Below, piece after piece: positions 1-64,000 of a stretch of DNA of 64,000 nucleotides. Where the stretch lies: contig PSRI01000138.1 of NCBI GenBank assembly GCA_003175935.1, forward strand, positions 1-64,000, read 5' to 3'. Positions within the stretch are counted from its first letter, which is position 1, and each line of letters begins with the position of its first letter. The notes beneath the pieces are model-generated. The model worked only from the letters and a program-made list of their open reading frames with translations. It ran no database searches and had not been told where the DNA came from. This DNA is from Bacteroidota bacterium (GTDB lineage Bacteria > Bacteroidota > Bacteroidia > Chitinophagales > Chitinophagaceae). Both the position numbers and the translations under genes were made by a program.

Positions 1-90
1 CCTGAATTAAAAGCTAAAAAAGGTATTCTATATAAGTACGCGAAATCTGTTTCCAACGCGGCAAAAGGATGCGTAACCGACGAATCTTAA
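1..90 (+). CDS. ilvD: Dihydroxy-acid dehydratase, C-terminal end only (5' truncated by window)
   Basis: Frame 1 reads PELKAKKGILYKYAKSVSNAAKGCVTDES*, resembling the IlvD C-terminus, directly upstream of ilvB. Confidence 0.8.
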   Translation, partial: PELKAKKGILYKYAKSVSNAAKGCVTDES

Positions 91-134
91 ACGCTAATGA
101 ATTTGTAAGAAACGGAATTCAAAAAAATAATAAA

Positions 135-1877
135 ATGAAGACAGCAGAAAATACAGCAACACTGGCACCGCCCGCAAAAAAAGAAAAAGTATCCATTACA
201 GGATCGCAGGCCGTTCTGAATGCGCTCATCGCAGAGGGTGTTGATACAATCTTCGGATATCCCGGAGGTGCAATCATGCCTATTTATGATGCGCTTTACG
301 ATTACCATGAAAAGTTGCGTCATATCCTCGTCCGTCATGAACAGGGAGGGATACACGCAGCTCAGGGTTATGCAAGAACATCTGGCGAAGTGGGAGTGGT
401 GTTCGCTACCAGTGGACCCGGTGCAACTAACCTGGTGACAGGTTTGGCAGATGCAATGATTGATAGTACCCCGGTAGTTTGTGTTACTGGTCAGGTCTTC
501 GCTCACTTATTAGGAACTGATGCATTCCAGGAAACTGATGTCATCAACATAACAACTCCTGTTACCAAATGGAATTACCAGGTAACCGATGCCAGTGAAA
601 TTCCTGAAATCATGGCGAAAGCTTTTTACATCGCAAAAAGTGGTCGCCCGGGACCTGTATTAATAGACATTACAAAGAACGCACAAATTCAAAAAATAGA
701 TTACGAAGGGTATACTCCCTGTCAGCATATCCGCAGCTACAGACCCAAGCCTATCGTCAGAAAAGAATTTGTTCGCGAAGCCGCTGCTCTTATAAATTCT
801 GCAGAAAAACCATTTGTGATTTTTGGTCAGGGTGTTATTCTGGGTAAAGCAGAAAAAGAATTCAAAAGATTCCTTGAAAAATCAGGAATACCTGCAGCCG
901 CAACAATTCTTGGATTAAGTGCGCTTCCAACAGATCATCCGCTTCATATGGGTATGTTGGGAATGCACGGAAATTATGGCCCCAATGTTTTGACGAACGA
1001 TTGCGACGTACTTATAGCAGTAGGAATGCGCTTTGATGATCGTGTTACTGGTCGTTTGGACAAATATGCAAAGCAGGCTAAAGTTATCCATTTGGATATT
1101 GATCCCGCAGAGATCGATAAGAATGTAAAAACCACAGTTGCAGTTTGGGGTGACTGTAAAGAAACATTGCCTCTCCTTACAGAATTAGTTGAGCAGAAAA
1201 AATACCCGGAATGGATCAAGAAATTCAGGGACTGCCAGCAACAGGAAGTAGACGCAGTAATAAGGGAAGAATTGAATCCAACAACTGAAGTGCTCACAAT
1301 GGGAGAAGTTGTGAAAGCAATCAACGAATTTACTGGCGGTGATGCAGTAATTGTTACGGATGTAGGTCAGCACCAAATGGTGGCTTGCCGATATGCAAAA
1401 TTCACCACAACCAAGAGCAATATTACTTCAGGAGGTTTGGGCACGATGGGTTTTGCTTTGCCCGCGGCAATTGGTGCGAAGTTCGGTGCGCCTGATCGTA
1501 CAGTGATCGCCATTATCGGGGATGGTGGATTTCAAATGACACTGCAGGAATTAGGAACAGTTATGCAATCTGAAGTTGATATTAAAATCGTCATTCTAAA
1601 TAATCAGTTCCTCGGCATGGTTCGCCAGTGGCAGCAATTATTCCACGACAAACGATATTCATTTGTTGATATTGCCAGCCCTGATTTTGTAACCGTTGCA
1701 AAAGGCTATGGCATTGAAGGAAACAAAATAAGCAAGAGAGCAGATTTGAAAGAGGCAATTGAAAAAATGCTTAACCATAATGGTTCGTACCTAATGGAAA
1801 TTATGGTAGGAAAAGAAAACAACGTATTCCCAATGGTTCCTCAGGGTTGCGGTGTCGCTGAAATCAGGTTGAAATAA
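135..1877 (+). CDS. ilvB: Acetolactate synthase large subunit (ThDP-dependent)
   Basis: GSQAVLNALIAEGVDTIFGYPGGAIMPIYDAL, RHEQGGIHAAQGYAR, GDGGFQMTLQELGT. The ORF-track start at 69 overlaps ilvD; the ATG at 135 (MKTAENTA) is more plausible. Confidence 0.95.
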   Translation: MKTAENTATLAPPAKKEKVSITGSQAVLNALIAEGVDTIFGYPGGAIMPIYDALYDYHEKLRHILVRHEQGGIHAAQGYARTSGEVGVVFATSGPGATNLVTGLADAMIDSTPVVCVTGQVFAHLLGTDAFQETDVINITTPVTKWNYQVTDASEIPEIMAKAFYIAKSGRPGPVLIDITKNAQIQKIDYEGYTPCQHIRSYRPKPIVRKEFVREAAALINSAEKPFVIFGQGVILGKAEKEFKRFLEKSGIPAAATILGLSALPTDHPLHMGMLGMHGNYGPNVLTNDCDVLIAVGMRFDDRVTGRLDKYAKQAKVIHLDIDPAEIDKNVKTTVAVWGDCKETLPLLTELVEQKKYPEWIKKFRDCQQQEVDAVIREELNPTTEVLTMGEVVKAINEFTGGDAVIVTDVGQHQMVACRYAKFTTTKSNITSGGLGTMGFALPAAIGAKFGAPDRTVIAIIGDGGFQMTLQELGTVMQSEVDIKIVILNNQFLGMVRQWQQLFHDKRYSFVDIASPDFVTVAKGYGIEGNKISKRADLKEAIEKMLNHNGSYLMEIMVGKENNVFPMVPQGCGVAEIRLK

Positions 1878-1919
1878 AAGGGAAAAGCTATTTCTGAATT
1901 CTGATCAAAAAAAAATTTT

Positions 1920-2510
1920 ATGCTAAAACAGGAATATACGATCACAGTTTATACGGAAAATCATATCGGGTTGCTAAACCGCATCGCGATCATTTTTTCC
2001 AGGAGAAAAATTAATGTAGATAGCCTGAATACTTCTCCGTCAGAAGTTGAAGGAATCCACAGGTTCACTATTGTCATCAACGAATTCGAAGACACAGTGA
2101 AAAAGCTGGTTCGTCAAATTGAAAAACAGGTAGAAGTATTAAAAGCCTATTACAATACCAACGAAGAAATCGTTTGGCAGGAACTGGCCCTGTACAAAGT
2201 TTCTACAGATGAAATCGCAGAAAAAGTTAAAGTTGAACGCCTGCTCCGTGAAAATGGCGCAAGGGCGGTAGTGATTCGTAAAGACTATACCATTTTTGAA
2301 ACCTCCGGTCACCGTGAAGAAACTGAAAAACTGGTAGAAGTATTGGAACCATACGGACTGATAGAATTTGTGCGAAGCGCAAGAGTTGCAATTATTAAAG
2401 CAAGTAAAGGCTTCCATGAAAAACTTAAGGAATTCGAAGAAGTTGAACCAGGTGCTGAAATCGTGGAGAATGAATTCCTGGACAAACAGGATGAAGTTTT
2501 TTCAATGTAA
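1920..2510 (+). CDS. ilvN: Acetolactate synthase small (regulatory, ACT domain) subunit
   Basis: N-terminal ACT domain YTITVYTENHIGLLNRIAIIFSRRKINVDSLNTSPSEVEGIHRFTIV; directly follows ilvB. Confidence 0.93.
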   Translation: MLKQEYTITVYTENHIGLLNRIAIIFSRRKINVDSLNTSPSEVEGIHRFTIVINEFEDTVKKLVRQIEKQVEVLKAYYNTNEEIVWQELALYKVSTDEIAEKVKVERLLRENGARAVVIRKDYTIFETSGHREETEKLVEVLEPYGLIEFVRSARVAIIKASKGFHEKLKEFEEVEPGAEIVENEFLDKQDEVFSM

Positions 2511-2570
2511 AATAATTCTATAAAAATCACCATAAGAAAATTCAAAAATTAACTCTCTAAAAAAACAATC

Positions 2571-3665
2571 ATGGCAAAATTAAATTTCGGGGGCGTAGAA
2601 GAAAATGTAGTGACACGTGAAGAGTTTCCATTGGCAAAGGCACAAGAGGTATTGAAAAATGAAACTATTGCAGTCATTGGATATGGAGTTCAGGGACCCG
2701 GACAGGCGCTCAATCAGCGTGACAATGGTATTAATGTAATTATCGGACAAAGAAAAAATTCCAAGACCTGGGATAAAGCAGTAAAGGATGGATTCGTTCC
2801 TGGCGAAACGCTGTTTGAAATTGAAGAAGCTCTGCAACGTGGAACCATCATTTGTTATCTTCTGAGCGATGCTGCTCAAATTGAATTGTGGCCCACAGTA
2901 AAAAAACATCTTACTGCAGGCAAAGCACTATACTTCTCACACGGTTTTGGAATTACATTCAATAGCCAAACCGGAATTGTTCCTCCTAAAGATGTAGACG
3001 TATTTCTGGTTGCTCCAAAAGGATCAGGTACTTCTCTCCGCAGAATGTTCCTCCAGGGACGCGGTCTCAATAGTTCTTATGCCATCTTCCAGGATGCTAC
3101 GGGAAAGGCTAAAGAAAGAGTAGTCGCACTCGGAATCGCAGTTGGCAGTGGATACTTGTTTGAAACAGATTTTAAAAAAGAAGTTTATTCAGATCTTACT
3201 GGAGAGCGTGGTACACTTATGGGCGCCATCCAGGGAATTTTTGCAGCTCAATACGATGTGTTGCGTAAGAAAGGTCATACCCCTTCTGAAGCATTCAATG
3301 AAACCGTAGAAGAACTCACTCAGTCATTAATGCCACTCGTTGCTGAAAATGGAATGGACTGGATGTATGCCAATTGTTCTACAACTGCTCAAAGAGGTGC
3401 ACTCGACTGGTGGAAAAAATTCAGGGATGCAACAGCTCCTGTGTTCAATGAACTTTACGAGAGCGTTGCTGCAGGAAAAGAATCTCAGAGATCCATTGAT
3501 TCCAATAGTCAGCCCGACTATCGCGAAAAACTTGAAGCGGAACTTAAGGAATTGCGTGAAAGTGAAATGTGGCAGGCAGGAAAAACAGTTAGAAGTCTGA
3601 GACCAGAAAATCAAAAACCTTCAGAAGAAGGCATCAAACTTCCAAAAACAGAAAAAGTAGGATAA
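2571..3665 (+). CDS. ilvC: Ketol-acid reductoisomerase
   Basis: IAVIGYGVQGPGQALNQRDNGINVIIGQR Rossmann motif; VAPKGSGTSLRRMF; position in ilv cluster. Confidence 0.94.
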   Translation: MAKLNFGGVEENVVTREEFPLAKAQEVLKNETIAVIGYGVQGPGQALNQRDNGINVIIGQRKNSKTWDKAVKDGFVPGETLFEIEEALQRGTIICYLLSDAAQIELWPTVKKHLTAGKALYFSHGFGITFNSQTGIVPPKDVDVFLVAPKGSGTSLRRMFLQGRGLNSSYAIFQDATGKAKERVVALGIAVGSGYLFETDFKKEVYSDLTGERGTLMGAIQGIFAAQYDVLRKKGHTPSEAFNETVEELTQSLMPLVAENGMDWMYANCSTTAQRGALDWWKKFRDATAPVFNELYESVAAGKESQRSIDSNSQPDYREKLEAELKELRESEMWQAGKTVRSLRPENQKPSEEGIKLPKTEKVG

Positions 3666-3703
3666 TCATAGCGGCTCATATTCCCGTTATGCAATTTTAT
3701 ATT

Positions 3704-4957
3704 ATGAAAACAACGCAATCAAGACACACGCTTGAATTCTCCAAGGCAGCAGAGCGATTGAAAAAAGTGGTTTACAGAACACCACTCACTTACAATCATA
3801 ATCTTTCGAGGAAATTTCAGTGTAATGTCTATTTGAAAAGAGAAGATCTGCAAATAGTAAGATCCTACAAATTGAGGGGAGCTTACAATATGATGGCCAG
3901 CCTTCCTGATGAACAAATTCGCAAAGGAGTGGTTTGCGCAAGCGCGGGAAATCATGCTCAGGGCTTTGCATACAGCTGCAAAAAACTCAATATCAAAGGC
4001 GTTGTTTTCATGCCCATTATCACGCCCAAACAAAAAGTAAATCAAACTAAAATGTTTGGTGATGATCATATCGAAATAAAACTGGTGGGAGATACTTATG
4101 ATGATTGCGCTGCAGCTGCCAAAGAATATACCGTTCAAAAAGGAATGACATTCATTCCCCCCTTCGATGATTATAGAATTATTGAAGGACAGGGAACAGT
4201 GGGCCTTGAAATTCTCGAAGATCAGTCTCAAATAGATTTTCTTTTTGTGCCAGTTGGTGGCGGTGGTTTGAGTTCTGGTGTTGGTTCTTATTTTAAAACG
4301 TTTAGCCAGCATACAAAAATTATTGGACTTGAACCCGAGGGTGCACCATCCATGAAGAGAGCGCTGGAAGAGGGGCACCCCGTGGTTTTGAGCGAAATTG
4401 ACCGGTTTGTTGATGGAGCTGCAGTAAAAAGAGTTGGAGATATCACTTTTTCTATATGCAAAGAAGTATTGGATGAAATGGTGCTCGTTCCGGAAGGGAA
4501 AATTTGTTCAACAATCCTGAAACTCTATAATGAGGATGCTATAGTTGTAGAACCAGCGGGTGCCCTTTCAATATCTGCCCTGGACTTTTTTGCGGATCAG
4601 ATCAAAGGCAAAACTGTGGTTTGTATTGTGAGCGGAAGCAATAACGATATCGACCGTATGCCCGAAATAAAAGAGCGATCGCTTCAATTTGAGGGACTTA
4701 AGCACTATTTCCTGATCCGATTTGCACAAAGACCGGGAGCGCTGAAAGAGTTTGTGAATTACGTTTTGGGGCCAGATGATGACATTACCAGGTTTGAATA
4801 CATGCAGAAAACTAATAAGGAGACCGGCCCGGCCCTGGTAGGCATCGAACTTCAAAATCGCAGCGATTATGAAGTTTTACTGGAAAAAATGAGGAGCAGG
4901 CACATCGACTTTTCTGAAATTAACAAGGATGACAAGCTGTTTGGATACCTGGTTTAA
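3704..4957 (+). CDS. ilvA: Threonine ammonia-lyase (threonine dehydratase)
   Basis: VYLKREDLQIVRSYKLRGAYNMM (PLP Lys), VGGGGLSSGVGSYFK, C-terminal ACT-like region; ATG at 3704 preferred over 3689. Confidence 0.93.
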   Translation: MKTTQSRHTLEFSKAAERLKKVVYRTPLTYNHNLSRKFQCNVYLKREDLQIVRSYKLRGAYNMMASLPDEQIRKGVVCASAGNHAQGFAYSCKKLNIKGVVFMPIITPKQKVNQTKMFGDDHIEIKLVGDTYDDCAAAAKEYTVQKGMTFIPPFDDYRIIEGQGTVGLEILEDQSQIDFLFVPVGGGGLSSGVGSYFKTFSQHTKIIGLEPEGAPSMKRALEEGHPVVLSEIDRFVDGAAVKRVGDITFSICKEVLDEMVLVPEGKICSTILKLYNEDAIVVEPAGALSISALDFFADQIKGKTVVCIVSGSNNDIDRMPEIKERSLQFEGLKHYFLIRFAQRPGALKEFVNYVLGPDDDITRFEYMQKTNKETGPALVGIELQNRSDYEVLLEKMRSRHIDFSEINKDDKLFGYLV

Positions 4958-4963
4958 AGCTAT

Positions 4964-4980
4964 CCACAATCATGTGGGAA
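4964..4980 (+). terminator. Possible hairpin after ilvA (CCACA-ATCA-TGTGG)
   Basis: 5-bp GC-containing stem, 4-nt loop, followed by GAAATTTTCT; weak T tract. Confidence 0.35.
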
Positions 4981-5108
4981 ATTTTCTGCTAGGTTCTTTA
5001 ATGGGATCATTTTTTTCAGTATTTTTATATAACGGCTTGCCATTGGTTTTAGAATATATATAATTTTTCGCTTAATTTTTTGATATTTTTTAAACCCCTA
5101 CTGTGATT

Positions 5109-8100
5109 ATGGTGAGCAATGGATTATATTCTCCGGAATTCGAACGGGATGCCTGTGGAATCGGCTTCGTGGCCAATATCAAGGGCAACAAATCGCATCA
5201 GATCATTTCTGATGCTTTGACTGTTTTGGAGAACATGGAGCATCGTGGTGCATGCGGATGTGAAAACAATACCGGAGACGGAGCCGGAATTATGATCCAG
5301 ACTCCGCACGAATTCTTTTTCGACGAATGCGTAAAGCTGGGCGTCCATCTTCCTTCTTACGGCCGTTATGGCGTTGGCGTAATTTTCTACCCTCGCGAAA
5401 TAAAATTGCGAGAGGAGTGTCGCGATATATTTAATCGTGCAGCAGAAAAACTGGGACTCGAAGTTCTCACTTATCGTAAAGTCCCTGTAAATCCATCCGG
5501 GGTTGGCGCTACTGCACTTTCGGTGGAACCGGAAATGGAACAGGTTTTCATAGCATGTCCGGATCATATTTCAAATCCAATCGATTTTGAAAGAAAACTT
5601 TTTGTGCTTCGCAATTATGCAAGTCACACAATAAACAATACCGTAAAAAAAGATGCCATTGGATTTTACATTGCATCTCTCTCATATAAAACAGTTGTTT
5701 ACAAAGGGCAGCTTACAAGCCTGCAGGTAAGAAATTATTTTCCCGACCTGAATAACAAAAGGGTGGTTAGTGCATTCGGATTGATCCACTCTCGCTTTGC
5801 AACAAATACTTTCCCTTCCTGGAAATTGGCTCAGCCATTCCGTTACATTGCTCACAACGGTGAAATCAATACACTACAGGGAAACCTGAACTGGCTTAAA
5901 ACCAGCGAACGGGGTTTCACTTCTCCCTATTTCACCAAGGAAGAAATGGAAATGCTTCTTCCAATTGTTACAGGTGGTCAGTCTGATTCTGCATGCCTGG
6001 ATAACATGATCGAACTACTTACTCTCACCGGCAGATCACTTCCTCATGTTATGATGATGTTGATTCCGGAAGCGTGGGATGGAAACGATCAGATGGATCC
6101 TGTTAAAAAAGCATTCTACGAATATCACGGCTCTATTATGGAGCCATGGGATGGACCTGCTTCCATTTCATTTACTGATGGAAAAATAATTGGCGCTACG
6201 CTCGACAGAAATGGTCTGCGTCCATCGAGATATTGTGTTACGCATGATGACAGAGTGATCATGGCGTCTGAAACCGGAGCGCTTCCAGTTGATCCAAGAA
6301 TTGTAAAAGAAAAGGGAAGACTTCAACCTGGAAAAATGTTTGTGGTGGACATGGAACAGGGCCGTATCATAAGCGATACGGAACTCAAACAAAAAATTTG
6401 TACACAGAAACCATACGGTGACTGGCTGAATCAATACAAGATTCGCATGGAAGAACTGGATGAACCAAGAGTTACATTCACGCACCTTTCCGACGAGTCT
6501 GTATTCAAATATCAAAAGGCTTTCGGTTACTCACGCGAAGATTTGGAAATGCTTATCAAACCCATGGCGCTTGAAGGAAAAGAACCCGTGGGGTCGATGG
6601 GGAGTGATGTGCCTCTCGCTATTTTATCCGACGAGCCACAACATTTGAGTAGTTATTTCAAACAATTATTCGCACAGGTTACCAATCCGCCTATTGATCC
6701 AATTCGTGAGAGACTTGTAATGAGTCTTGCTTCTTACGTTGGTAATAACGGCAATCTTTTGGACGAAGATCCGCGCCACTGTCATACTGTAGCTCTTAAA
6801 CATCCAATTCTTACCAGTAAAGAATTAGAAAAGCTCCGCAGTATCGATACCGGCATTTTCCAGGCAAAGACTTTGCAGACTTATTTCAGGGCCGATGGAA
6901 AACCCGGCTCTTTAAAAGCGGGTATTGACAGACTTTGCAGATATGCTGTTGATGCAGTTGAAGATGGATTTGAAGTTTTAATACTTTCAGATCGTGCGAT
7001 AGATTCTGAGCACGCTGCAATTCCTTCTTTGCTTGCAACTGCTGCAGTTCATCACCATCTCATTCGGAAAGGACTTCGTGGTGAAGTTGGTTTGGTTATA
7101 GAAGCCGGAGATGTTTGGGAAGTTCATCATTTTGCCTGCCTTATTGGATTTGGTGCAACAGCCATCAATCCATACCTGGCAATGGCCACCATCCGCAACA
7201 TGAAGTCTTCGGGTACATTAGAAACAGAATTAGACTGGGACTCACTCAGAAAAAATTATATCAAAGCCATTAATGACGGCTTATTGAAAGTATTCTCTAA
7301 AATGGGAATCTCTACTTTCCAATCATACCAGGGAGCTCAAATATTTGAAATCCTTGGATTGAACAAACAAGTAGTGGAGAAATATTTTACGGGAGCAGTT
7401 TCAAGAATTGAAGGAATTGGTTTGGATGAAATCGCGAAGGAAGCTCTTGCGAAACATTTCCTCGCCTTCAATAGAAAAAATATTCCTTCAGATGCTTTGC
7501 CTACAGGTGGCATTTATCAATGGAAACGCAAGGGTGAATTCCATTTATTTAATCCTCAGTCCATTCACCTGTTGCAATATTCAACAAGGATGGGAGACTA
7601 TTCCATCTTCAAAAAATATTCAAAGGTCATTAACGATCAGACTGAGAAAGCCTGTACGCTCAGAAGTTTGTTGGAGTTCAAAAGAAACAGGCCCTCCATT
7701 CCAATTGAAGAAGTAGAACCTGCTGAAAGTATTTATAAAAGATTTGCTACAGGCGCAATGTCGTTCGGATCCATTTCATGGGAAGCTCATACTACTCTTG
7801 CGATTGCAATGAATCGTCTGGGGGGAAAGAGTAATACCGGAGAAGGCGGTGAAGATGATAAACGTTATGATAAACTTCCAAATGGAGATTCGATGCGTTC
7901 TGCGATCAAGCAGGTTGCATCTGCCCGATTTGGCGTAACCAGCTTATATCTCACAGAAGCAGATGAGTTGCAAATCAAAATGGCGCAGGGCGCCAAACCT
8001 GGAGAAGGTGGGCAATTACCTGGCCATAAAGTCGACGACTGGATTGGGAAAGTAAGACATTCTACTCCGGGAGTTGGTTTGATTTCTCCTCCTCCGCATC

Positions 8101-9641
8101 ACGATATTTATTCTATTGAAGATCTGGCGCAATTAATTTATGATTTGAAAAATGCAAATCGCCAGGCACGCATCAGTGTAAAACTGGTTTCAAAAGCAGG
8201 GGTGGGAACTATTGCTGCAGGTGTAACCAAAGCAAAAGCTGATGTGGTTTTGATTGCTGGTCATGATGGAGGCACAGGTGCATCACCGATGAGCTCCATT
8301 AAACATGCAGGTCTTCCCTGGGAACTTGGTCTTGCGGAAACCCATCAAACGCTTGTAAAAAATCGCTTACGCAGCCGCGTTATAGTACAGGCAGACGGAC
8401 AAATGAGAACAGGAAGAGATATCGCAATTGCTACTTTGCTTGGCGCCGAAGAATGGGGTATTGCAACTGCAGCACTTGTTGTTGAAGGTTGTATCATGAT
8501 GCGCAAATGTCATATGAATACCTGTCCTGTAGGTGTAGCAACACAGGATCCTGAACTCCGTAAAAGATTTACCGGCGATGCGCAACATGTGGTGAACTTC
8601 TTCAAGTTTATTACCCAGGAATTGCGGGAGATTATGGCGGAGCTTGGATTTAGAACTGTAAATGAAATGGTGGGGCAGGTAGATTCGCTTTGCAGAAGGG
8701 AAGAAATCAATCACTGGAAATTTAAAAACGTAGATCTGTCTCCAGTACTTTATAAAGAACCTGATTCATTATATACAGGTTTATATCGCCAGGAAGACCA
8801 GGATCATGGCATCAGTGATGTTTTAGATTGGAAACTGCTGGACAAAGCAAAAGTTGCGATAGAAAATAGAGAAGCAGTGTCAGGAAATTTCATTATAAAG
8901 AATACAGATCGCACCGTTGGAACTATTCTTTCCAACGAGATAACTAAAAAATATAAAGCAGCCGGCCTGCCCGATGATACTGTTCACTTCAGGTTCAATG
9001 GAACGGCAGGACAAAGTTTTGGAGCTTTCGCCACGCATGGCCTGACTTTGGAACTCGAAGGTGATGCGAACGACTATTTTGGAAAAGGACTAAGCGGAGC
9101 CAGACTCATTGTATATCCACCGAAAGAAGCTGCTTATGTTGCAGAAGAAAATATCATCATTGGTAATGTGGCATTTTATGGTGCCACTGCAGGCGAGGCT
9201 TTCATTCGCGGAAAAGCTGGTGAAAGATTTAGTGTCAGAAACTCTGGTGCCAGTGTTGTGGTTGAAGGAGTGGGTGATCATGGTTGCGAATACATGACCG
9301 GAGGAAGAGTTGTGATTCTGGGTGATACCGGAAGAAATTTCGCTGCGGGTATGAGTGGTGGTATCGCGTATGTATACGACGTGAAAGGTCAATTCGCATC
9401 AAATTGTAATAAAGAAATGGTTGACCTGGAATCTATCAGCAATGGAGATTCCCAGGAACTGCAGGACATGATCCTGCAACATTATGCACATACCGACAGT
9501 ACCGTTGCAAAATTCATTCTGGACGATTTTGAAAATCAGTTAAAGAATTTTGTGAAAGTCTTCCCGCGCGATTACAAGAAAGCATTGCAGGAGAGAGGGG
9601 AGAAAGTAAAGGTGGAATCGAAAGTGAAAACAAAAAAATAA
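5109..9641 (+). CDS. gltB: Glutamate synthase large subunit
   Basis: RDACGIGFVANIKG class II GATase N-terminus, Glu_synthase core GGKSNTGEGGEDDKRY, C-terminal GXGXG domain; ATG at 5109 preferred over GTG at 5103. Confidence 0.96.
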   Translation: MVSNGLYSPEFERDACGIGFVANIKGNKSHQIISDALTVLENMEHRGACGCENNTGDGAGIMIQTPHEFFFDECVKLGVHLPSYGRYGVGVIFYPREIKLREECRDIFNRAAEKLGLEVLTYRKVPVNPSGVGATALSVEPEMEQVFIACPDHISNPIDFERKLFVLRNYASHTINNTVKKDAIGFYIASLSYKTVVYKGQLTSLQVRNYFPDLNNKRVVSAFGLIHSRFATNTFPSWKLAQPFRYIAHNGEINTLQGNLNWLKTSERGFTSPYFTKEEMEMLLPIVTGGQSDSACLDNMIELLTLTGRSLPHVMMMLIPEAWDGNDQMDPVKKAFYEYHGSIMEPWDGPASISFTDGKIIGATLDRNGLRPSRYCVTHDDRVIMASETGALPVDPRIVKEKGRLQPGKMFVVDMEQGRIISDTELKQKICTQKPYGDWLNQYKIRMEELDEPRVTFTHLSDESVFKYQKAFGYSREDLEMLIKPMALEGKEPVGSMGSDVPLAILSDEPQHLSSYFKQLFAQVTNPPIDPIRERLVMSLASYVGNNGNLLDEDPRHCHTVALKHPILTSKELEKLRSIDTGIFQAKTLQTYFRADGKPGSLKAGIDRLCRYAVDAVEDGFEVLILSDRAIDSEHAAIPSLLATAAVHHHLIRKGLRGEVGLVIEAGDVWEVHHFACLIGFGATAINPYLAMATIRNMKSSGTLETELDWDSLRKNYIKAINDGLLKVFSKMGISTFQSYQGAQIFEILGLNKQVVEKYFTGAVSRIEGIGLDEIAKEALAKHFLAFNRKNIPSDALPTGGIYQWKRKGEFHLFNPQSIHLLQYSTRMGDYSIFKKYSKVINDQTEKACTLRSLLEFKRNRPSIPIEEVEPAESIYKRFATGAMSFGSISWEAHTTLAIAMNRLGGKSNTGEGGEDDKRYDKLPNGDSMRSAIKQVASARFGVTSLYLTEADELQIKMAQGAKPGEGGQLPGHKVDDWIGKVRHSTPGVGLISPPPHHDIYSIEDLAQLIYDLKNANRQARISVKLVSKAGVGTIAAGVTKAKADVVLIAGHDGGTGASPMSSIKHAGLPWELGLAETHQTLVKNRLRSRVIVQADGQMRTGRDIAIATLLGAEEWGIATAALVVEGCIMMRKCHMNTCPVGVATQDPELRKRFTGDAQHVVNFFKFITQELREIMAELGFRTVNEMVGQVDSLCRREEINHWKFKNVDLSPVLYKEPDSLYTGLYRQEDQDHGISDVLDWKLLDKAKVAIENREAVSGNFIIKNTDRTVGTILSNEITKKYKAAGLPDDTVHFRFNGTAGQSFGAFATHGLTLELEGDANDYFGKGLSGARLIVYPPKEAAYVAEENIIIGNVAFYGATAGEAFIRGKAGERFSVRNSGASVVVEGVGDHGCEYMTGGRVVILGDTGRNFAAGMSGGIAYVYDVKGQFASNCNKEMVDLESISNGDSQELQDMILQHYAHTDSTVAKFILDDFENQLKNFVKVFPRDYKKALQERGEKVKVESKVKTKK

Positions 9642-9693
9642 TCTGATCAGGATTTTCGGAAGAAAAATTGATCGTAAAACAGCGTAGTACAGA

Positions 9694-11199
9694 ATGGGCA
9701 AACCAACGGCATTCATGGAGTTTTCAAGAGAGCTTCCCCATAAGAGACCTGTAGGGGAGAGGTTGAAAGACTACAAAGAATTTATTGAACGCTATAGCGA
9801 TGAAAAGCTCAATCAGCAGTCATCGCGATGCATGAATTGTGGCATTCCTTTTTGTCATAGTGGATGTCCTTTAGGCAATATCATTCCTGAATTCAATGAT
9901 GCGGTTTCGAGAAAGAGTTGGAAAGAGGCGTATGAAATTTTATCATCCACCAACAACTTCCCTGAATTCACGGGAAGGATTTGTCCGGCCCCCTGCGAAA
10001 CAGCTTGTGTGCTGGGAATTAATCAACCAGCAGTTGCTATTGAAGAAATTGAGAGACATATTATAGAGATAGCGTTTGAGAAAGGATTTGTAAAACCCAG
10101 GAAACCTTCATTACGCACTGGTAAAAAAGTCGCAGTTATTGGATCCGGACCGGCGGGCCTGGCTGTAGCCGCTCAATTAAATTATGCAGGCCACGTGGTG
10201 ACAGTATTTGAAAGAGATGATCAGCCAGGAGGTCTCTTACGGTACGGGATACCCGACTTCAAATTGGAGAAATGGGTGGTCACACGCAGAATTGAATTAT
10301 TGCAAGAGGAAGGTGTAGTTTTCAAATGCCATGCAAATGTTGGAGTGAATGTTAGTCTGAACGATTTGCTTCGTGAATATAATGCCGTGGTGCTTGCGGG
10401 AGGATCAACGACTCCCAGAGATTTAAATATACCTGGAAGGGACTTGAAGGGAGTTTATTTTGCGATGGAATTTTTAAAACAACAAAATAAGAGAATCGCG
10501 GGACTGGATCCACTGGCAGGAGCACAGGTGGAAAGTAATATCTATCACGAATTGCTAAGCGCAAAAGGAAAAAATGTAGTAGTAATAGGTGGGGGTGATA
10601 CGGGTAGCGACTGTGTGGGAACCTCAAACAGGCATGGCGCTGAAACAGTAACACAATTTGAACTGATGCCGATGCCGCCTTCAGAAAGAACAGAATTCAT
10701 GCCCTGGCCCAGTTATCCAATGATTTTAAAAACTTCTTCTTCGCATGAAGAAGGTTGTGAAAGAAGTTGGGCAGTCGCAACAAAAGAATTTATATCCGAT
10801 GGAAATGGAAATTTAGTCGGACTAAAAATCGTGGATTTAGAATGGAAGTTTACAGAAGATGGCAGGCCTGCAAAATTTGTTGAGATCCCGGAAACTGAAA
10901 AAATAATTGATTGCGATCTTGCGTTGCTTGCGATGGGATTTGTACATCCGCAGCACGAGGGAATGATACAGGAACTGGGTGTTGATTTGGATGATAGAGG
11001 TAACGTAAAGGCGGGAGAAAAAAGTTTTCAAACCAATATTTCAAAGGTATTTACCTGCGGAGATATGCGCCGTGGCCAGTCACTTGTTGTGTGGGCTATA
11101 AGCGAAGGAAGGGAATGCGCAAGAAAAGTAGATGAATTTCTGATGGGTAGTTCCTTACTGGAAGCGAGGGATGCTTCCTTATTAAGCAAGGCTGTCTAA
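9694..11199 (+). CDS. gltD: Glutamate synthase small subunit
   Basis: SSRCMNCGIPFCHSGCPLGNIIPEFND Cys cluster; KKVAVIGSGPAGLAVAAQL; follows gltB. Confidence 0.96.
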   Translation: MGKPTAFMEFSRELPHKRPVGERLKDYKEFIERYSDEKLNQQSSRCMNCGIPFCHSGCPLGNIIPEFNDAVSRKSWKEAYEILSSTNNFPEFTGRICPAPCETACVLGINQPAVAIEEIERHIIEIAFEKGFVKPRKPSLRTGKKVAVIGSGPAGLAVAAQLNYAGHVVTVFERDDQPGGLLRYGIPDFKLEKWVVTRRIELLQEEGVVFKCHANVGVNVSLNDLLREYNAVVLAGGSTTPRDLNIPGRDLKGVYFAMEFLKQQNKRIAGLDPLAGAQVESNIYHELLSAKGKNVVVIGGGDTGSDCVGTSNRHGAETVTQFELMPMPPSERTEFMPWPSYPMILKTSSSHEEGCERSWAVATKEFISDGNGNLVGLKIVDLEWKFTEDGRPAKFVEIPETEKIIDCDLALLAMGFVHPQHEGMIQELGVDLDDRGNVKAGEKSFQTNISKVFTCGDMRRGQSLVVWAISEGRECARKVDEFLMGSSLLEARDASLLSKAV

Positions 11200-11226
11200 A
11201 CCAGCAATAGTGTTTTCTCATGTCAT

Positions 11227-11256
11227 AGCCACCTTTTTAGGTGGCTTTATTTTTTA
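11227..11256 (+). terminator. Intrinsic terminator after gltD
   Basis: AGCCACC-TTTTTA-GGTGGCT followed by TTATTTTTTATT. Confidence 0.8.
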
Positions 11257-11452
11257 TTCTAATACGAGTTTTTTTAAGCTTTATTCAAAATTCTTGCTCA
11301 TTTATTGAATTTCCACAATTCCCCGCACATTTTATTAACAATATATATATTACGATAAAAGAAATGTATGTATATCATAAGTTAATCTTTTTTTAATTCT
11401 TAAATTGCTTATAGAAATTGATATTATTATTATTACTAATTTAATAACCAAA

Positions 11453-12862
11453 ATGTTTCCGACCATGCGACAAATAGGTTTTAAACAAGTGATGCCATTT
11501 CTAATTCTGGCAGCGTTTTCAATTGTGGCCATTTTTATTCCCACGGCTCCAAATTTTTCAGATACCGCTAAATACAGTGGTGCTGATATAGCCTGGGTAT
11601 TGGTAGCCACAGCCCTGGTATTCCTTATGACTCCCGGCCTCTCGTTCTTTTATGGAGGTATGGTGAATCGTAAGAATGTGTTGAGCACCATGATTAAAAG
11701 TTTTGTCGCTACGGGGGTGATTAGCTTCTTGTGGCTGATAGTTGGTTTTGGAATGGCTTTCGGAACAGATATCGGAGGCTTCATTGGAAATCCGCTCTCT
11801 CATTTCTTTTTTAAAGGTGTGAATAGCGGAGCTCCCTGGACTTTCGGTGCAACAATTCCACTTCTCCTCTTTGCTTTATTTCAATTAAAATTCGCAATCA
11901 TTACACCCGCCCTGATCGTAGGCGCAGTTGCTGAAAGAATCAAATTTGTTTCCTTCCTGATCTTTACCATATTATTTAGTCTGCTTGTATATGCTCCTCT
12001 CGCACACTGGACCTGGCATCCTGATGGATTCCTCGCCAAGTGGGGAGTCCTGGATTTTGCAGGTGGCACTGTTGTACATATCTCTGCTGGTTGCGCTGCT
12101 TTGGCTGGTGCTATAGTACTAAAAAGAAGAAAAGCACACCTGAAAGGTGAAGAGACTCAACCTGCAAATATTCCATATGTATTATTAGGCACCGGACTAT
12201 TGTGGTTCGGCTGGTTCGGATTTAATGCCGGATCTGCTCTTGCTGCAAACGATCTCGCAGTTTCTGCATTTGCTGCTACAAACACAGCTTCAGCAGTGGC
12301 CGGACTTGCATGGATGTTCTTTGATGCACTCAGAGGCAAAAAACCGAGCGTGCTTGGATTCTGTATAGGTGCAGTTGTAGGACTTGTAGCTATTACACCT
12401 GCAGCGGGCTACGTTGCGGTTCCACAAAGTGCATTCATTGGATTTATTGCTGCTGTGATATCTAATATGTGTGCACATTGGAAAACCAAAACCACATTGG
12501 ATGATACACTCGACGTTTTCCCCTGTCACGGTATTGGTGGAATGGTAGGTATGCTGCTTACGGGTTTATTTGCAACTAAAGCAATCAATCCTGCTGGAAA
12601 TGACGGTTGGTTTTACGGTAACGCATCTTTGTTCTTTACTCAATTGAAGGGCATGGCAATAGTAGTGGGATACAGCTTTGGCGTTTCTTATCTTATTTTC
12701 AAATTTATTGATATTATCACTCCGCTTCGTGTTTCATCCGATGAAGAAGATAAAGGTTTGGATCAGACTCAACATGGCGAACGTTATGTGCAGGGAACTT
12801 TGTTAGTCGACAAAAAAGGAACTCTGGAAGAGCATGAATTTGTTGGCGAAGATGGATTCTAA
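11453..12862 (+). CDS. amtB: Ammonium transporter, canonical Amt type
   Basis: FAIITPALIVGAVAERIKF, DFAGGTVVHISAG and DVFPCHGIGG (the twin-His positions), GLLWFGWFGFNAGSA. Confidence 0.93.
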   Translation: MFPTMRQIGFKQVMPFLILAAFSIVAIFIPTAPNFSDTAKYSGADIAWVLVATALVFLMTPGLSFFYGGMVNRKNVLSTMIKSFVATGVISFLWLIVGFGMAFGTDIGGFIGNPLSHFFFKGVNSGAPWTFGATIPLLLFALFQLKFAIITPALIVGAVAERIKFVSFLIFTILFSLLVYAPLAHWTWHPDGFLAKWGVLDFAGGTVVHISAGCAALAGAIVLKRRKAHLKGEETQPANIPYVLLGTGLLWFGWFGFNAGSALAANDLAVSAFAATNTASAVAGLAWMFFDALRGKKPSVLGFCIGAVVGLVAITPAAGYVAVPQSAFIGFIAAVISNMCAHWKTKTTLDDTLDVFPCHGIGGMVGMLLTGLFATKAINPAGNDGWFYGNASLFFTQLKGMAIVVGYSFGVSYLIFKFIDIITPLRVSSDEEDKGLDQTQHGERYVQGTLLVDKKGTLEEHEFVGEDGF

Positions 12863-12981
12863 GAGAATAGTTGACCGGACAAAATAAAAAAAGAGGAAAA
12901 GTGATATCGCTTGAAGTGAATTTCGAGCTCAGCTTCAGGAGGTACACTTTCCCTCTCATCTTAAACTTAAAACCAATTACA

Positions 12982-14046
12982 ATGTTAAGAAAATTCTTTG
13001 CATCGGCTACTCTTTTCTTTGTTTTTTACTCTGGTTTTACTCAGGATTCCACAAAAAAAAGTACCTGGACGCTCACTGGCTCAGTGGACGCTTATTATCG
13101 ATATAATTTCGATAATGCCAAAAATGCAGACCCATCTAACACCAATAATTTAACCTCTTTTACAAATTCTCAAAATTCTTTCGAACTGGGAATGGCATCG
13201 CTTAGAGTGGATCACACCATGGGAAAAGTAGGTGGAACAGTTGACCTTGGATTTGGAAAAAGAGCCGAAGAATTCTCTTACAACGATCATAACACCATGG
13301 CTGCCGTTAAACAGGCATTTTTAACATACGCCCCATCAGACAAAATAAAATTTACCATGGGTAAATGGGGAACGCATGTTGGTTATGAGGTGCTCGATGC
13401 GTATTTGAACCGTAACTACAGTATGGATTATATGTTCTCTTACGGGCCATTCTTTCACACCGGCTTAAAAATGGATGCAACTTTTAAAAATGTTGGATTC
13501 ATGATCGGCGTTGCAAATCCTGCGGATAATGTTACGGCAAGCTTTGCGAAAAAATCTGTTATCGGCCAGTTCAGTGTTGCTTCCAGCAATGGGAAAGTAA
13601 AAGGCTACCTCAATTATATGGGTGGAAAAAATCTCTCCGATCAATCCATCAATCAATTTGATGTAGTAGTTACCGGTACTATATCTTCCAAATTCAGTAT
13701 CGGATATAATGGAACGGTTCAATCAGTTAAACCAACTGGCGAAAGCGGAAATTCATGGTGGGGCTCTGCTGTTTATTTGAACCTGGATCCTACACCTGTA
13801 TTCGGACTTACACTCAGAGGTGAGTACTTCGATGATAAAAATGCTGTATCCGGGCTGGCTTCTGTTGTAGGTTTAGGAACCAGTGTTTTTGATGCCACAC
13901 TTTCTGCAAATTTTCATATCGACAATCTAACCATCATACCAGAATTCCGACTTGATAGTGCTAAAGATGCCGTTTTTAAAGACAATAATGACGGAACTAA
14001 AAAGAGCACATCTACATTTATTCTGGCTGCAACCTATCATTTCTGA
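12982..14046 (+). CDS. Outer-membrane beta-barrel porin-like protein
   Basis: Signal peptide MLRKFFASATLFFVFYSGFTQ, alternating amphipathic strands, terminal aromatic residue (ATYHF). BBP2-like assignment is inference. ATG at 12982 preferred over 12871. Confidence 0.75.
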   Translation: MLRKFFASATLFFVFYSGFTQDSTKKSTWTLTGSVDAYYRYNFDNAKNADPSNTNNLTSFTNSQNSFELGMASLRVDHTMGKVGGTVDLGFGKRAEEFSYNDHNTMAAVKQAFLTYAPSDKIKFTMGKWGTHVGYEVLDAYLNRNYSMDYMFSYGPFFHTGLKMDATFKNVGFMIGVANPADNVTASFAKKSVIGQFSVASSNGKVKGYLNYMGGKNLSDQSINQFDVVVTGTISSKFSIGYNGTVQSVKPTGESGNSWWGSAVYLNLDPTPVFGLTLRGEYFDDKNAVSGLASVVGLGTSVFDATLSANFHIDNLTIIPEFRLDSAKDAVFKDNNDGTKKSTSTFILAATYHF

Positions 14047-14184
14047 TTGGAACAAAAGCGTTAAAGACAGGACCATATTTAAGCGTTACTGACCGCCATT
14101 GTAAACTTTAAAATTAGTCACATGCTTTTGAAGAATTTCACATCCAGCAGGAGAGAAAGATACTTTTCTGCTTCAGGTGGCATC

Positions 14185-15732
14185 ATGACCAAATCCGAAA
14201 AATGGAATTTCGGTCTCACCATGTTTGCTGGTAAAATCATCGGATTATTGATTGTATTAATCCTGATGATGATTTTGCCGGGAATGATTTCAACATCAGT
14301 TCATGCGCAGACAGCGTACACTCCGCATGAAACGTCCATGATGAATTCTATCAATACAGTATGGACACTGGTTGCAGCTTTTTTGGTTTTCGGTATGCAG
14401 CCCGGTTTCGTTATGCTTGAAGCCGGATTTGCCAGGGCCAGAGAAACAGTAAACGTTTTGATGGAATGTATTTTTGATACCTGTCTTTGCGGTTTACTAT
14501 TCTGGGCCTTCGGTTATGCCTTCATGTTTAGTCATGGTAATGGATTCATAGGATATCATTGGTTCTTCCTCAACGGGGCACCGGATACTTATGAAGCAAC
14601 AGGAGTTCCATTAATTGCACACTGGATATTTCAGTTTGCATTTGCCGACACTTGTTCAACTATTACTTCCGGTGCAATGATCGGACGCACAGGTTTCCGT
14701 GGTGATATTTTATATAGCATCGGTGTAACAGGATTTATTTATCCAATTATTGGTCACTGGGCCTGGGGACCCGATGGTTTCCTCGCACTTATGGGATCAA
14801 CAGGAAATTTCCTTCCTTCATTAGGAACAGGTTTCCGTGATTTCGCAGGATCAACAGTAGTACATACAATAGGAGGTATGGTTTCTCTCGCGGGCGCCAT
14901 TGTGCTTGGTCCTCGTTTAGGACGAATATTCAAACGCGATGGAGGAGGGCCAATGCCACCACATAATTTAACCATTGCAGCAGTAGGTGGATTCATCCTT
15001 TGGTTTGGTTGGTATGGATTCAACCCGGGTAGTACACTTTCTGCAATGGATATGCAGGGAATCGGTCGCGTAGCAACGAACACAACACTCGCAGCATGCG
15101 CAGGTGGAATGGGAGCAATGTTATTAGCACTTTGGACCGGATCCACACGCGGTAAATTTGATCTCGGTTTAACAACAAACGGATTTCTTGCAGGCCTTGT
15201 AGCAATTACCTGCCCATGCTACTGGGTAGATCCCGTGGGCGCAATTGTACTTGGATTTATTGCAGGAATCGTTGTAGTACTTGGATGCAACCTTCTCGAA
15301 TATCTTAGAATTGATGATCCTGTTGGTGCAGTACCTGTTCATGGTCTCGCAGGAATATGGGGAACCATTTCTCTTGGATTCTTTGCAGCAGGAAAATATG
15401 GTGCAACCAGCGCAACTGGCGCAGATAATTCAAGTCCGGTTGCCGGTTTGTTTTATGGCGGAGGAACCACAGTTCTCAAAGCACAGCTTATAGGAAGCGC
15501 AACAATTACAATTGCAACTTTTGTTGTCGCATTTGTAATGATGTGGCTCATCAGGCAATTACCACATCCATGGAATTTACGTGTTGAAGAAGAAGGCGAA
15601 GCAGCTCCTGGTGGATTGGATGTTTGGGAACATGGAACTGAAGCTTATCCTTTACAGGACGATCATACTGACATAAAAATACCCAAACAAGGCTCTGTTA
15701 AGTTCCCCGGAAATATCGACGTTAAGGTCTAA
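14185..15732 (+). CDS. Second, divergent ammonium transporter
   Basis: VWTLVAAFLVFGMQPGFVMLEAGFARARETVNVLME, DFAGSTVVHTIGG and VGAVPVHGLAGIWG twin-His positions, ILWFGWYGFNPGS. Confidence 0.9.
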   Translation: MTKSEKWNFGLTMFAGKIIGLLIVLILMMILPGMISTSVHAQTAYTPHETSMMNSINTVWTLVAAFLVFGMQPGFVMLEAGFARARETVNVLMECIFDTCLCGLLFWAFGYAFMFSHGNGFIGYHWFFLNGAPDTYEATGVPLIAHWIFQFAFADTCSTITSGAMIGRTGFRGDILYSIGVTGFIYPIIGHWAWGPDGFLALMGSTGNFLPSLGTGFRDFAGSTVVHTIGGMVSLAGAIVLGPRLGRIFKRDGGGPMPPHNLTIAAVGGFILWFGWYGFNPGSTLSAMDMQGIGRVATNTTLAACAGGMGAMLLALWTGSTRGKFDLGLTTNGFLAGLVAITCPCYWVDPVGAIVLGFIAGIVVVLGCNLLEYLRIDDPVGAVPVHGLAGIWGTISLGFFAAGKYGATSATGADNSSPVAGLFYGGGTTVLKAQLIGSATITIATFVVAFVMMWLIRQLPHPWNLRVEEEGEAAPGGLDVWEHGTEAYPLQDDHTDIKIPKQGSVKFPGNIDVKV

Positions 15733-15757
15733 TTTTTAAACCATACCCTTTAGTCAC

Positions 15758-15822
15758 AAGCATCATTCCTGTACGTGGATAAATATTTCCAGCAGGTGCA
15801 TGAACAGGAGTGATGCTTTTGT
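15758..15822 (+). terminator. Long stem-loop downstream of second amt (terminator or structured 3' UTR)
   Basis: AAGCATCATTCCTGT (15758-15772) pairs with ACAGGAGTGATGCTT (15804-15818) with a single G:T wobble; followed by TTGTATATATTT. Confidence 0.55.
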
Positions 15823-16092
15823 ATATATTTGGTTTAGATAAATACAACTGACTCTTAGCGCGGATTTACTTATCGCAAATAAGTTCTATTCTCTCTCCGT
15901 GCTCCTGAAAATTCCCATCCGTGTTAATTAGCAATAAAGAATTAAAGGCATAATATCTTTTCATAGCCGCTTTCAATGCCTGGCTAAGTTTGTTTAAAGA
16001 GTCTGTTGACTCCAGCCCTAAACCTTAAGCACCTTATACCCGTATGATTTTTTTTCTGCAAAAGGTGCAGGATGAATTCTTAAGTTGATCCG

Positions 16093-16118
16093 AGAGCTCT
16101 TCTTTTAAGAAGGGCTCT
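16093..16118 (-). terminator. Hairpin just downstream of ppc stop
   Basis: AGAGCTCTTCTT / AAGAAGGGCTCT near-perfect inverted repeat. Confidence 0.5.
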
Positions 16119-16122
16119 TTAA

Positions 16123-18699
16123 TTATGCAGAATTTCTGCCGGCATTTATAATCCCAAATGAGCACCTCATAACAAGTTTCTCAAATGTTTCTTTAATAGG
16201 AGGCTGACTAAAATGCTCTTCCATTTCGCGCACTTTGGTAATGGCATACTGCTGAATGGTGGTAAGTGGTAATACAATTCTTTCACGCATTTGAACAGAT
16301 AACTGCTCAACGGGATAGTTTGCCATCAACTCATTATTGCCGGACAATTTGAAAATATATTTTTGAGTGAGCTGAAATTCATTGTAAATCTTATTCCAGA
16401 TTTCTCCATAAACAGGATGCTTTGAAAGGAATTCTGTCATCGGGAAAAAACATTTCTTCATGGCCATCTCACAATTATCAATTAGCGTTTTAAAGAAAGT
16501 GGAATTTTCATACAGGTCCTTTACTTCATTCCATCTCCCTTTTTCATCCATTGAATGCAGGGCCGTTCCCACACCATAATATCCCGTTACATTTTGTTTG
16601 AGCTGACTCCAGGCGCCCACGAATGGAATCGCACGCAAATCTTTCAGAGAGATTCGCGAAGAACTGCCTCGTTTCGCTGGTCGGCTTCCGATATTCGTTT
16701 CTGCGTAAAATCGCAGTGGACTTGCATGACCAAGATATTCGAGAAAGTTTGGATGGTTTTTCAATTCAACATAAGATTCGAAACCTTTTTCTGAGAGTTC
16801 TTCCAGCAAAGCCTCTTCATCTTTTTCCATCGTAATATTTCTTGATGAGAACAGGTCATTCGATATACCTGCATTCACAAGTTGCTCAATATTGAATTGT
16901 GCAGAATCTACTATTCCAAAATTTGAACTTACAGTTTGTCCCTGAATGGTGAGCTGAATTTCTTTGTTCGCAATATTCTTTCCGAGTGAAGCATAAAACT
17001 TATGTGTCTTTCCGCCGCCTCTTGCAGGGGGACCCCCACGACCATCAAAAAACACAACATCTATATTGTACTTCTTAGAAATTGCCGTCAATTCTTCCTT
17101 GGCTTTAAATATGCTCCAGTTTGCCATCAGGTAACCACCATCCTTAGTGCCATCAGAAAATCCGAGCATGATGGTTTGCCTGTTTCTCCTTCTTCTTAAA
17201 TGATCTCTGTACGATGGCAATTCATACAACTCAGCCATTACGTTTGCAGCTTTCCTGAGGTCATCCACTGTTTCAAAAAGCGGAACGATGTCTACATTTA
17301 ACTCTCCCGGCTTCCACCCGCTCAATAAAAACAAACCATAAACCTCCATCGCATTTAATGCACTATTGCACTGGCTGATAATATACCGGTCGCAGCCTTC
17401 CTGCCCGTTGAATTGCTGAATGTTCTTAATTGCTGCCATTACCTGCAGTGTATCCTGGTAAATGGCATCACTCAAAATTGCAGGATCCACACAATTTTTT
17501 ATTGAACCCAGTACTTTGATCTTTTCGGCAGCACTTAATTTATTGTAGTCATTTGGTATGGCTTCACTCTTTTGCGAAATTTCATCCAGCACTTTTCCAT
17601 GAACAGAACTATCCTGCCGAACATCAAGAGATGCAAAATGCAAACCAAACACTTCAACTTTGCTAATCAAACTATCAACCTGCCCCAGGAAAAGACCATT
17701 ATGCTGATAAATCAAAGTCTCCCTGATTTGATTGAGCGTATTTAATATTTCCTCTTTGGATAATTCCGTTTTGCTATCGGGAATAAATATATTGTTGTAG
17801 AGCTTATTCTCAAGCTCAGCAAGTGGAACATCAACACCTTTAAAAGTGAGCCTTCTCTTCAATCTTCTCACATCAACATAATAGCATTTAATGATTCCTC
17901 CCCTGAGTGCGTCTGCAACTTTAAGTGTGGTTTCCGTTCTCACATAAGGATTCCCGTCTCTGTCGCCTCCTGGCCAAAATCCCATTTTGATAATAGGATT
18001 TGATGGAGATACACACTCGGGAAAATTACTTTTCATTACTGAAAGAATTTTTCCTGCTGCAGGATAAAAAACATTTTCGAGATACCATATTAGACTCACG
18101 GCTTCGTCATACGGTGTCGGTTTTTGTTTTTTGAAGAACGGTGTCTTTCCCAACTGTTGCAGATACATATTTATCTGGTTGGCACTATTGTCGGTAATGG
18201 CTTTACTCAAATCGTTTATAATACCCAACACAGCACCAGGGTAAAACTGAGTGGGATGCGCGGTAAGGACCAGGCGTATTTCAAAATCCCTGAGCTTTTC
18301 TTTTAATTCTTCTTCCTTGTGAAATTGGATAACGTCAGATTCCAGGTTCTTGAGTGTGCCGGGTCCACCCATATCGTTTACAGATTTGAATGCCGCATCT
18401 TCCAACGCATCAAATAATACAACCTGGCGCTCCACGTACTGAACAAATCTAAAAAGCAGATCCAGCTTTTCTTCCTGTTTAGTGTAAGAGGTATGTTTAT
18501 TAAAAAATTCTTCAATAATTTCAACCGGGCTCATCTTCTTTCTATATCCATCTTCACAATTGCTGAGAAGAAGTGAAAGTAATATTCCAGTTTTTTCAAT
18601 CCGGTGGAAAGGAAGAGAAGTGAACAAACTATTATAAAGCTGAAATTTAATTCCAACCTGATTCTTGAATTGTGTGAGGGCTGATGAATTTCCTGCCAT
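16123..18699 (-). CDS. ppc: Phosphoenolpyruvate carboxylase
   Basis: LVLTAHPTQFYPGAVLGII, GFWPGGDRDGNPYV, FFDGRGGPPARGGG, C-terminal RNSA. Confidence 0.94.
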   Translation of the reverse strand: MAGNSSALTQFKNQVGIKFQLYNSLFTSLPFHRIEKTGILLSLLLSNCEDGYRKKMSPVEIIEEFFNKHTSYTKQEEKLDLLFRFVQYVERQVVLFDALEDAAFKSVNDMGGPGTLKNLESDVIQFHKEEELKEKLRDFEIRLVLTAHPTQFYPGAVLGIINDLSKAITDNSANQINMYLQQLGKTPFFKKQKPTPYDEAVSLIWYLENVFYPAAGKILSVMKSNFPECVSPSNPIIKMGFWPGGDRDGNPYVRTETTLKVADALRGGIIKCYYVDVRRLKRRLTFKGVDVPLAELENKLYNNIFIPDSKTELSKEEILNTLNQIRETLIYQHNGLFLGQVDSLISKVEVFGLHFASLDVRQDSSVHGKVLDEISQKSEAIPNDYNKLSAAEKIKVLGSIKNCVDPAILSDAIYQDTLQVMAAIKNIQQFNGQEGCDRYIISQCNSALNAMEVYGLFLLSGWKPGELNVDIVPLFETVDDLRKAANVMAELYELPSYRDHLRRRRNRQTIMLGFSDGTKDGGYLMANWSIFKAKEELTAISKKYNIDVVFFDGRGGPPARGGGKTHKFYASLGKNIANKEIQLTIQGQTVSSNFGIVDSAQFNIEQLVNAGISNDLFSSRNITMEKDEEALLEELSEKGFESYVELKNHPNFLEYLGHASPLRFYAETNIGSRPAKRGSSSRISLKDLRAIPFVGAWSQLKQNVTGYYGVGTALHSMDEKGRWNEVKDLYENSTFFKTLIDNCEMAMKKCFFPMTEFLSKHPVYGEIWNKIYNEFQLTQKYIFKLSGNNELMANYPVEQLSVQMRERIVLPLTTIQQYAITKVREMEEHFSQPPIKETFEKLVMRCSFGIINAGRNSA

Positions 18700-19073
18700 G
18701 TAATTATGAGATGGATTTAATGAGAATTAGCTCGTTTAGATTAATGAATATACCCGTAGAATTGATTCTCCGGGACCTTTTTTAATATGGCAAACAGGAA
18801 AAATTAGCGGCATGAAATTACTTAAAAAAATGGGTATTCAGCTTTTAATCCTCGTTGCATCTTTCAATTGATTCGAAATTTTAATTAACTCCACTGACCT
18901 TCCCGAAAAAAATGGAAGACTTGTGGAAGTCTTGAAAGCCTTATCCAGACTAACGTCTATTAGTTATTTGGAAATACTAAAATTTACACCCGTTTCTATT
19001 TGACGATTTCTATTATTTGCTTTATTCGCTTGTTTATAACAGTTTCTGATTTAACTTCGGGTCCTTCATTCAA

Positions 19074-19163
19074 ATGTTGAGTCCATACCATCATATCATT
19101 TCCTCCTCAACTTCAGTTCCTGTTACAGGGACAACAATTACTATTACTACAACAACCCTTTAA
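19074..19163 (+). CDS. Candidate threonine-operon leader peptide (29 aa)
   Basis: Manual translation from ATG 19074: MLSPYHHIISSSTSVPVTGTTITITTTTL*, with TGTTITITTTT just before the stop, upstream of thrABC; absent from the ORF track because of its size. Confidence 0.8.
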   Translation: MLSPYHHIISSSTSVPVTGTTITITTTTL

Positions 19164-19169
19164 GGGTTG
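19116..19169 (+). promoter_or_regulatory. Putative thr attenuator hairpins overlapping the leader peptide 3' half
   Basis: GTTCCTG-TTA-CAGGGAC (19116-19132) and CAACCC-TTTAA-GGGTTG (19153-19169, spanning the leader stop). Confidence 0.55.
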
Positions 19170-19256
19170 AAACATTCCATATCAATACTTGGGCACATTG
19201 CTACATCAGATTTAAAAATCTTCATTTATTCTTATTAAACTATCAAATCACATATC

Positions 19257-21698
19257 ATGCAGGTATTAAAATTCGGCGGCACATCAGTAGGTAGCGCTGA
19301 AAATATCAGGAAGGTTATAGAAATCGTAAAAGAAAAACTGGCTAATGATAGCGCTATTGTAATTGTTTCTGCCCTGAGTGGTACAACGGATGCATTGATA
19401 CAATGTGGTGAACTCGCATCTAACGGGGATGAGCAATACAAAGACAAACTTCTGGAAATAGAACAGCGACACCTCGAAACTGCAAAGAAATTATTGCCTG
19501 TTCAACAGCAAAGTTCAGTTCTTAGCCTGGTTAAGAAAATGTGCAACGAGATGGAAGACATCTGCAATGGTGTTTTTCTCCTGGGCGAATTATCAGCCAG
19601 GACTCGCGACAGGATTGTAAGCTTCGGCGAGCTCACTTCTTCACAAATAATTTCAGCAGCATTTTTAGCATCCGGAGTAAAAACAGTCTGGAAAGATTCG
19701 CGAGAAATTATTCGCACCAATTCTGCATTCGGTCATGCAGTTGTTGACTTCCATACAACGAATCATTTAATTACTGAAGATATTAAAACAGTTAAAGAGC
19801 CATTAATCGTTGCACCGGGTTTTATTGCAAGTGATGCGAATGGTATTACTACCACTTTGGGTCGTGGTGGTTCTGACTATACAGCGGCAATATTTGCGGC
19901 AGGGGTTAACGCTTCAGTATTGGAAATATGGACAGACGTTTCGGGCATGATGACTGCCGATCCAAGATGGGTGAGCAACGCCCGGGTAATTCCTTCCATC
20001 TCTTACCAGGAGGGAATGGAACTTTCACATTTTGGTGCCAAGGTAATATATCCGCCTACTATTCAGCCGGTGATGAGTAAAGGAATTCCGGTGTGGATCA
20101 AAAATACATTTGCACCTTCTGACCATGGAACCATTATTGAAAAAAAATCGACTGGTAATGGCAAAGCCATTCGTGGCATTTCCAGCATCAACAATATTGC
20201 ACTTTTGAGCTTGGAAGGGAGTGGAATGGTTGGAGTGCCTGGATTTTCAAGGCGACTTTTTGAAGCCCTATCTGCATCGCAGATTAACGTAATCCTCATT
20301 ACGCAGGGGTCTTCTGAACATTCCATTTGTGTTGGTATCGAGTCGGCTTTTGCTGAAAGGGCCAAGGAGGCCGTGGATAATGCATTTGCCAATGAAATTG
20401 CTGTAGAAAAAGTAGAGCCTTTGGAGATTGAACAGGGACTTTCGATAGTTGCGCTTGTTGGTGAAAATATGAAAAGTCACCCCGGCGTGAGTGGAAAAAT
20501 GTTTGGTGCGCTGGGGCGAAACGGTGTTAACGTAAGAGCTATCGCCCAGGGTTCATCAGAAAGAAATATTTCTGCGGTTGTGGCTACCCGTGATGTTCGA
20601 AAGGCAATAAATGTTTTACACGAAGAATTTTTTGAAACCAGCTATAAACAGGTAAACCTTTTTGTGGTTGGAACCGGTAATGTTGGAAGCAAACTTCTTT
20701 CCCAGCTCAAACAGCAATTGCCTTATCTCGCCGATCAGCTTCGCTTAGCCGTTAGGGTCATTGGATTGGCGAACAGTCGCAAAATGGTGATAAATGATGA
20801 AGGGGTAGATCTGGCCAATTGGAAAGAACTACTTGAAGCTGGTGAAAATGCAGAACTCAATCAGTTTGTCGATCTAATCATTAGTAAGAATCTCAGGAAT
20901 GCAGTTTTTGTTGATATAACAGCAAGCGATTCCGTAGCCGGGATTTATGATCGGTTACTTCAAAAAAGCATTTCTGTTGTGGCCTGTAATAAAGTTGCAG
21001 CTTCATCAAATTACAGCTATTATAAAAAATTGAAAGACCTGGCCCGTGAATACAATTCTCAATTTCTTTTAGAAACGAATGTGGGTGCAGGTCTACCGGT
21101 AATTGGAACGCTCAATGATTTAATGAGAAGCGGTGATAAGATTAATAAAATTGAGGCGGTACTGAGCGGTACGCTGAATTTTGTATTCAATAATTATGAT
21201 GGTAGCAGAAGCTTTGCAGAAGTAGTTAAGCAGGCACAGGATGAAGGTTACACCGAACCGGATCCAAGACTTGATCTCAGTGGCAAGGATGTAATGCGTA
21301 AAATCATGATTCTTGCCAGGGAATCGGGTGAAAAGCTGGAAATGGAAGATATTAGCTGTAATGGATTCCTCCCAGATTCATGTATGCAGGGAGATGTTAC
21401 CGCTTTTTACAAAGAAATGGCAAGACACGAAGCGCATTTCAGAAAAATATACGAAGAGGCGAAATCAAAGAACTGCAAATTGAAATTTGTTGCAAAATTT
21501 GAAAATGGAAAGGCAGGAGTTGGCTTGCAGTTCATACCGCCACAGCATGATCTGTATCACCTTTATGGAAAAGACAATGTTGTTTTATTTTATACCGATA
21601 GGTATCCTGAGCAACCTTTGGTTGTGAAAGGCGCCGGCGCTGGTGCCGAAGTAACTGCTTCTGGAGTATTTGCAGATATCATTCGTGCTGCGAGGTAA
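19257..21698 (+). CDS. thrA: Bifunctional aspartate kinase / homoserine dehydrogenase
   Basis: VLKFGGTSVGSAENIRKV, two ACT-like segments, VNLFVVGTGNVGSKLLSQL homoserine dehydrogenase domain. Confidence 0.95.
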   Translation: MQVLKFGGTSVGSAENIRKVIEIVKEKLANDSAIVIVSALSGTTDALIQCGELASNGDEQYKDKLLEIEQRHLETAKKLLPVQQQSSVLSLVKKMCNEMEDICNGVFLLGELSARTRDRIVSFGELTSSQIISAAFLASGVKTVWKDSREIIRTNSAFGHAVVDFHTTNHLITEDIKTVKEPLIVAPGFIASDANGITTTLGRGGSDYTAAIFAAGVNASVLEIWTDVSGMMTADPRWVSNARVIPSISYQEGMELSHFGAKVIYPPTIQPVMSKGIPVWIKNTFAPSDHGTIIEKKSTGNGKAIRGISSINNIALLSLEGSGMVGVPGFSRRLFEALSASQINVILITQGSSEHSICVGIESAFAERAKEAVDNAFANEIAVEKVEPLEIEQGLSIVALVGENMKSHPGVSGKMFGALGRNGVNVRAIAQGSSERNISAVVATRDVRKAINVLHEEFFETSYKQVNLFVVGTGNVGSKLLSQLKQQLPYLADQLRLAVRVIGLANSRKMVINDEGVDLANWKELLEAGENAELNQFVDLIISKNLRNAVFVDITASDSVAGIYDRLLQKSISVVACNKVAASSNYSYYKKLKDLAREYNSQFLLETNVGAGLPVIGTLNDLMRSGDKINKIEAVLSGTLNFVFNNYDGSRSFAEVVKQAQDEGYTEPDPRLDLSGKDVMRKIMILARESGEKLEMEDISCNGFLPDSCMQGDVTAFYKEMARHEAHFRKIYEEAKSKNCKLKFVAKFENGKAGVGLQFIPPQHDLYHLYGKDNVVLFYTDRYPEQPLVVKGAGAGAEVTASGVFADIIRAAR

Positions 21699-21731
21699 AT
21701 ACAATTCAATCAGGCTAAGAAAATTATTAGA

Positions 21732-22652
21732 ATGGAACAGGTAAAAATTTTGTCTCCGGCGACTGTTGCCAATTTGGTTTGTGGATTTGATATCCTCGGC
21801 CTCGCGTTGAACGAGCCGCACGATATCATGTCCATACGGAGAATCGATGCTCCGGAAGTAGAAATAAAAAATTTAGACTCTTTCGGATTGCCTGCGGAAG
21901 CATCAAAAAATGTTGCAGGAGTTGCGTTGCTCGCAATGATGGAGAAATTAGATGACGGGAGGGGATTTGAAATTGCAATAGAGAAAAAAATTATGCCCGG
22001 GAGCGGAATAGGTTCCAGCGCGGCAAGTGCTGCAGGTGCAGTAGTTGCAGCAAATAAGTTGCTGGGAAACATATTCTCCAATGAGGACCTGGTTCAATTC
22101 GCAATGAATGGAGAAAAGCTCGCTTCAGGAGTTAAGCATGCCGACAATATCGCGCCCTGTATTTATGGCGGCATCACTTTAATCCGGAGCATTCATCCTT
22201 TGGACATTGTTTCTATAGCGCCTCCACCATTATTTGTAACCATTGTGCATCCTCAAATTGAAGTGCGCACTTCCGATGCAAGACAAATTTTGCGCAAACA
22301 AATATTGCTTAAGGATGCAATCAGACAGTGGGGAAATATTGGAGGTTTAATTACGGGTTTGATGAAAGGTGACTATGAATTGATAGGCAGGTCACTTGAA
22401 GATGTTATCATAGAACCGGTGAGAAGCATTTTAATTCCGGCTTTTAACGAAGTAAAGTTTAAATGCAAAGAAGCTGGAGCATTGGGCGGTGGAATCTCAG
22501 GCTCGGGGCCTTCCATCTTCATGTTGAGCACAAATGAAAAAACCGCAAGAAATGTTGAAGCCGCCATGATTGAGGTATATACCAAAGAAGGAATCGAATT
22601 TCATACTCACGTCACAACCGTAAATACAGAAGGTGTGCGGGTTGCAAATTGA
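21732..22652 (+). CDS. thrB: Homoserine kinase (GHMP kinase)
   Basis: PGSGIGSSAASAAGAVVAANKLLG GHMP motif; between thrA and thrC. Confidence 0.94.
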   Translation: MEQVKILSPATVANLVCGFDILGLALNEPHDIMSIRRIDAPEVEIKNLDSFGLPAEASKNVAGVALLAMMEKLDDGRGFEIAIEKKIMPGSGIGSSAASAAGAVVAANKLLGNIFSNEDLVQFAMNGEKLASGVKHADNIAPCIYGGITLIRSIHPLDIVSIAPPPLFVTIVHPQIEVRTSDARQILRKQILLKDAIRQWGNIGGLITGLMKGDYELIGRSLEDVIIEPVRSILIPAFNEVKFKCKEAGALGGGISGSGPSIFMLSTNEKTARNVEAAMIEVYTKEGIEFHTHVTTVNTEGVRVAN

Positions 22653-22716
22653 AAAATCATTTTCGTTTGGTCTGGACCGTACTGCATTTATGGGCGGACC
22701 TCATAAAATAATTGGA

Positions 22717-24030
22717 ATGAAGTATTATAGTCTAAATCATAAATCAGAACCAGTCAGTTTCAGAGAAGCTACCATTTTAGGCCAGGCGCCAGATAAAGGT
22801 TTATATTTTCCTGAACAAATTCCGAGAGTAAATCAAAATCTCATCAGCAATATTCATGATTTTTCAAATGAGGAAATTGCATTTTCTGTGATGCAACCAT
22901 ACCTGGGAGATGAAATGCCTGAAGAGATGCTCAGAAAAATTGTCAATGAAACCATTGACTTTCCAATTCCACTTATTCCTGTAACGGGAAATATTTTCTC
23001 CCTCGAACTCTTTCATGGTCCTACGCTTGCATTTAAAGACGTAGGGGCCAGGTTTATGAGCAGATGTCTCGGGTATTTTGCAGTTAAGAATGCGGGAAAG
23101 ATCACCGTTCTCGTTGCAACGTCAGGAGATACCGGTGGTGCTGTAGCGAATGGGTTTTATGGTGTAGATGGAGTAGAAGTGGTAATTCTGTATCCCGCTG
23201 GTAAAGTAAGTTCTGTTCAGGAAAAGCAACTCACTACACTCGGTAAAAATATTCATGCACTGGAGGTATCCGGTACGTTTGATGATTGTCAGCACCTGGT
23301 GAAACAGGCTTTTGCCGACAAAGATTTAACGCAAACTTTGTCACTTACCTCTGCAAATTCGATTAATGTTGCCCGTTGGCTTCCGCAGCAATTATATTAT
23401 TTCCTTGCCTATAAAAGATGGCCGGTTGCGGATCAGGCACCTGTGTTTAGTGTTCCCAGTGGCAATTTTGGAAATATATGCGCAGGAATGCTGGCGAGTA
23501 TATCGGGACTACCGGTAAAACATTTTATTGCGGCATGCAATGCCAATGACGTGGTGCCTAATTATTTGGTGGATGGACAGTTTATTGCTAAAACTGCTGT
23601 TCAAACAATTTCTAATGCAATGGACGTTGCAAATCCAAGCAATTTTGTTCGTGTGATGCAACTATTCGATCAAAATTTTTTCAAACTAAAAGAAAAATTG
23701 ACTGCTTATTCTGTATCAGACGGCGAAACGAGGGAAGCCATCAAAAAAGTAAAAATTGAAAGAGGATATCTTCTGGATCCGCATGGAGCCGTAGGCTATA
23801 TTTCTTTAGATCGTTACCTCGAATCAAACCCCGGATTGAAAGGAATTTTTCTTGAGACAGCGCATCCAGTTAAATTCCTTGATGTAGTTGAACCTATAAC
23901 CGGTGAAAAAATACAGGTGCCTTCCACCGTGGCATCGATTTTGCCAAAGCAGAAAAATAGCCATTTGATGAATGCTGATTATGGGGAACTCAAAGAGTTC
24001 CTTACACAATCGGATGTTTTCAAAAATTGA
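22717..24030 (+). CDS. thrC: Threonine synthase
   Basis: MKYYSLNHKSEPVSFREATILGQAPDKGLYFPE; HGPTLAFKDVGARFM (PLP Lys); ATSGDTGGAVA; ATG at 22717 preferred over 22633. Confidence 0.94.
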   Translation: MKYYSLNHKSEPVSFREATILGQAPDKGLYFPEQIPRVNQNLISNIHDFSNEEIAFSVMQPYLGDEMPEEMLRKIVNETIDFPIPLIPVTGNIFSLELFHGPTLAFKDVGARFMSRCLGYFAVKNAGKITVLVATSGDTGGAVANGFYGVDGVEVVILYPAGKVSSVQEKQLTTLGKNIHALEVSGTFDDCQHLVKQAFADKDLTQTLSLTSANSINVARWLPQQLYYFLAYKRWPVADQAPVFSVPSGNFGNICAGMLASISGLPVKHFIAACNANDVVPNYLVDGQFIAKTAVQTISNAMDVANPSNFVRVMQLFDQNFFKLKEKLTAYSVSDGETREAIKKVKIERGYLLDPHGAVGYISLDRYLESNPGLKGIFLETAHPVKFLDVVEPITGEKIQVPSTVASILPKQKNSHLMNADYGELKEFLTQSDVFKN

Positions 24031-24110
24031 AACTAATTTAAGACGGTTTTGTACGATTTCGTTAACTGGCGAACTGAATTCTTTCGATATTTGCAGAAGA
24101 TGAAAGGCAT

Positions 24111-24680
24111 ATGCACGAAATCGAACCATTCTATAATTGGCGCCATTTGTATACTGCGGAAACAGACGAATTTTCGCCTTTTTTCGGAAGGGAGTATAGT
24201 GAGTTTGAATATTCGCAAACAGTATATAATTACTATATCCATCCTCAATGGGATGAATTCGGTTCGCGCACCCTTTACATGAAAATCCTGTATGCAGATT
24301 ATGAACAGGGATTTGTTATTATTGAATTGATTGGAGAGTGGAACGATGCTATTGAAAACGATATCATGACCCTGAGAAGGGAAGTAACAGATTTTTTGTT
24401 TACTGAAGGCATCACAAAATTCATATTGATAGCTGAGAATGTGCTTAATTTCCATAGTAGCGATGACAGTTATTACGAGGACTGGTTCCAGGAATTAGAG
24501 GATGAAAATGGGTGGGTTGTGATATTAAACATGCCGGAACAATCCCAGCACGATTTCAGAAAGGCACATTTGGATCGATATGTCGAATTATTAGAATATC
24601 TTAACTGGCGAACATTACAGCCTCAACATTTGTTTAATATCATAGACAACCACGTGAGCAAGCGATTGCCGGAAGATTGA
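24111..24680 (+). CDS. Hypothetical protein, 189 aa
   Basis: Single open frame with an ATG, acidic and aromatic-rich, soluble; no family recognised. Confidence 0.65.
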   Translation: MHEIEPFYNWRHLYTAETDEFSPFFGREYSEFEYSQTVYNYYIHPQWDEFGSRTLYMKILYADYEQGFVIIELIGEWNDAIENDIMTLRREVTDFLFTEGITKFILIAENVLNFHSSDDSYYEDWFQELEDENGWVVILNMPEQSQHDFRKAHLDRYVELLEYLNWRTLQPQHLFNIIDNHVSKRLPED

Positions 24681-24856
24681 TCCAATTTGAACTTGCATAG
24701 CTTTTAGCCGCTTATAACTTTCACTTTCGAAATTCTCTAAACGTACTTGCATTAAATTTTCTGTCCTTTAATCAGGATAAAAAATGCATTAAACTGATTT
24801 TAATGAGCGTTCGTGCTTTATTTTTGTGCCCGAATCTCCAAATCTCTTCTACTACT

Positions 24857-25564
24857 ATGACTTGGAAACATATTTTCACTTCATCCATTGGCAAGAAATT
24901 GGTGATGGGTCTGTCTGGTCTTTTTCTCATTACATTCCTTATAATTCATGCCGGTGTCAATGCCTGTATTTGGGCATTTGACCATGGAGAAATGTTTAAT
25001 AAAGCAGCCCATTTCATGGGGTCCACGGTGGTAGTGAGAATTATTGAAATAGGCCTGTTTGCTGGTTTTTTTGTTCATATCATACAGGGCTACGTGCTGG
25101 AAGTACAAAATCGCTCCACGCGAAAAATAGGATATGAAGTAAAAATGGGAAACAAGGGAAGTAAATGGTACAGCAGAAGTATGGGGCTTCTTGGTACACT
25201 CATTCTCCTTTTTTTAATCCTGCATATCTATCATTTTTGGACACCCAGCAGGTTGGGCGGGCTTTGGAATATCAAACCCCTACAACCTGTTTCATACGAA
25301 GGTGGAAAAGAAATTCATAATCTGTATGCCGAAATGATCGCCGTTTTTAGCGATAATCTTTTGGTTGTTGTGATTTATATCCTTGGATGTATTTCCCTTG
25401 CATTTCACCTGTTACATGGATTTCAAAGTGCTTTCCGCACATTGGGATTGCACAATCAAAAATTTGTTCCACTGGTGAAAGGAACAGGCGCTGCATTTGC
25501 AATTATCGTTTCTGTGGTATTTGCGCTGATGCCTATTAGCATTTATTTAAAATGGGTGGATTGA
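24857..25564 (+). CDS. sdhC: Succinate dehydrogenase/fumarate reductase cytochrome b subunit
   Basis: SIGKKLVMGLSGLFLITFLIIHAGVN, HHS-like heme-binding membrane segments; upstream of sdhA and sdhB. Confidence 0.9.
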   Translation: MTWKHIFTSSIGKKLVMGLSGLFLITFLIIHAGVNACIWAFDHGEMFNKAAHFMGSTVVVRIIEIGLFAGFFVHIIQGYVLEVQNRSTRKIGYEVKMGNKGSKWYSRSMGLLGTLILLFLILHIYHFWTPSRLGGLWNIKPLQPVSYEGGKEIHNLYAEMIAVFSDNLLVVVIYILGCISLAFHLLHGFQSAFRTLGLHNQKFVPLVKGTGAAFAIIVSVVFALMPISIYLKWVD

Positions 25565-25624
25565 TTGAGACATTGAGGTTGTTCATTTAATCAAGAATTT
25601 GTTTTATCAACAAATAAATCTCTT

Positions 25625-27598
25625 ATGCTGAATTCGAAAATTCCTGCAGGGCCTCTCGAAAACAAGTGGAAGAACTACAAAGCAACCTGCAAACTGGTAA
25701 ATCCTGCCAACAAAAGAAAAATGGAAATCATTGTGGTTGGAACAGGTCTTGCAGGTGCATCAGCCGCTGCATCCCTTGGAGAATTGGGTTATAAAGTGAA
25801 AGCCTATTGCTTTCAGGATTCCCCTCGCAGAGCACATTCTATTGCAGCCCAGGGTGGAATTAATGCAGCCAAGAATTATCAAAATGATGGCGATTCAGTA
25901 TTCAGACTATTCTACGATACCATTAAAGGTGGAGATTATCGCTCGCGTGAAGGCAACGTTTATAGGTTGGCAGAAGTGAGTGCAAGCATCATTGACCAGT
26001 GCGTTGCCCAGGGTGTACCTTTTGCCAGAGAATATGGAGGACTGCTCAGCAATCGCTCTTTCGGAGGAACACAGGTCCAGAGAACTTTTTACGCTGCAGG
26101 ACAAACAGGTCAGCAGTTGTTGATAGGAGCATACCAGGCTTTGGAAAGACAGGTTGCCCTCGGAAATGTTACGATGTACAGTCGCCATGAAATGCTGGAC
26201 CTTGTTACTATTGATGGTAAGGCGCGGGGAATTATTTGCAGAAACCTCATCACCGGAGAACTCGAACGCCATTTCGGTCATGCAGTGCTGTTATGTAGCG
26301 GTGGTTATGGCAACGTATTTTATCTTTCAACTAATGCCATGGGCTGTAACGTTACTGCCGCATGGAAAGCACATAAGAAGGGAGCTTATTTTGGCAATCC
26401 TTGTTTCACACAAATTCATCCGACATGCATACCGGTAACTGGTGATCATCAGTCAAAACTTACACTGATGTCGGAGAGCTTAAGGAATGATGGAAGAATC
26501 TGGGTTCCCAAAAAGCAGGGCGATTCCCGAAAAGCAAAAGATATTCCGGAAGACGAAAGGGACTATTACCTGGAAAGAAGATATCCCGCATTTGGTAACC
26601 TTGTTCCACGCGATGTGGCATCAAGGGCCGCAAAGGAGAGATGTGATGCGGGCTATGGTGTAGGGAGTTCCAGGCAGGCAGTATTTCTCGACTATGCAGC
26701 AGCTATTGAACGCTATGGCAAAATAGAAGCTGGTAAACAGGCTATGGATCATGCCGATCATGATACTATTGTGAAAATGGGGAAGGATGTGGTAAAAGAG
26801 AAATATGGTAATCTCTTCGATATGTACGAAAAGATCACCGGTGAAAATCCATATGAAGTGCCAATGAGAATTTATCCCGCCGTGCACTATACAATGGGTG
26901 GACTTTGGGTTAACTATGAACTCATGACCAATATTCCCGGCTTATACTGCCTGGGTGAAGCGAATTTTTCGGACCATGGTGCAAACCGTCTCGGTGCTTC
27001 TGCCTTAATGCAGGGTCTGGCCGATGGATACTTCGTGATTCCATATACGATTGGTAATTATCTGGCCGATGAAATCAGAACTGCAGCTATTCCAACAGAT
27101 CACCCCGCTTTTGCAGAGACGGAAAATAAAGTGAAAGACCGCATTAATTCCCTCATGAACATCAAGGGTAACCGAAGCGTTGAAAGTTTCCATAAAAGGC
27201 TCGGAAAAATTATGTGGGATAAATGCGGAATGGCGAGGAATGCTCAGGGCCTGAAAGAAGCGGTTGAAGAAATAAGGGCACTGAAAAATGAATTCTGGAG
27301 CGATGTAAAAATTCCAGGAGGAATTAATGAACTTAATCCGGAATTGGATAAAGCCAATCGTGTTGCAGATTTTATCGAGCTCGGAGAATTAATGTGCCTG
27401 GATGCACTCGATAGAAATGAAAGTTGTGGAGGCCACTTCCGCGAGGAGTTTCAAACAGAAGAAGGTGAAGCATTGAGACAGGATGATAAATACATGTTTG
27501 TTTCTGCATGGGAATATAAAGGCGATAACAAATGGGATCTGCACAAAGAAGAACTCAATTACGAAGTGGTGAAACCCAGTCAAAGAAGCTATAAATAA
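25625..27598 (+). CDS. sdhA: Succinate dehydrogenase/fumarate reductase flavoprotein subunit
   Basis: [53 protein letters not shown]-binding motif. Confidence 0.95.
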
Positions 27599-27645
27599 AT
27601 TCAACGCAAAGAATCTATCTAAACAAAATATTTCGATCAGATAAT

Positions 27646-28410
27646 ATGGAACACTATACAATGAACCTGACTTTGAAAGTCTGGAGACAGAAAAACAAGA
27701 ATGACAGGGGAGGTTTCATTACTTACAAAGTGAAGGATATTTCTTCTGAAATGTCTTTTTTGGAAATGTTCGATGTTTTGAATGAAAGACTTATTGAAGA
27801 AAGTGAGGAACCCATTGCCTTTGATCACGATTGTCGCGAAGGAATTTGCGGGATGTGTTCCATGTATATTAACGGAAGACCTCATGGACCCTGGGAGGGT
27901 ACAACTACATGTCAGCTTCACATGAGAGCATTTAAGGACGGGGACACCATTGTGGTTGAGCCTTGGAGGGCAAATTCATTTCCTGTAATTAAGGATTTGA
28001 TTGTAGATAGAACTTCTTTTGACAGGATCATTCAGGCAGGAGGTTTTATTTCTGTGAATACAGGTAATGCTGTAGATGGAAACAGCATTCCTATTGAAAA
28101 AGCAAAGGCAGATGATTCTTTTGCGGCAGCAGCATGCATCGGTTGCGGCGCTTGTGTCGCGGCCTGCAAAAACAGCTCCGCGATGTTGTTTGTGAGCGCA
28201 AAAGTTTCTCATTTGGCTTTATTGCCCCAGGGTGAACCAGAAAAGAAGACACGCGTTTTGAATATGATTGCGCAAATGGACAAAGAAGGCTTTGGCGGTT
28301 GCACCAATACTGGCGCCTGCGAGGCGGTTTGTCCAAAGGAAATTTCACTTGATAATATAGCCCGCCTAAACCAGGAATTTATAGGGGCTTCGGTAAAGAC
28401 AGGAAAATAA
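27646..28410 (+). CDS. sdhB: Succinate dehydrogenase/fumarate reductase iron-sulfur subunit
   Basis: [53 protein letters not shown]. Internal start at 27661 is possible. Confidence 0.95.
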
Positions 28411-28428
28411 AATGATCTTCCAATATTA

Positions 28429-28454
28429 GCCCCTGATTTCAGGGGCATTTTTAT
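28429..28454 (+). terminator. Intrinsic terminator after sdhB
   Basis: GCCCCTGA-TT-TCAGGGGC followed by ATTTTTAT. Confidence 0.85.
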
Positions 28455-28537
28455 GCCCTAAAAGCAGCGTTAACGGCCATTTTAGCGTTGATAAACAATA
28501 AATTCTAATTTTAGGCATTGTTAGAAAAAAAGAAGGA

Positions 28538-31500
28538 TTGAAAAACCACCTGCTTCTGATACTACTGGGCCTGGTCTTGGTGCAATGTGGTTATGCGCAA
28601 ATCAACCCTTCTCCCTCAAATCTTAGGAGAAAATATATACCTGCCCAGAAGGATACCGTCCAACTGGACTCTCTAAGTATTATTCCAAATTCATTTTCGA
28701 TTCCTGGCGTCGATCAATCTGCATATTCACTCGATCAGTATAATGCAAAACTCATTTGGAAGAAAAAGCCAAAGTCCGATAGCGTATGGGCATTTTACAG
28801 AGTGTTTCCGGGAAAATTCAGTACCACATATCAGCGTTTGAAATTTGATAGTATCCAAAATAATTTTTTGGCGGCACCCGTAACCATCAATTATGGAAAT
28901 GAGGTACAGAATACCATATTCGATTTTGGTAATGTGAACTACAACGGTAGTTTCGGCAGGGCACTTTCATTTGGTAACAGACAGGATGTAGTGGTTAATT
29001 CAAGCCTCAATCTGCAAATGAACGGTTACCTGGGCGATAGCATCATGGTATCTGCGGCAATTACTGACAACAATATTCCTATTCAGCCTGACGGGAATAC
29101 ACAAAACCTGAATGAATTTGATAAAGTGTTTATCCAATTCAAGAAAAACGGGTGGCATTTCGATATTGGTGATATCGATATCCGGCAACAACAAAGCTTT
29201 TTTTTAAATTTTTATTCGAGGCTTCAGGGAGCAGAATTTGAGCAGCAAACCAAAATTGGGCAAAATGGATCAAATGACCTTTTGGTGAGCGGAGCCGTTG
29301 CAAAAGGAAAATATACAAGAAATATTTTCCAGGGTATTGAAGGTAACCAGGGACCATACAGGCTTACCGGTGCGAATAATGAACTTTTCTTTATTGTTCT
29401 GGCTAATACGGAGCGGGTTTATATAGACGGAGAACTAATGCAGCGCGGCGAGGACCAGGATTATGTTATTAACTACAATACTGCAGAGATAACGTTTACG
29501 CCCAAACGAATGATAACAAAAGATAAGAGGATACAGGTGGAATTTGGGTACGCAGACCGGAACTTCCTTAATTCGCAGCTATATGCAATGGACGAACTCA
29601 GACTCAATAAGAGACTAAAATTCAGAGTGGCCGCATACAGCAACGTGGATGCTAAGAATTCCCCTATAAATCAACCGCTGGACACTAAACAAAGACAATT
29701 TTTAGCAGACGTGGGTGACAGCGTTCAAAATGCCTATTACCCTTCAGCAACACTGGACACTTTTTCTGTGACTAAAATTCTATATAAAAAAATTGATACG
29801 CTCATCAATGGAAGTTTCCACGATTCAATTTATGTATATTCTACCGATCCGGATAATGCAAAGTATAATCTTGGATTTACGGATGTTGGCATAGGCAAGG
29901 GAAATTATGTGCCCGACGAAACAAGTGCCGCTAACGGTAAAGTTTATCGCTGGGTTTCACCTGATACAAATGGAAACAGGCTTGGTCAGTTTGAAGCAAA
30001 AATTTTGCTTATCGCTCCAAAGAAACAGCAATTAGTGAGTATAGGCGCAGAGTATGCTTTATCGAAAACAACTGTCGTCAGTACTGAAATGGCTTTGAGC
30101 AACTATGATATCAACACGCTTTCTACAAAAGATAAATCCGATAATACCGGCTTTGCAGGAAGAATGTTGGTAACTGATACGAGGCCGATGAAGAATTCTA
30201 AAAAAGGATACCAATTGCAGACAAATCTTGGATACGAATGGGTACAACAAACTTTTAGGCCCGTTGAGAGGTTGAGAAGTGTTGAATTTTATCGGGACTG
30301 GGGTCTTCCATTAAATGCAAGCTATGCTACAGAGAATTTATTTTACGGGGGCTTCAATATTAAAAATAAAGGAACGCAAAGTCTGGCATACCAGTTTGCA
30401 TCCTACAATCGCAGCGATGATTACAATGGAATAAGAAACAGTATTCTTCATTCCGCAAATTTCAGTTCCTGGAGAATCAATGATCAGTTTAACCTTACCA
30501 ATTTCAATCAGCAATCGCAAAAAGGGTATTATTTCAAACCTGTGGTAGATATTGCCAGAACATTTAAGAAACTTGGTAATTACATTTTAGGTGGAGGATT
30601 CAGTCTTGAAGAAAATTACCTAAAGTATCGGCAATTTGATTCTCTCAATACTGCCAGCTTCTCTTTTACTATCTGGCAGGCATACCTGAAGTCGCCCGAC
30701 AATAAACCGAATAAATGGGGTGTGACCTATTATGCAAGAAATGATAAATACCCGTATTTGGGAAAGCTTACAAAGTCTGACAGGAGCAACAATGTGACTA
30801 TGTATACCGACCTCATGAAAAACCCGAAGCATCAGCTTCGCCTAAGCGCAACATATAGGAAATTAACAGTACTTGATACACTGGTAACAAACCAAAAGCC
30901 CGACGAAAGTGTATTGGGCAGGGCTGAATATTTTATTAATGAATTCAAAGGCTTATTAAATGGTAATGTGCTTTATGAGGTGGGAACAGGGCAGGAGCAA
31001 AAAAGGGATTTCACCTATCTTGAAGTTCCGGCGGGACAGGGTGAATATACATGGATCGATTACAATGGTGATGGAATTCCTCAGCTCAATGAATTTGAAA
31101 TTGCGAAATTCCAGGATCAGGCTAAATATGTCAGGGTGTTTACGCCTACTAATGAATTTATTCGTGCGAATTATTTGCAGTTCAATTATAGTCTGAATAT
31201 TAACCCAAGAGCCTCAATCAATATCAGCAAGGCAAATTCTTTTCAAAAATTTCTGGCGCGTTTATATTTCCAAAGTTCCCTCCAGATTTTCAAGAAAGAA
31301 AAATCGAATGAACTGGTAAATTTCAATCCTTTCAGCAATACTATTGCCGATACTTCAATTATTACGTTGAGTCAGATTTTTAGCAATTCATTTTCGTTTA
31401 ACCGGTACAGTAATGTATGGGGCCTTGATTTTAATAATGTCCGCAGCAGTGCCAAGGCTTTTCTGACCTACGGATATGAAAGCCACAAACTGGATGACTG

Positions 31501-32020
31501 GACCATGAAGGCAAGGGCGAATATTACAAGAAATCTTTTACTGGAGCTCAGTAATAAGTTCGGCGTGAATGCCCTTTCAACACCTTCTTTTGCGAATAGA
31601 AATTATAACGTTAAGTACTACTCGATAATGCCTCAACTGGTGTTTACCAAAGGCACGAATTTGAGGGCTGCCCTGGGATATGAGTACGACAATAAACGAA
31701 ATACAGATTCAATTCAAACTGCAACGATTAATTCAATCAATGTTGAATTGAAGTACAATGTGCTTTCGAATAGTTCTATTACGGCGAAGTTTACTTATAG
31801 CAATATCAATTATGTTGACCCACCTGCCAATGCTGCAAATAGTACGGTTTCTTATATCATGCTGGACGCATTATTGCCGGGGAAAAACTATCTGTGGACT
31901 CTTGATTTTACCAAACGCCTCACCTCATTTCTGGAACTCAATTTTCAATACGAGGGAAGAAAAGCGGGCCAGTCAGGAACGGTTCATATTGGCAGAGCGG
32001 CATTGAGGGCACTCTTCTAA
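28538..32020 (+). CDS. Large secreted/outer-membrane protein of unknown function (1160 aa)
   Basis: TTG start, signal peptide [20 protein letters not shown], many amphipathic strands, C-terminal aromatic (RALF); motif [47 protein letters not shown]. Confidence 0.75.
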   Translation: [1160 protein letters not shown]

Positions 32021-32025
32021 AAACA

Positions 32026-32063
32026 AGACCGGAAGCTGGTATCCAGCTCCCGGTCTCTCTTTA
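32026..32063. terminator. Bidirectional terminator between convergent genes
   Basis: AGACCGGAAGCTGG-TA-TCCAGCTCCCGGTCT inverted repeat with T-rich flank CTCTTTATAT. Confidence 0.75.
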
Positions 32064-32083
32064 TATAGACTAGCGACTCTTTA

Positions 32084-33061
32084 TTATCCGAAGATTCCAC
32101 CTTTTTTCAGGGTAACGCTTCCGTCACCGATCTTGAAGCCATTCTGATATACTTCTACCTTGTAAGTACCAGGAGTGTATTTTTCAGTTTGTTTCAAGTC
32201 AAAGCTTACGCTTTTCTTCTTGCCTTGTTCGTAGTCAACAGAAACTTTGTTAGTGAAAGTTTTGTCGCCTTCTTCGCGAGTTGTGAATGAACCTGAACCA
32301 AGTCCTTCTTCAGTTACAACTTTGCCTTCAGGGTTTGTAACGATCACATAAAGATCTTTAGTTCCTGTCGTAGCAAGTCTGTTTTCTACATCGAAAGAGA
32401 TCCTGAATTTGTCAGCTCTTTTAGCTTTTGTAGTGGTAACTTCTTTACCGTTGCTTTTTTGATTGATAGCAGCAATTTGAAAATTAGAAGCATTAAGAGT
32501 GGAACCTACATCAACCTTACCTTCCAGGTCTTTTTTCGCAGCCTGAGTTGTGGTAAGTGTATCAGTCAGCTGTTGTTTTTCTGTAGTCAGCGTCTGATTT
32601 GCTGTAGTTAATGTAGCGTTTTCACCTTTTAATCTTTCAATTTCCTGAACATATTCTTCGATCTTTCCGTTCAGCGAATTGATCAATTTGCGAGCTTCTG
32701 CGAGGTCTGCTGCAGTTGCACCTTGTTTGTTGATCAGTGATTTGATCTTGGATCTCATCACTTCTACATCTTTATCTCTAGTTTTTACAAGACTGTCGAG
32801 TCTTGAATTTTCAGACGTCATTTTATCGAGACGAATTTCAGCGGCCTGGTAGTCTGTCATCAATTGGTTTCTTACAGAGTCCAATGATGCATATTGAACA
32901 TCCTTTTGTTGGATTACTTCTTTGGTTTTACTTTTATCGTAAATGATATAGCCCCAGGTACCAAGAAGGGCCGCAATAAGAACACCGTAAATAATACCAC
33001 GGTTGTCTTTTTTTGGAGGTTGTGATGGACTTGATGCTGAAGGATAATTTGAAGCACTCAT
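32084..33061 (-). CDS. Membrane-anchored coiled-coil protein, unknown function
   Basis: N-terminal TM GIIYGVLIAALLGTWGYIIYD, long heptad-like coil, C-terminal beta-rich domain. Confidence 0.7.
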   Translation of the reverse strand: MSASNYPSASSPSQPPKKDNRGIIYGVLIAALLGTWGYIIYDKSKTKEVIQQKDVQYASLDSVRNQLMTDYQAAEIRLDKMTSENSRLDSLVKTRDKDVEVMRSKIKSLINKQGATAADLAEARKLINSLNGKIEEYVQEIERLKGENATLTTANQTLTTEKQQLTDTLTTTQAAKKDLEGKVDVGSTLNASNFQIAAINQKSNGKEVTTTKAKRADKFRISFDVENRLATTGTKDLYVIVTNPEGKVVTEEGLGSGSFTTREEGDKTFTNKVSVDYEQGKKKSVSFDLKQTEKYTPGTYKVEVYQNGFKIGDGSVTLKKGGIFG

Positions 33062-33094
33062 AGTTTTTATTTTTTAAGTTGGTTTTTACAAATT

Positions 33095-33832
33095 TTGTTC
33101 CAAGTGATACATCAGGTACAATTAACTGATTTGCTTATTCTTGACATTGAAACCGTCCCGGGAGTTCCTGAATTCCAGCAGCTTTCAGACTACTGGAAAG
33201 GGCTCTGGGTGGACAAGATTTCCAAAACCATGCCAGAAAATCAAACGGTTGATGAGATGTATGTTCAAAAGGCTGGTATTCTGGCTGAATTTGGCAAAAT
33301 AATCTGCATTTCAACCGGCTTTTTTTACCATGATTCTGAGAGAAGATTGTGTTTTAAAATGAAATCGATTAGCGGCGACGATGAATCGGAACTGTTGAAA
33401 TCTTTTGTAGAACTCATCTTTAAATTCACCGAAAAACGAGGTCAGTTTGCTTTTGCAGGACATAATGTGAAGGAATTTGACATTCCCTATATCTGCAGAA
33501 GGATGATGATTCACCGCATTCCATTACCCGCCGATCTCCAGTTCAGCGGAAGAAAACCCTGGGAAACCAATATTGTTGACACGATGGAACTTTGGAAGTT
33601 TGGAGACTATAAGAATTATATTTCCCTTAAACTGCTGGCTGAAGTTTTGGGCGTACCAACACCAAAAGATGATATAGATGGAAGCATGGTTAGAGAAGTT
33701 TATTATTACGAAAACAATCTTCCCCGTATTGTAAATTATTGTCAGAAAGATGTATCCACTGTAGCCAATATTATCCTGCGATTTAAGAATATCCCCACGC
33801 TTGAACACCAAAACATTTTTGTAGCCAGCTGA
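33095..33832 (+). CDS. Predicted DEDD-type 3'-5' exonuclease (PolB-like)
   Basis: LLILDIETVPG (Exo I), FAGHNVKEFDIPYICRR (Exo II), NYCQKDVSTVA (Exo III). Apparent TTG (33095) or GTG (33104) start. Confidence 0.8.
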   Translation: MFQVIHQVQLTDLLILDIETVPGVPEFQQLSDYWKGLWVDKISKTMPENQTVDEMYVQKAGILAEFGKIICISTGFFYHDSERRLCFKMKSISGDDESELLKSFVELIFKFTEKRGQFAFAGHNVKEFDIPYICRRMMIHRIPLPADLQFSGRKPWETNIVDTMELWKFGDYKNYISLKLLAEVLGVPTPKDDIDGSMVREVYYYENNLPRIVNYCQKDVSTVANIILRFKNIPTLEHQNIFVAS

Positions 33833-33907
33833 ATTACTACTGATATTTGCCAATAGAAAATTCGAATTATTTTATATCAAATCCGGTTATAAATATCTAC
33901 CAGAAGT

Positions 33908-34906
33908 ATGAGTGCGGAAAAGATCATTTCAGATTGGAAAAAGAAAATATTCAAACCTGTTTACTGGTTAGAGGGAGAGGAGGAATACTATATTGACCAG
34001 GTTGTAGATTATGCGGAACATCATATACTCTCTGAATCAGAGGCTGGATTTAATCTTACTGTTTTTTATGGAAAAGATGCAGCATGGCCGGATATCATTA
34101 ATGCCTGCCGCCGTTATCCCATGTTTTCTGATAGACAGGTAGTATTGCTTAAGGAGGCCCAGCAAATGAGGGATATTGATAAGCTGGAAACTTATGTAGA
34201 GCACCCTCTTTCAACTACAATTTTCGTAGTCTCTTACAAACAAAAGAAAGTAGATGGACGAACAAGGCTGGCCAAAATTTTAAAGCAATCCGGTGAACTT
34301 TTATCCACCAAAAAGCTCTATGAAAGTCAGTTACCCGAATGGACAAACGAACTTGTTGAGCAAAAAGGCTATTCAATATCACAAAAAGCTTTGATGTTAT
34401 TAGTCGATCATATTGGAAATGACTTGAGCCGCATCAATAATGAAATCGATAAAATTCTCATCAACCTAAATAGGAGAAAGAATATTACGGAAGAGGATAT
34501 TGAAAATTTTGTTGGTATTAGTAAAGAATACAATGTATTTGAGCTTCAGGAGGCCCTTGGTAGAAAGGATCTTGGAAAAGCAACGAAAATCATTCAATAT
34601 TTTGATGCAAATCCCAAAGCTGGGCCCATACAAATGATTTTGCCTACACTCTATAATTTTTTCAGCAAAGTAAATATGCTTTATGCTGTGCAGGGCGGAG
34701 ATGAGAAATCTATTGCTGCTGCAATTGGAGTTCATCCTTTTTTCATAAAAGATTACATGCACGCAGCTAAAAATTATTCTGCCCGCGGCACAGAACAAAT
34801 CCTCCTTCTTCTGCATCATTATAATCTAAGGTCAATAGGAATTCACGATATTGGAACCAGTGATGCTTCACTAATGAAAGAACTTGTTGTAAAAATGATG
34901 GAATAA
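33908..34906 (+). CDS. holA: DNA polymerase III subunit delta
   Basis: KPVYWLEGEEEYYIDQVVDY, RRYPMFSDRQVVLLKEAQQM, LSRINNEIDKI. Confidence 0.88.
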   Translation: MSAEKIISDWKKKIFKPVYWLEGEEEYYIDQVVDYAEHHILSESEAGFNLTVFYGKDAAWPDIINACRRYPMFSDRQVVLLKEAQQMRDIDKLETYVEHPLSTTIFVVSYKQKKVDGRTRLAKILKQSGELLSTKKLYESQLPEWTNELVEQKGYSISQKALMLLVDHIGNDLSRINNEIDKILINLNRRKNITEEDIENFVGISKEYNVFELQEALGRKDLGKATKIIQYFDANPKAGPIQMILPTLYNFFSKVNMLYAVQGGDEKSIAAAIGVHPFFIKDYMHAAKNYSARGTEQILLLLHHYNLRSIGIHDIGTSDASLMKELVVKMME

Positions 34907-35851
34907 TTACTGGCCGTTTTCTTCAAAGATTTTGAGCACTTCAATTTTATCGTGGGCTATGGCTTTTTTTAGAGTTTCAAGCCCGTCGAATTTTTCTTCT
35001 TTCCGGATATAAGATATAATATTCACTCTCAATTCAACACCATAAATCTCTTCATCAAAATTGAAAATATTCACTTCAACTCTTAAGTCTTTCCCATTCA
35101 CAGTGGGCCTTGTTCCAATACTCATCATGCCTTTGAATAATTGCATGGCACGATTCTGAATTGTGAGTGTAACAGCATAAATCCCATTTCCGGGAATTAT
35201 TTTTTCCGGTGAGTTGACTTGAATATTTGCTGTTGGATACCCTAATTCCCTGCCTAATTTATCTCCCTGTACGACCTTGCCCGCAAAGAAAAACTCATAT
35301 CCGAGCAGGTCGTTTGCAGTTTCAGCATCTCCTTCCATAAGAGCCTGCCTGATCCTGGTGGAACTTACCGCCACTTCATCCAATACTTTTTCAGGAATCT
35401 CACGGACAGTATAACCGAATTTTGGTGCGAGCTTTTCCAATAATTTATAGTCGCCAGCTCTTCCTTTGCCAAAGCGATGATCATATCCGATGATTATTGT
35501 TTTGGGGTGAAATCTGCTGACCAGAAATTCCTGTAAATATTCTTCAGCCGATAGCTCGGAAAATTCTTTTGTAAAGGGAGTTACAATTAAATGGTCCACC
35601 CCAAATCTCTCCAATAATTCAATTCGTTCTTCGAGAGTTGTGAGTAATTTGAGTGAAGATCCCGAATTTACAATCTTCCTGGGATGTGGATCGAAAGTTA
35701 TAATTACCGTTTCCCCTGAAATTTTTTGAGCTTCTTCCCGCATTTGCCTGATGATCTGCTGATGCCCGGTATGAACACCGTCGAACGTACCGATCGTAAT
35801 TACCGCGTTCCTGAATTTCGGTAGATGATCAATATCCTTATGTACCTGCAT
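34907..35851 (-). CDS. ribF: Bifunctional riboflavin kinase / FAD synthetase
   Basis: AVITIGTFDGVHTGHQQII, YDHRFGKGRAGD, SSTRIRQAL, GRELGYPTANI. Confidence 0.94.
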   Translation of the reverse strand: MQVHKDIDHLPKFRNAVITIGTFDGVHTGHQQIIRQMREEAQKISGETVIITFDPHPRKIVNSGSSLKLLTTLEERIELLERFGVDHLIVTPFTKEFSELSAEEYLQEFLVSRFHPKTIIIGYDHRFGKGRAGDYKLLEKLAPKFGYTVREIPEKVLDEVAVSSTRIRQALMEGDAETANDLLGYEFFFAGKVVQGDKLGRELGYPTANIQVNSPEKIIPGNGIYAVTLTIQNRAMQLFKGMMSIGTRPTVNGKDLRVEVNIFNFDEEIYGVELRVNIISYIRKEEKFDGLETLKKAIAHDKIEVLKIFEENGQ

Positions 35852-35931
35852 ATATTACTATGAATTCTATATAAATTTCCCGGGCCGGCTAACTGTAATT
35901 GCGCGCAAATCTAATGGATAATTGAAAATTG

Positions 35932-35959
35932 AATATTGATGTCTGAATATTTACTTTTG
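35932..35959 (+). promoter_or_regulatory. Bacteroidota-type promoter upstream of purM
   Basis: TTG (35932-35934), 17-nt spacer, TACTTTTG (35952-35959), matching TAnnTTTG. Confidence 0.55.
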
Positions 35960-35978
35960 CAGCCTCTAATAATTAATC

Positions 35979-37151
35979 ATGAGCCTATACAGCGAAAGAG
36001 GGGTTTCCTCTCAAAAAGAAGAAGTCCACGCCGCTATTAAGAACCTGGATTCCGGACTGTACCCCTATGCATTTTGCAAGATATTTCCCGATTATATGGG
36101 TAAAGATTCCGGATGGGTTAATGTGATGCATGCCGATGGAGCGGGAACCAAGAGCATCCTGGCATATTTATACTGGAAAGAAACAGGAGACATTTCTGTT
36201 TGGAAAGGAATAGCCCAGGACGCTATTGTGATGAATCTTGATGATCTCCTTTGCGTGGGCATTTGCGATGACATCATTTTTAACTCTACCATTGATCGTA
36301 ATAAATTATTGATCCCGGGCGCCGTACTTGAACAGGTAATCGAAGGATCCCGTGAAATGTTCGAGACACTAAAAAAATTCGGAATAAATATTAGCTATCT
36401 CGGAGGGGAAACCGCTGATGTGGGCGATGTGGTAAGAACCATTGCAGTAAATGGTACAATGACTGCCCGCTGGCCCAAATCAAAACTCATCACCAATCAA
36501 AAGATTTCACCGGGAGATGTAATCGTTGGACTTGCCAGTGATGGCCAGGCTTCATATGAAACACAATACAATAGTGGCATTGGAAGCAACGGACTTACAT
36601 CTGCACGCCACGATATGTTGAAAAAATCTTACGCAGATGAATTTCCGGAAAGCCTCGATCCAAACCTGAATCATAAAGTGGTATATATCGGCCCTTATTC
36701 TCTCACACAAGAGGTTCCAGGTTCAACAATTCCCGGACTGAATATTGGCAAATTTCTTTTATCTCCAACGCGCACTTTTGCTCCAGTAATGAAAAAATTG
36801 TTAGAGGAACATTTTGATAATATTCATGGATTGATACATAGTAGCGGTGGGGGACAAACGAAATGCATGAAATATCTGCCTGGCAATATGAAAGTAATTA
36901 AGGACAATCTTTTCGAGCCTCCATTAATTTTCAAATTGATCCAGCAGTCCAATGGTTCTTCCAGCAAAGAAATGTATGAAGTGTTTAATATGGGAATTCG
37001 GATGGAAATATTTACAAATCCGCAGCATGCCGACGAAATTATTAAAGTCGCAAACTCATTTAACATTGAGGCGAGGGTAATCGGCCGGGTGGAGGGAAGT
37101 AGCAGGAAAGAACTCCATATAATTACTCCCAAAGAAGTGATAACATACTGA
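35979..37151 (+). CDS. purM: Phosphoribosylformylglycinamidine cyclo-ligase (AIR synthase)
   Basis: HADGAGTKSILAYLYWKETG, QDAIVMNLDDLLCVG, YLGGETADVGD. Confidence 0.88.
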   Translation: MSLYSERGVSSQKEEVHAAIKNLDSGLYPYAFCKIFPDYMGKDSGWVNVMHADGAGTKSILAYLYWKETGDISVWKGIAQDAIVMNLDDLLCVGICDDIIFNSTIDRNKLLIPGAVLEQVIEGSREMFETLKKFGINISYLGGETADVGDVVRTIAVNGTMTARWPKSKLITNQKISPGDVIVGLASDGQASYETQYNSGIGSNGLTSARHDMLKKSYADEFPESLDPNLNHKVVYIGPYSLTQEVPGSTIPGLNIGKFLLSPTRTFAPVMKKLLEEHFDNIHGLIHSSGGGQTKCMKYLPGNMKVIKDNLFEPPLIFKLIQQSNGSSSKEMYEVFNMGIRMEIFTNPQHADEIIKVANSFNIEARVIGRVEGSSRKELHIITPKEVITY

Positions 37152-37163
37152 ACATACTACGCT

Positions 37164-39551
37164 CTATTCGGATCGCAATTCAGAAGCAGGATTTGTTTTT
37201 GCAGCTTTCCAGCAGTGGAAACTAATCGTAAGCATACACGCCCCTACTACAATTAATGCCGACATGAAGAATACTTCGAAACCAATATTCGTTCTGTAGG
37301 CAAAATTTTCAAGCCAGCGACCAGTAATAATTCTGGCAAGGGGAATTGCGAATAAAAATGAAAGTAGCACAGGCTTCAAAAAATCTAAGCTTAGCATTCC
37401 ATACACTCCGGCGAGGGAAGCGCCTAATGCTTTTCTAATTCCAATTTCTTTTTTTCTTCTGATAGAATTGTAAGCTGCTAATCCAAATAATCCAAGTGAA
37501 GAAATTAATAAAGCAGCTAAGGTTAAACTACTCATCAGTTTACCAAACCTTTTTTCAGAGCTGTACAATTCGTTAAAAGTATCGTCAACAAAAAAATAAC
37601 TCATAGGCAGTCCCGGTGCAAGTTCAGACCATTTTCTTTCAAGTTCAGAAATGGTTTTTTCGATTGAAGTAGAATGAAGTTGAACCGAGATAAATGTAAA
37701 TCGTCCCGTACTCATTCTGAACGTGAGTGGTTGAATTTCCTCCTGTAAAGAATGAAAATGAAAATCTTTGACCACACCTCTTACTATCCCATAATCTTTC
37801 CCTTTTAAAAATCTAATTCCTACTGCTTTTTGAAAATCATGAAATCCTAAGGTCCTGGCTGCAGTCTCATTAATAAGCATAGCTTCTGAACTATCCGTAA
37901 ACATTTCTTTCGAGAATGGCCTTCCAGCAATAGTTTGAACCTGGAACTGCTTAATAAAGTCTTCATCAATTGCATACGAATCCCACTGAGCATTTACGAT
38001 TTCTCCTTCACTATTTTCTATGGAGACAGGATTTTTTCTATTCGCCCTGCCGGGGATGCATCCGGAAAAACAGACCTCACTTACTCCTGGAATTTTTCTG
38101 ATTTGATCTTTTACGGATTCAAAATTTTGAGTGAACCTGTCATCAAATTCATAATCGATCACCAGGGTATGGTCTTTCCTAAATCCAGGGTCCTGGCTTT
38201 GCATAAATTTTACCTGTTTATAAATCACTGCAACCGTAATTAGAAAAATAATGCTGATCGAAAATTGAATCACTACGAGCGCCTTCCTCAAAATTCCTGA
38301 ACTTTTATTGAGAGAAATTTTTTCTTTTAAACTGAATGTTTTGGAGGTTTTTATCTGGTTTATTGATGGATAAATCCCCGAAAGAAGACCACATAATAAT
38401 GCAATCCCTAAAAATATTGCAATGTATTCTGAATTGGTAAAAATGCTATTGGCAATTGTTTTGCCACAAATTGAATTAAAGAAAGGTAGCAACAGGACGA
38501 CTAAGCCAATAGAAAACACAAATGCCAAAGAGGAAACTATAGTAGCATCCATAAGAAATTGAGCAATCAATTGAAACCTGCTTGCCCCAATTATTTTTCG
38601 AAGAGTAGTTTCTTTGATCCTTTCGAAATAGTAAGCGGTAGAAAGATTTATGAAATTCAAACAGGCTAATATTAAAACAAAAATGGCGACCAGTTTAAAG
38701 GCGTTTAGCTCCGATAAATTTCCTGTCGCAATGCTACCAGTCCGGGATCCACGGGCTTTACCATGGAGATAAACGGATGTAAGTGGCTCAATAGATAATT
38801 TATAAGAAGTATTAGGAGTTGAAAATTGTTTTTTGAGCCACGGATCTAATTTGGTTTGAAAAATTTTAGCATCTGTAGATTGTTTCAATTTCAAATAACT
38901 GTAAAATCCAAAATAGCCCCAACTACCTTTTATTGAAGGATTGAAGTCTGCGATTAATGTGGACATTGAAAAAATCATGTCTGCGTGGAACTGTGAATTC
39001 TCCGGCATGTTTTCTATAACTCCGGTTACCATAGCAGGAATCCTACCGTTTACGACTAATCGCTGTCCGACAGGATTTTCAAGTCCGAAATATTTTTTTG
39101 CAGATTTTTGAGAAAGAATAATATTAAAAGGTGCACCAAGCGGATCAGGACTGGCTTGAATTAGTCGAAAGCTAAAAAAGGAAAAAAAATTAGAATCTGC
39201 ATAAGCAATTTTCTCTTCACCAAAATTTTTTTCATTTCTCTGTACCAATAGGTAATCAAGAAATATCCTGGTTGAACTTTCTATTTCTGGAAAAGATTGT
39301 TGCAGACCTGCAACCATCGGTTCAGAACTACTTTGATAATTAGTGCCAGAGGCCGTGTTTACGTCTGTAACCAGTCTGTATATTCTTTCGGAATTTTGAT
39401 GGAATTGATCGTAACTGTATTCAAACTGTATATAAAGAAGCGCGAACCAGACAACGGTTAGGGCAGAAGCCAGTCCCAGAACATTTACAATCGCAAATAA
39501 TTTATGGTTCCATAACCATCTTAGTGAAGTCTTCAGCAGGTTTCTTAACAT
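37164..39551 (-). CDS. ABC transporter permease, MacB/FtsX-like
   Basis: MLRNLLKTSLRWLWNHKLFAIVNVLGLASAL N-terminus, periplasmic domain, FtsX repeats ending RRKKEIGIRKALGASLAGVYGMLS. Confidence 0.88.
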   Translation of the reverse strand: MLRNLLKTSLRWLWNHKLFAIVNVLGLASALTVVWFALLYIQFEYSYDQFHQNSERIYRLVTDVNTASGTNYQSSSEPMVAGLQQSFPEIESSTRIFLDYLLVQRNEKNFGEEKIAYADSNFFSFFSFRLIQASPDPLGAPFNIILSQKSAKKYFGLENPVGQRLVVNGRIPAMVTGVIENMPENSQFHADMIFSMSTLIADFNPSIKGSWGYFGFYSYLKLKQSTDAKIFQTKLDPWLKKQFSTPNTSYKLSIEPLTSVYLHGKARGSRTGSIATGNLSELNAFKLVAIFVLILACLNFINLSTAYYFERIKETTLRKIIGASRFQLIAQFLMDATIVSSLAFVFSIGLVVLLLPFFNSICGKTIANSIFTNSEYIAIFLGIALLCGLLSGIYPSINQIKTSKTFSLKEKISLNKSSGILRKALVVIQFSISIIFLITVAVIYKQVKFMQSQDPGFRKDHTLVIDYEFDDRFTQNFESVKDQIRKIPGVSEVCFSGCIPGRANRKNPVSIENSEGEIVNAQWDSYAIDEDFIKQFQVQTIAGRPFSKEMFTDSSEAMLINETAARTLGFHDFQKAVGIRFLKGKDYGIVRGVVKDFHFHSLQEEIQPLTFRMSTGRFTFISVQLHSTSIEKTISELERKWSELAPGLPMSYFFVDDTFNELYSSEKRFGKLMSSLTLAALLISSLGLFGLAAYNSIRRKKEIGIRKALGASLAGVYGMLSLDFLKPVLLSFLFAIPLARIITGRWLENFAYRTNIGFEVFFMSALIVVGACMLTISFHCWKAAKTNPASELRSE

Positions 39552-39555
39552 GCAC

Positions 39556-39660
39556 TTATTTTAAATCATCTGCACTCAACGTCACGGAAATTTGGTAATT
39601 CATATTTACGGGATAACCGTTTTGTTTGGCAGGGTTCCATTTAGGACCGTTCAGTAATGC
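39556..39660 (-). pseudogene. TonB C-terminal domain remnant, out of frame with the upstream M56 gene
   Basis: Minus-strand translation ALLNGPKWNPAKQNGYPVNMNYQISVTLSADDLK* matches the terminal strand of TonB_C domains (GPKWxPAKQNGxPV); no start codon in frame. Confidence 0.65.
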
Positions 39661-41819
39661 GCCGGGTTGTCTATACCAACATAAAGATCATCAGATCGCT
39701 CAGGAAAAATTGTAGTCACATTATCTTTCCGGGGAGCGCCATTGGTATTAATAATTACAACTCCATTTTGTCCCTTAACTCCAAACTTATTAATCGCATC
39801 AGCTTCTTTAAGCACTGTAACTTCAACAACATCTTTTGGATCAAACAAAGAATTCGGGTCGTCTGTATACATTTCTTTTCCATCAACGATATACAAAACA
39901 TTTTTTGGAGTTTTATTTGCTGTATTTAAAGCAGGATTTTTCAATGTAATTGCAATTACTCCATATTTTGCCCTTTGGCCATATTGTTTAGTGGCGGGAC
40001 CATCTTTATAAACTTCAATCTGCAATATATCTTCAGCTTTGATTTGGTTAAGATCAAAACTTTCAGGCATGACTTTCTTATCGATTATAATTATTGGCTT
40101 GCCTTTCATGCTGGTGGGTTGATCTAATGAATGAGGAACCAGGCCACCTTTTTCTGCATCAGACAAACTCATGAACTCCTGCTTGCCATTATTATAAGTG
40201 ACGATTACATTTCCGTCCACTGTGAAATCCATGAATTTGATTTTTTTGTTGGCCCAAACAGCAGGTACTGAATCCGCGCCTGTTGTTGTACCATAGTTGA
40301 CGCTGGAGTTAGGAATAGCATTTGACACATATTTTTCAACCGACGCCAGAATCTTCCTGGCAATAATTTCCTGGTTCTTTTCATTCATGATGAATTTCGT
40401 ATCAACGGGATTAGTCAGGTAGCCACACTCAATTAATATGGAAGGATAACTAATCCCCGGTGCATCCAGAACCCATATTCCCTCCTCCATTCTTTTTCTT
40501 AGTATAGATGAGGTTCTATATACATCCTTCATTTGGTCAATGAAGAACCCACCAAGCATTGCGCTGGAGGCTTCAATGTTTTTATTTTTTGAGGATACAT
40601 AAACAACAAACCCCGAACTATCTGTTTCATTTTTGAGTTGTGGACTGGTTGTATTTACATGAAGAGAAACAAAGGCATCAGCGCCAACGGAGGTGGCATA
40701 AGTCTGGCGCTGCCTCACATCCATCGTTTCATCTTTATCCCTGGTGAGCAAAATAGCTATCTTGTCATTCCTGTTTAGCTCCTTCACTTTTTTGGCAATC
40801 GCGAGGTTTATATCTTTTTCGATCGCACCATTTGCGCCTCTCGCTCCATAATCATCTCCGCCATGCCCGGCATCGATGATAATAGTAACGGTCCTGGACA
40901 GGGGACCGGGATTGTAAAAAGTGCTGGTAATCTCTGCTTTTTTTGTTTTTAAAGTAAAAGCAACAAAAACTAATGTTAGCAACGGCAGTACGAGGATCCG
41001 GCTAAAATAATTGACCCTGGTGTTTTTCATTTTTGTGAGCATAAGTAAGCGGCGTTTAATAGGTGAATAAAAGAAATAATTGTTGAGATTGAACTGGTGA
41101 CGCGGGTAAACCGATTGCAATATCATAGCAGCGAAAGCTGCTGTATCATGTTGATCGAGTGATTTACTATCTGCAATAAATTCATGAATCATATTCAATT
41201 CTCTCCTGATAAGCCAGAAGATGGGATTGCTCCAGAAAAATAATAGTACAAGGTTCAGGAATAATTTGTCCCAGCTGTGCCTTTCGCGAACATGTGCCAG
41301 CTCATGCCTGAATATTTGCTGACCGGTTTCTGAATTGATTTCAATATTCCTGTTCCAAAAAATATAATTGAAGAAAGAAAAGGGGGTACCCTTCGCTTCT
41401 GTATTTACAAAATTGATTTCATGAATTTTTTGAGTGTGATTTTTCGAAGCCAGCTTGTAGACCGTCCAAAGCGTATGACAGAAAAGTATGATGAATATGA
41501 AGCAAACAATTCCATATCCCATGGCCAATAATTGTTCAGATGAAACCTGGAAACCTGAATTTCGGCTTGCTTCCGAAACAATCTCGTCGCCACTTGAAAC
41601 TGCAGTAAGCAAATGGATAACCCGGCTGTCATCCCTTCCTGGTTGATGCAAAATATTTATTCTGATCAGGGGTAAGGTGAGGGATAATATCACAGAAAAA
41701 AGGAGATAAAAGCGATTCCAGTGATGGAAGACTTTATTATGCAGAGCCAAACGATAATAACCATAAAGGATACCAGAGCAAATCACGACTTTAAGCAAAT
41801 AATACAGCAGCGTTACCAT
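39651..41819 (-). CDS. BlaR1-like M56 metallopeptidase fused to N-acetylmuramoyl-L-alanine amidase (Amidase_3) and two TonB-plug-like modules
   Basis: TM segments; RHELAHVRERHS (HExxH) and EFIADSKSL; then IIIDAGHGGDDYGARG, AIEKDINLA, SLHVNT, SILIECGYLTN amidase motifs; then EDILQIEVYKDGPATKQYGQRAKYGVIAITLK and KDVVEVTVLKEADAINKFGVKGQNGVVIINT. Confidence 0.88.
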   Translation of the reverse strand: MVTLLYYLLKVVICSGILYGYYRLALHNKVFHHWNRFYLLFSVILSLTLPLIRINILHQPGRDDSRVIHLLTAVSSGDEIVSEASRNSGFQVSSEQLLAMGYGIVCFIFIILFCHTLWTVYKLASKNHTQKIHEINFVNTEAKGTPFSFFNYIFWNRNIEINSETGQQIFRHELAHVRERHSWDKLFLNLVLLFFWSNPIFWLIRRELNMIHEFIADSKSLDQHDTAAFAAMILQSVYPRHQFNLNNYFFYSPIKRRLLMLTKMKNTRVNYFSRILVLPLLTLVFVAFTLKTKKAEITSTFYNPGPLSRTVTIIIDAGHGGDDYGARGANGAIEKDINLAIAKKVKELNRNDKIAILLTRDKDETMDVRQRQTYATSVGADAFVSLHVNTTSPQLKNETDSSGFVVYVSSKNKNIEASSAMLGGFFIDQMKDVYRTSSILRKRMEEGIWVLDAPGISYPSILIECGYLTNPVDTKFIMNEKNQEIIARKILASVEKYVSNAIPNSSVNYGTTTGADSVPAVWANKKIKFMDFTVDGNVIVTYNNGKQEFMSLSDAEKGGLVPHSLDQPTSMKGKPIIIIDKKVMPESFDLNQIKAEDILQIEVYKDGPATKQYGQRAKYGVIAITLKNPALNTANKTPKNVLYIVDGKEMYTDDPNSLFDPKDVVEVTVLKEADAINKFGVKGQNGVVIINTNGAPRKDNVTTIFPERSDDLYVGIDNPAHY

Positions 41820-41864
41820 AATATTGAATTCGTTTTGGGTCCAGAATAGATCACTCCAAATTGA

Positions 41865-42224
41865 TTAGCGTTGTTTTTTCAATTCTTTCAGTAATTGTTC
41901 CAACTCTTCAAGACTCAGATTATTTTCTTTAACCATAAAAGACACGGCATTACTAAATGAGCCTTCAAAATAACTCTTCACAATCGTCTTCATGGTCGAC
42001 TTTGAATAGGCTTCCTTACTTACTAAGGGATAGTACTGGTGAGTTCTTCCAAAAACATGTATGCCTACAAATTCCTTTTCAACCAGTATCTTAATCACCG
42101 TGGCTACAGTGTTCTGGTGAGGCTTTGGATTGGGGAGCTCATCAATGATTTCGCGTAGAAAAGCTTTGTCCAGTTTCCAAATCACCTGCATAATTTGTTC
42201 TTCCGACTTAGTTAAATTCTTCAT
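41865..42224 (-). CDS. BlaI/MecI/CopY-family transcriptional repressor
   Basis: LTKSEEQIMQVIWKLDKAFLREIIDELPNPKPHQNTVATVIKILVEKEFV winged helix; upstream of M56 gene. Confidence 0.93.
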   Translation of the reverse strand: MKNLTKSEEQIMQVIWKLDKAFLREIIDELPNPKPHQNTVATVIKILVEKEFVGIHVFGRTHQYYPLVSKEAYSKSTMKTIVKSYFEGSFSNAVSFMVKENNLSLEELEQLLKELKKQR

Positions 42225-42250
42225 GAGTTGTGTAAAATTGATTCATGAAA

Positions 42251-42281
42251 CAAACATAAAACTAAAAATTTAGTTTTACAA
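42251..42281 (-). promoter_or_regulatory. blaI promoter with embedded palindromic operator
   Basis: Minus strand: TTG (42281-42279), 20-nt spacer, TATGTTTG (42258-42251). Palindrome AAAACTAAA-AA-TTTAGTTTT (42258-42277) fills the spacer. Confidence 0.65.
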
Positions 42282-42388
42282 CTATTTTTTTAGTTTTTAG
42301 AAAATTTTAGAATTTTTGTGGACAGGTTAGTGGAAAGTATCCTTTATTTGCAAGAGGTTATACTGTAATTTTGATACCAACAATCTAA

Positions 42389-43084
42389 TTGTACATGTCT
42401 GAAGTTATTTTGGAATTGCAACATGCTAATATCTACCAGGGGAATTCTTTGATTCTTCAGGACGTAAATATTTCTGTTCACAAAGGAGAGTTTGTTTACC
42501 TGGTTGGTAAGACTGGCACAGGAAAGAGCAGTTTGCTTAAAACGCTTTATGGCGAATTGAAATTAAAGGAAGGTGATGGATCAGTGGTTGGGCATAATCT
42601 TAGGAATATGGACTGGAAAAAAATTCCTTTTCTCAGAAGAAACCTGGGTATTGTTTTCCAGGATTTTCAATTACTCACAGATCGCAATGTGCACGATAAT
42701 TTAAAATTTGTTTTGAAGGCAACGGGTTGGAAAGATGAAAAACTGGTTGAAGAAAAAATAAATGATGTGTTGGATAAGGTTGGTTTGAGAACCAAAGGGT
42801 TTAAATTTCCCTTTGAGCTTTCCGGTGGTGAACAACAAAGGGTGGATGTTGCGAGGGCGCTACTCAATTCTCCCAAATTAATTTTGGCCGATGAGCCTAC
42901 CGGAAACCTGGATCCTGAAACTTCTGATGAAATCATGCAGCTCCTGTTCCATATTTGTAAGGACTACGGCACAACAATTATTATGGCTACGCATGATTAT
43001 ATGGTGATCAATAAATTTCCTGCAAGAACCATCAAAACGGAGAGGGGCAGGGTAGTGGATAATGCTACCATATCCATCGAATAA
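42389..43084 (+). CDS. ftsE: Cell-division ABC transporter ATP-binding protein
   Basis: VGKTGTGKSSLLKTLYGE Walker A, LSGGEQQRVDVARAL signature, LILADEPTGNLDP Walker B. Confidence 0.85.
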   Translation: MYMSEVILELQHANIYQGNSLILQDVNISVHKGEFVYLVGKTGTGKSSLLKTLYGELKLKEGDGSVVGHNLRNMDWKKIPFLRRNLGIVFQDFQLLTDRNVHDNLKFVLKATGWKDEKLVEEKINDVLDKVGLRTKGFKFPFELSGGEQQRVDVARALLNSPKLILADEPTGNLDPETSDEIMQLLFHICKDYGTTIIMATHDYMVINKFPARTIKTERGRVVDNATISIE

Positions 43085-44195
43085 GCCTTTCTGCATTTAT
43101 TCTGTTATCATATATTTTTTGCAAGAGTCCGTTTCGCAAGTGGATTTCTTCTTCAGTGAAAGGCTGGTGGTATAATTGAATGAGGATGGATTTGAATCCT
43201 GCAGAATTTCCTGCAATATGACAGGCCGTTTCAAGTCCGCTTCCATTTACCATCGAATCATTGGCGATACAATGTCTGCCACAAAAAACTGCATTTAGCA
43301 GTTTGAATTTTACACCTGTATTATTAAAAGACGGAAGGACATGTATGTGTGCTTTTGAAATCAAATCCTGCATTTCTTCTCCTGAAGGATTTTCCAGCAA
43401 GCAAAAATTCGATTTTTTCCTGGTAAGGGACTTCAATCGGCTTCCTGGATTTTTTCCCGCAATTACAAAAGGAATCTCTAAATCATTAAAAACTTCGTCC
43501 ATGAGCCAGGTGGCAGCCTTCTCGTTTTCGGGAACAGATAGATTCCCGTGATATAAACAAAAAGACCCCATGCCATCTTTTGACATCACATGGTTCCACG
43601 GAATAAATGCCGGGAGATAAGAAATATTACCAGAACCAAATTCACTTTGAAATTCCGCTTTATCTAATTCAGAAATTGCCAGAATTTTTTCGGCTTTTGC
43701 AATGACTCTTTTTTCATATTTTCTCAATAGCCTGCTTTCGTTCCAGTAGTAAAATTTTTTTAATAAATGAGATGAACTTTTTCTCAGGTGGTCATAGTAT
43801 TTGTATTCTACATTATGGAGCCTGAGTATAACTTTGCGGTTCTTAAGTCTGTCCTGATCGAGAAAATAACTGCAATGAATTCCTTCGAGCAAAATTGGAA
43901 ATTCATCGCGTGAAAGGTTTGTAAGAAGTTCCTCATTGCCCCTTGAGCAAACTATGTACGGATATTTATGAGAGAATCCCCGATGACCAACATTTCTTGG
44001 ATAATAGTTTACTGATTCGCAATATTTATTCAATTCGTTCTGTATGCCCCTTCCATATTCGAAACAATGAAGGTGTATCCGCACATTTTGCTGTGAAAGA
44101 TTTTTGATTGTATAAAACATTTCGAATGCACCGCCATAGTCGGGTGGGTAAGGCACATCCAGGCAAACAATATGTATTTGTTTTTCGTTACTCAA
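43065..44195 (-). CDS. Glycosyltransferase (GT4-like)
   Basis: VCLDVPYPPDYGGAFEMFYTIKNLSQ N-terminus; AHIHVLPSFNNTGVKFKLLNAVFCGRHCIAND C-terminal GT-B signature. Confidence 0.78.
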   Translation of the reverse strand: MSNEKQIHIVCLDVPYPPDYGGAFEMFYTIKNLSQQNVRIHLHCFEYGRGIQNELNKYCESVNYYPRNVGHRGFSHKYPYIVCSRGNEELLTNLSRDEFPILLEGIHCSYFLDQDRLKNRKVILRLHNVEYKYYDHLRKSSSHLLKKFYYWNESRLLRKYEKRVIAKAEKILAISELDKAEFQSEFGSGNISYLPAFIPWNHVMSKDGMGSFCLYHGNLSVPENEKAATWLMDEVFNDLEIPFVIAGKNPGSRLKSLTRKKSNFCLLENPSGEEMQDLISKAHIHVLPSFNNTGVKFKLLNAVFCGRHCIANDSMVNGSGLETACHIAGNSAGFKSILIQLYHQPFTEEEIHLRNGLLQKIYDNRINAERLIRWIW

Positions 44196-45286
44196 CGAAA
44201 GATATTTTTATAAAACGCGATCAATTTTATCTCTTCGGTTTGCCAGTTCAGAACCTGCTTCGCTTTTCTGCAATTTTCCTTAAGTCTTTTATATAAAACC
44301 TGATCCTGAAGCAAATTGTTCGCTGCCCTCGATATTTCTTCCTGGGTGGGTTCTTTAATAAGGAGTCCAATTTCGAATTTTTCATTAATCTGGTGGTAAC
44401 AGGGATAATCCACACAAACCTGGGGAATTTCAGCGTGGATGTAGTCGAAAAACCGATTCGCCAAAGAATAGTAGTTACTTAGCCCGTTATTTTCAAACAG
44501 GGTCATTCCAATTTTTGCTTCTGCAGTAATTTTTTTTAAATCAGTGGGTTTTAATTTTCCTTCAAATTTTATTTTATTCTCCAGGCCCAGATTCTGGACC
44601 AAATTTTTGGACTGTTCCAAAAAATTTCCATCCCCATAAATTTTGAGAATAGAATTTACATCTTTCATAGCAGGAATCAGTGTTTCAAAACTTCTTCCTT
44701 CGTTTACTGCTCCCTGGTAGATAATGAAACCCTGTCCATCTTCCTGTGGCCTTTCCATTTCCTTTAACCTGGGTACATTTTTTATGGTCTCATAACTCAG
44801 ACCGTACATCTTCCTGAATTCTTCAGCTATCATTTCATTCACGGTATAACCATGCCTGAATTTGGGAACAGTGAATTTTTCAATTCGTTTCCAAATTTTA
44901 TGTATCATGGGACGCGATACTACTTCTTTCATTTCACAAAAAAGTTCGTGGGCATCGTAAACTCTTGGTATTCGTTTGATTTTTGAAATGAAATAACAGG
45001 GCAAAATGGTATCCAGGTCAATGGCGCATATCAGGTCAATTTTTCTGAAAAGCAAAAAGAAAAACAATTTGAAATTGTATTCCAGGTAGGCAATTTTCCC
45101 TTTTTTAAAAATGCAGGTGAGTCTTATTTGTCTGAATGTTGTTGTAAATAACTCTGGAGAATCTTTCCATTTTCTTCCTACAAGGATTACATCGTATGCA
45201 GCGGCCTGAAGGGAATTACAGATTCTTTGCATCCGCTGATCGAATACCAGCTCATTGGTAACCGTAAAATAGATTTTCTTCACCAA
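44192..45286 (-). CDS. Glycosyltransferase (GT4-like)
   Basis: GB-fold-like IYQGAVNEGRSFETLIPAMKDV ... IYGDGNFLEQSKNLVQNLGLENKIKFEGKL; 4-nt ATGA overlap with next glycosyltransferase. Confidence 0.82.
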   Translation of the reverse strand: MVKKIYFTVTNELVFDQRMQRICNSLQAAAYDVILVGRKWKDSPELFTTTFRQIRLTCIFKKGKIAYLEYNFKLFFFLLFRKIDLICAIDLDTILPCYFISKIKRIPRVYDAHELFCEMKEVVSRPMIHKIWKRIEKFTVPKFRHGYTVNEMIAEEFRKMYGLSYETIKNVPRLKEMERPQEDGQGFIIYQGAVNEGRSFETLIPAMKDVNSILKIYGDGNFLEQSKNLVQNLGLENKIKFEGKLKPTDLKKITAEAKIGMTLFENNGLSNYYSLANRFFDYIHAEIPQVCVDYPCYHQINEKFEIGLLIKEPTQEEISRAANNLLQDQVLYKRLKENCRKAKQVLNWQTEEIKLIAFYKNIFR

Positions 45287-45415
45287 AAGGATTTGAAAGG
45301 CGGTTTAAGATAGGCAGAATTCTAACGCATAATAAGCTGCAAATTTATTTGTAATCTCAAAAAGTAAATCATCGGGATTTATTTATTATGATTGTACAAA
45401 ATTTTAAGCTTCCAA

Positions 45416-45931
45416 ATGGAAAATTACGCAACTAGTCCCGTTATAACTCCGGCTCCTCAGCGACCTGTTTTGCTGACCATACTGTGCATCCTAACTTTTT
45501 TGGGAAGCAGTTGGGGAATTATTGGTGGCTTTACAAACTATATAACTGCAGACACAGCTTCCCAAATTGCTCAGAAAGCTATAGATGATGCCCGTGAACG
45601 TGCAGATGTCTCTTCAAACAGCGAAGGAGCCAGAATCACTGATAAGGTGACTAACGCCCTTGAGGAAACCTTAAAACCCGAGAATATTCGAGTGAATGCG
45701 ATTTTTAAGGTGATTAGTTGCATTTTGAACATTATTGGGGCATTTCTAATGATTAAGCTGATGCGCGCCGGATTCTGGGTTTATGTCCTCGGAACCCTTG
45801 TAGGAGTGGTTGGCGTTTTTACGGCTTACGGGGTCCATAGCATTGTTGGACTGTTCCTGAGTTCAGGAGCTACTTTTGTGGGAATTTTATTTGTCGTTCT
45901 TTATAGCCTGAATCTCAAGGTTCTAAAATAA
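45416..45931 (+). CDS. Hypothetical multi-pass membrane protein
   Basis: TM segments VLLTILCILTFLGSSWGIIGGF, AIFKVISCILNIIGAFLMI, FWVYVLGTLVGVVGVFTAYGVHSI. Confidence 0.65.
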   Translation: MENYATSPVITPAPQRPVLLTILCILTFLGSSWGIIGGFTNYITADTASQIAQKAIDDARERADVSSNSEGARITDKVTNALEETLKPENIRVNAIFKVISCILNIIGAFLMIKLMRAGFWVYVLGTLVGVVGVFTAYGVHSIVGLFLSSGATFVGILFVVLYSLNLKVLK

Positions 45932-45991
45932 AAGCACTGCTTTAAATCCTTCCTATCGCATTGGGTATTCATACGTTATGAAAGATTTACT

Positions 45992-46021
45992 TTTGTACTT
46001 AACTGTTTTTCCCTACCTTTG
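45992..46021 (+). promoter_or_regulatory. Bacteroidota-type promoter upstream of rpsO
   Basis: TTTG (45992-45995), 18-nt spacer, TACCTTTG (46014-46021). Confidence 0.7.
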
Positions 46022-46071
46022 CCGCCGAAATTCGAGATATAATATTGGGATGTTTTAAAAATTAGTTTGAG

Positions 46072-46344
46072 ATGCCAACTTTAATCGCTGACAAAAAAAA
46101 GAAAATCTTTGCTGACTTTGGTGGAAACGAAAAGAATACCGGTTCTATCGAAGGTCAAATCGCCTCATTAACTGAGCGCATTAACCACATTTCTGAACAC
46201 CTTCAGTCCAACAAAAAAGACTTCGCAACACATCGCGGACTCATGCAACTGGTTGGTCAAAGAAAGAGATTGCTGACTTACCTAAGCAAGCAAAACCTCC
46301 AGGGTTATCGTGCTTTGATTGAAAAACTTGGAATTAGAAAATAA
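46072..46344 (+). CDS. rpsO: 30S ribosomal protein S15
   Basis: GSIEGQIASLTERINHISEHLQSNKKDFATHRGLMQLVGQRKRLLTYL. Confidence 0.97.
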   Translation: MPTLIADKKKKIFADFGGNEKNTGSIEGQIASLTERINHISEHLQSNKKDFATHRGLMQLVGQRKRLLTYLSKQNLQGYRALIEKLGIRK

Positions 46345-46365
46345 GTGAATCAATGATAGTTCGCA

Positions 46366-46400
46366 ATTCCCAACTGGTTTTACCGTTGGGAATCGTGCTT
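46366..46400 (+). terminator. Hairpin between rpsO and pnp
   Basis: ATTCCCAAC ... GTTGGGAAT followed by CGTGCTTTTATTG. Confidence 0.6.
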
Positions 46401-46500
46401 TTATTGATTGAGATATTTATTCATTAACTACAGGATTTACTGAATTCCAAATTCATTTCCCTCCCGTTTGTAAACAGTAAATCAAAAATTATTTCAAATT

Positions 46501-48672
46501 ATGCTTTCTCAACCTACAAACACATCATTTGATCTGGGTGGTGGAAGAATTGTAACCATTGAAACAGGTAAGCTTGCCCGTCAGGCTGATGGTTCGGTTA
46601 CAGTGCGCCAGGGCAATTGCATTTTGCTTGCTACTGTTGTCGCAAATAAAGAGCCGAAAGAAGGACAGGATTTCTTTCCTCTTTCTGTTGATTACATGGA
46701 AAAATTTGCATCTGCCGGAAGAATTCCCGGATCATTCTTTAAACGTGAAGGCAGATTAAGTGATTACGAAGTATTGATCAGCCGCCTGGTTGACCGCGCT
46801 CTTCGCCCACTTTTCCCTGAAGATTATTTTTGTGATGTTCAGGTGATCATAACCCTCGTTTCAAGTGACAGCGAAGTAGTGCCTGATGCACTTGCCTGTC
46901 TGGCTGCATCTGCGGCTCTTGCCGTTTCAGATGTTCCCATCAAAGAAGTGATTTCTGAAGTGAGAATTGGACGTATTGATGGCGAATACATCGTGAACCC
47001 AAGCCGTACCCAATTAGCAAAAGCAGATATGGACTTCATCATCGCAGCAACTGAAAAGAACCTAATGATGGTGGAAGGTGAATCTCAGCAATGTTCAGAA
47101 GAAGATTTGGTTAAGGCTCTGGAAATTGCACATGAAGCAATTAAAATTCAAATCGCGGCTCAAAAAGAATTGAGAGCCAAATTAGGAATCAACTCCAAAC
47201 GCGATTATACTAAGCCAGTACAGAATGAAGAAATTCAGCAAAAAGTAATTGCTGTTGCCACGGATAAAGTAAATCAGATTTCAAGATCAGGCACCAGTAA
47301 AAACGAAAGATCCGAAGCATTCGACGCCGTGAAAGATGAAGTGATTGCTGCTCTCGGTGAAGAAGCTACTGACGCAGATAAAAAGCTCGCAAAAAAATAT
47401 TACGAGGACCTGAAATGGGAGCTGGTTAGAAATATGATCCTGGATGACAGGATCAGGCTGGATGGCAGAAAACTTGAAGATGTTAGACCTCTCAGTATGG
47501 AAGTCGATATTCTTCCAACTCCTCACGGATCTGCCTTGTTTACCAGAGGTGAAACACAGGCTTTATCAACTGTAACTTTAGGAACTCCACTTGATTCTTT
47601 ACTTGTTGAAAGTGCTGCGACATCCGACTACGCAAAATTCATCCTCCATTATAACTTTCCACCATTTTCTACCGGCGAAGTGAAATTTTTGAGAGCGCCG
47701 GGCAGAAGAGAAGTTGGCCACGGTAACCTTGCCATGCGTTCTTTAAAACAAATGATGCCAGGTAACGATTACCCATACACGGTGAGAATTGTAAGTGATA
47801 TTTTAGAATCGAACGGTTCATCATCCATGGCGACTGTTTGCGCAGGATCACTCGCACTTATGGATGCTGGTGTACCAGTTCCTAAACACGTAAGTGGCGT
47901 TGCCATGGGATTGATTACTCGTCCTGCTGATAATAAATATGCCATTCTTACTGACATCCTTGGTGATGAAGATCATCTGGGTGATATGGATTTTAAAGTA
48001 ACCGGAACACGTGAAGGAATTTGCGGAGTTCAAATGGATATCAAAGTGGATGGACTTAGCATGTCAACCATGAGGGAAGCACTTGAACAGGCAAGAAAAG
48101 GTCGTCTGCATATTTTAGATGCTATGTATGCTGCAATGCCTGCTGCACGTGAAGAAGTGAAGCCGCATGCTCCGCGCATGGAGAAATTGTTCATCGACAA
48201 AGAATTTATTGGTGCTGTAATCGGACCACAAGGAAAAGTGATCCAGGAAATTCAAAGGTCTACTGGTACAACAATCAATATTGAAGAAGTGGGTAATGTT
48301 GGAGAAGTAAGCATTTTCTCTCCGGCAAAAGAAGGGTTGGATAAAGCTGTAGCATGGATTAAAGGAATTGTAGCAGTTCCTTCAGTGGGAGATGTGTATG
48401 AAGCAACTGTGAAGAGCATTAAAGAATTCGGCGCCTTTGTTGAATTCCTTCCTGGTAAGCAGGGTCTCCTTCACATTAGTGAAATCAGCTGGAAGAGACT
48501 GGAGAGTATGGAAGGTGTATTGAAAGAAGGTGATGTGGTTAAAGTAAAATTGATTGGAGTTGATCACAAGACAGGTAAATTTAAGTTGAGCAGAAAAGTG
48601 TTGATGCCAAAACCTGAAATGGCACCAAGGCCAAGACCAGCAGAACCTGGAAAGCCTGAAGCTACTAATTAA
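46501..48672 (+). CDS. pnp: Polyribonucleotide nucleotidyltransferase
   Basis: FFPLSVDYMEKFASAGRIPGSFFKREGR, LRAPGRREVGHGNLA, KH and S1 domains (IGPQGKVIQEIQ; VKSIKEFGAFVEFLPGKQGLLHISEI). Confidence 0.97.
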   Translation: MLSQPTNTSFDLGGGRIVTIETGKLARQADGSVTVRQGNCILLATVVANKEPKEGQDFFPLSVDYMEKFASAGRIPGSFFKREGRLSDYEVLISRLVDRALRPLFPEDYFCDVQVIITLVSSDSEVVPDALACLAASAALAVSDVPIKEVISEVRIGRIDGEYIVNPSRTQLAKADMDFIIAATEKNLMMVEGESQQCSEEDLVKALEIAHEAIKIQIAAQKELRAKLGINSKRDYTKPVQNEEIQQKVIAVATDKVNQISRSGTSKNERSEAFDAVKDEVIAALGEEATDADKKLAKKYYEDLKWELVRNMILDDRIRLDGRKLEDVRPLSMEVDILPTPHGSALFTRGETQALSTVTLGTPLDSLLVESAATSDYAKFILHYNFPPFSTGEVKFLRAPGRREVGHGNLAMRSLKQMMPGNDYPYTVRIVSDILESNGSSSMATVCAGSLALMDAGVPVPKHVSGVAMGLITRPADNKYAILTDILGDEDHLGDMDFKVTGTREGICGVQMDIKVDGLSMSTMREALEQARKGRLHILDAMYAAMPAAREEVKPHAPRMEKLFIDKEFIGAVIGPQGKVIQEIQRSTGTTINIEEVGNVGEVSIFSPAKEGLDKAVAWIKGIVAVPSVGDVYEATVKSIKEFGAFVEFLPGKQGLLHISEISWKRLESMEGVLKEGDVVKVKLIGVDHKTGKFKLSRKVLMPKPEMAPRPRPAEPGKPEATN

Positions 48673-48711
48673 GAAACCAGGTTGGAATATTCCAACGAAT
48701 TGAATAAGTAG

Positions 48712-48772
48712 AACCATCAGTTCAGACCGATCCTTAGAAATAAAATTGGTCCTGATTGATGGTTTTTTCTTT
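48712..48772 (+). terminator. Intrinsic terminator after pnp
   Basis: AACCATCA ... TGATGGTT outer stem with additional inner pairing, followed by TTTTCTTTT. Confidence 0.75.
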
Positions 48773-48807
48773 TACTGATTTAGAAACTACCTTTTTCAAG
48801 CGACTGC

Positions 48808-49626
48808 ATGGAACAGTATATTGAAGTGAAATTTGAAACTAAAGAAGATTTTCAGAATGAAATTCTGATTGCTTTACTTTCTGAAATAGGATATGAAGGT
48901 TTTGAAGAAGATGGAAGAATATTAAAAGCATTCATTCCTGAATCGCATTTTGATGAAGTTGTTTTGAAAGAATTGGCAGTGAAATCCGGATTAGAATTTT
49001 CTAATACCGTTATTCCGGTGAAAAACTGGAACAGCATTTGGGAATCTGAATTTCATCCGGTTGTTGTAAATGATTTTGTTGGGATAAGGGCAGGCTTTCA
49101 TAAATCAATAACCGGTGTCAGGTATGAAATTGTGATTACTCCAAAAATGAGTTTTGGCACGGGTCATCATGATACCACTTACATGATGATTCAATCACTT
49201 GAGAATTTGGATCTGAAAAAAAAGAGCGTTGCAGATTTTGGAACAGGCACAGGAATTCTGGCGATTTTGGCTTCGAAACTTGGCGCGTCAAAAATTCTGG
49301 GAATTGATCATGATGAATGGAGTATTAGAAATGCTGAGGAAAATTTCTTGGAAAATCACGTAGATAACGTAAGTTTATCTAATACTGGCGTTTTCCCTTC
49401 AGATGATTCATGGGATTTAATTTTGGCCAACATCAATAAGCTGGTGATTCTGAGTAATATAAAAGTTATTTCTAATACGCTTGCGCCTGGGGGGATTTTG
49501 ATTACGAGTGGATACTTACTGGAGGATGAAGCAGATATGTTGAATGCTGCTGAAAGTCACGGGCTTTCAAAATTGAGCATTCAAAGGAGAAATAATTGGC
49601 TATGTATAACGTTTAAAAAGGTGTGA
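48808..49626 (+). CDS. prmA: Ribosomal protein L11 methyltransferase
   Basis: TPKMSFGTGHHDTTYMMI, VADFGTGTGILAILASKLGA, LILANINKLV. Confidence 0.93.
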   Translation: MEQYIEVKFETKEDFQNEILIALLSEIGYEGFEEDGRILKAFIPESHFDEVVLKELAVKSGLEFSNTVIPVKNWNSIWESEFHPVVVNDFVGIRAGFHKSITGVRYEIVITPKMSFGTGHHDTTYMMIQSLENLDLKKKSVADFGTGTGILAILASKLGASKILGIDHDEWSIRNAEENFLENHVDNVSLSNTGVFPSDDSWDLILANINKLVILSNIKVISNTLAPGGILITSGYLLEDEADMLNAAESHGLSKLSIQRRNNWLCITFKKV

Positions 49627-49701
49627 CCTTATGATAAATTTGATTTCTAGGGTCCTTTAAAATAGATTAAATTTGCATTCCTCAATTCAACCTGGTATCT
49701 C

Positions 49702-50361
49702 ATGAACGAAATCGCTCTTGTTGTTCTGGCATATCTTATTGGCTCTATACCAACAGCGGTTTGGGTGAGTCGTGGTTTTTTCAATATTGATATCAGGGAT
49801 TATGGTAGCGGTAATTCGGGTGCAACGAATACTTATCGCGTTTTAGGCTCCAGGTATGGAACTCTTGTAATGATAATTGACATGCTCAAGGGTTTCCTGG
49901 TTGTGAAACTTGCTTTCCTTATTCCTCATTATGCTGTGGATAATTTCGCGAGGACCAATTTCCAGATCGGACTTGGTTTGGCGGCAGTTTTGGGACATAT
50001 CTTCCCCATTTGGGCACAATTCAGGGGAGGAAAAGGGGTAGCAACATTATTTGGTTTAGTACTTGGCATTTCACCATGGACTGCACTTTGTTGTGTGGGT
50101 ATTTTTCTGCTGGTACTTTATCTTACGCGATTTGTTTCACTGAGTTCAATTTTAGCAAGTCTGGCATTTCCTATTTTCATTCTTGTAATTTTCAACGTTG
50201 AAAATGATGCCTATAGAATATTCGCTGTCGCAGTAGCACTTCTTGTGATTCTTACCCATCAAAAAAATATCACGCGTTTATTGAAAGGCAGCGAAAGCAA
50301 AGCGCCTATTCTCAAATATCGCGATCGTCGAAGAATTCGCCGAAACAGTGCCCGCTTCTAA
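49702..50361 (+). CDS. plsY: Glycerol-3-phosphate acyltransferase
   Basis: LIGSIPTAVWVSR, DYGSGNSGATNTYRVLG, GHIFPIWAQFRGGKGVATLFG. Confidence 0.95.
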   Translation: MNEIALVVLAYLIGSIPTAVWVSRGFFNIDIRDYGSGNSGATNTYRVLGSRYGTLVMIIDMLKGFLVVKLAFLIPHYAVDNFARTNFQIGLGLAAVLGHIFPIWAQFRGGKGVATLFGLVLGISPWTALCCVGIFLLVLYLTRFVSLSSILASLAFPIFILVIFNVENDAYRIFAVAVALLVILTHQKNITRLLKGSESKAPILKYRDRRRIRRNSARF

Positions 50362-50457
50362 TTATAAATCGTAATTAAATACTGCTTACACTCAAGATGC
50401 CAATTATTTGGTATAAGTATTGACATGCTATTTATGGATCGACTAAATTCATATGTT

Positions 50458-51270
50458 ATGATTAGAATTATTTTAATTGCTTCATTTGTATCATGTATTG
50501 GGATTTCATGTACCAAGAACGCTGTAACGGGAAGAAACCAGTTGCATTTGCTTCCTGAATCCGAACTACAAACAGAAGCTAAAAGTCAGTACGCTACATT
50601 TCTTTCTCAAAATAAAGTGGTATCCAAAACGGTAAGCAAGGATGCCGAAATGGTCAGCAGGGTTGGCTCCAGAATAGCAACAGCAATTACGAATTATTAT
50701 AATTCGCAAGGTAAAGGTGATGTCATAAAAGGATATCAGTGGGAATTTAATCTTGTAGATTCGAAAGAAATAAATGCCTGGTGTATGCCAGGTGGCAAAG
50801 TAGTCGTTTATACGGGACTGTTGCCTGTGACTCAAAATGAAGCAGCCCTGGCTGTTGTGATGGGTCACGAGATCGCACATGCGATAGCCCAACATGGAAA
50901 CGAAAGAATGAGCCAGGAATTAATTGCCCAGGGAATTGGAGTAGCAGGTGGAGTTCTTACTTCAGGCAATCCACAAGTGAGCAATATCTTTAATCAGGTG
51001 TACGCACCTAGCGCCGAGGTGGGTGTATTATTACCAAATTCGAGGAAGCAGGAATTAGAAGCTGACCATTATGGCCTCATATTCGCAGCACTAGCCGGAT
51101 ATAACCCCAATGAAGCAATCACATTTTGGCAGAGAATGGCCAATGCAAGCTCAGGGGCTGGTCAACCACCTGAATTTTTAAGCACACACCCATCGGATGC
51201 AACGAGAATTGAAAAGGTAAAAGAATTTGCTCAAGAGGCAATGAAGTATTACAAACCGATGAATCGATAA
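50458..51270 (+). CDS. M48-family metallopeptidase, lipoprotein-like
   Basis: Signal sequence with Cys (CIGISCTKNAVTGR), MGHEIAHAIAQHGNERMSQ (HExxH), ELEADHYGLIFAALAGY. Confidence 0.88.
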   Translation: MIRIILIASFVSCIGISCTKNAVTGRNQLHLLPESELQTEAKSQYATFLSQNKVVSKTVSKDAEMVSRVGSRIATAITNYYNSQGKGDVIKGYQWEFNLVDSKEINAWCMPGGKVVVYTGLLPVTQNEAALAVVMGHEIAHAIAQHGNERMSQELIAQGIGVAGGVLTSGNPQVSNIFNQVYAPSAEVGVLLPNSRKQELEADHYGLIFAALAGYNPNEAITFWQRMANASSGAGQPPEFLSTHPSDATRIEKVKEFAQEAMKYYKPMNR

Positions 51271-51335
51271 TAGTAAATCTGACATAATCTTTGCTGGTTA
51301 AGGAAAAGCGCGTTTTTTTAGGTTCAAAAAGTTGC

Positions 51336-51362
51336 TTGTAAACTTTTGTTTATTTAACTTTG
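51336..51362 (+). promoter_or_regulatory. Bacteroidota-type promoter
   Basis: TTG (51336-51338) and TAACTTTG (51355-51362). Confidence 0.5.
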
Positions 51363-51395
51363 CACACTCTTTGAACTTTTAAATCCCGTTGAAGC

Positions 51396-52058
51396 ATGAT
51401 GCAGACTATGTTTGAGAAACTTCAACTCTCAGAGGAAAAAAACTTATTAATTCAAGGTCTTCCTTCCTCAATCGAAAAGCAGTTTGCGAAGCTTTCTTTC
51501 GCTAAAAATGTAACTCCGTTATTAAAATCCAGGAAAATTGACTTCGCTTTGGTTTTTGCGATCAATGCAAACCAGTTAAATGGTATTTTAAAGGATGTAC
51601 TGCCTGCACTTAATGAAGAAGGAAAATTATGGGTAGCTTATCCCAAAACGACCTCAAAAATAGTAAGTGACCTCAACAGAGATTGCAGTTGGCAGTTGCT
51701 CAATCAAAGTGGATTTGAAAGTGTAAGACAGGTTGCGCTGGATCATGTTTGGACAGCCACCAGGTTTAAGAAACCCGAACAAATCAAAATTCCTTCTAGA
51801 CCAACTGTTCCTGTTCCAACTCCCATTGAAGTTGAAGGAATTGATATGAAGGCGCGCACAGTCACTGCACCTGTCGACCTGGAAAAATCACTTTCCAAAA
51901 ATAAAAAAGCACGTGATTTCTTTGATAAACTTTCATTTACAAACAAGAAAGAATATTTGAAGTGGATCAGCGAAGCTGGGAATGAAGCAAGGCAGGCAAG
52001 AATTGAATCCACCATTGTGAAGTTACTTTCAAGCAAAAAGAATCCGTTAGAAAAATAA
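51396..52058 (+). CDS. YdeI/OmpD-associated-like protein
   Basis: C-terminal ARDFFDKLSFTNKKEYLKWISEAGNEARQARIESTIVKL resembles the YdeI/OmdA domain. Confidence 0.7.
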   Translation: MMQTMFEKLQLSEEKNLLIQGLPSSIEKQFAKLSFAKNVTPLLKSRKIDFALVFAINANQLNGILKDVLPALNEEGKLWVAYPKTTSKIVSDLNRDCSWQLLNQSGFESVRQVALDHVWTATRFKKPEQIKIPSRPTVPVPTPIEVEGIDMKARTVTAPVDLEKSLSKNKKARDFFDKLSFTNKKEYLKWISEAGNEARQARIESTIVKLLSSKKNPLEK

Positions 52059-52081
52059 ACGAATTGATTTCCTTTTGAAAA

Positions 52082-52119
52082 AGATTATCAGGATAATTGC
52101 AAACTGATAATCTTTTTTT
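52082..52119 (+). terminator. Intrinsic terminator
   Basis: AGATTATCAG ... CTGATAATCT followed by TTTTTTA. Confidence 0.85.
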
Positions 52120-52629
52120 ATGTTCCTCAATGTAGAAATCAAAGCCAGGTGCGAGGATCCTACCCATGTAAGGACCTATTTGATCGAACACAATGCGCGT
52201 TATGTTGGGAAAGATTTTCAGCGCGACACTTATTTTATCACCCCTAAAGGCCGCCTCAAACTTCGAGAAGGTTTGATTGAAAATGCATTGATTTATTACG
52301 AAAGAAAAAATCAGGAAGGACCCAAAGAATCTTCGGTGATCTTATACCATCCATCTGATATAATCAAACTCAAGTCTATTTTAGAAAATACAATGGATGT
52401 TAGGGTTCAGGTTTTTAAGAATCGCGAAATTTACTTCCTCGCAAATGTGAAATTTCATATTGACATCGTTGAAAATTTGGGAAATTTTATTGAAATCGAG
52501 GCCATTGACGATTCAGGAACTAACGACAAAAAAAAGTTGCAGGAACAATGTGAATTTTATCTCGACAAATTTGCTATTCGAAAAAAAGATTTGATTTCAG
52601 AGTCTTATAGTGATATGCTGCTTACTTAA
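52120..52629 (+). CDS. CYTH-domain / class IV adenylate cyclase-like protein
   Basis: FLNVEIKARCEDPTHVRTYL; RDTYFITPKGRLKLREG; VKFHIDIVENLGNFIEIEAI. Confidence 0.82.
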   Translation: MFLNVEIKARCEDPTHVRTYLIEHNARYVGKDFQRDTYFITPKGRLKLREGLIENALIYYERKNQEGPKESSVILYHPSDIIKLKSILENTMDVRVQVFKNREIYFLANVKFHIDIVENLGNFIEIEAIDDSGTNDKKKLQEQCEFYLDKFAIRKKDLISESYSDMLLT

Positions 52630-54568
52630 AAATGACAGTTCCCATTTGGCGGGTTATTTCTATTTCGAGTTGCTTCAGGTGCTGATGAGTTTGTATTAGC
52701 GTCATTTGTTCATCCACGGTATGAATTTTTTCCATGTCACGCTGATTCTCGTCAATTAATCTTTTAATTTTTCGAAGCTTAAGATAACTCATGGTTGACA
52801 ACACTTCTTCCCGATATAATTCCTCTCTTCCCGGCATCGGTCCGTCATAATGTTCTTTCCAGTTTACGCTAAGTTCATAGGGGGATTCCATTAATGAAAT
52901 GGCAAGAGAACTCATTGAATGATCCTCATGATAAAGAAAATTTTTAGGACCCGGATCCAGTCCTGCCTCATACCACGTTTTGAAGGTATCGATTATTTTG
53001 AGGAGGTTTTTATTATCGAAAAGTTCGTTTAATCCGTTAGTTTCAAATTCTTCGAACAAATGATCTGCAACGGTTCGTGATTCATCCCATGATTTAGTGC
53101 CAAATTCAATTAATGCCCTCACTATATTCATTTCATTCAATTCATCTTTTCGCAGAAGGAGAGAAGCATCATCTTCTTCGTCTGGAATTTGAGCAGTTTC
53201 TGTATCCTGATATTCGGATGCATTTTCTGCAGCATTTTTGTATTCCTGTTTTGAAACTCTTTCCCTGATGAATTTATTTACAAGTGTATTTAAGCCCGTT
53301 TCGTCAATCTTCAGGAGTTCGGAACATTGCCTGATATAATCTTGTTGCCGGGTAAAATCCTCTGCTTTATTTAACCTGGAAATAGTTTCCGCAATCCGAT
53401 TAACAACTTCAGATTTTTTCTTCGCATCCCGACCGGCATCACGAAGTGAGACTTCAAGTTGAAAAAGAATAAAGTCCTTTTTATTTGCTTCAAGAAAATT
53501 TCTAAAACCGGAAGCACCCACTTTATTTACATAGCTATCCGGGTCTTCATTATCTGGAATCAGGACCAGTTTCACATTTAATCCTTCTTCCAGTGCTAGA
53601 TCTAATCCTCTTAAAGCAGCCTTTATGCCTGCGGAATCACCATCGTATATAATAGTAAGGTTGGATGTATATTTTTTAATCAGTCTTAGTTGGTCGGGAG
53701 TAAGCGAAGTTCCACCGCTGGCAACTACGTTTTCAATTCCTGCCTGATGGAGAGATATCACATCTGTGTATCCTTCAACCAACAGACATTCTTCAGCCTT
53801 GTCAATTGCCTGACGGGCGAAATAAGATCCATACAGGATTTTACTTTTGACGTAGATTTCGTTTTCTGGAGTATTAATGTATTTGGGAGCCCTGTCATTA
53901 CCTGCAATAATCCTTGCTCCAAATCCCAAAACCTTCCCGGTTTGATTATGAACCGGGAAAATAACTCTGCCCCTATAGTTGTCCGTTGGTTTTTCATCCC
54001 GTATAACAACGAGACCGGTCTTTACTAAAAGTTCCGGATTATATTGAGCGGAAAGAGCTTCCGTTGCGAAAGCTTCTTTTTTGTTGAGCGCATAACCCAG
54101 CTGGAATTTTTTAATAATCTCTTCTCTGAATCCTCTCTCTTTCAGGTAACTCAATCCTATATCGATACCCTCTTCACTTTCAAAAAGGATATCTGAAAAA
54201 TACTTTTGGGCAAAACCATTAATGATATAAAGACTGTCGGCAACCTGGCGGATTTGCTTCAATTCCGGACTGGTTTCAGTCTCTTCAATGGTCACATTAT
54301 ATTTATTTGCCAACCATCGTAAAGCCTCAACATAGCTATACTTTTCATGCTCCATCAAAAAACCAATCGCATTTCCGCTTCGGCCACACCCAAAACACTT
54401 ATAAATTTCCTTGGTAGGAGACACCGTAAACGACGGAGTTTTTTCGTTATGAAAAGGACATAAACCGAGGTAATTCGTGCCTCTTTTCTTCAGTCTGACA
54501 AAGCCGCCCACTATGTCAACAATGTCAATCCTGCTCAGGATTTGCTGTATGGTAATTTGCGAGATCAG
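52622..54568 (-). CDS. dnaG: DNA primase
   Basis: GLCPFHNEKTPSFTVSPTKEIYKCFGCGRSGNAIGFLMEHE zinc finger; ECLLVEGYTDVISLHQAG TOPRIM. Extended 19 codons upstream of the ORF-track GTG to recover LISQITIQQILSRIDIVDI; apparent start codon CTG. Confidence 0.9.
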   Translation of the reverse strand: MISQITIQQILSRIDIVDIVGGFVRLKKRGTNYLGLCPFHNEKTPSFTVSPTKEIYKCFGCGRSGNAIGFLMEHEKYSYVEALRWLANKYNVTIEETETSPELKQIRQVADSLYIINGFAQKYFSDILFESEEGIDIGLSYLKERGFREEIIKKFQLGYALNKKEAFATEALSAQYNPELLVKTGLVVIRDEKPTDNYRGRVIFPVHNQTGKVLGFGARIIAGNDRAPKYINTPENEIYVKSKILYGSYFARQAIDKAEECLLVEGYTDVISLHQAGIENVVASGGTSLTPDQLRLIKKYTSNLTIIYDGDSAGIKAALRGLDLALEEGLNVKLVLIPDNEDPDSYVNKVGASGFRNFLEANKKDFILFQLEVSLRDAGRDAKKKSEVVNRIAETISRLNKAEDFTRQQDYIRQCSELLKIDETGLNTLVNKFIRERVSKQEYKNAAENASEYQDTETAQIPDEEDDASLLLRKDELNEMNIVRALIEFGTKSWDESRTVADHLFEEFETNGLNELFDNKNLLKIIDTFKTWYEAGLDPGPKNFLYHEDHSMSSLAISLMESPYELSVNWKEHYDGPMPGREELYREEVLSTMSYLKLRKIKRLIDENQRDMEKIHTVDEQMTLIQTHQHLKQLEIEITRQMGTVIFK

Positions 54569-54717
54569 CCCTATTTTGATTTAGAATGCACAAATTAGTC
54601 GTCCTGAGGGTATCCAAAAATTTTTTTTTAAGCATGTGGTTTGCAACAATTTAAAGATTTTTCGTTCGTTATAACTCGGTTGTCTATATCCTGAATAAAC
54701 CCAAGAATGATTTTCCT

Positions 54718-57700
54718 ATGAAGAGAATTTTACTGTTTGTTCCCTTAATATTATTAGCGTTTAATAATATTTGGGCTAACAACGAGACTGGAAAACCGAA
54801 GTCTGCTTTAACAGCAGATTTCTCTGCTTCTGTGACATCGGGCTGTATTCCATTAGCTACAGTTTTCACAGACAATTCCACCTTCAACGTAGGAGATCCA
54901 ATTGTGAACTGGACCTGGGATTTCGGTGATGGTTCACCGATAGTGACAGGTGTCCAAAATCCTTCGCACACCTTCATAAATGATGGAACATGGGATGTCA
55001 AACTTACGGTTACCACGGCTTCGAATGCTACCGCTACAATAACTAAAACAGGATACATTTCTTCAGGCGCTAAATACACTCCGGATCTTGGTCCGGACTT
55101 TTCTATTTGCGACGGTTCCAACGCCCTGTTGATGGATAATAGTGGTTATACAAACGATTTTGAATATACCTGGTATGATGGTTCTGGTAATGTAATTTTT
55201 ACGGGTACCATGTACGTTTTTGTTAATACTGCAGATACTTATACTGCAGAAATTAATCACCTGGGTTGTATTGGGACTGACCAGATTGTGATCTCTTCAA
55301 GCCCTCCCTTAACTGTAGATTGGAATTATACGGTTCTTGCAAATTGTACCAATGTACAGGTTCAATTCAATGACTTATCCACCTTCTGCGGAGGTGGTGG
55401 CGGAGGAGCATCGTATACATGGTTTTTTAATGATGGAAGTCCTCCTGATAATACCCAAAATCCTATTCACACTTTCACTACGGGTGGAAGCCATACTATT
55501 CAATTAAGTGTGGATGATGGAATGGGTAATGCAGATTCAAAGGTAGTAACCATCAACCTGCCAAATCCTTCTGGTACTCCAACTGTGGATCTTGGGCCGG
55601 ATCAACATTTATGTAACGGATCTTCAATACAATTGGACGCGAATAATGAACCTGGTGCTACTTACTCCTGGTCTCCTGCCACAGGTTTAGATGATCCAAC
55701 TATCTACAATCCTACTGCATCTCCAACAACAACAACAACTTACACTGTTACTAAAGTTAAATGCGGAGTTACGGTTACTGATAATATTCAAATTATTGTT
55801 GATCCTGCAATTACCATGGATTTTGTTGCAGACAAAACCAGTGGTTGTGCACCGCTTGCCGTAACATTTACAGATAATTCATTCTCCTGCGCAGACTTTA
55901 TAACATCGTGGTCATGGGATTTTGGTGATGGAAACACTTCAACACTTTCTCAACCAACTCATACTTATGCTGCGGCTGGTAATTATACAGTAAGCCTTAC
56001 CGTTACTTCAATGGGAGGCGCTACTGCAACCTTATCTAAACCAAATTTCATTACGGTAAATAGTGCACCTGTAGTGAATTTAGGTAATGACACAGCACTT
56101 TGTATTGGAAGCACCCTGGTGCTTGATGCTGGAAATCCCGGAGCAACCTATCTCTGGAATCCTGGCGGAGCAACAACACAAACACTTACTGTTACAGGAT
56201 TTGTACCTACCGTTTATACGGTTCAGGTTACAAAAGGTGGATGCACAGCCAGCGATAATATCAAGGTAGATCTTAAACCTTCTGTAACTCCTGATTTCAG
56301 TTCACTGGTTGTTTCAACTTGTACTCCAATTGGAGTTCAGTTCACAGATATGAGTACTGTTTGTACTGGAAGTATTACAGGATGGAGCTGGGATTTCGGA
56401 GATGGAAATACCAGTACTGCCCAAAATCCATTGCATAATTATGCGGCAGGAGGTACTTATACGGTTTCTCTAACGGTAACGCCTAGTAGCGGACTTCCAA
56501 GTACAACAAGTAAGAGCATCACAATTAGCGGCGGAACTGGTATTAGTGTAAATCTTGGAAATGATACCGCCATTTGTTTAGGTACATCAATAACTCTTGA
56601 CGCAGGTAATACTGGATCAACATTCCTGTGGAGTACAGGCGCAACCACACAAACTATTTCTGTAAGCCTGCCCGGTAAGTATTATGTTGATGTAACGAAT
56701 GGAACATGTAGCGGATCGGACACTATTAATGTAACAATAAAACCTGCGGCAGTTGTAGACTTCAGCACATCAGTTGTTTCTCCGTGTGGACCTATAAGCA
56801 TACAATTCACAGATGCGACAACTGTCTGCACAGGCTCTATATCAAGTTGGAGTTGGGATTTTGGTGATGGTAATACTTCAACATCACAGAACCCGCTTCA
56901 CAACTATGCAGCAACTGGAACTTACAATGTAACCCTTACGATAGTGACTTCAACGGGTGTAACTTCTTCGACAACAAAACCGGTTACGGTTACAGGTGGA
57001 AGTTTGACCGTTGATCTTGGACCTGATCAAACAGTATGTAGCGGATCTTCCGTTACACTTGATGCGGGAATTTCTGGTGCGACTTATTTATGGAGCACGG
57101 GTGCAACTACTCAAACTATCTCAGTAAATACTACGGGTTCATATTCTGTAACAGTAACACAGGGTGGATGTACGGGATCTGACGCTGTTAACGTAACGGT
57201 TAATCCTTTGCCAACAGTTGATCTCGGTCCGGATGCAACAATTTGTTCGGGAAATAACCTGACACTTGATGCAGGTAATCCTGGTGCTACTTATTTGTGG
57301 AGCACAGGTGCAACGACTCAAACAATTTCGGTAAATACTCCAGGCACCTATTCAGTAACTGTAACATTCGGCGGTTGCAGTGCAAGTGATGCAATTAATG
57401 TTACTGTGAATCCTTCACCAACTGTGAATTTAGGACCCGACAAATCAATTTGTCTTGGATCTTCAACCATACTTGATGCCGGCAATGTGGGTGCAACTTA
57501 TCTCTGGAGCACTGGGGCAACAACTCAAACTATCTCTGTAAATACTGCGGGCTCTTATTCAGTAACGGTAACTGCTGGTGGCTGTAGCGCAAGCGATGCA
57601 ATTAATATTGGAGTGATTCCACCGCCTGTTGTGAATCTTGGTCCGGATGCCACTATTTGTGCAGGATCCAGTATGACACTCGATGCAGGTAATCCTGGTG

Positions 57701-60700
57701 CTACTTATTTGTGGAGCACAGGTGCGACAACAAGGACGATTGTGGTTAATACTGCGGGAACCTATTCAGTAACGGTAACGGCTGGTGGCTGTAGTGCAAG
57801 CGATGGTATTGACATTAGTGTCAATCCCGGCCCAACAGTAAATCTTGGTGCTGATCAAACAGTATGCAGTGGAACACCAGTAATATTAGATGCAGGAAAT
57901 GCAGGTGCAACTTATTTGTGGAGTACTGGTGCAACAACGCAAACCATTTCTGTAAATACAACTGGTACTTATTCAGTAACAGTAACAGCTGGAGGATGTA
58001 GTGCAAGTGATAATGTAAATGTCACTGTGAATCCAACACCGGTTGTTGACCTTGGGCCAGATGCTACAATCTGTTCTGGTTCAACGGTTGTGCTCGATGC
58101 CGGTAATGCAGGTGCAACTTATTTATGGAGCACGGGAGCAACCACTCAAACAATTTCGGTAAATACTGCAGGAACATATTCTGTAACTGTAACTAAAGGT
58201 GGATGCAGTGCAAGTGATGCTATTAATATTACAGTTGGATCTGCAATAGTCGTTGATCTTGGTCCGGATGCAACTATTTGTGCCGGTTCCAATATAACAC
58301 TTGATGCAGGAAATGTTGGTGCGACTTATTTGTGGAACACCGGAGCAACAACAAGAACGATTACTGTAAGTTCAGCGGGAACTTATTCTGTAACTGTTAC
58401 TCAGGGAACTTGCAGTGCCAGCGACGCGATCAACATTACAACTAAACCTGCTCCGACAGTAAATCTTGGACCCGATGCTACAATATGTGCAGGTTCAAAT
58501 ATTACACTGGACGCCGGAAATGCAGGAGCAACCTACTTGTGGAGTACTGGAGCAACAACCCAAACGATTGTTGTAAGTACTGCAGGAACTTATTCAGTAA
58601 CTGTAACAGCTGGTGGATGTAGTGCATCTGATGCTATAGATATTGCTGTGAATCCGCCTCCGGTTGTAAATCTCGGACCTGATGCAACAATCTGTTCCGG
58701 AACAAACATTACACTTGATGCTGGTAACGCTGGTGCAACATACTTATGGAGCACAGGGGCAACCACACAAACCATAACTGTAAATACGGCTGGCTCATAT
58801 TCAGTAACTGTAACAAAAGGTGGATGTAGTGCTTCGGATGCAATCAATATTTCAGTGAATCCTTCACCAAATGTGAACCTGGGACCTGATGCAACAATAT
58901 GCGTAGGAAACAGCATTACATTGGATGCGGGCAATGCCGGAGCAACCTACTTGTGGAGTACAGGAGCAACCACGCAAACCATTTCTGTAAACACTGCGGG
59001 AACCTATTCTGTAACTGTAACTGCAGGTGGATGTAGTTCAACAGATGCGATTAACGTTGCTGTAAATCCCGCTCCAATCGTAAATCTCGGACCAGATGCT
59101 TCGATATGTTCTGGCAGCAGTGTAACATTAGATGCAGGAAACCCTGGAGCAACATATCTGTGGAGCACAGGAGCAACTACACAAACGATCTCGGTAAATA
59201 CTGCGGGAACTTATTCTGTAACTGTAACTAAAGGTGGATGTAGTGCAAGTGATGCCATTGACATCACTACAAATACGCCTCCTACGGTAATGCTGGGACC
59301 TGACGTTTCAATATGTGCAGGTTCAACAGCGACACTCGATGCAGGTAATCCAGGGGCAACTTATTTGTGGAGCAATGGTGCAACTACTCAAAAAATAACA
59401 GTAAGTACCGCTGGAACCTATTCGGTAACTGTGACCAAGAACGGATGTACAGGATCTGATGCGATTAATATCACTGTGAAACCTCTTCCTGTAGTAAATC
59501 TCGGTCCGGATGCATCTGTATGTACCAGTACGAGTCTTACACTTGATGCAGGAAACCCAGGTGCGGCATATTTGTGGAACACTGGAGCAACAACTCAAAC
59601 TATTTCTGTAAATACTGCAGGAACTTATTCTGTACAGGTTACTAAGTTTGGCTGTACAGGTTCTGATGCGATCAATATCACAACAACTGCGGGACCTGTG
59701 GTTAATTTAGGTCCGGATGCAACTATATGTTCAGGTACAAGTACAACACTTGATGCCGGAAACCCGGGTGCGACTTATTTGTGGAGCACAGGAGCAACTA
59801 CACAAACAATTTCAGTAAATACTACGGGAACTTATTCGGTAACTGTAACCAAGAATGGTTGTACTGCAACAGATGCGATCAACATCACAGTGGGAAGTGC
59901 ACTGGTTGTTAATCTCGGTAATGACACGGCGATTTGCCTGGGAAGTTCAATAGTGCTGGATGCAGGAAATGCAGGATCAACATACTTGTGGAGCCCTGGT
60001 GGAGCGACAACGCAAACTTTGACAGTGACAGGATTTGCTCCGACTGTTTACACAGTCACTGTCACTAATGGTGGGTGTACAGGAACAGATAATATCAAAG
60101 TAGACCTTAAAGCGGCGTCGACACCACAGTTCACTTATGTTGTGACTCCGACTTGTGCGCCAGTATCTGTTCAATTCACAGACGCTTCTACAGTATGTAC
60201 AGGCACAATAACAGGTTGGTTGTGGGATTTCGGTGACGGAAATACGTCAACAGTTCAAAACCCGAATCATAGTTATGCAACCCCTGGTACTTACACAGTA
60301 TCGCTTACGATAACTCCGTCCAGCGGATTGCCAACTACAACAACAAATTCAGTAATCGTAAATGGTGGAGGAATCACTGTGAATCTTGGAAATGATACGG
60401 CCATTTGTTTAGGTAATACACTTACACTTAATGCAGGCAATGCAGGTTCAACTTATCTGTGGAAGAGTGGTGCAACAACGCAAACTATTACAGTGCTCTT
60501 CCCTGGTAAGTATTGGGTAGATGTTACGAATGGTGGTTGTTCGGGTTCAGACACAATTGTAGTTTCTGTGAAACCTCCGCTTGCTGTGAATTTTGGAATT
60601 GATAGTTCACTGGCAAATTGCACGCCTGCTGACATCAAGTTTACGGATAGCTCTAAAGTTTCTTGTGGTCAAACAATAAGTTCATGGGCATGGGATTTTG

Positions 60701-61527
60701 GCGACGGAAATACATCCTCACAACAGAGTCCGACACATACTTACAGTGCTGCAGGAAGTTATACTGTGCAATTAACAGTGACTACTAATACCGGTATATC
60801 AACTTCGCTTACAAAGAGCGTAAATATCACGAGCAAACCGATTGTAGTTAACCTGGGACCTGATACGACAATTTGCAGAGGCAACTCAGTCCAGTTAGAT
60901 GCTGGAAATCCGGGAGCTACATTCGCATGGTCGCCATCATCGGGATTGAGTGCAACAGATATTCAAAACCCTGTGGCCACTCCATTCAATACGACATCTT
61001 ATATCGTGTCAGTCACAAATTGCAGTGTAACGACGAATGATACTATAACAATAAATGTGAATAATGTATCCGGTCCTACCATTACCCAGCAAGGCAATGA
61101 ACTGATTTCTTCGGATGCTTCAAGTTATCAGTGGTATAAAGATGGCCAGTTGATTCCAGGAGCCACAGGCAAGATTTATAAACCTAAAGGATATGGAACT
61201 TATAAAGTAGATGGTGGCAGCTCGACCGGATGTGGCGGAATGTCTAACCCTTACTTCTATCTCTCAGATATAGGCTATTACCTTGGTGATATCAGGTGTA
61301 AGATTAGTCCTACGCCAGCTCATGGCCAGGTTTACCTGATCTTCTCCAAACTGCCAGTTAACCCGGTTAAAGTGACTGTGTACGACAGGGTGGGACGGAA
61401 GCTATTCATTACGAATGCCGTTAACAATGTTACTGAGCTCCATATGACAAATTACGCGAAGGGTCAGTACTGGGTTGAGTGTGTGCTGGACGACAAGAGA
61501 ACGATACTTCCCCTTATTACTCAATAG
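54718..61527 (+). CDS. Giant secreted PKD-repeat surface protein with T9SS-type C-terminal sorting domain
   Basis: Signal peptide MKRILLFVPLILLAFNNIWA; several PKD domains (SWSWDFGDGNTST); 14 tandem 69-aa repeats; terminal ISPTPAHGQVYLIFSKLPVNPVKVTVYDRVGRKLF...GQYWVECVLDDKRTILPLITQ. Confidence 0.88.
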   Translation: MKRILLFVPLILLAFNNIWANNETGKPKSALTADFSASVTSGCIPLATVFTDNSTFNVGDPIVNWTWDFGDGSPIVTGVQNPSHTFINDGTWDVKLTVTTASNATATITKTGYISSGAKYTPDLGPDFSICDGSNALLMDNSGYTNDFEYTWYDGSGNVIFTGTMYVFVNTADTYTAEINHLGCIGTDQIVISSSPPLTVDWNYTVLANCTNVQVQFNDLSTFCGGGGGGASYTWFFNDGSPPDNTQNPIHTFTTGGSHTIQLSVDDGMGNADSKVVTINLPNPSGTPTVDLGPDQHLCNGSSIQLDANNEPGATYSWSPATGLDDPTIYNPTASPTTTTTYTVTKVKCGVTVTDNIQIIVDPAITMDFVADKTSGCAPLAVTFTDNSFSCADFITSWSWDFGDGNTSTLSQPTHTYAAAGNYTVSLTVTSMGGATATLSKPNFITVNSAPVVNLGNDTALCIGSTLVLDAGNPGATYLWNPGGATTQTLTVTGFVPTVYTVQVTKGGCTASDNIKVDLKPSVTPDFSSLVVSTCTPIGVQFTDMSTVCTGSITGWSWDFGDGNTSTAQNPLHNYAAGGTYTVSLTVTPSSGLPSTTSKSITISGGTGISVNLGNDTAICLGTSITLDAGNTGSTFLWSTGATTQTISVSLPGKYYVDVTNGTCSGSDTINVTIKPAAVVDFSTSVVSPCGPISIQFTDATTVCTGSISSWSWDFGDGNTSTSQNPLHNYAATGTYNVTLTIVTSTGVTSSTTKPVTVTGGSLTVDLGPDQTVCSGSSVTLDAGISGATYLWSTGATTQTISVNTTGSYSVTVTQGGCTGSDAVNVTVNPLPTVDLGPDATICSGNNLTLDAGNPGATYLWSTGATTQTISVNTPGTYSVTVTFGGCSASDAINVTVNPSPTVNLGPDKSICLGSSTILDAGNVGATYLWSTGATTQTISVNTAGSYSVTVTAGGCSASDAINIGVIPPPVVNLGPDATICAGSSMTLDAGNPGATYLWSTGATTRTIVVNTAGTYSVTVTAGGCSASDGIDISVNPGPTVNLGADQTVCSGTPVILDAGNAGATYLWSTGATTQTISVNTTGTYSVTVTAGGCSASDNVNVTVNPTPVVDLGPDATICSGSTVVLDAGNAGATYLWSTGATTQTISVNTAGTYSVTVTKGGCSASDAINITVGSAIVVDLGPDATICAGSNITLDAGNVGATYLWNTGATTRTITVSSAGTYSVTVTQGTCSASDAINITTKPAPTVNLGPDATICAGSNITLDAGNAGATYLWSTGATTQTIVVSTAGTYSVTVTAGGCSASDAIDIAVNPPPVVNLGPDATICSGTNITLDAGNAGATYLWSTGATTQTITVNTAGSYSVTVTKGGCSASDAINISVNPSPNVNLGPDATICVGNSITLDAGNAGATYLWSTGATTQTISVNTAGTYSVTVTAGGCSSTDAINVAVNPAPIVNLGPDASICSGSSVTLDAGNPGATYLWSTGATTQTISVNTAGTYSVTVTKGGCSASDAIDITTNTPPTVMLGPDVSICAGSTATLDAGNPGATYLWSNGATTQKITVSTAGTYSVTVTKNGCTGSDAINITVKPLPVVNLGPDASVCTSTSLTLDAGNPGAAYLWNTGATTQTISVNTAGTYSVQVTKFGCTGSDAINITTTAGPVVNLGPDATICSGTSTTLDAGNPGATYLWSTGATTQTISVNTTGTYSVTVTKNGCTATDAINITVGSALVVNLGNDTAICLGSSIVLDAGNAGSTYLWSPGGATTQTLTVTGFAPTVYTVTVTNGGCTGTDNIKVDLKAASTPQFTYVVTPTCAPVSVQFTDASTVCTGTITGWLWDFGDGNTSTVQNPNHSYATPGTYTVSLTITPSSGLPTTTTNSVIVNGGGITVNLGNDTAICLGNTLTLNAGNAGSTYLWKSGATTQTITVLFPGKYWVDVTNGGCSGSDTIVVSVKPPLAVNFGIDSSLANCTPADIKFTDSSKVSCGQTISSWAWDFGDGNTSSQQSPTHTYSAAGSYTVQLTVTTNTGISTSLTKSVNITSKPIVVNLGPDTTICRGNSVQLDAGNPGATFAWSPSSGLSATDIQNPVATPFNTTSYIVSVTNCSVTTNDTITINVNNVSGPTITQQGNELISSDASSYQWYKDGQLIPGATGKIYKPKGYGTYKVDGGSSTGCGGMSNPYFYLSDIGYYLGDIRCKISPTPAHGQVYLIFSKLPVNPVKVTVYDRVGRKLFITNAVNNVTELHMTNYAKGQYWVECVLDDKRTILPLITQ
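56071..57006 (+). repeat. Four-module cassette, copy 1 (N-terminal flank of the array)
   Basis: LGND-PGG module, PKD, LGND-GKY module, PKD; homologous in order to 59905-60843. Confidence 0.8.
57007..59904 (+). repeat. 14 consecutive 207-bp (69-aa) coding repeats
   Basis: Consensus VVNLGPDATICSGSxxTLDAGNxGATYLWSTGATTQTISVNTAGTYSVTVTxGGCSASDAINITVNPxP; every unit is 69 aa, 14 x 207 = 2898 bp exactly. Confidence 0.92.
59905..60843 (+). repeat. Four-module cassette, copy 2 (C-terminal flank of the array)
   Basis: Same module order, similar length (939 vs 936 bp), module-specific signatures TGFxPTVYTVxVT...DNIKVDLK, TPSSGLPxTT and FPGKYWVDVTNG shared. Confidence 0.8.
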
Positions 61528-61560
61528 CCAATGATTTAACCCTAAGTTATAGACAACACG

Positions 61561-61587
61561 GGCCACCCCTCAGGGTGGCCTTTTTAT
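61561..61587 (+). terminator. Intrinsic terminator after the PKD protein gene
   Basis: GGCCACCC-CTCA-GGGTGGCC followed by TTTTTATT (an extra base in the stem region is possible). Confidence 0.9.
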
Positions 61588-61746
61588 TAGTTTTATAGGC
61601 TGAAAGCCAATACAGGCTTGAGATATCTCTATCTACAATTTTTGCACAGCATTTCGTTTATCTGAATTTTTATTTAAATTTATATGGATACCTATTCCGG
61701 TCCCGTGGAAAGCAATTAGTTCTTTATTTGTTCATAATTAAAACTT

Positions 61747-62133
61747 ATGCCCATGGTTACCGCAGACGTTGCACAGTTATCGAGAGAATGCAATACCTGG
61801 AGAGAGGCATTGCGTTCTCAACGCGAAGATTTCGCGCATTTGAACCACGAATTGCAGCAGGCAGCTGCATCCATTTCTGACCACGAAAGCCTTATTGAAG
61901 TTGAGCGTTATCAAAATCAGTTTCACATCCAGCTCATCAACATCCACGACCTCAAACACGCCATCAAATCCCACGAAAAAAAGGCCAATCTTCCACTAGC
62001 CATTAACGATAGCCGAACGTACGATGAAGTAATAACGGATCACGAAAAATTGCATGACGAGTACATGAACCTGGAACACACTCTACAGGAATTGAAAAGT
62101 GATTTCCACTTTTTCCTGGAACACACCCACTAA
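61747..62133 (+). CDS. Hypothetical small helical/coiled-coil protein (128 aa)
   Basis: Single ORF with ATG; charged helical sequence; no family recognised. Confidence 0.6.
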   Translation: MPMVTADVAQLSRECNTWREALRSQREDFAHLNHELQQAAASISDHESLIEVERYQNQFHIQLINIHDLKHAIKSHEKKANLPLAINDSRTYDEVITDHEKLHDEYMNLEHTLQELKSDFHFFLEHTH

Positions 62134-62262
62134 CTATTTGCTCAAATATTTTCACTGTCAGGATCAGGAATGAATAAAAAATTCCTGACTGACCAAACTA
62201 ACTTTTCTCCACCCTGTGAATGCCAGACTTCAACTATTTCTCAATCTTAAAATTTGTTTGCC

Positions 62263-64000
62263 ATGGCTGCCGAATTTGATACTTCCCATGTGAAGAACGT
62301 TGTTCTTCTCGGTCACGCTGGCTCAGGCAAGACGACTCTTGCTGAGTGCATGTTATTTGAGGCAGGATTGATTTCCCGCCGAGGATCTATTGAAGAAAGA
62401 AATACTGTAGGAGATTATCACGAATTAGAACAGGAGAGAGGAAATTCCATTTTTTCAAAATTGATGCACACGAAATGGCGGGGTTATAAAATTAATATTA
62501 TTGATACACCCGGTTATGATGATTTTGTGGGAGAAGTAATTTCTGCACTAAGAGTAGCTGATACAGGCGTAATGCTGTTAAATGCTTCAATGGGTGTGGA
62601 AGTGAGCTCGGATGTAATCTGGCAATATACCGAACAATTTAAAACACCAATGATTTTTGCGGTCAACAAACTGGACCATGAAAAAGCAGACTTTGATAAG
62701 ACCGTTCAACAGGCAAAGCAACACTTTGGAAGCAATGTTGTGGTTGTTCAGTATCCTCTTCAACAGGGAGAGGGATTTCATTGCATCATTGATGTATTAA
62801 GAATGACCATGTATAAATTCAAGGATGCCGGAGGAAAGCCGGAGAAACTTGATATACCGGAAGAAGAAAGATCCAAAGCCGATCAATTGCACAAAGAACT
62901 TATTGAGGCAGTGGCCAGCAACGATGAGAGTCTGATGGAAAAATATTTCGACAAAGGAGAGCTTGATGAGGATGAAATGAAATCTGGATTGAAAAAAGCA
63001 ATGATCAACCATGATCTGTTTCCATTATTCTGTTTATCTGCAGAACGAAATATGGGTAGCGGAAGGCTGATGGGTTTTATAGATAATGTTTGTCCCAGTG
63101 CGAATGAAATGCCTGCTCAAATCACTAAGAGTGGAAGTCCTTTGCCATGTGATGCTAATGGACCTGCAAGCATATTCATTTACAAAACTATTTCAGAACC
63201 ACACGTTGGTGATATGTCATTTTTCAAAGTCTATTCCGGAACAATTAAATCCGGAATGGAACTCGTAAATGAAACTACCGGAGCATCTGAAAAATTAAAT
63301 CAGCTCTTTATTGTTGAAGGAAACAAAAGGAATAATGTAAATGAGTTAAGTGCAGGAGATATTGGAGCCACATTGAAACTTAAAAATACTCATATCAATA
63401 ATACCCTTCATGATAAAGGAAAGAATATAGAATTACAATCGATTCAGTTTCCTCCACCAAATATGAGCATTGCAATAGAAGCAGCTAAAAAAGGTGAAGA
63501 AGAAAAATTGGCTGCGGCATTGCACCAATTAAAAGAGGAAGATCCAACAGTTTTGGTAGAAGTGTCATCAGAACTTCGTCAGACCATCTTATACTGCCAG
63601 GGAGATATGCATTTGGCTGTGATCAAGTGGAAAATCGAACATCTCCACAAAGTAGATGTTAAATTCAGTCGCCCGAGAATTCCTTATCGCGAAACAATTC
63701 GCAGGATGTCTGAATCCGTCTATCGTCACAAAAAACAGTCAGGCGGTGCCGGACAATTCGGTGAAGTTCATATGAGAATAGAACCCTGGTTTGAAGGTAT
63801 GCCGGATCCCATTGGATTAAATGTTCGTGGCAGAGATGTTCATGAGCTGGCATGGGGTGGTAAACTGGTTTTCTACAATTGCATTGTAGGTGGAGCAATC
63901 GACCAGCGTTTTCTGCCATCGATTCTTAAAGGTGTGATGGAAAAAATGAATGAAGGCCCGTTGACCGGATCCTATGTGCGTGATATCAGAGTTTCAATTT
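62263..64000 (+). CDS. EF-G-like translational GTPase paralog (3' truncated by window)
   Basis: Manual translation MAAEFDTSHVKNVVLLGHAGSGKTTLAECMLFEAG ... INIIDTPGYDDFVGEV ... FAVNKLDHEKAD ... RIPYRETIRRMSESVYRHKKQSGGAGQFGEVHM. Not in the ORF track because it runs off the window. Confidence 0.88.
   Translation, partial: MAAEFDTSHVKNVVLLGHAGSGKTTLAECMLFEAGLISRRGSIEERNTVGDYHELEQERGNSIFSKLMHTKWRGYKINIIDTPGYDDFVGEVISALRVADTGVMLLNASMGVEVSSDVIWQYTEQFKTPMIFAVNKLDHEKADFDKTVQQAKQHFGSNVVVVQYPLQQGEGFHCIIDVLRMTMYKFKDAGGKPEKLDIPEEERSKADQLHKELIEAVASNDESLMEKYFDKGELDEDEMKSGLKKAMINHDLFPLFCLSAERNMGSGRLMGFIDNVCPSANEMPAQITKSGSPLPCDANGPASIFIYKTISEPHVGDMSFFKVYSGTIKSGMELVNETTGASEKLNQLFIVEGNKRNNVNELSAGDIGATLKLKNTHINNTLHDKGKNIELQSIQFPPPNMSIAIEAAKKGEEEKLAAALHQLKEEDPTVLVEVSSELRQTILYCQGDMHLAVIKWKIEHLHKVDVKFSRPRIPYRETIRRMSESVYRHKKQSGGAGQFGEVHMRIEPWFEGMPDPIGLNVRGRDVHELAWGGKLVFYNCIVGGAIDQRFLPSILKGVMEKMNEGPLTGSYVRDIRVSI

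Follow-up and report, generated by a model that had tools for sequence, protein, structure and literature searches.

A conserved threonine/isoleucine leader peptide upstream of thrABC in Chitinophagaceae that may act without an intrinsic terminator

What is the small open reading frame in front of thrABC in this Bacteroidota genome, and how could it act on the genes behind it? The DNA analysed here, called the window, is a stretch of 64,000 nucleotides from a member of the Chitinophagaceae, in which the frame lies in the intergenic stretch between a phosphoenolpyruvate carboxylase gene and thrA. Textbook leader-peptide control combines two alternative RNA folds with a terminator. The first-pass annotation of the window had proposed a Thr/Ile leader peptide working by the same logic as E. 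coli attenuation, with the caveat that the terminator might be unusual, or else control through thrA translation. The genes and the frame are as follows.

16123 to 18699, minus strand: divergent phosphoenolpyruvate carboxylase gene, flanking the intergenic stretch that holds the leader
19074 to 19163, plus strand: leader peptide ORF, ATG to TAA, 29 codons, sequence MLSPYHHIISSSTSVPVTGTTITITTTTL followed by the stop
19131 to 19157, plus strand: Thr/Ile codon run T T I T I T T T T, the putative sensor
19257 to 21698, plus strand: thrA, bifunctional aspartate kinase/homoserine dehydrogenase I (AK-HSD; NF006959, 1042.6 bits)
21732 to 22652, plus strand: thrB, homoserine kinase
22717 to 24030, plus strand: thrC, threonine synthase

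The start of thrC is probably the ATG at 22717 rather than the GTG at 22633. In the longer GTG frame, which overlaps thrB (22633-22717), the Thr_synth_N domain does not begin until residue 30.

The leader ORF, with nine Thr and four Ile residues, is present exactly as first described. When the intergenic stretch was simulated 20000 times with an order-1 Markov model, two copies contained an ORF with at least nine Thr or Ile among its 11 end codons. Relatives were collected by a ThrA scan of bacterial genomes, which gave 80 loci, nearly all from Chitinophagaceae; a Thr/Ile-rich ORF lies shortly upstream of thrA in 72 of them, and in the deduplicated set the leader stop is 64-143 nt away from thrA. 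Codons were counted in 86 deduplicated leaders over the ten positions ending one before the last sense codon. Of these 860 codons, 498 encode Thr and 203 Ile, all four Thr codons are in use, and the 203 ATT, ATC or ATA codons compare with a single ATG. Since the run consists of ACN or ATH codons with Ile far in excess of Met, the peptide appears to be selected for Thr and Ile. The mixed Thr codons together with Ile in place of Met likewise indicate that the two end products, and not a nucleotide string, are being kept.

A covariance model of the element, R1, has one significant place in the own genome, the present locus, and the search with it found no such element upstream of other operons there. 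R1 matches 42 of 249 genomes of the order and 30 of 297 genomes of the phylum, including other lineages (labelled f24, f25 and f43), and a second covariance model, R2, matches 47 of 396 genomes. All significant matches that were fetched (53 for R1 and 30 for R2, in overlapping sets) lie directly upstream of thrA. In the other families of the order, ThrA homologues are not preceded by a leader of this kind. Neither the peptide nor the RNA matches a model in Rfam, Pfam or NCBIfam, the Rfam hits being at chance level, while in the control E. coli ThrL matches its own models.

Upstream of the ORF, a consensus scan found promoter-like boxes of the Bacteroidota type.

19029 to 19059, plus strand: CTTG (19029-19032), a 19-nt spacer and TAACTTCG (19052-19059), of the TTTG/TANNTTTG type

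In the 86 relatives the best promoter-like site clusters 100-120 nt upstream of the leader stop (23 cases against 1 in the reversed control), and the same scan of the relatives gave no excess of such boxes between the leader and thrA. The small size of the ORF, taken by itself, would suit a fortuitous frame without function, but its conservation in three lineages, the constraint on Thr and Ile codons and a chance expectation of about 1e-4 make this reading negligible. Any doubt that the ORF is real is thereby removed, and a conserved run, Ile rather than Met codons, promoter-like boxes upstream and the exclusive association with thrA strongly support a genuine leader-peptide regulator of thrABC. 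On these sequence comparisons, the ORF almost certainly senses Thr/Ile shortage.

The RNA around and behind this ORF contains the following elements.

19092 to 19098, plus strand: CAUAUCA copy 1, offset by 18 nt from the first base of the leader ATG
19116 to 19132, plus strand: hairpin P0, GUUCCUG UUA CAGGGAC with one G-U pair, within the leader ORF just upstream of the Thr run
19153 to 19169, plus strand: hairpin P1, CAACCC UUUAA GGGUUG, with the stop codon in the loop and the last Thr codons in the 5' arm
19178 to 19184, plus strand: CAUAUCA copy 2, 8 nt after P1 and about 14 nt after the leader stop
19191 to 19202, plus strand: hairpin P2, GGCA CAU UGCU
19208 to 19221, plus strand: hairpin P3, AGAUU UAAA AAUCU
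19222 to 19256, plus strand: A/U-rich and G-poor sequence that reaches the thrA start, with no U-tract of terminator quality

P0, P1 and P3 had been noticed before and all three are present, while P2 and the two CAUAUCA copies were absent from the first-pass annotation. The hairpins were evaluated by an arm-swap test, which expects a genuine helix to lose stability when one arm is replaced by that of another species. The four hairpins co-evolve in the relatives, in the order P0, P1, P2, P3, with z values of -8.8 (86 relatives, with a position scan run in support), -10.0, -7.9 (fixed segments) and -10.8, respectively, and thus include the three for which covariation had been the suggested check; control stretches gave -1.1 and +1.4. 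As shared ancestry is uncorrected in this test, the z values are inflated, and negative results are therefore safer than positive ones. Covariation in P1 takes the form of C-G pairs replaced by U-A and of a longer variant, CAAUCCGC/GCGGAUUG, and in two relatives (L037 and L072) the stop is shifted downstream yet P1 is retained. P2 is listed for 97 loci. The conserved part of the leader RNA ends at P3.

A terminator was expected behind the leader if the E. coli logic applied. Intrinsic terminators with a U-tract were found in 12 of the 86 thr leaders, where they are weak and differ in position, and none in the remaining 74, so that the caveat of an unusual terminator was well placed. By the same criterion, all 25 his leaders and all 9 ilv leaders of Chitinophagaceae have a terminator with a U-tract. 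Nor did the arm-swap test reveal an antiterminator: apart from the named hairpins, no pair of segments after the leader stop co-evolves, and no co-evolving helix is exclusive with P3. Possible alternative helices after the stop reach a mean of at most about -5 kcal/mol, compared with -13.1 kcal/mol for the exclusive helix of the his leaders of the same family. The same logic as in E. coli is hence not borne out for this leader, which has neither a U-tract terminator nor a detectable mutually exclusive helix.

Classical attenuation could still operate if P3 and the U-rich sequence behind it formed a weak intrinsic terminator and the antiterminator were too weak or too invariant to detect. P3 is real by covariation, and it is followed by moderately U-rich sequence, in which T reaches about 50% at roughly 19-24 nt past P2 as compared with 35% overall. 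In addition, base pairing is conceivable between CCC in P1 and GGG in P2, at about -5 kcal/mol, a pairing on which covariation cannot judge because both partners are invariant. However, the Flavobacterium-like group has not retained this GGG, and the lack of a canonical terminator in most thr leaders stands against the canonical ones of his and ilv in the same family. P3 and its U-rich sequence might thus cause weak termination, but classical attenuation as a whole appears rather unlikely.

Some loci with other arrangements were seen. For the Flavobacterium-like group, a 3:4 terminator with GUAUA pairing to UAUAC before six U was considered and rejected; the pairing does not occur in all members, and in the predicted structures its U run is taken up by a hairpin further downstream, as part of the 5' arm. 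In nine members (L173, L175, L177, L178, L181, L182, L184, L185 and L187) the 5' arm of this hairpin carries the U run, and purines occupy the 3' arm (CUUUUUUC..GAAAGAAG), a terminator in reverse. Two loci with a divergent ThrA of 48% identity (L149, 412-571; L151, 431-599) carry a Thr/Ile- or Met/Thr/Ile-containing leader that ends in SWR before the stop and is followed by a canonical terminator-like hairpin. As this leader differs from the main thr leader, two types of thrA leader exist in one family.

Control at the thrA start was the other alternative raised at first. Sequestration of the start gives it no support, as the region around the thrA start has no consistent pairing partner. A broader post-transcriptional reading, in which leader translation alters the stability or translation of the thrA mRNA and leaves transcription unaffected, would accommodate the missing terminator, and access of RNases to the transcript could be directed by the hairpins that precede the gene. 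On the other hand, the unpaired, variable thrA start lies too far from the leader stop for simple coupling, and conservation does not extend beyond P3. We regard this reading as unlikely.

The two CAUAUYA copies are a further conserved feature. At the place of copy 1, an exact CATAT occurs in 50 of 86 relatives, against 14.3 +/- 3.5 in dinucleotide shuffles and in only 1 of the 33 large ORFs of the window, and its distance from the start codon peaks at 18 nt. Among Chitinophagaceae it is found 43, 7 and 1 times in the three reading frames, and in other lineages it is read as H-I, T-Y-H or N-I-S. Since the motif is kept across different frames, the constraint acts on the nucleic acid. In each of the three lineages, copy 2 follows P1 at a distance of about 8 nt; its AUA is unchanged in all 57 aligned sequences, and most Flavobacterium-like members have CAUAUAA. 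A second coding frame after the stop (HITxWA-like) was rejected, as CATAT and GGG are 13 nt apart at 61 loci and 12 nt apart at 31, and the P1-to-CATAT spacing also shifts the frame. The idea that CAUAU pairs with the thrA start or another site was likewise rejected: no ATATG is present from -200 to -25 of thrA in 63 loci, and at the thrA start itself it occurs in only a third of these.

One motif present twice at fixed places and independent of the frame would fit an RNA-binding protein that recognises both copies and links expression to the occupancy of the leader, the peptide being one of two inputs. Such a protein has no candidate, however, and about 40% of Chitinophagaceae, as well as the f43 lineage, carry a degenerate copy 1, which leaves this explanation doubtful.

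Instead, we consider the best explanation, which we give an even chance of being right, to be a Thr/Ile leader coupled to premature termination of a non-U-tract type, in which pausing and Rho would end transcription unless a stalled ribosome blocks them. The leader RNA is rich in C and poor in G, with 25 C and 5 G in 78 nt, a difference reached at 0.17% of window positions; for the codon run this bias is partly forced by the ACN codons, and the non-coding P1-P2 linker contains 26.5% C and 2.9% G. The genome encodes Rho (TIGR00767, E 2.6e-189). With Thr-tRNA and Ile-tRNA plentiful, the ribosome would reach the stop in the P1 loop and depart, RNA polymerase would pause at P0 and at P1/CAUAU, and Rho could load on the ribosome-free leader RNA. 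When Thr-tRNA or Ile-tRNA is short, the ribosome would stall on the Thr/Ile run and block Rho, so that thrABC would be expressed under starvation. Pausing at CAUAU is a guess that draws on the fixed distance of the motif to P1.

As no terminator hairpin is seen in the leader RNA, its way of working is probably one not yet described. More tentatively, the element may represent a leader class of distant Bacteroidota in which gating depends on ribosome position alone, with neither an intrinsic terminator nor alternative folds, and in which the stop-in-loop hairpin acts together with the twinned CAUAUYA, a signal read by RNA polymerase or an RNA-binding protein. The element adds a regulatory RNA listed in none of Rfam, Pfam and NCBIfam, and its CAUAU copies are a possible pause or binding signal in Bacteroidota. 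In the open literature no description of a Bacteroidota thr leader was found; subscription papers were mostly outside the scope of this search, and an earlier prediction of the peptide is possible. Vitreschak and colleagues reportedly predicted attenuators in Bacteroidetes in 2004.

Among known systems, E. coli thrL (NCBIfam NF007329 / TIGR02077; Rfam Thr_leader) resembles the present leader in having a Thr/Ile-rich peptide directly upstream of thrABC and the same presumed signal. The present leader, however, matches neither the thrL peptide models nor any Rfam family, lacks a U-tract terminator and exclusive hairpins, and has its stop codon in a hairpin loop and a twinned CAUAU. In the E. coli tnaC type, a leader peptide controls Rho-dependent termination. 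The mechanism proposed here would be similar in working without an intrinsic terminator, the ribosome position hiding or exposing C-rich RNA, whereas the signal, a peptide-induced arrest in the tnaC type, would here be codon starvation. The Rfam leader that was found for Bacteroidota and tied to an amino-acid operon, the leader-peptide RNA Bacteroid-trp (RF01692; Weinberg 2010, PMC2864571), forms one long hairpin with the Trp codons in its stem, whereas most codons of the thr element lie between P0 and P1. Membership in RF01692 was rejected, as 101 relatives gave no match above the cut-off and the codons are not in a long stem.

A further comparison is provided by the his and ilv leaders of Chitinophagaceae, which belong to the same family of bacteria and have the same kind of sensor peptide. 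The own genome has a his leader with six consecutive His codons (MLRIAHHHHHHYLPRG and stop; L221, contig C271). This and other loci upstream of hisG (L208-L233) combine His leader peptides with textbook terminator/antiterminator sequences, and many his leader starts are preceded at a few nt by a TATTTTTG-like -7 box. Upstream of ilvD, Ile/Val leader peptides (e.g. ...IIIVVVVIIIPAINGGG...) are followed by strong terminators (L237, L238, L241, L242, L245, L247, L252 and L254). Chitinophagaceae therefore use textbook attenuators, from which the thr leader differs: the his and ilv leaders have canonical U-tract terminators and those of his also a strong exclusive helix, while the thr leader is a selected leader of distant Bacteroidota that seemingly lacks alternative folds and a terminator. 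Comparing the thr leader with its his and ilv sisters thus offers a clean natural contrast with which to study how the position of the ribosome is read out.
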